Of a DNA stretch of 21,465 nt, positions 1-21,465 are shown in pieces. Made by a program: the position numbers and the translations under genes. Below the pieces are notes generated by a model. That model had not been told where the DNA came from. It worked only from the letters and a program-made list of their open reading frames with translations, and searched no databases. The stretch comes from a virus. How positions within the stretch are numbered: position 1 is the first letter of the stretch; each line of letters begins with the position of its first letter. The stretch covers positions 1 through 21,465 of the IMG/VR virus record IMGVR_UViG_3300047323_000042. One strand, 5' to 3'.

Positions 1-167
1 AAGACGATGTGGTCAAGGCCAATTATGAAGTGCCGCGCCGGATTCAGACGAAGCTCCACACCCTCAAGACATGGGGGAGAATCGAAAACCTAAAGGGGTT
101 CGTGTCTGAGGCGCTTGAGAAAGCGCTGGATCGAGAGATCGCCGCGGCCGAGCGGGAAGGGTACTGA
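1..167 (+). CDS. Ribbon-helix-helix DNA-binding protein, C-terminal part (5' end outside window)
   Basis: The frame is open from the left edge and ends in TGA at 165-167; the start lies outside the window. The visible 54 residues read as a basic beta strand (VKANYEVP), an amphipathic helix (RRIQTKLHTLKTWG) and a second helix (FVSEALEKALDREIAAAE). This is the layout of the ribbon-helix-helix (Arc/CopG/ParG) fold, in which the strand pairs in a dimer and contacts the DNA major groove. The stop overlaps the start of the next gene by one base (TGATG), so the two are probably translationally coupled. Small RHH proteins often act as centromere-binding partners of ParA, or as copy-number or transcription repressors. 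Which applies cannot be told here, because the upstream gene is missing. The fold call is moderate; the partition role is only a hypothesis. Confidence 0.6.
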   Translation, partial: DDVVKANYEVPRRIQTKLHTLKTWGRIENLKGFVSEALEKALDREIAAAEREGY

Positions 168-715
168 TGAACGATCAGCCGGAGTTGTGGGAAGAATTGA
201 AGGTCGAGAATCACTGGTTCCACGTCGTGCGCGCGATGATCCAGCGCGACAAGATCGCCGAAATGGGCGTATATGCGTGGGCGGTGTACTGCGTGCTCAA
301 AAGTTATGCCGCGCTCGATACGGGAAAATCCTATCCTGGGCGCGATGCGATAGCCAAGCACGTCGGAATCTCGCTGGATACGGTCGACAGGGCGCTGACA
401 AAGCTGGACGAGATGGGGATCGTTGCGCGAAGGAAACTCGGGCGAAGCAATTCGTATGAACTGACGGAGCAAATACCGATGACCGCGGCAAATGGCGAGA
501 TCGCAATGCACGGCGAGGCAAAGTACATACCGATGCAGTTTCAACAGGTTTTAGACCAGCTGAAGGCGTTCGCGGCGAGCGGGAGTATGCAGGGAGGTCT
601 AGAGGTCAAGATCGTCTTAAACGCCAATTTCCTGACTGGCTCGCATGCGACCGTCAACAACTACAACGCGCCGGCCGTGGTCGGAGTCGAAGTTACCCCC
701 AAGAAGTCAGACTGA
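167..715 (+). CDS. Winged-helix replication-type initiator / DNA-binding protein
   Basis: This 182-residue protein starts at ATG 167 with GGAAGG about 6 nt upstream. Residues about 25-100 look like a winged helix-turn-helix: a helical lead (YAWAVYCVLKSYAALDTG), then GRDAIAKHVGISLDTVDRAL as the HTH with its recognition helix, then LDEMGIVARRKLGRSNSYEL as the wing. This arrangement is common in phage and plasmid replication proteins (HTH_36/DnaD-like N-termini) and in some regulators. The C-terminal 80 residues have no motif I recognise. It is coupled to the RHH gene upstream and followed directly by an origin-like region with three palindromic repeats, which makes it the obvious candidate to bind them. 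A role purely in transcription cannot be excluded. HTH fold: fairly sure. Replication role: inferred from context. Confidence 0.65.
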   Translation: MNDQPELWEELKVENHWFHVVRAMIQRDKIAEMGVYAWAVYCVLKSYAALDTGKSYPGRDAIAKHVGISLDTVDRALTKLDEMGIVARRKLGRSNSYELTEQIPMTAANGEIAMHGEAKYIPMQFQQVLDQLKAFAASGSMQGGLEVKIVLNANFLTGSHATVNNYNAPAVVGVEVTPKKSD

Positions 716-740
716 GTTATCCCATCTAAAGACTTTAAGA

Positions 741-757
741 TATATAGAATCTATATA
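741..757. promoter_or_regulatory. 17-bp AT-rich perfect palindrome
   Basis: TATATAGA-A-TCTATATA is a perfect inverted repeat around a single central base. It ends 2 nt before the first GC-rich repeat. It could be a repressor operator, an easily melted element of the origin, or both. It also contains -10-like TATA hexamers on each strand, so it could overlap divergent promoters. Confidence 0.5.
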
Positions 758-759
758 GT

Positions 760-840
760 GCCGCTGGCCAGCGGCGTATTCGCCTTGATAAGCCGCTCAC
801 CAGCGGCGTATCGAAAAATGATAGGCCGCTCGCCAGCGGC
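760..840. repeat. Three iteron-like palindromic repeats, GCCGCTNNCCAGCGGC
   Basis: Copies lie at 760-775, 792-807 and 825-840. Fourteen of 16 positions are identical in all three, and the first copy is a perfect 16-bp palindrome. Start-to-start spacing is 32 and 33 bp, close to three helical turns, so bound proteins would sit on one face of the DNA. Conservation extends outward: an ATA(A/G) or similar triplet precedes each copy, and GTAT follows the first two. No U-tract follows any copy, which argues against terminators. The likely binder is the winged-helix or RHH protein encoded upstream. Confidence 0.75.
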
Positions 841-850
841 TAATGAAATG

Positions 851-859
851 TTGTCCACA
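851..859 (+). promoter_or_regulatory. DnaA-box-like nonamer (TTGTCCACA)
   Basis: This differs at one position from the E. coli-type DnaA box TTATCCACA. It sits 11 bp after the last palindromic repeat and 14 bp (start to start) before a perfect box, in the same orientation. Confidence 0.55.
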
Positions 860-864
860 GCAAG

Positions 865-873
865 TTATCCACA
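865..873 (+). promoter_or_regulatory. DnaA box (TTATCCACA)
   Basis: This is an exact match to the consensus DnaA box TTATCCACA and lies beside a second, one-mismatch box in the same orientation. Its placement directly after the repeat array supports recruitment of host DnaA to this origin. Confidence 0.7.
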
Positions 874-929
874 GAAACGGTGCGTAACCCTGTGCGCAAT
901 TTCAGAACGATAACTTCTAATTCGCAAAC

Positions 930-1130
930 ATGAAATCTTGGACCTACGCCGAATTGACCGAAAAGACCGAGCGCGAGATTCGGGACGCCCTCAACGGTCC
1001 CGACAAGGAACTGGGGCGCACGTGGGCATGGGGCGCTTACATGCTGTGGCACAGCTTGACCTCTTTCGAGCAAGGATGGACCCAAGAGGATGACAATCGC
1101 CTAGCGAACACGATCCGGGAATTTCGATAA
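930..1130 (+). CDS. Small hypothetical protein (66 aa)
   Basis: This ORF encodes a 66-residue soluble protein with four tryptophans and many charged residues (KSWTYAELTEKTEREIRDAL at the start). It is predicted mostly helical, with no membrane segment and no motif I recognise. No good Shine-Dalgarno sequence precedes the ATG. In favour of a real gene are a balanced composition and a position that fills the gap between the origin and the methyltransferase on the same strand, ending 8 nt before the next start. It may be a small accessory or regulatory protein of the replication region; function unknown. Confidence 0.5.
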   Translation: MKSWTYAELTEKTEREIRDALNGPDKELGRTWAWGAYMLWHSLTSFEQGWTQEDDNRLANTIREFR

Positions 1131-1138
1131 ACTCTATT

Positions 1139-2143
1139 ATGTCAACTAGTAAAATGAAAATCCCTTTTGGCCTTCATCGACGCATCCCCCAGGCGCGACG
1201 TGTTCTTGAACTTCTGGCACAGACCACCAGCGAGCGCGATGCCGCTAGACGCGAGATTCAATCGCTAAACGCTACCCTCACGCAGACGCTTCAGAGGAAC
1301 GGAATCCTTGAGCGCGCTTTGGTGGAGCGCGTCAGCCAACAGCACCCGCTGCTATACGGAAACACTGACGCTCAAATGGGCGAAAGGGCAAAACGCATTT
1401 GGTCGCTGTTGCGCCCGATGGATGCAGTCGGAAAGCGTCTTATTCGCAAAGGTCGCCCACATGATGGCGGATATGCGATGATCGACCACGGCCTACAAGG
1501 TGCGATAGCTTATTCGCTCGGCATCAACGACGATGTATCGTGGGATCTGGACATGGCAGCAATGGGATGCCAGATCTACCAGTATGACCACACAATTGAC
1601 CGCCTGCCGGTAGACCATCCGAATTTCCACTGGTTCAAAAAGGGGATCGCGGCGTCGCCGTCGGCTGATGGAATGCTTGACCGCCTTGATGATTTGATTG
1701 CGCACAACGGACACGCGGGCCGATCAGACTTGATCTTGAAGATGGATATAGAGGGCTTTGAATGGGAGGTTTTCGAAGCAATGGCCCCGCAGATGCTCGC
1801 GCAGTTCTCGCAGATCACTTTGGAAGCTCACTCGCTTGCGCTCGCAGATGCCCCGCTACACAAGAAGATCGTCGGCGCACTATCAAAGCTGTACGCAGTT
1901 CATCAACCAGTGCATGTCCATGCGAACAATCATGGCTATGTCGGCGTGATCGGCGGGGTGATGATCCCTGACACGATGGAAGTCACGTATGTGCGCCGCG
2001 CCGATCACTGCTTCATGCCATGCGCGCGAATGTTCCCGAGCGAAATTGATATGGCGTGCCGGCCCGATGTGCCTGATTTTTTCCTTGGCGCACTGGGCGC
2101 TCTCCCCGAGCCAGAGCTAGAGGAGAGCCGCGCCAGTGCCTAG
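1139..2143 (+). CDS. FkbM/METTL24-like SAM-dependent methyltransferase with N-terminal coiled coil
   Basis: The first about 70 residues form a heptad-like coiled coil (RRVLELLAQTTSERDAARRE onward). From about residue 80 the protein resembles the Methyltransf_22/FkbM type: a DGGY motif near 110, YSLGINDDVSWD as the SAM-binding strand and loop, an acidic strand end (IYQYDHTID), and the hallmark LILKMDIEGFEWEVF, followed by ITLEAH. Such enzymes use SAM to O-methylate sugars or small molecules; the substrate here is unknown. It is not needed for a virion and sits between the origin and the convergent late operon, so it is a likely cargo (moron) gene, perhaps altering surface glycans. Sampled lines are 52-53% G+C, below the late genes. 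Its stop overlaps the stop of the gene on the opposite strand by two bases. Methyltransferase: confident. Substrate and role: unknown. Confidence 0.8.
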   Translation: MSTSKMKIPFGLHRRIPQARRVLELLAQTTSERDAARREIQSLNATLTQTLQRNGILERALVERVSQQHPLLYGNTDAQMGERAKRIWSLLRPMDAVGKRLIRKGRPHDGGYAMIDHGLQGAIAYSLGINDDVSWDLDMAAMGCQIYQYDHTIDRLPVDHPNFHWFKKGIAASPSADGMLDRLDDLIAHNGHAGRSDLILKMDIEGFEWEVFEAMAPQMLAQFSQITLEAHSLALADAPLHKKIVGALSKLYAVHQPVHVHANNHGYVGVIGGVMIPDTMEVTYVRRADHCFMPCARMFPSEIDMACRPDVPDFFLGALGALPEPELEESRASA

Positions 2144-2673
2144 CGCGCCCGACGGGCGCGGATGACGCCGCCCGCCTGACAGGTGCTAGTCGTGAAATTC
2201 CCCTGAGCCACCAGATACACGGTCGTCGTGGCCGACAGGCTAATCCGCACCACTGGCGTGACCACATTGCCGCCAGCACCAGCAGATTGCGTCCCTGCGA
2301 TATTGGCGAACTGATAGGTCACTAAGGTTGCCGAAGTCGAGCTGACGCCGGCGACTTGAGCGGACATCACGGTCGTCCCTGCCGTATTGAAAATGACCAT
2401 GCCGGAAACGTCCCAATCACCCGCAGTCAGGGAAATCGAAGTGACGTTGGCGGGCGTTCCCGAGGTCAGGCTAACGGTGGTATTAGCTACGGTCGAACTA
2501 ACAAATTCACCGACGCGCCCCGCGCTGGCACTGTCATTGGTCGTTGTTCCGACGATGCTTGAGGCGTTAATGTTGCCCCAGGATGGCGCAGTAGATGAGC
2601 CGGTAGAAGTCAATACCTGCCCGCTGGTCGATCCGGTCGGGTCGATAAGTTGCGGAGGCAATTTAGTTGTCAT
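2140..2673 (-). CDS. Small phage tail appendage / fibre-like protein
   Basis: This 177-residue protein is rich in Ser, Thr, Val, Ala and Gly. Its N-terminal module (PPQLIDPTGSTSGQVLTSTG) is typical of short phage fibre proteins. A beta-rich C-terminal half of alternating strands (VTSISLTAGDWDVSGMVIF, TVYLVAQGNF) resembles the jelly-roll tips of phage appendages. It lacks a signal peptide or membrane segment. The ATG at 2673 has AAGGG 8 nt upstream. It is the last gene of the late array, after the lysis genes, a position often taken by exchangeable receptor-binding or decoration proteins. The assignment rests on style and position, not on a catalytic motif. Confidence 0.55.
   Translation of the reverse strand: MTTKLPPQLIDPTGSTSGQVLTSTGSSTAPSWGNINASSIVGTTTNDSASAGRVGEFVSSTVANTTVSLTSGTPANVTSISLTAGDWDVSGMVIFNTAGTTVMSAQVAGVSSTSATLVTYQFANIAGTQSAGAGGNVVTPVVRISLSATTTVYLVAQGNFTTSTCQAGGVIRARRAR
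2144..2160. other. GC-rich hairpin at the convergent gene junction
   Basis: CGCGCCC-GAC-GGGCGCG is a perfect 7-bp inverted repeat starting directly after the methyltransferase stop codon and lying inside the last codons of the - strand appendage gene. No T-tract follows on either strand, so intrinsic termination is doubtful. It might slow convergent transcription or form the 3' end of the methyltransferase mRNA. Confidence 0.3.
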
Positions 2674-2718
2674 GCGACATCCCTTGCTGATTGATTGAAT
2701 TGGGGATCGGTGGAGCGA

Positions 2719-3261
2719 TCAGCCCCGACTGTCAGACGGCACGCGCGGATCGGCCTGCATCTTTCCGCGGAAGAACGAAGCGACACCGAGCACGGCGCCG
2801 ATCGTCAGCGTCATGTCGGTTGAGAGCGAGACGGGCTGCACATGAAAGAGCGGCAGCAGGAACAGCGACATGATGTAAAAGCCGAACGTGAAGCCGATAA
2901 ACGGGCGCCAGGTATAGGACGGCCAGTGATCCGACTTCGCTTCGCTCTGCATCGTCACGTTGACGTCGCCGATGGCGTCAGAACCGGCTTTAATGCTCGC
3001 CTGTTCGGTCGCCGCGCTGATCTGCGCCATCTGAACCTTGAAGTCGTTGTCAGCCTTCTGAAGCGCTGCAATCGCATCCGGCGAGAGACCCGCCTGAATC
3101 GCCTGCGTCACCTGGTCCGACGTGCCGTCCTGATGCCCGAGCACGGCGCCGCTCACCGCGCGCAACGCAGCGCCCGCCACCATGCCCGCCGGGCCGCCGA
3201 CGACAGACAGCGCCGTCGCCAACGTCGGCGCGACGCCGCCTAGAATCGATTTCCAGTCCAT
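2719..3261 (-). CDS. Holin-like membrane protein (GTA_holin_3TM type)
   Basis: This 180-residue membrane protein has a hydrophobic, Gly/Ala-rich N-terminal segment (about 8-40), a soluble amphipathic middle rich in Gln, Ala and Lys, then WRPFIGFTFGFYIMSLFLLP (about 119-140) and a last membrane segment at about 148-166. The TWRP motif ahead of a transmembrane helix is typical of the three-TM holin family first described in gene transfer agents. It starts 1 nt after the TGA of the endolysin gene, with AAGGGG about 6 nt before the ATG, so both are made from one message. It would make the inner-membrane lesion that releases the lysozyme. Family call good; its role relative to the one-TM protein upstream (holin versus antiholin) is open. 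Confidence 0.75.
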   Translation of the reverse strand: MDWKSILGGVAPTLATALSVVGGPAGMVAGAALRAVSGAVLGHQDGTSDQVTQAIQAGLSPDAIAALQKADNDFKVQMAQISAATEQASIKAGSDAIGDVNVTMQSEAKSDHWPSYTWRPFIGFTFGFYIMSLFLLPLFHVQPVSLSTDMTLTIGAVLGVASFFRGKMQADPRVPSDSRG

Positions 3262-3262
3262 G

Positions 3263-3715
3263 TCAGACCCCTTTGCGCATCATGTCGGCGAGGCGCTGCG
3301 CCCTGCCCTTTACCTGAGTGGCCCACGTCGAATCAAGCAACTCGTCGGCGGCCGTCGAGAACTTGCCCTGCCGCATGGCAACGAGCGCCTTCTTGAACCC
3401 GAGCAGGCGTGTGATCCCCATGTTGAAACAGAGGTTAGAGAGAGCGCGCTGGCGCACGTCGCTCAGATCCGTCCACCACGGCAGGTTGCTGTCGAGATCG
3501 TGGAAGACGTCTTCGAGATCGTCGTCGAGCAGCGAATTGACCTGCGTATCGTTGAGCGGACATTTCCAGCCGGCCGGCATCGGATGCGCTTGCAAGTTGT
3601 GTCCGACGCCGACGGTATCGATGCCCTTCGTATCCTTGTAGACCGAATAACGGACACCCTCGTCGCGGCGCAGTTCGGCGATCAGCTTTTGAAGGTTTTC
3701 GTTATTCATCGACAT
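3263..3715 (-). CDS. Endolysin, T4-type lysozyme (glycoside hydrolase family 24)
   Basis: This is a muramidase that cleaves the peptidoglycan glycan backbone at lysis. Near the N-terminus E19, D28 and T34 have exactly the spacing of the T4 lysozyme triad (E11, D20, T26), within RRDEGVRYSVYKDTKGIDTV and the following GVGH. The family's C-terminal helical lobe follows (RALSNLCFNMG, WATQVKGRA). I chose the ATG at 3715 (150 residues) because AAAGGGG lies 6 nt upstream. An upstream extension in the same frame is basic and non-family-like and overlaps the preceding gene. ATG 3709 is also possible. There is no signal or anchor sequence, so export depends on a holin. The start overlaps the one-TM protein gene. 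Confidence 0.9.
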   Translation of the reverse strand: MSMNNENLQKLIAELRRDEGVRYSVYKDTKGIDTVGVGHNLQAHPMPAGWKCPLNDTQVNSLLDDDLEDVFHDLDSNLPWWTDLSDVRQRALSNLCFNMGITRLLGFKKALVAMRQGKFSTAADELLDSTWATQVKGRAQRLADMMRKGV

Positions 3716-3893
3716 TCGCATCCCCTTTTCGCAGGCGCTTGATTGACGCGTAAATCTGCAGCGCCGTGTAAATGACCGATAGCGCGAGCAATACGCGCGG
3801 GAAATTCGTGTCGCTCCACGCAAGCGCAGTCGCGTACCAGGGAGGCGCGACTTGAGCGACCGTTTGAGCGACGGCCGATGCGGCTTCTTTCAT
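3702..3893 (-). CDS. Small one-TM membrane protein, candidate holin or antiholin
   Basis: This 63-residue protein has a soluble, Ala-rich N-terminus, one clear membrane segment (about 31-50, FPRVLLALSVIYTALQIYAS) and a charged tail (IKRLRKGDANVDE), as in small phage holins. It is the first gene after the tailspike terminator and overlaps the endolysin start, a standard place for a holin. GGAAA sits about 6 nt before the ATG. Since a second holin-type protein lies after the endolysin, this one might be the holin, a pinholin-like partner or an antiholin. No family is recognised with certainty. Confidence 0.6.
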   Translation of the reverse strand: MKEAASAVAQTVAQVAPPWYATALAWSDTNFPRVLLALSVIYTALQIYASIKRLRKGDANVDE

Positions 3894-3909
3894 TGGGTTT
3901 CCAGAAATG

Positions 3910-3930
3910 AAAAGCCGCCCGAAGGCGGCT
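3910..3930 (-). terminator. Intrinsic terminator after the tailspike gene
   Basis: On the - strand AGCCGCC-TTCG-GGCGGCT forms a 7-bp stem with a stable UUCG tetraloop, followed by TTTTC. It lies directly after the tailspike stop codon and before the lysis cassette. The + strand also carries a short T run (GTGTTTT), so it may work weakly in both directions. Confidence 0.8.
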
Positions 3931-3935
3931 GTGTT

Positions 3936-6122
3936 TTACGCGTACTGTCCACCGGTCGATGTTGAGCCGGCTGCGCCGCCGGGGAAGTAGCTGGCGCCGC
4001 CCCCGTTCGTGAAGATCGTTCCGTTGAGCGTGGCCGAATAACGCACGCCAGTCACGCTGCCGCTGACGCTGTAAGTCACGCCTGGAACAGTGATCGACGC
4101 GCTTTGCCCTGCGTTCGCAAACGTCGTGAACGGCAGCGTGCCGCTAAGAGTGACGGCCGTAGCACCCGAGTTCTGGATCAGGCCGCCTAGCGAAACGTTC
4201 ATGTGAAACAGAGCCAGCCCGGTGACTGAGTAGTTGCTACCAATCAGCACCTGTCCAAAGTTGCTCGCCAGCAAGTGCGAGCCACCGCCAAACGAGCCGA
4301 ACGTCACGCCGGAGCCGATATTGACAACGCCGTAATTCGTTGCGGCGACGCCTCCATTGATGTTCATCCCGCTAACGTTCAGGCTGACGCCTTGCCCCGA
4401 TGCCGTAAAACTTCCGTTCACGACCACATTTTGAGGCGATCCAGGATTGCCGACGAATGAGATGCTTCCGTTGACAGAGGTCGAGAGCGTCGCACCCGCG
4501 CTATATGTCCCGTCACGCAAGGCGATAAAGGCGCCGCCCCCGTTCAGGTCCAGTTGCTTGAATGTGTTGACGGCCTTCTGAATCGTCCGGAACGGCTGCG
4601 TGTCATGGCCTGTCCCGGTACTATCGTTTCCGCCAACCGGGTCGACATACAGCGTAGGGACGCCGCCCGACTGCTGATAGATGAACGGCCGCGCGCCGCA
4701 TCCGTTGTACTGGAAGTTATTCGCCGCCGTGAATCCGGTGTCTACAAACGTCGTCCCGCCCACAACTACCGCATCACCGGTCCCGACGTTGACGAACATT
4801 TGCGGACTGTTCGGTGTCGTGATACCCATCGGGATTTTGTAGAGCTGGCAGGAACTATGCTCGCCAGTGCAATAGACGGCATGGTTAGACTGGTCCAGTT
4901 CGCCAAGGTCATAGACGTTGTTGATGTTGCCGTTCGTGCCGGTGGAGCTGAATTCCTGATACACGCCGGTCCATACGTCATCAACATAGAAGGCCCGGCA
5001 GCGATTGCCCTGGAACGCATTGTCGCTCGTGCCCGTCGCCTGCATGTAGAAGGCGCCGCCCGTCGTGTTTGCCACGTCCTGGCAGTGAAAGATGAACCGA
5101 GACTCAAGATCGAGTTCGAAGCAGTAGTTGCTTGAGTTGTCGCAAGTCACGAACCAAGCCGCCACGCAGTTCTGAATCGTGTCCGAGTAGATTTTCAGGA
5201 ACGCGGAGTTGTAGATATAGACGCCGTACTTGTACCCGCTCAAACTCGGCAGAACGTAGAGCTCAGCGTTCGGAACAATCGTCCCGCCGCCCTGATAAAG
5301 CCCGCTGAAGCTGAAGCCGTAAATGGACGAAGCCTTGCCGGGCCCGACCATTTTCGCGCCGGCCGCATCGATCCGTTTGCAGCTCGCCGGAACCGTGATG
5401 GTTGCGGTAGTCTTGAATGTCTTGCCGGGCGGGAAAAAGACGTATGCGTTCGCGCTGATGCAGTTCTGGATCGCGCTCGTGTCGTCAGTGACACCATCGC
5501 CCTTTGCGCCGTAGAGCGGGTCCATGACGCTCACCGTCTGCGTGAGCCGGTTGTACAGGGCCGTTCCGCTTGCCACGCAACTGTCTACCACCGTGCCAGC
5601 GTTTGGCGTTCCAATGGAGATCGTGGTCCCGCTCTTGACGGTCACCTTCGAAACTCCGACCGGAATCGGGGAACTAAAGGTGAGCACCGACCCGCTGAGT
5701 GTCGCCTGGCTGTCGTCCTGATAGGCCGCGTCGAAGTAAATCCAGGTGTTCGACAGCGAACCCGGCGAGACGGTCAGCGTGAGGCTCGCCGTGGTTCCCG
5801 GCGTGAAATCCGTTCCAGCAACAAACACATTGTCTGTGATGTTCCCGGTCAAACCCTCGTTTGTATCTTCGGTGATCTGATCCCAAATCGTCACGCCGCT
5901 GGCGTCTTTCAGAACCTGGCGATACGTGCCGTTGCCCCATATAACCGCTTGACCACGGCTATCAAGTAGGACAGGATTCGTGTTGAGAATCGTGCCGGCG
6001 CGGTCTTGATACGTCGGCATCGGGTTAGTCGTGCCGGGCGCGTAGAAATAGACCGAACCATTAGCGAGCGGTGCGCCGTTCTGATCTATGAACTGCTGCT
6101 TTGCATTCGCAAGAAGCTGCAT
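3936..6122 (-). CDS. Tailspike with head-binding domain and pectate-lyase-like beta-helix
   Basis: This is the receptor-binding tailspike, 728 residues from the ATG at 6122 (GAGG 5 nt upstream). An in-frame ATG at 6149 lies inside a terminator hairpin and is rejected. Residues about 1-92 form a virion-binding module (PLANGSVYFYAPGTTNPMPT ... GQAVIWGNGTYRQVL) laid out like the P22 tailspike head-binding domain. Residues about 101-155 are a beta module (FTPGTT ... FSSPIPVGV) also found in the 184-residue protein at 11133-11687. At about 204 YGAKGDGVTDDTSAIQ opens a pectate_lyase_3-type right-handed beta-helix. A second helix-like region begins near LYVDPVGGNDSTG and runs to the C-terminus. Such spikes bind, and often cleave, surface polysaccharide. 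Catalytic residues cannot be assigned by eye. Confidence 0.88.
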   Translation of the reverse strand: MQLLANAKQQFIDQNGAPLANGSVYFYAPGTTNPMPTYQDRAGTILNTNPVLLDSRGQAVIWGNGTYRQVLKDASGVTIWDQITEDTNEGLTGNITDNVFVAGTDFTPGTTASLTLTVSPGSLSNTWIYFDAAYQDDSQATLSGSVLTFSSPIPVGVSKVTVKSGTTISIGTPNAGTVVDSCVASGTALYNRLTQTVSVMDPLYGAKGDGVTDDTSAIQNCISANAYVFFPPGKTFKTTATITVPASCKRIDAAGAKMVGPGKASSIYGFSFSGLYQGGGTIVPNAELYVLPSLSGYKYGVYIYNSAFLKIYSDTIQNCVAAWFVTCDNSSNYCFELDLESRFIFHCQDVANTTGGAFYMQATGTSDNAFQGNRCRAFYVDDVWTGVYQEFSSTGTNGNINNVYDLGELDQSNHAVYCTGEHSSCQLYKIPMGITTPNSPQMFVNVGTGDAVVVGGTTFVDTGFTAANNFQYNGCGARPFIYQQSGGVPTLYVDPVGGNDSTGTGHDTQPFRTIQKAVNTFKQLDLNGGGAFIALRDGTYSAGATLSTSVNGSISFVGNPGSPQNVVVNGSFTASGQGVSLNVSGMNINGGVAATNYGVVNIGSGVTFGSFGGGSHLLASNFGQVLIGSNYSVTGLALFHMNVSLGGLIQNSGATAVTLSGTLPFTTFANAGQSASITVPGVTYSVSGSVTGVRYSATLNGTIFTNGGGASYFPGGAAGSTSTGGQYA

Positions 6123-6135
6123 GCGTGCCTCAAAT

Positions 6136-6160
6136 AAAAAGCCCCGCACGAAGGCGGGGC
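6136..6160 (-). terminator. Intrinsic terminator after the last ejection-protein gene
   Basis: On the - strand GCCCCGC-CTTCGT-GCGGGGC (arms 6154-6160 and 6141-6147) is followed by TTTTT. It lies in the about 100-bp gap after the ejection protein ending at 6263 and just ahead of the tailspike ribosome-binding site. Confidence 0.8.
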
Positions 6161-6172
6161 CGGGGAGAAAGA

Positions 6173-6379
6173 ATGAACAGCGATCAAATTTGGCGGATGA
6201 TCTTCACGACCGCCTGCATTGCCGGGCTTTCAGTCGCATATCCGAAAATCAAGGCAATAGTTCTACTGGCCTGTGAGCGCTCGGAGGAGCGCATTGGACG
6301 CAGGCGCGGCGATTGGGACCCCGTAGCGCGCAAGCGCATTCCCTACTGGTGCCGCGATCGCGGGACGCGAAGTAAGTAA
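6173..6379 (+). CDS. Possible small antisense-oriented protein (68 aa)
   Basis: An ATG at 6173 follows GGGGAGAAAGA, a good Shine-Dalgarno match, and opens 68 residues: MNSDQIWRMIFTTACIAGLS, then a basic tail rich in Arg. Residues about 7-35 could form one membrane segment. Its first about 90 bases lie in the gap between two - strand genes, and the rest overlaps the 3' end of the ejection protein gene. Every neighbour for kilobases is on the other strand, so it could easily be chance. It is recorded because of the ribosome-binding site. Confidence 0.25.
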   Translation: MNSDQIWRMIFTTACIAGLSVAYPKIKAIVLLACERSEERIGRRRGDWDPVARKRIPYWCRDRGTRSK

Positions 6380-8014
6380 AGCCTGCGCGACCTTCTGACC
6401 GGCTGCCGTGTACGGCAGTGCGCCAGCGCCGACAGCCGCGGCGAGCGGCGCAGTGTAGGCCGGCGCAAATGCGTGACCGAGCGCGGCCGGACCCATGAGC
6501 GCTAGCAGCGATCGGCCCGGCGTTCCAGAGTCCGGATACTTCGATCCAAGTACTGATTGCCCGGCGCTCGAAAAGTCCTGCATTAGCGCGTTACCGGTCG
6601 CCGATGCACCTTTGCCGGCCGATTTGTCAGCCGCCCGAACTGCGCTATTCAACTGTGCCGCGGTGAACACACCCTCATTGTTCATTGCGCCTTGGGAGCC
6701 GGCCGCGCCACGCAGACGAACGAAGTTTGCATAGGCCGCGTTCGCCTTCGTCAGATCCTGCACGGCATCGGCCGCGTTATTGCGCGGCAGCGACGACTCG
6801 ACAATGTTCTTGATCTCGCCGATCGCCTGCCCAAGCTGCTGATTGTCGAATGAAGGATCGCCGGTAAGCCCGCGCGAGATCCGGCCAAGTTCGCTTTGAA
6901 CGCCCTTGAGCGTCGGGCCGTCCATCGTTCCGTTCGGCGAAAGCTTGCCCGCAACCTGCGTTTTCAGAACGTTCATGAACTGCTGCTGCTGCGCGGCCGG
7001 CAGCGACTGCGCCATCTGCGTGAGATTGCCAAGATCCGACTGGAACTGCGCGTCAGGCTTGAACGTCAGTTTCGAAAGCGCGCTATCGTAGGCGTCGCCG
7101 ATCGTTTTTTGGACTGCCGCCACGCCTTCATTGCCAACCGGGCCCGAGTACTTCTGCCCGAGCGGCGCGAGAACCTGATCGTATGTCGCCTTGTTGAAGC
7201 CCTGCACCGCGCGCTGCTGGCCGTTCTTGATCATGTCGCCGAGGAACGGGACGCTGGTCAGCTTCGCTTCTGTGCGCGCCGCGGCACCACCGAGGATTTG
7301 GCCCGGCGTCAGCGGCACGCCTGCGTCGAGCAACTTGCGCTGCGCAGCGCCAACAGTCGGCGATACCGCGCTACCAATCGCACTCATGAGCGGATTGGCG
7401 ACTGCGCCGACTGCTGCGCTGGTGCCGATCTGCGACGCCTTCTGCTGCGCGTAGCTGTCGCCTGCGTTGGTGACTGGCGTAACCAGGCCGCTCGCCAATC
7501 CGGATACGGCACCGGCGCCAGCCTTCGTCAGCAAGCCGCCGCCAGCGCCAGCAGGGAGCGCCATCAGCGGAGCGCTGCCGATAACGTTGCCTGCTGCGCG
7601 CCCGAGGTCAACGCCTGATCCACCCTGCGCCGCGCGTTGCTGTGCATACTGCGCGTCTTGAGACTGAATCGTCTGGTCGACTTGCGGTACGGCTGCGTTG
7701 ATGTCCTTGGCGAACTGCGAATCAGGCGCAACCTTGTCGGCGAGCCAAGCGCCACCGTGAACCAGCGACTGAACGCCGCCCTTGATGACGTCGCCAATAC
7801 CCATCGTCACCGAGCCGGGCGTTTTCCATTGCGGGTCCTGAGTTGCGGTGGGGGCTGGTGCGGCTGGCGCGGCGCCCTTATCCTTTGCCGACATGACGCT
7901 ATTTGCCATGTCGAGCAAAGGATCGCCGGTAGACGCCGCGGCGCCCGGCGCCGCCGTCGAAACGGCTTTGCCAGATTGCACCGCGTTCGCCATATCGAGC
8001 AGCGGATCTGCCAT
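6263..8014 (-). CDS. Ejection (internal virion) protein, P22 gp16-like by position
   Basis: This 583-residue protein is rich in Ala, Gly and Gln, with long hydrophobic Gly/Ala stretches (about 150-200, and 520-570 near the C-terminus) and helical Gln-rich parts between. That composition is typical of podovirus proteins ejected with DNA to build the channel through the cell envelope. No lytic enzyme motif is visible. The N-terminus holds two copies of DPLLDMAN (residues 3-10 and 31-38), 28 residues apart. It is the third of three such genes. Its ATG directly follows the TAA of the gene upstream, with GGGAG 9 nt before it, and it is followed by a terminator and then the tailspike. The role as an ejection protein is strongly suggested by order and composition; equivalence to gp16 specifically is a guess. 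Confidence 0.7.
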   Translation of the reverse strand: MADPLLDMANAVQSGKAVSTAAPGAAASTGDPLLDMANSVMSAKDKGAAPAAPAPTATQDPQWKTPGSVTMGIGDVIKGGVQSLVHGGAWLADKVAPDSQFAKDINAAVPQVDQTIQSQDAQYAQQRAAQGGSGVDLGRAAGNVIGSAPLMALPAGAGGGLLTKAGAGAVSGLASGLVTPVTNAGDSYAQQKASQIGTSAAVGAVANPLMSAIGSAVSPTVGAAQRKLLDAGVPLTPGQILGGAAARTEAKLTSVPFLGDMIKNGQQRAVQGFNKATYDQVLAPLGQKYSGPVGNEGVAAVQKTIGDAYDSALSKLTFKPDAQFQSDLGNLTQMAQSLPAAQQQQFMNVLKTQVAGKLSPNGTMDGPTLKGVQSELGRISRGLTGDPSFDNQQLGQAIGEIKNIVESSLPRNNAADAVQDLTKANAAYANFVRLRGAAGSQGAMNNEGVFTAAQLNSAVRAADKSAGKGASATGNALMQDFSSAGQSVLGSKYPDSGTPGRSLLALMGPAALGHAFAPAYTAPLAAAVGAGALPYTAAGQKVAQALLTSRPAIAAPVGNALARYGVPIAAPASNALLRALTGQ

Positions 8015-9553
8015 TTAGAACGCTCCCAAGGCTTTCATTGCCTGATAATCCTTCGTCCACTGCTGCAAATGGCCCGATGCCTTCAGCTTCTGCATGGCTG
8101 CCTGCTGATCCTCTGGCGAGCCAAGCGATCGGATATACGAAACGTCCGGGTTGAACGACTGATTCCACTTCGCCTCAAACTGCGGCAGCGCAGACGTGTT
8201 GTTACCGTTCTGCGCGAGGAAATTGGTAGTTGCTTGCTGGCGATCGAGAACCGCCTGTTGCAACCCCTTGACGTGGTTGATCGACTCAAGCAACGCCGGC
8301 CCGTTCATGTTGTTCGGGTCGGGCTGCCCCGCCTTTGCCGCCGCCAGTCGCGAATCGCTTCCAGACAGGCCAAGCGATGCCGCCGCTTGATCTGCTGCGC
8401 TGTTCAGGTAGTTGGCGAGAAGCTGATTGTTCTTCACCGCATCTGAGCCAGCCTGAATGCCGAACGTGTTGAGCAGCGCCGGTACATTGAGCGCCGCATT
8501 GGCGCCCTTGCCGGCCATCGTTCCCTTGAGTGCCTGAGCCGCCAAGTCGTATGTCTGCATGAGCGGCTTGGCCTGCTGCGCTGCTTGCTGAAGGCTCGCT
8601 ACGCGCTTGGCGCCATCATCCGCGATGCCGCTTGCTCCCGGCGGAAGGCCGGTCGCCACGAAGTGCGGCTGCCCCACGCCCGGTGCTTGTCCCGGCATCG
8701 GAGCGGCTTGACCCGCGCCTTGCTGGTTTGCACCGGTCGGCAGCGGCGGGATGTTGATCTGCGGCGTACCGGCGCCACTGACGCCAACGCCCCACATCTC
8801 GCCGCGAGGAACGACGCCAGGCGTGTTGCCAGGGCCCATGACGCCGACAGGAGCCGTTGCGGATTCAGGCGACAACTGGTTCTGAATCGTCGTGCCGACA
8901 ATGCCCGGATTCGAAATCGGGTTCGTGTCGATGTATTGCTTCGTCGCGCCGTTGTCGACCTGCGTAGGCTTCGGCGTGATCGAGCCGAGCTGCGCGCCCA
9001 CGTCTTGGAACGAAGCCAGCTTTTGCTGGAACCACGGCTTGAACTGAGCTGGATCATCCGGCATCTGCGCGATCGTCGCCTTCACCATCTGCGGGCTTAC
9101 GTGCCCTTGATTGATGGCGTCTCCGGCAATTTGCAGGAATTTCCCCTGCGCATCCGGCTTGCTAGGGTCGACGGTCGCGAATTGCTGCGTCAGAAATTTC
9201 AGGCTGTCGCCGTAGTTCTGGCGCTGCTCGTTGTTGAGCGCCACATCGCCGCGCGCAAGCGTCTGCTGCTGCTGCTTCTGCGTGTTGATGCCTTGCACCA
9301 CCTCGCCGAGCTTGAAGCCCGCTGCGGGGTTCTGGCTAATCAGCGCCATCAGTTTGTTGTTGTCGACCTGCCCCGTCGTCGGGTCGGTCGCCTGCTGATA
9401 GGCGGCAGAGATCGCGCGGTTCGCGTCGAGCCCTTGCTGTGCGGCCAAGCCGTTCGCGTTATAGGCGCGATATTGCGCGACCTGCAGCGCCTGCTGCAGC
9501 GGGTTGAATTCAGGCGACTTCGCCTGCAATGCGATCGATGTGTCGAGTGGCAT
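8015..9553 (-). CDS. Ejection (internal virion) protein, P22 gp20-like by position
   Basis: This 512-residue Gln/Ala-rich protein lacks membrane segments. Residues 1-190 are helical (NPLQQALQVAQYRAYNANGL onward). Residues about 200-310 are a Pro/Gly/Asn-rich flexible linker, and a helical C-terminal half ends in LQQWTKDYQAMKALGAF. The linker and high Gln content suit a protein that must unfold and leave through the portal. It is the middle gene of the ejection trio and abuts the next gene as TAAATG. It is named by analogy to the P22 order gp7-gp20-gp16; sequence alone gives no catalytic clue. Confidence 0.65.
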   Translation of the reverse strand: MPLDTSIALQAKSPEFNPLQQALQVAQYRAYNANGLAAQQGLDANRAISAAYQQATDPTTGQVDNNKLMALISQNPAAGFKLGEVVQGINTQKQQQQTLARGDVALNNEQRQNYGDSLKFLTQQFATVDPSKPDAQGKFLQIAGDAINQGHVSPQMVKATIAQMPDDPAQFKPWFQQKLASFQDVGAQLGSITPKPTQVDNGATKQYIDTNPISNPGIVGTTIQNQLSPESATAPVGVMGPGNTPGVVPRGEMWGVGVSGAGTPQINIPPLPTGANQQGAGQAAPMPGQAPGVGQPHFVATGLPPGASGIADDGAKRVASLQQAAQQAKPLMQTYDLAAQALKGTMAGKGANAALNVPALLNTFGIQAGSDAVKNNQLLANYLNSAADQAAASLGLSGSDSRLAAAKAGQPDPNNMNGPALLESINHVKGLQQAVLDRQQATTNFLAQNGNNTSALPQFEAKWNQSFNPDVSYIRSLGSPEDQQAAMQKLKASGHLQQWTKDYQAMKALGAF

Positions 9554-9555
9554 CG

Positions 9556-10344
9556 TTAGACCGTGAAGTAGTTCGGGTTGCCTGCCGGCGTCGTGCCGTA
9601 AGTCGGGTTTGCTGCGGCCGCCGCGGGCGTCGCATTGTTCTGCATCAGCCCATACGTGAACGCCGTATTGCCGACACTCCCAAGCCCGCTGCTGAGTGCG
9701 TTCGCGCTGCCGACTGTGCCGGAAGCAGCAGCGTTGGCGCCGTTTGTGAGCGTGTTACCGATGCTGCCGGCAGTTGCCGCGCCAAGTGAGCCGTTCGTCG
9801 CCGCGGCGTTCTGGCCGTTGCTGACGATGCCCTGAAGCCGGTTGACGTTGTTCGACGCGCTGCTGTAGTTCGTGTTGAACGTCTGAAGCGCGCGGTTATA
9901 AACGTCGTTGTATGTCGAGTCGGCAAGGCCGGTCGCATAGTTTGCCGCGCCCTTGAGTGCAGCGCCCGATGTGCCGAGTCCACGCGCCGCAGCGCCGTTC
10001 TGAGTCGCCTTCAGCCCCTGATTGAGCGTGAACTGATAACCAGGCGTGTTCTGTGCCTGCTGCAGAGTCGGCGCCGAGAACTGCTGCGTCAGCATCGGGT
10101 TCGACAGCGCATCCTTGAGCGGGTTGATGTAGCTCTTCCCCAAGTCCATGTAGGGCTGGAGATTTTCTTGAGTCTGTTCCCACTGCGCTTCCTGCATCGC
10201 CGCCGCATTGCCTGCGGCTGCCGCCTGTTGTGCTGCGGCGCTTTTCGAGGCGCTGGCTGATATGAGCGAACCGCCGACGGCGCCTGCCGCAGCAAGGCCG
10301 CCACCAATGACGGCCGCCGTAGCTGCCGAAATACCAAAAGACAT
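9556..10344 (-). CDS. DNA transfer / ejection protein, P22 gp7-like
   Basis: This 262-residue protein starts with a glycine-zipper membrane segment (about 8-30, AAVIGGGLAAAGAVGGSLIS). An Ala/Gln helix follows, then a conserved-looking central block (PGYQFTLNQGLKATQNGAAA, RGLGTSGAALKGAANYATGL, DVYNRALQTF). The last 100 residues are Asn/Gly/Ala-rich and low in complexity. The PGYQF ... RGLGTSG ... GAANYATGLA pattern is a familiar one in podovirus DNA transfer proteins of GC-rich hosts. It would enter the cell envelope first or early in DNA ejection. The ATG at 10344 has AAAGGG 8 nt upstream. It is the first of the three ejection genes. Confidence 0.75.
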   Translation of the reverse strand: MSFGISAATAAVIGGGLAAAGAVGGSLISASASKSAAAQQAAAAGNAAAMQEAQWEQTQENLQPYMDLGKSYINPLKDALSNPMLTQQFSAPTLQQAQNTPGYQFTLNQGLKATQNGAAARGLGTSGAALKGAANYATGLADSTYNDVYNRALQTFNTNYSSASNNVNRLQGIVSNGQNAAATNGSLGAATAGSIGNTLTNGANAAASGTVGSANALSSGLGSVGNTAFTYGLMQNNATPAAAAANPTYGTTPAGNPNYFTV

Positions 10345-10347
10345 GGC

Positions 10348-10794
10348 TTATCCCTTTAGACGGTTTGCAATGGCCTGCTTGTTCTCGTCGCCGCCGAGCA
10401 ATTGCTGATTGGTTGATTCGGTCAATTCGACAACGAGCTTGTCGAGATCCGTTTCGTTCGTCGCATGGACGGTCGTCCAATACGTGTCTTCGTGCGCATA
10501 GCCGGCACGCTTGGCGCCAGGCTTGGAAACGATGATCGCGTGCGAATCGGTAATGCGGCGCATGCCGTCATCCGTCGTCACGTCGATGTCTCCCGAGATG
10601 ATGCAGAGGTGTTCGGTCTTGTGAACCGCACCGGTTAGCACGGTCCATTTCGGAATAAGCATCTTTCGCGCGTACAAGCCGGGCGCGAAGAAGTGCCACA
10701 CAGGGCAATCGGCCTGCGGCATCTTCTGCAGTTCTTCCTCAAGCCGATACACCATCTCATGCGACACTTGCGCCGGGACAGTCACCTCACTCAT
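10348..10794 (-). CDS. Cupin-fold phage protein of unknown role
   Basis: This 148-residue protein has a single cupin-like barrel. GAVHKTEHLCIISGDIDVTT (H58, E61, H62) resembles cupin motif 1, and a later block with H101, E102 and H110 (GYAHEDTYWTTVHAT) stands for motif 2, so a bound metal is possible. A C-terminal helical tail (ETDLDKLVVELTESTNQQLL) follows. It lies within the structural operon between a small structural protein (4-nt ATGA overlap) and the ejection genes, with AAGGA 6 nt before the start. Similar genes are kept at this position in related podoviruses as far as I recall. A structural or assembly role is likelier than metabolism, but unproven. Confidence 0.65.
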   Translation of the reverse strand: MSEVTVPAQVSHEMVYRLEEELQKMPQADCPVWHFFAPGLYARKMLIPKWTVLTGAVHKTEHLCIISGDIDVTTDDGMRRITDSHAIIVSKPGAKRAGYAHEDTYWTTVHATNETDLDKLVVELTESTNQQLLGGDENKQAIANRLKG

Positions 10795-11129
10795 GCCGAG
10801 TCCTTCACGTATTCGATGCCGCTTACGCTGATCGAACAGCCGTTGCCGTCCGCGTAAAGCTGCGTGCCAGGCTCCAGCTTGTGGTTGACGAGCTCGGGAA
10901 ACTGAGCCGTCGCGCCCGCCAGAATGTTCTTCGCCGCAATGCGCGTTGTCGCATCCGCCGAGCGGCCGGTCGGCACCTTGTAGACGTTCAGCGTCAGAGC
11001 GCCAGCCGTCGGGTTGTTCGCGCTTGCCGCCTGGATTGATGCCGATGTCGCTGCTGGCGCGGTGTACAGGCTTGCAGCCGCGCCGGTCAGCGTTACTCCT
11101 TTCACCAGCTCTTTATAGGTCGTTGTCAT
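10791..11129 (-). CDS. Small beta-rich structural protein (112 aa)
   Basis: This 112-residue protein is Ala/Thr-rich with predicted beta strands (ASIQAASANNPTAGALTLNV, GTQLYADGNGCSISVSGIEY). It resembles small virion proteins that form a single beta sandwich. There is no membrane or enzyme motif. GAGGG lies 6 nt before the ATG at 11129. It overlaps the cupin gene by 4 nt (ATGA), so the two are co-translated. Its position among tail genes suggests a minor tail or head-tail junction component. I do not recognise the family. Confidence 0.6.
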   Translation of the reverse strand: MTTTYKELVKGVTLTGAAASLYTAPAATSASIQAASANNPTAGALTLNVYKVPTGRSADATTRIAAKNILAGATAQFPELVNHKLEPGTQLYADGNGCSISVSGIEYVKDSA

Positions 11130-11132
11130 GCG

Positions 11133-11687
11133 TTACCCTCGTGCATAGACGGTCTGCGTTCCAACCGGAATCGCTGATGTGAATGTGATCGTGTTGCCGC
11201 TGATCGTGTACTGATCGCTTCCCTGAAACGCGCCGTCGAAGTGCACCATGACTGCGGCCGTCGACGCATAGGCTTTCGAGAGCGTTAGGGCCGTCGTCGT
11301 GCCAGGAGTGAAGCCCGTACCAGACGCGAACTTGTCTTCGACGGTCGCCGAAACCGCGTCGAGCTTCACCTTGTCTGCGGACGACATGAAGCCGTTTGCC
11401 GTCTGCGTGGCGGTCGCGTGAAGGTCTGGCGCATCCTGTATGCCATGCGTCGGAACGAACGAGTCAGGCTCGACGACCGGGAGCACTGCGACCGGCGCAG
11501 GGGCGCCCGCGAACTGGTCCGACAACGCGCCAATGAGCGCCTCTAATGCAGCCGTGTCGTCCGATCCGCTTGCGCCGCCAGTGCGGTTGAAAATCTGCAG
11601 CAGGAACTGAAACCAGACCATCGAGATCCGGCCGTTTGAGTCTGCGAACGGAACGCCGACGTCCGGGAAATTGGCCGGCGTGCTCAT
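11133..11687 (-). CDS. Tail needle/fibre-position protein with FTPGTT beta domain
   Basis: This protein has 184 residues. The N-terminal part (PFADSNGRISMVWFQFLLQI) is a virion-attachment motif seen in podovirus tail proteins. The middle (about 45-115) is loop-rich with a short helical part (MSSADKVKLDAV). Residues about 122-184 form a beta domain (TGFTPGTTTALTL ... FTSAIPVGTQTVYARG) that matches residues about 101-155 of the tailspike. It directly follows the gp10-like gene (4-nt ATGA overlap), the place of the gp26 tail needle in P22. No long trimeric coiled coil is visible, so it is not a classical needle. It may plug the tail or act as a short fibre. Confidence 0.6.
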   Translation of the reverse strand: MSTPANFPDVGVPFADSNGRISMVWFQFLLQIFNRTGGASGSDDTAALEALIGALSDQFAGAPAPVAVLPVVEPDSFVPTHGIQDAPDLHATATQTANGFMSSADKVKLDAVSATVEDKFASGTGFTPGTTTALTLSKAYASTAAVMVHFDGAFQGSDQYTISGNTITFTSAIPVGTQTVYARG

Positions 11688-13105
11688 GTCCTAGCCCTCG
11701 ACGCGTCCACCCAGGCGCCATTCAATGCCGTCTTGACGGGCGCTGACCATGACAACTCAAACACGCGGTCACGCGCATAGCCAAGCCGCTGCCATTGAAT
11801 CGACGTCAGGTATTCGCCGACCTTGCCGAGCGTGCCGACAACAGGGTTTCCCCAACTGCGCCCGCGATCATCGGACCAGCGCAGCCGCACTTCAGGATCG
11901 GCCGTATCACCCGGCAGGCCGTCGCCGACTTCCATGTCCGCGATGAACTGACGGAACATGACGCGGTTGCCGTCCGATCCGCCGATATGCGGGAAGCTTC
12001 GCAGGCGCAGGATCGGGTTGCCGTTGTCCGTGTAAGCGTTCGGGTCGAGCTCATACAACAGACCAGTCTTCCAGTCTCCGACGAGATTCGCCCCGCCGCT
12101 CACCGCGTGGCAGTTCATGCGATGCCGGCTAATTGTGCCGTCTGCTTCAAGGTAGCCGCGCTCCGCCCATTGGCCGGTTGCAACGTCAAAACACCACGTC
12201 TTATTGGCCGTCGGGAAGGTCAGCACGTAGAAGGCATGGCCCTCCTGCATGTACGAAAAGCCGATCGCGTCATCAATGCGGCTGTAAGTGCGCAATTCCT
12301 GCTCTAGCGCGTGCGTCGAGATCCGCTCGGCGGAATAGTTCTTGCCGGCGAATACGATGCCCTTCCCTTGCAGATCCTGGCCGAGCCAGAACAGCGCGAG
12401 ATCGATCTTTGCGACCGAGTGCTTCGCTGCGCAACCGTGCTCGATGAACACGCCCGGCATGCGGCCGAACGTGAAGTCGGAAGCGCCAGTGTTGTACCAG
12501 ACTTCGGTCGTCAACTCGCCGAACAGCCACAGTTCGCGGTGCATCACTGCGAGCGTGACCAGATTGTCCGGATAGGTCGACTTAGCCGCGATGTCGAGCG
12601 GGTCAAATGTGATCGCATTCGAGCCCGAGATATAGAACTGCTGCGTGTCCGGCCGATTGAAAATGAAGAACGTATCCACGAACTGAACCACGTCTGCGCC
12701 GTAGAAAGCAGGATCGGTGATGGTCGTGACGACGTTCGTTTCCAGGTCAACCGAATAGCCTGCGATCGTCCCATCGACGAGCACCATCTGGATGCCGTTG
12801 TCGATCATCGACACAGGGCCGGAACTTGATCCGATCGGCTGAAGAATCGTGAACTTGCCGCCGATGACGGTGTACAGGTAATTGCCAACCACGGCGAACA
12901 GCGTGCCGTTGGATGCCGGATAAAGCCCGCGGAATTCACCTTCGACGGGAGGCGTGCCGATCAGCGTTAGACCTGGCGTCGAATAGTGCGTAGTCGGCGC
13001 GGCCGCATCTTGCGGGTTCTGCTCGAGGTACAAATTCACGCAGCGCTGCGCGTCACTGATGACGCTTTTCGCGGCGTATGCACCGCCAGTCAGAGGGATT
13101 CGCAT
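11684..13105 (-). CDS. P22 gp10-like tail accessory factor (packaged DNA stabilisation protein)
   Basis: This 473-residue protein is almost the length of P22 gp10 (472). The start is typical of the family (RIPLTGGAYAAKSVISDAQR CVNLYLE), followed by repeated beta-propeller-like blades (GTLFAVVGNYLYTV, FVDTFFIFNRPDTQQFYIS, RELWLFGELTTEVWYNTG, DLALFWLGQDLQGKGIVF). The C-terminal part carries RLRWSDDRGRSWG and FELSWSAPVK. In P22 six copies form the hub of the tail machine below gp4, seal the packaged DNA and hold the tailspikes. It overlaps the gp4-like gene by 1 nt (TAATG) and the next gene by 4 nt. The family call is secure. Confidence 0.9.
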   Translation of the reverse strand: MRIPLTGGAYAAKSVISDAQRCVNLYLEQNPQDAAAPTTHYSTPGLTLIGTPPVEGEFRGLYPASNGTLFAVVGNYLYTVIGGKFTILQPIGSSSGPVSMIDNGIQMVLVDGTIAGYSVDLETNVVTTITDPAFYGADVVQFVDTFFIFNRPDTQQFYISGSNAITFDPLDIAAKSTYPDNLVTLAVMHRELWLFGELTTEVWYNTGASDFTFGRMPGVFIEHGCAAKHSVAKIDLALFWLGQDLQGKGIVFAGKNYSAERISTHALEQELRTYSRIDDAIGFSYMQEGHAFYVLTFPTANKTWCFDVATGQWAERGYLEADGTISRHRMNCHAVSGGANLVGDWKTGLLYELDPNAYTDNGNPILRLRSFPHIGGSDGNRVMFRQFIADMEVGDGLPGDTADPEVRLRWSDDRGRSWGNPVVGTLGKVGEYLTSIQWQRLGYARDRVFELSWSAPVKTALNGAWVDASRART

Positions 13106-13818
13106 TAGTAGTTGGAGCCGCTATAGATGTTGTAGTGCTGCTTCGATCCGAGTCCGCGTGGCATGGTCATAGACTGTGCTTGCCAGTTCATGCGCTTCAC
13201 GACGCGCTTTGCATTCAGCGCGAGGCCGACAAGCGCGCGCTGCGGGTCGATCTGATACGACGGTGCGAGATACAGCGCGAGGTTGTAGCGAATCGCTGCC
13301 ATGTACTCGGGCGGCAGGTTGATGGCCGTCGCAGGCGTCGCGAACTGCGGCAGCGCTTCCATCGTCACGATATGAAGCTGGAACGTGCTGTCGGGAACCG
13401 GGTAATAAATCAGGTTGCCGAGCGGATATGCCGGGTCGTAATACGCATACGACGGGAACGACTGAAGCGCCTTCAGCGCGATGCGCGAATAGTCCTCGCG
13501 CGAGTCGAGAATCGTCACCGGGTAATCGATCGGCGTTGCGCTGCCGGCATTCAACCGCGCGTAGGCCGCATTGATCTTGATCGGCCGCTGCACGTTGAAA
13601 TTGCCACCAGTGCCGACGGTGTATGACTGCGCACCAGTCGACGGAATGGCGGTGTCCACCAGGTGATAGACGCTCAACCGTTCGCCCTGCCACTGACCAA
13701 GCATCATGTTCAGCGTGGCGAGCGCGTCGGCGGTGTCTTCAGCGGAGACCGCCTGCCCGATGCCGAGTGCGCCAATGTCCTTGAGCGCGAGCGTGATTAG
13801 GTCAATGGCGGTCGTCAT
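13105..13818 (-). CDS. P22 gp4-like tail accessory factor (head-to-tail adaptor)
   Basis: This 237-residue protein opens with TTAIDLITLALKDIGALGIG, an acidic helical segment and LNMMLGQWQGERLSVYHL, the recognisable start of the gp4-like adaptor family. The C-terminus holds YMAAIRYNLALYLAPSY and a basic helix (ALNAKRVVKRMNW) followed by an extended tail. In P22, twelve gp4 copies bind under the portal ring and let gp10 assemble. It is longer than P22 gp4 (166 residues), as in many relatives from GC-rich hosts. GAGGG stands 6 nt before the ATG, and the gene overlaps its upstream neighbour by one base (TGATG). Confidence 0.82.
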   Translation of the reverse strand: MTTAIDLITLALKDIGALGIGQAVSAEDTADALATLNMMLGQWQGERLSVYHLVDTAIPSTGAQSYTVGTGGNFNVQRPIKINAAYARLNAGSATPIDYPVTILDSREDYSRIALKALQSFPSYAYYDPAYPLGNLIYYPVPDSTFQLHIVTMEALPQFATPATAINLPPEYMAAIRYNLALYLAPSYQIDPQRALVGLALNAKRVVKRMNWQAQSMTMPRGLGSKQHYNIYSGSNY

Positions 13819-14150
13819 CAGGCGCCCTCAAGTGCTGCGCGGATCTTGTCGTCAGACCAGCGCTTGTCGATCTTCACGCCCTTTTCTGACGCGATCTGGA
13901 TCAGGATTTCGCGCTCGTCTGCCGTGTCGGCGCCAAGCAGCGCGGCTTCTTCTTCAGCCGATTGAACGAGCGCATCGCCGATCCACTTGGGATAGGCAAT
14001 GAACGTCGGGGATTCTTCGTGCGGTACGGGCGGCACGTATGCGGGAGCATTCCAGCCATCGCCGAGCGCGATCTGCTCGTCTGCGCTATTGACGATCTTC
14101 TGTGCGCCATCGGGGCCAGTGACCCACTTCGGAAACTCTTCGTATGCCAT
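13818..14150 (-). CDS. Small structural-operon protein with PKW motifs and HeH/LEM-like C-terminus
   Basis: This is 110 residues from the ATG at 14150, which has GAGGG about 5 nt upstream. A longer in-frame start at 14354 would run through a terminator and into the coat gene, and is rejected. There are two related motifs: FPKWVTGPDGAQKIVNSADE at about 6-25 and YPKWIGDALVQSAEEEAAL at about 53-71. Residues about 80-108 (ILIQIASEKGVKIDKRWSDD and the following helix) resemble a short helix-extended-helix (HeH/LEM) DNA- or protein-binding fold. It lies between coat and the gp4-like gene. Its role is unknown; similar small proteins recur next to capsid genes in phages of GC-rich bacteria. Confidence 0.7.
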   Translation of the reverse strand: MAYEEFPKWVTGPDGAQKIVNSADEQIALGDGWNAPAYVPPVPHEESPTFIAYPKWIGDALVQSAEEEAALLGADTADEREILIQIASEKGVKIDKRWSDDKIRAALEGA

Positions 14151-14165
14151 CGAGCCCTCAGAATG

Positions 14166-14189
14166 AAAAAACCCCTCCGAAGAGGGGTT
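14166..14189 (-). terminator. Intrinsic terminator after the coat gene
   Basis: On the - strand AACCCCTC-TTCG-GAGGGGTT (arms 14182-14189 and 14170-14177) forms an 8-bp stem with a UUCG loop, ending in a T run (14166-14170). It lies 18 nt beyond the coat stop codon and ahead of the ribosome-binding site of the next gene. Confidence 0.85.
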
Positions 14190-14206
14190 CGATTGTTGCA
14201 ACAGCA

Positions 14207-15415
14207 TCAGCGGACGATACGGCAGGCAAGTTCCGGGTAAATGGCGGCGTATCCGTACAAAACGTCGATACGGCACGGCACAGTGTCGGTGCCGATCGCG
14301 TACTGACGCGAGATACGCATCGAAATGCCCTTGTGCATGCGACGCGCGCCCCATGCGCCGTACTGCGCCACGTCTTCCAAGTCAGCCGTAACCAGCGTGA
14401 AAGCGTCCTTGTGATAGGCCAGGTTGGCGGTGTAGGCGGTCGATGCCGTCACGTCCCACGTCACGACAGCCGCGTTCGCCGGGCCAGCCGAAACCGTCTG
14501 ATACTGCTGGTTCGATGCCGCGGTGTTGATCGCCGGGAAGATCGCCAGCGTTGCGTTGCCCGAGCCGTCGGCCGTTGCAGCAGCCGTCACCGTGAACTGA
14601 CGCAGCACGCCGGTCGACTGGCGGTTCTGCGGGTTCACTGCGAACACGCCAGCGATCGTGAAGGTGTCGCCCTTCGCAACCGTGCCGCCTGCGCCCAAGC
14701 CCGTAACGAGCAGCGACGAGCCGGTCTGGCCTGCGCCCGATACCGTGCCGTTGGTGCGCGTACCGGTCACGAACGTGTTCACGTTCTGATCCATGCCGAC
14801 GTCGAAGCCGAGCGACGAAGCAGCGAAAATGCCGCTTTCGTACTGCTCGCCGATCTTGCCGGACGGGTTGAACAGGCCGGCAGCGCCCTTCACCATCTTG
14901 GCGTTGGTCGACGGGTCCCACACGACCGAGCGGCGGCCGTCGCGCGGCGTTGCTTCGTTGTCGAGCTTCGCGCCTGCGTCGAGCAGCACCTGAATGTCGC
15001 TCGGGACCGTGCCGACGGTGCCGACGGTGTTCGCCACGTTGGCCGCGAGTGCCAGGCCGTCGAAATCCAGCTTGTTGGCGATGGTCGCCATTGCCGGCTT
15101 GATGTAGCGATCGGCGAACTCGTCGACGACGAGCGTCAGTTCTTGCGAGCTGAACGTGAAGTCGACGTGGAACTGGGTCGTCAGGCTGACCGGCACCGAC
15201 GATTCGTTCACGTTTTCGAGGTTCAAGTTCGGGCCAGTCGTACCGACGAAGCGGTTCGGCTTACGTGCGTTGACCGTCGAGCCGATCTTTGCGCCGGAGA
15301 CTGCGAATTCCTTGCTGTATTCGCGGTTCGTGCGCGACGTGAAAGCAAGGTTGTTCTCCAAGATCATCAGCGATTCATCGAGGATCTTGGTCGGGGTGAG
15401 AAGCGTATTTGCCAT
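14207..15415 (-). CDS. Major capsid (coat) protein, P22 gp5-like
   Basis: This 402-residue protein (P22 coat: 430) starts with NTLLTPTKILDESLMILENN and contains FHVDFTFSSQELTLVVDEFA and RYIKPAMATIANKLD, typical of the P22 coat family with its HK97-like core. Residues about 225-330 (VSGAGQTGSSLLVTGLGAGG to LAIFPAINTA) are beta-rich and match the position of the P22 inserted I-domain. The end (GTDTVPCRIDVLYGYAAIYP) returns to the core fold. Several hundred copies build the icosahedral head around the scaffold. A weak AAAGG lies 11 nt before the ATG, overlapping the end of the scaffold gene. A strong terminator follows. Confidence 0.92.
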   Translation of the reverse strand: MANTLLTPTKILDESLMILENNLAFTSRTNREYSKEFAVSGAKIGSTVNARKPNRFVGTTGPNLNLENVNESSVPVSLTTQFHVDFTFSSQELTLVVDEFADRYIKPAMATIANKLDFDGLALAANVANTVGTVGTVPSDIQVLLDAGAKLDNEATPRDGRRSVVWDPSTNAKMVKGAAGLFNPSGKIGEQYESGIFAASSLGFDVGMDQNVNTFVTGTRTNGTVSGAGQTGSSLLVTGLGAGGTVAKGDTFTIAGVFAVNPQNRQSTGVLRQFTVTAAATADGSGNATLAIFPAINTAASNQQYQTVSAGPANAAVVTWDVTASTAYTANLAYHKDAFTLVTADLEDVAQYGAWGARRMHKGISMRISRQYAIGTDTVPCRIDVLYGYAAIYPELACRIVR

Positions 15416-15422
15416 TTAAGTG

Positions 15423-16142
15423 TCAGCCTTTGTTTCGTTTCTTCCACGCGATGTATTCCGCCGTCGACGCGAACTCAGCCGGTTCGACAGGTGCGGATTT
15501 GCCGCCAACCGGGGTAATCGGTGCGGGCGCTTTGGAAACTTGTTTCGGGGGAGTGGCTTGAGCGACCTTCGCCTCTAGGCGGGCCAGTTCAAGCGCCATG
15601 CGCAACGGTGGGAGGGAAAGAACGCGCTCGGCGGCTTCGGGGTCTTGACCCAAGGCATGCAGCACCTTGTGGCCGTTATCCATCGCCGTGACGGCTTCCA
15701 GGAACTCAGCAGGAGCACCGCCAAGCATCTTGAAAGTGCGCAGCGACGAATCCCAATCAGCAGAGAATTCCTTTTTGCCTGCGTCGAATACGCTGTTGCA
15801 GGCTTCGTCGAACTTCTCTTGTTGGATCAGCCGCTTTGCTTCCGCGCGGATCTGGTCTGGCGTCATCTGCTGGCCGGGCTGGTGCTCGGTCTGCGGCTGA
15901 AGCTGTCGCAGTTGCGCTTCGAGTGCTTCGCGCTGTCGCTTTTCCTCGTGTTTCTCACGCGTTAGCTGGTCGATTCGCCGTTGGACCCAATCACTCTTGG
16001 GTTTTTCCTGCTGCGGCTGCTCGGCTGCTTGCGTGCTTTGCTCGGCGCCCGGTTCCGTGCTGACTTCTGCGGGCTGTTGCGCCTGTTCCTGCTCCGTAGG
16101 CGTGACGTTTTCAAGCTGTGATGCGTTGTCTTCGATTTGCAT
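15423..16142 (-). CDS. Scaffolding protein
   Basis: This protein of about 239 residues is highly charged and helical: an acidic, Gln/Glu/Pro-rich N-terminus (about 1-45), a basic coiled-coil stretch (DWVQRRIDQLTREKHEEKRQ onward), a middle helical domain, a Pro-rich linker and a basic C-terminus (EYIAWKKRNKG). A short basic helix at the end is how P22 scaffold binds coat. Its place directly before coat and after the portal is that of P22 gene 8. ATG 16142 is chosen; a TTG at 16154 would add four residues, and neither has a clear Shine-Dalgarno sequence. No protease motif is seen, so the scaffold probably leaves intact, as in P22. Confidence 0.85.
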   Translation of the reverse strand: MQIEDNASQLENVTPTEQEQAQQPAEVSTEPGAEQSTQAAEQPQQEKPKSDWVQRRIDQLTREKHEEKRQREALEAQLRQLQPQTEHQPGQQMTPDQIRAEAKRLIQQEKFDEACNSVFDAGKKEFSADWDSSLRTFKMLGGAPAEFLEAVTAMDNGHKVLHALGQDPEAAERVLSLPPLRMALELARLEAKVAQATPPKQVSKAPAPITPVGGKSAPVEPAEFASTAEYIAWKKRNKG

Positions 16143-16205
16143 GGACTGAGCCAAGGATTGAGCCCGGTGATGCCGCGCCGGTACGGTGGTTAATGCGAAT
16201 TCGGT

Positions 16206-16514
16206 TTAGCGCTGGCCGCCGATGATGTATTGCTCAGCCGCCGGCACGATTGCGCCAGCCGTCGTGTTCACGAACTGGATCGCCAGCGTGTTCGCCGCGG
16301 ACACACGCACGTTGCCGATGCTCAGACCGACCTGATGCGATGCCTTGTTGATGTCGATCGAGTCGCCGAGCTGCAAGCCTGGCACGGCGAACGTCTGCTC
16401 TGCGCTGGTGTTGGCGCCGACCGATGCCGGCGTGAGCGTCTGGCGGATGATGAACAGCGTGCTTACCGGCGTCTGGTTCGAGCCGTCCTGCAAAATTCCG
16501 ATGTAGCCGGGCAT
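16206..16514 (-). CDS. Small beta-rich capsid-associated protein (possible decoration protein)
   Basis: This is a 102-residue protein. Alternating strands (SVGANTSAEQTFAVPGLQLG, GLSIGNVRVSAANTLAIQFV, NTTAGAIVPAAEQYIIGGQR) suggest one beta sandwich. It has no enzyme motif, membrane segment or signal peptide. The position between portal and scaffold, together with small size and beta content, fits a head decoration, cement or portal-associated protein. AAGGA 7 nt before the ATG overlaps the portal stop codon (TAAGGA). The family is familiar in phage genomes of GC-rich hosts, but its function is not known to me. Confidence 0.6.
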   Translation of the reverse strand: MPGYIGILQDGSNQTPVSTLFIIRQTLTPASVGANTSAEQTFAVPGLQLGDSIDINKASHQVGLSIGNVRVSAANTLAIQFVNTTAGAIVPAAEQYIIGGQR

Positions 16515-16523
16515 TCTTGTTCC

Positions 16524-18638
16524 TTATTGAGCGGGCAAAGAAAAACCCGCACTAGGCGGGCTCGGTTGTTGTTGCATCTGCTGCATGGGGTCAGGCGGTG
16601 GAGCGCCGCCATCTGGCGCGCCGGTCTGCATCATCTGCATGACGACTTGCGTTGCAACATGCGCGATCACCTGCGGGTCGATCTCGGGCAGCGCAGCAAT
16701 GCGCCGGGTTTCGGCGTCGTATGCTTTGATGTTCGTTTCCTGCTGATCCTGTCCCTGCTGCGCCTCTTGAAGCTGCTGCGACAGGTGCTCGATCATCTGG
16801 CCCATGTGCGCCATCTTCTGCTGCATGTCCTGCTCTTGCGGGCTCGGACCTTCGCCCAAGATCGCAGGCGGGATCGTGCGATGCAGACGTTCTGCCACTT
16901 CCTCGGCCATCGGGAAGTCAGCAGCCTTGAACAGCAGGTCGCCGGCAACCTTCATGAGCTCCTGATCCTGGCCCATGATCTGAGTCAGCGCGTTGAATGC
17001 TTCCTGACGGCGCGTTTCGTAGTTCGGGCCGACCTCGACAGTCACGTCGTAACGCCCGATGCCGGGGTTGAAGATCAGTTGCACGTCTGAGCCGCGCTCC
17101 TTCTCAGGCGGCGCCGGCTGGCCGTCAGGCGTACCGACCGGATGCGGCTGGTCCGGATCGAACTGCGCGAACGTCTCTGTGCCGTCCTCGCCGATGATGC
17201 GAATCACTCGCGCCGTGTCGTAAATCTTCGGGATCAGGTCAATCAGCACGCGTCCAGTGAAGCGAATGGCGCGCGCAACGTTGTCAATAAAGTGATACGT
17301 CGCACGATCGCCCTGCCGCTGGCGCGCCTGGATCGCCACGCCTGCTTGCGCGTTCGACTGCTGGCCGAACTGCTCCTGATACTGGCCCGACGCCATCATC
17401 AGTTCCTGCTGCGCCGTTTGCATGCCTTGCAGGTACGCAGAAGCGCCTACAGGAGGCTGCTCGCGCTGCGGACGCTCAATGGGCTGCCCGTCCTCTCGCA
17501 GCCCGTTGTAGGGCAGATACGGCAGGTTGTCCTTGTTCGCGTTCGCCCACTCGGATTCGAATCCCTCGAATGCTTCGACGGGGCCGACGAAAGGCGTCTT
17601 CGTCTGAAGCGCGATGTACTCGACCTGTGCGCTGCTCATGTAGTTATACATGCGCTGCGCGTCTTTCATGCTGCGCGTGTGACCCTTGCGCTCGATCTTG
17701 CCGTCGATGACGATCTCTTCGCCGATCACGCGCACGATCGGGACATAACGCCCCGCCCACGGCTTTTCGTCGATGACCGTATCGCCAGCGATCAGATACC
17801 AGGTGATCTGCGGCGAGCTCACCGGGCGCTTCTGCACGCTCGGATCGTTCTCAATGACCTTGCGCTCTGCCGGATCTTGCACGTCTGACAGCATCATCGG
17901 GCCGTTGACCGGATGATTGATGAGCGTGTCAGTCTTCGTCGTCTTGCGGAAGTACTCGCAGACGCGGATCTTGTCCTTCGACAGCCAGGCGCTGCCGGTC
18001 GTGTCGTCACCAAACGCCACGCTGCGCGCTTCCTCGCCCGGATAGGTCGCCTCGAACTCAGTCTTCGACATGTCTTCGAAGACAAAGCCGTACTTGGCAT
18101 CCGAGCCGTCGGCCGACTCGATGTCGCAGTCGAGATAGACCGTCAGCGGGTTCTTGACGCGGCGCAGGAATATCTCTTGGTCAAAAGAGCCGTCGTGCGC
18201 GTACTCACACACCACACGCCAATACCCGATGCCGGCCTGTACAGCAAACTCCGTCGCCGTGTCGTAGACGATCTCGGCGTGCGAGTTGTACTCGATATGA
18301 CGAACAATCCCGTCAAGAATCTTCGCGATTTCAATATCAGCGTCACCGTCGACCGGCAGCGTCTTGACCGACGGCTTGTTCTGTTTCGCATCGTTGATGA
18401 TCTGCAGATTGTGCTGGCGCGTCTTGTTGATCGTCAGGCAGGGACGGCTGTCGCCATCGCGCGCATTGCGGATCTGGTCGGGCCATTGCCAGCCGTTGTC
18501 ACTGTCGCCATTGGCAAACTTCAGATCTTCGACGAAGCGCTTGCGGAACTCGCTTTCGTGTTCCTCGCAGCGTGCGAAACGCTCTTTCGCCTCAGCGACA
18601 ATCTTTGCCTTCGGGTCTTCCTGCTTTTTGCGTGCCAT
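16524..18638 (-). CDS. Portal protein, P22 gp1-like
   Basis: This 704-residue protein (P22: 725) contains family features in order: an N-terminal helix (KAKIVAEAKERFARCEEHES), WPDQIRNAR and RPCLTINKTRQHNLQIINDA (about 50-90), a central stem/wing region (GIGYWRVVCEYAHDGSFDQE; RSMKDAQRMYNYMSSAQVEY) and the Gln-rich stretch with ARQRQGDRATYHFIDN. Then comes a long helical, Gln/Met/Pro-rich C-terminus resembling the P22 portal barrel. Twelve copies form the DNA entry channel that binds terminase and later the gp4-like adaptor. Its ATG abuts the terL stop (TAAATG). A terminator hairpin lies within its last codons. Confidence 0.92.
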   Translation of the reverse strand: MARKKQEDPKAKIVAEAKERFARCEEHESEFRKRFVEDLKFANGDSDNGWQWPDQIRNARDGDSRPCLTINKTRQHNLQIINDAKQNKPSVKTLPVDGDADIEIAKILDGIVRHIEYNSHAEIVYDTATEFAVQAGIGYWRVVCEYAHDGSFDQEIFLRRVKNPLTVYLDCDIESADGSDAKYGFVFEDMSKTEFEATYPGEEARSVAFGDDTTGSAWLSKDKIRVCEYFRKTTKTDTLINHPVNGPMMLSDVQDPAERKVIENDPSVQKRPVSSPQITWYLIAGDTVIDEKPWAGRYVPIVRVIGEEIVIDGKIERKGHTRSMKDAQRMYNYMSSAQVEYIALQTKTPFVGPVEAFEGFESEWANANKDNLPYLPYNGLREDGQPIERPQREQPPVGASAYLQGMQTAQQELMMASGQYQEQFGQQSNAQAGVAIQARQRQGDRATYHFIDNVARAIRFTGRVLIDLIPKIYDTARVIRIIGEDGTETFAQFDPDQPHPVGTPDGQPAPPEKERGSDVQLIFNPGIGRYDVTVEVGPNYETRRQEAFNALTQIMGQDQELMKVAGDLLFKAADFPMAEEVAERLHRTIPPAILGEGPSPQEQDMQQKMAHMGQMIEHLSQQLQEAQQGQDQQETNIKAYDAETRRIAALPEIDPQVIAHVATQVVMQMMQTGAPDGGAPPPDPMQQMQQQPSPPSAGFSLPAQ
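16541..16560 (-). terminator. Intrinsic terminator embedded in the 3' end of the portal gene
   Basis: On the - strand CCCGC-CTAGT-GCGGG (arms 16556-16560 and 16546-16550) is followed by TTTTTC. The hairpin is coding: it lies about 15 nt before the portal stop codon, so RNA polymerase would stop before completing the gene unless it reads through or ribosomes melt the hairpin. The stem is short (5 bp), so it is probably weak or attenuating. Confidence 0.6.
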
Positions 18639-19874
18639 TTATGCGAGCCAGCCGCCAGCACCGACAATCGTGCGACGGACAATAGGTTTCTGTGGTTTCG
18701 GAGCCTTGCCGGCGCGTCGTGCGCCCTCGCAGGCGTATCGCAGCGCGTCGATGACGTGGTTGTCCTTGTCTTCGAGCATCGGCAGGATGGCGCCCGTCAG
18801 CGGGTCTTCCTTGTACTTGTAGAGCGTGAGCTCGTCGATCAGGTGCTTGCAGCGCGGATGAACGATGATGTCGAACGACTTCAGGAACTCGACGCCCTCT
18901 TCCAGCGATTTCGCGCCCTTAATGGCCGGCCGGATCTTCGGAAAGCCGTTCTTCTGCATGTGGCTGATCGTCTCGGGTCGCGCTGAGTCAGCCGTGATCG
19001 GCCACTTCTCTGCGTCAGGCACGCCCATGAACAGTTCCGGCAAGTTCACGATCTCGCAGCCGACCATGTACGCCTCATAATCGACGTACAGCAGGTTCCC
19101 TTCGATGTCGCAGCGGATCAGCACGCTTGGATCGACAGAGAAGCCCCAATCCGCGCCGAGCCGGTGAATCGTTCCTGCCGGCCGTTCGAATTCCTCGATA
19201 CGCCAGTTCTTGAATACGCGCGCTTCGCTGTTCTGCTGGTATGCGCCAAGCCAGATGTGAGCGTATTTGTCCGGGTCGCGCCGCTTGTCGTACTCCATTT
19301 CAATGCGCAGCTCGTCAGGCAGCCACGGATTGTCCATGTAGTTCGCCTCGACCACGACAGCGCCAGGCGGCGGTTCGTCGCCCCGCAGCAGCGCATCCAC
19401 CGGGTCTGTCGACTCGCGCGGGTTCCATGAGAACCAAAGCTCCGACCCTGGCTTGCGGATCGTCGGGCGCAGCAGGTCAAGCGATCGCTGGCTCAGGCTC
19501 TGCGCTTCTTCCACCCATGCGATGTCGAAGCCTTCCAGCGACTTGATCGACTCCGCGGTATGGTTCTGCATGCCCTGAAACATAATCAGGCCGCCATGCG
19601 TCGACTTGATCTGCGCGTCTTGCACGTCGAAGTAGGCGCCGGCATTGAGCGCGGCAATCTTCCCTTCGAGCAGCTTCTTGACCGACTGCTTGAGCGACTT
19701 CTGAACCTCACGCACGCACACCGCATCGGTCTTTTCCATCACCGAGCGCTCAATCAACATCTCGCCGAAGAAGTGCGATTTACCCGAGCCCCGCCCGCCG
19801 TGCCCGCCCTTGTAGCGCGCGGGATCAAGCAGCGGGACGAATACCTTAGGCGTTTGAATTTGGAGGATTGACAA
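18639..19874 (-). CDS. terL: Terminase large subunit (PBSX/Terminase_3 type)
   Basis: This DNA-packaging ATPase and nuclease has 411 residues. The Walker A motif GGRGSGKS (about 26-33, K32) is followed by Walker B FDIAWVEEA (about 116-124) with the catalytic Glu and the coupling motif SWNP (about 149-152). The nuclease domain shows D242 (ADWGF), D296 (TADSARPE) and D386 (NHVIDALRY), the RNase H-like acidic triad. It docks on the portal and cuts concatemers; relatives package by headful. The only usable start is TTG at 19874: the codon before it is an in-frame TAA, and the next Met comes after Walker A. The first 29 nt overlap the putative small subunit gene, so coupled translation is likely. 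Confidence 0.93.
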   Translation of the reverse strand: MSILQIQTPKVFVPLLDPARYKGGHGGRGSGKSHFFGEMLIERSVMEKTDAVCVREVQKSLKQSVKKLLEGKIAALNAGAYFDVQDAQIKSTHGGLIMFQGMQNHTAESIKSLEGFDIAWVEEAQSLSQRSLDLLRPTIRKPGSELWFSWNPRESTDPVDALLRGDEPPPGAVVVEANYMDNPWLPDELRIEMEYDKRRDPDKYAHIWLGAYQQNSEARVFKNWRIEEFERPAGTIHRLGADWGFSVDPSVLIRCDIEGNLLYVDYEAYMVGCEIVNLPELFMGVPDAEKWPITADSARPETISHMQKNGFPKIRPAIKGAKSLEEGVEFLKSFDIIVHPRCKHLIDELTLYKYKEDPLTGAILPMLEDKDNHVIDALRYACEGARRAGKAPKPQKPIVRRTIVGAGGWLA

Positions 19875-20136
19875 TTACGCGCTCGATCTTGGTTATGGCG
19901 ATCGGGTCGCCGTCCTTGCCGGACATCTCAACCGCCTGCGTGGACTTGCCATAGCCGCGGTCAAGCAACTCTTTCGCCGCCGCGATCCGAGCCGAGTCGT
20001 TCTCGCTCGTCGTCAGGATCGTGGCAAGCATCGCTATCGCTTCCGGCGCGTGGTTCTGTGCCAACGCCCGTATGTCTGCCGTGATCTTGTTCGGCGTGCC
20101 CCTGACCCGGCCGCCGGTTTTCACACCTTTAGCCAT
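19846..20136 (-). CDS. Putative terminase small subunit (DNA-recognition partner)
   Basis: This 96-residue protein begins AKGVKTGGRVRGTPNKITAD, the basic GGR-x-x-GTPNK signature of a phage protein family regularly found just before large terminases. A helical core follows (EAIAMLATILTTSENDSARI, AAAKELLDRGYGKSTQAVEM). The basic start and helices suit binding to packaging-site DNA. It overlaps terL by 29 nt. The ATG at 20136 has only a weak ribosome-binding site. Identification as TerS rests mainly on position; some databases call such proteins hypothetical (DUF5681-like). Confidence 0.6.
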   Translation of the reverse strand: MAKGVKTGGRVRGTPNKITADIRALAQNHAPEAIAMLATILTTSENDSARIAAAKELLDRGYGKSTQAVEMSGKDGDPIAITKIERVIVNPPNSNA

Positions 20137-20342
20137 GTGTCTAATTCCGTCTAAATCAATCTACTTTTGAGGGTGCGCGCTCACGCCCTGTCTGTGTTCT
20201 GCGTAGCTGACCTACGCGGAGCGGAGCGCGCGAAAGAGGGTTGCCGCACCCGGCGCGACCAGAGTTCCCTTGCGGGCGGAGTGATCGCTTCCTCGACCTG
20301 TGCGGCTGACACTGTTGTCCCACCTGTGCCTGGGGTGATGTC
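20137..20342. other. Gene-free structured region upstream of the terminase genes
   Basis: This 206-bp region has no convincing ORF. It contains a nested inverted repeat: an outer pair GCGCGCT (20175-20181) with AGCGCGC (20225-20231), enclosing a hairpin GCGTAG-CTGAC-CTACGC (20201-20217). Two copies of ACCTGTGC occur at 20296 and 20322, 26 bp apart. No T-tract follows the hairpins. It could hold a packaging (pac) site, a promoter region or a structured 5' leader for the terminase message; nothing in the sequence decides between these. Confidence 0.4.
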
Positions 20343-20555
20343 TTAGTGCGCTGCCCTGCCGCGCGCCATGATCTTGGCTGCGGCCTCGAACAGGTCGATC
20401 AGTTGGTCATCTTCGTAACAGTCCGTGCGGGCTGCTATCTGCTTCGCCGCGTCCTCGCCCATGTCGATCGCGCCTGTTGCGTACATGTGGCTCATTGCGA
20501 CCGCCAGCGCGTCGCAGAGCGTGTCGATGTCGGCGTGAGGGTCGATGCGACTCAT
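20343..20555 (-). CDS. Small acidic hypothetical protein (70 aa)
   Basis: This is a 70-residue, acidic, mainly helical protein (SRIDPHADIDTLCDALAVAM, IDMGEDAAKQIAARTDCYED, LIDLFEAAAKIMARGRAAH). It has no membrane segment and no known motif. It overlaps the metallophosphoesterase stop by 4 nt (ATGA), with GAGG 5 nt before its ATG, so it is very likely expressed with that gene. Function unknown. Confidence 0.65.
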   Translation of the reverse strand: MSRIDPHADIDTLCDALAVAMSHMYATGAIDMGEDAAKQIAARTDCYEDDQLIDLFEAAAKIMARGRAAH

Positions 20556-21445
20556 GCCATCCTCTGTCCGCGGAAATACGCCTTGCCGTCATCCCGCACC
20601 GAGCAGAACTCAGGCATCAGCAATTCGCCATCGCGCCACGTCAGCACCGCAAAGCCGCTCTGCCAGTTCGCATTGCGCCCGGTCAGGTAGTGGAACTCGT
20701 CTTGCTCGGGATCGGCCAGCATGCCTGTCTCGATGCCGTAGCGCAGTTTCCCAAACCCGCGGAACTGGACGCATTGCAGGCGGTGCGTGTGGCCGGTGAT
20801 GATGTGATAGCCGGCGCCCTTCACCACGTTGTTGTAGGCGGCATGCATCCCATTGGCGACGCTGTGGATAATCACAGTGTCGGCGTTCACGTCGATGCGA
20901 TAGCTGTCTTTCCACGCCGGCAGATGGTCGGCCAGCGCAAAGCCTGCGATGCCCTCGTATTCCGGTGCGGCGTGAGCCAGGCGGCTGTCGAACCGGATGT
21001 CGTGGTTGCCGATCGTGCGAAGCAGCTTCATGCCTCGCGCGGCGCCCTCGATGTCGCTTAAGCGCTCGCGGACGGCTTCGAGCTCGTCCTTGACGCTGTA
21101 CGTCTTCTGCCAGCCGATGCGCGCGTGCTTGCTGATACGGGCGCCGTCGAGCAAGTCGCCATTCAGAACGACGGCCTTAACGTCGCCGGCATGTTCCGCG
21201 ATCACGTTGCAGAACGCCTTGTGCGCGGTCGTGATGAGCTTCGGCGAGTAGTGAGCGTCGGAGCCGATGACGATCGAGCCATTGCGGATCGCCAGCGTGT
21301 TGATGACCTTGTTCTCAGCGATCGTCAGCTCGACGTCACGCTTTGCCTTCAGGCGGTCGCGGAACGTGCTTTCTGCGATGCCGTGCGCCCGAGCTGCTGC
21401 GCGAATGCTGCCGTGTGTGTCGACGGCCTTCTGAAAGTCGATCAA
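20552..21445 (-). CDS. Calcineurin-like metallophosphoesterase with N-terminal helix-turn-helix
   Basis: This is a protein of about 297 residues. Residues about 12-35 (GSIRAAARAHGIAESTFRDR) form a helix-turn-helix of the Psq/homeodomain-like kind. The catalytic domain shows the metal ligands of calcineurin-like phosphoesterases in order: SDAH (D63, H65), NGDLLDG (D97), GNHD (N147, H148), a later His (H194, VIIHSV) and GHTH (H219, H221). It should hydrolyse phosphodiester bonds with two metal ions; a nucleic-acid substrate is suggested by the HTH but unproven. The start is taken as TTG at 21445, after GGAGG with 4 nt between. The frame stays open to the window edge, so an upstream start cannot be excluded. 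It begins the visible late gene array. Confidence 0.82.
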   Translation of the reverse strand: MIDFQKAVDTHGSIRAAARAHGIAESTFRDRLKAKRDVELTIAENKVINTLAIRNGSIVIGSDAHYSPKLITTAHKAFCNVIAEHAGDVKAVVLNGDLLDGARISKHARIGWQKTYSVKDELEAVRERLSDIEGAARGMKLLRTIGNHDIRFDSRLAHAAPEYEGIAGFALADHLPAWKDSYRIDVNADTVIIHSVANGMHAAYNNVVKGAGYHIITGHTHRLQCVQFRGFGKLRYGIETGMLADPEQDEFHYLTGRNANWQSGFAVLTWRDGELLMPEFCSVRDDGKAYFRGQRMA

Positions 21446-21465
21446 GCAGCCTCCAATGACTGAGC

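Follow-up and report, generated by a model that had tools for sequence, protein, structure and literature searches.

The left end of the DNA fragment analysed here, a complete IMG/VR record of 21,465 bp referred to as the window, is best explained, with a probability of about 85%, as the right part of the plasmid-maintenance locus of a P22-like temperate phage, whose prophage would be kept as a low-copy plasmid and whose maintenance functions are organized in two exchangeable cassettes. Pieced together from the window and its relatives, the full locus would comprise, in this order, a conserved gene coding for a 149-aa protein, centromere/operator repeats, parA (type Ib, ParF-like), an RHH gene, rep, a set of palindromes and DnaA boxes. 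Segregation of the copies would depend on RHH dimers that occupy the repeats 5′ of parA and bring in ParA, and Rep dimers would bind the palindromes and, together with host DnaA, open the origin; exchange of the cassettes may help the element to escape incompatibility with resident relatives.

The RHH–Rep junction and the origin-like region

The first reading frame of the window (3–167, + strand) is open at the contig end and codes for the last 54 residues of a putative type I RHH centromere-binding protein, the 5′ part of the gene lying beyond the contig end. Its TGA stop codon (165–167) overlaps by one base the ATG (167) of the following gene (167–715, + strand), which encodes Rep, a 182-aa protein assigned as a winged-helix replication initiator on the basis of matches to HTH_36 in Pfam (E = 1.6e-8) and to several replication-initiation families in PHROG (E down to 1e-7), an AlphaFold model displaying a winged helix and, as described below, its exchange for recognised plasmid initiators. 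A fold search with Rep returned generic winged helices only and was not diagnostic. Among phage records, a DNA search with positions 1–3000 of the window gave no match, and a search with the Rep protein gave one distant match.

Downstream of rep lies an AT-rich inverted repeat, TATATAGAATCTATATA (741–757), a possible melting element judging from its sequence, which most RepA-family loci keep, some of them with substitutions. It is followed by three occurrences of the 16-bp palindrome GCCGCTNNCCAGCGGC, starting at 760, 792 and 825 (GCCGCTGGCCAGCGGC, 760–775; GCCGCTCACCAGCGGC, 792–807; GCCGCTCGCCAGCGGC, 825–840), which was found in none of 100 shuffles; these putative Rep-binding sites travel with Rep. 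They are followed by two DnaA boxes on the + strand, TTGTCCACA (851–859) and TTATCCACA (865–873), against 0.13 expected across the whole window; both boxes are conserved in RepA-family loci. The initial annotation had described an RHH end coupled by a one-base overlap to a winged-helix Rep and followed by an origin-like region, a description that was confirmed, with the RHH assignment as probable. As bounded by the exchange junctions between the relatives L064 and L005, the Rep-ori cassette spans 167–907 (+ strand), with its right border at approximately 907/908. By homology and by equivalence of slot, the window carries a plasmid-type initiator and origin.

A single cargo gene, which differs between relatives, adjoins the origin before the tail/structural block. 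It encodes an FkbM-type methyltransferase in the window (1139–2143) and acyltransferase-like proteins in L007 (10526–11605) and L155, and the products of these genes are possibly surface-modifying. On the other side of the window, genes for a P22-like portal protein (16524–18638, − strand; PF16510, E = 3.6e-174), in agreement with the P22-like structural genes reported initially, and for the terminase large subunit (18639–19874, − strand; PF04466, E = 4.3e-33) were identified, and the virion and packaging genes are collinear with those of the closed relative G001.

Genome searches did not pinpoint a host. A genome scan with the Rep alignment retrieved only Pseudomonas contigs, in which Rep is about 35% identical and the preceding gene is different, and a portal search of 398 genomes from the phylum of these contigs gave a best identity of 41%. 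In the 12 large Pseudomonas contigs concerned (L033–L044), the Rep homologue follows a conserved 100-aa excisionase-like gene, and origin-like repeats are present in the contigs inspected; the arrangement resembles that of an integrative element equipped with a plasmid-type replicon.

Partition genes and the assignment of DNA sites

Because the window is the whole IMG/VR fragment, the sequence to the left of base 1 is not directly readable, and parA and its upstream repeats were read in relatives, the window holding neither. Scanning viral contigs with Rep yielded 15 relatives, several of which reach further upstream than the window, and the ParA-type ATPase anticipated in the initial annotation is found directly 5′ of the same RHH gene in those that extend that far (L003, L005 and L007). 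In L007, ParA (8788–9432), RHH (9425–9745) and Rep (9745–10293) are followed by the palindromes and DnaA boxes. The L007 ParA is a 214-aa protein with a deviant Walker A motif, KGGSGKTT, at residue 10 and no N-terminal HTH, and the best PDB matches of the window-type ParA are a 214-aa ParA (5u1g) and ParF (4dzz), with E about 1e-12. This ParA falls within the type Ib definition (~200–220 aa, KGGxGK[ST], no N-terminal HTH).

Profile searches of Pfam, PHROG and the PDB gave no significant match for the RHH protein, the window fragment included, and its assignment comes from the model of the full-length L007 relative (106 aa), in which a disordered N-terminal half or tail precedes an extended stretch and two helices, with pLDDT of about 84–95; this topology fits the flexible N-terminus and C-terminal β-α-α RHH of type Ib centromere-binding proteins. 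Among solved structures, ParD RHH antitoxins come closest in fold, and as these matches lack significance (E = 6.5) the RHH identity of the small protein coupled to Rep is probable rather than proven; the initial call is upheld by the model, with weak database support. At the nucleotide level, the RHH fragment of the window is 99.4% identical to the corresponding end of the intact gene in L064, and both are of the same ParA–RHH type.

Upstream of parA, CAAGGAAGG units recur in both orientations in type I loci (57, against 5.5 in shuffles), and types II and III have inverted repeats that are weaker than the type I array. Within the type I RHH frame of G001 (9496–9524), CAAGGAA units recur (at 9496, 9508 and 9516) and resemble those upstream of parA; they may reflect codon bias in a Lys/Glu-rich tail or a binding array.

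The features of type Ib partition are those described for ParF–ParG–parH of TP228 and δ–ω of pSM19035 (PMC5016525). As in those systems, a small ParA without an N-terminal HTH, a small putative RHH protein with a disordered N-terminal tail, and repeats of both orientations 5′ of parA are found here. In contrast, the RHH protein of the present locus is not recognisably related to ParG or ω, its gene is coupled by overlap to rep, and its binding to DNA is predicted.

It had been proposed initially that the RHH protein uses the three palindromes (760–840) as its centromere and that Rep uses other sites. The palindromes lie close by, RHH proteins are able to bind palindromes and the array is highly non-random, but it is unchanged in L006, under an RHH unrelated to that of the window, and has disappeared from L063 and L064, in which a different Rep follows a window-type RHH (99% identical at its end in L064) and three GTGCA-type palindromes are found instead. 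Distinct palindrome arrays accompany most of the other Rep families inspected, and a DnaA box is present in nearly all those listed; within RepA loci, the outer halves of the palindromes are kept and the sixth base varies by group. This reciprocal exchange rules out the palindromes as the RHH centromere, since they follow Rep, while the repeats upstream of parA follow RHH, and the proposal is left very improbable. The repeated sites and DnaA boxes adjoin rep and are co-inherited with it, the array upstream of parA moves together with RHH, and we infer that the centromere lies upstream of parA.

Independent exchange of the par and rep cassettes

Comparison of relatives reveals that either half of the locus has been replaced within conserved flanks. 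Between L005 and L006 the upstream gene is 90% identical, the Rep-ori region 97% and the downstream region 99.6%, whereas the par block is only 45% identical; between L005 and L064 the upstream gene (93%), par block (96%) and downstream region (99%) are conserved and the Rep-ori region falls to 46%, values of 45–46% nucleotide identity being the background level for unrelated DNA. The Rep-ori region of the window is correspondingly 97.2% identical to that of L006 and at background level relative to that of L064. In the par exchange, the replaced segment begins at the upstream gene's stop codon and ends where Rep starts; in the Rep exchange, it begins at that start and ends just beyond the DnaA boxes. 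In the closest set, Rep is 93–100% identical, yet three unrelated ParA–RHH pairs precede the Rep-origin unit. All four combinations of par I or par II with RepA or RepC were found (window, L006, L071 and L085; L071 carries par I with RepC and L085 par II with RepC), a pattern indicative of recombination between the cassettes. Gene content, gene order, the co-inheritance of proteins with their DNA sites and the exchange junctions can be read directly in the contigs, and at this level the locus is composed of two independently exchangeable cassettes, [repeats–parA–RHH] and [Rep–palindromes–DnaA boxes], with their boundary at the RHH/Rep junction. The clean swap of either half in near-identical relatives is as expected for a plasmid-living virus changing its maintenance type.

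The whole analysis rests on metagenome contigs, and every combination comes from metagenome assemblies, which could in principle have produced the swapped combinations as chimeras. This is extremely unlikely, because the combinations recur in diverged contigs and in separate samples: par II with RepA is present in diverged lineages (L004 and L006, 95.2% identical in par and 96.2% in Rep), par I with RepB in two samples (L063 and L064, which are identical) and par I with RepA in several samples. The junctions, moreover, lie at gene borders.

The range of types occupying the locus was sampled without par or rep bias by using as bait the gene for the 149-aa protein, which immediately precedes parA. 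A ParA was present in the slot in all 30 contigs in which this anchor gene is at least 63% identical, and these ParAs form six clusters sharing 23–39% identity; a further 25 contigs with a more distant anchor gene lack ParA. The gene of the 149-aa protein (L007 8243–8692 and 55 other contigs) persists in ParA-less relatives. The Rep proteins beside the slot ParAs or related ParAs belong to HTH_36, RepL, Rep_3 or TrfA: RepL occurs in the same slot in L145 (E = 5e-32), and Rep_3 (L121, 6e-33) and TrfA (L092, 9e-30) adjoin related ParAs in contigs that were found through their ParA rather than through the anchor gene.

This range bears on whether the winged-helix protein might act in transcriptional regulation or in lytic replication instead of as a plasmid initiator. 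Its fold is generic, it is small (182 aa), and G001 possesses another initiator/loader with DnaB: between 36378 and 39433, a repressor-like gene is divergent from genes for a DnaD-like helicase loader and DnaB. Such a role is nevertheless improbable, as recognised initiators fill the same slot or adjoin related ParAs, the Reps come with palindromes and DnaA boxes, and homologues follow ParA on circular plasmids. From the separate repressor/loader/DnaB block in G001, lytic-type replication appears to be distinct from the plasmid-type Rep.

Plasmids that have replication or partition sites in common are incompatible. The exchange might nonetheless be neutral phage mosaicism in which incompatibility has no role, given that recombination at gene boundaries is ubiquitous among phage genomes and that the cargo adjacent to the origin is variable too. 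This alternative has a real, if less than even, chance of being correct; against it, the units exchanged consist of a protein and its cognate sites, which are the two known incompatibility determinants, and several par types coexist in one sample (types I and III in 3300046543). Escape from incompatibility is a plausible reason for the exchange. At not quite even odds, the locus may be a dedicated slot in which allele series of par and rep, each with its own sites, are shuffled independently among near-isogenic phages, such that par type and rep type form a two-part compatibility identity deciding which relatives can share a cell.

Probable plasmid lifestyle and known phage-plasmids

Three relatives, G001 (39,691 bp), G002 (41,393 bp) and G015 (41,366 bp), are end-closed with exact 127-bp terminal direct repeats, such as closed circular assemblies should show, and all carry ParA. 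As headful-packaged P22-like genomes are circularly permuted, circular contigs alone are no proof of a plasmid state; the separate circular contig envisaged in the initial annotation has a counterpart in these relatives of ~40 kb, with an ambiguity inherent to headful phages. The reported lack of an integrase was confirmed for the window, where no tyrosine-integrase domain was found, and extends to the three closed relatives, which gave no match to PF00589 or PF00239, but not to G009.

An ordinary integrating prophage, with its integrase outside the window and par and rep as accessory genes, would agree with the presence of both ParA and a tyrosine recombinase in G009 and with PF00589 matches in five of 11 ParA-less relatives, which include both records found to be end-closed among those examined (G016 and G022). 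However, 14 of the 15 ParA-bearing records tested, the three end-closed ones among them, have no PF00589 match, although control genomes gave matches, and PF00239 was absent from the records tested, making an ordinary integrating prophage a very unlikely explanation. G009 (L145, L198–L200) is a ParA–RHH–RepL relative, and its tyrosine recombinase (about 38877–39785) may serve either for integration or for dimer resolution. Two circular plasmids, one from Acinetobacter baumannii (75 kb) and one from Polaromonas (104 kb), likewise carry ParA, a small protein and Rep in this order. The designation as a phage-plasmid maintenance module is well supported: of the original reading, the phage-plasmid itself is supported, with ParA, the cassette order and closed relatives without integrase in its favour, and the palindromic centromere is not. 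The prophage would reside in the cell as a plasmid, as far as genome organization can indicate.

In phage P1, as here, a plasmid replicon lies beside a partition operon and the lytic replication module is separate; P1 is a myovirus with partition proteins of type Ia (ParA/ParB), whereas the relative described here is P22-like with a DnaD-like loader and DnaB. Plasmids pRBH2-3 (Acinetobacter) and pA29BJ2 (Polaromonas) resemble the present locus in carrying ParA, a small protein and a homologous wHTH Rep, and Acinetobacter phage vB_IME_Ab2712 has Rep and ParA matches in a like order; these elements differ in their Rep (27–31% identity), larger size (75–104 kb) and repeats, and pA29BJ2, unlike the closed relatives, also lists an integrase. 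In cluster A mycobacteriophages, parABS/RepA replaces the integration cassette and the temperate phages are kept as plasmids, and diversification of parB to avoid incompatibility has been suggested (PMC7157519). Those phages combine one parA phamily with varying parB, whereas in the present P22-like phages whole [repeats–parA–RHH] units, with six ParA clusters, and [Rep-ori] units are exchanged separately. In the cryoconite phage group G10, with circular genomes of about 37–38 kb, integrase and ParA/ParB alternate among members (PMC4490671); in the part of that account considered here, the partners are of ParB type, toxin–antitoxin genes are present and no exchange at the level of cassettes is seen.

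Exchange of replication and partition functions among phage-plasmids to escape incompatibility has been suggested (PMC10879196), and the pattern described here fits such proposals. Thousands of IMG/VR contigs were classed as phage-plasmid-like in a 2026 survey (PMC13221032). Phage-plasmids and type Ib partition are already known; what is new is that near-isogenic phages exchange both cassettes cleanly and independently of each other. The pattern allowed the DNA sites of each protein to be assigned from sequence alone, and the element extends the phage-plasmids to a P22-like body plan. Since near-isogenic phages differ by a single cassette in both directions, they provide naturally matched pairs for separating incompatibility due to the centromere from that due to the replicon.
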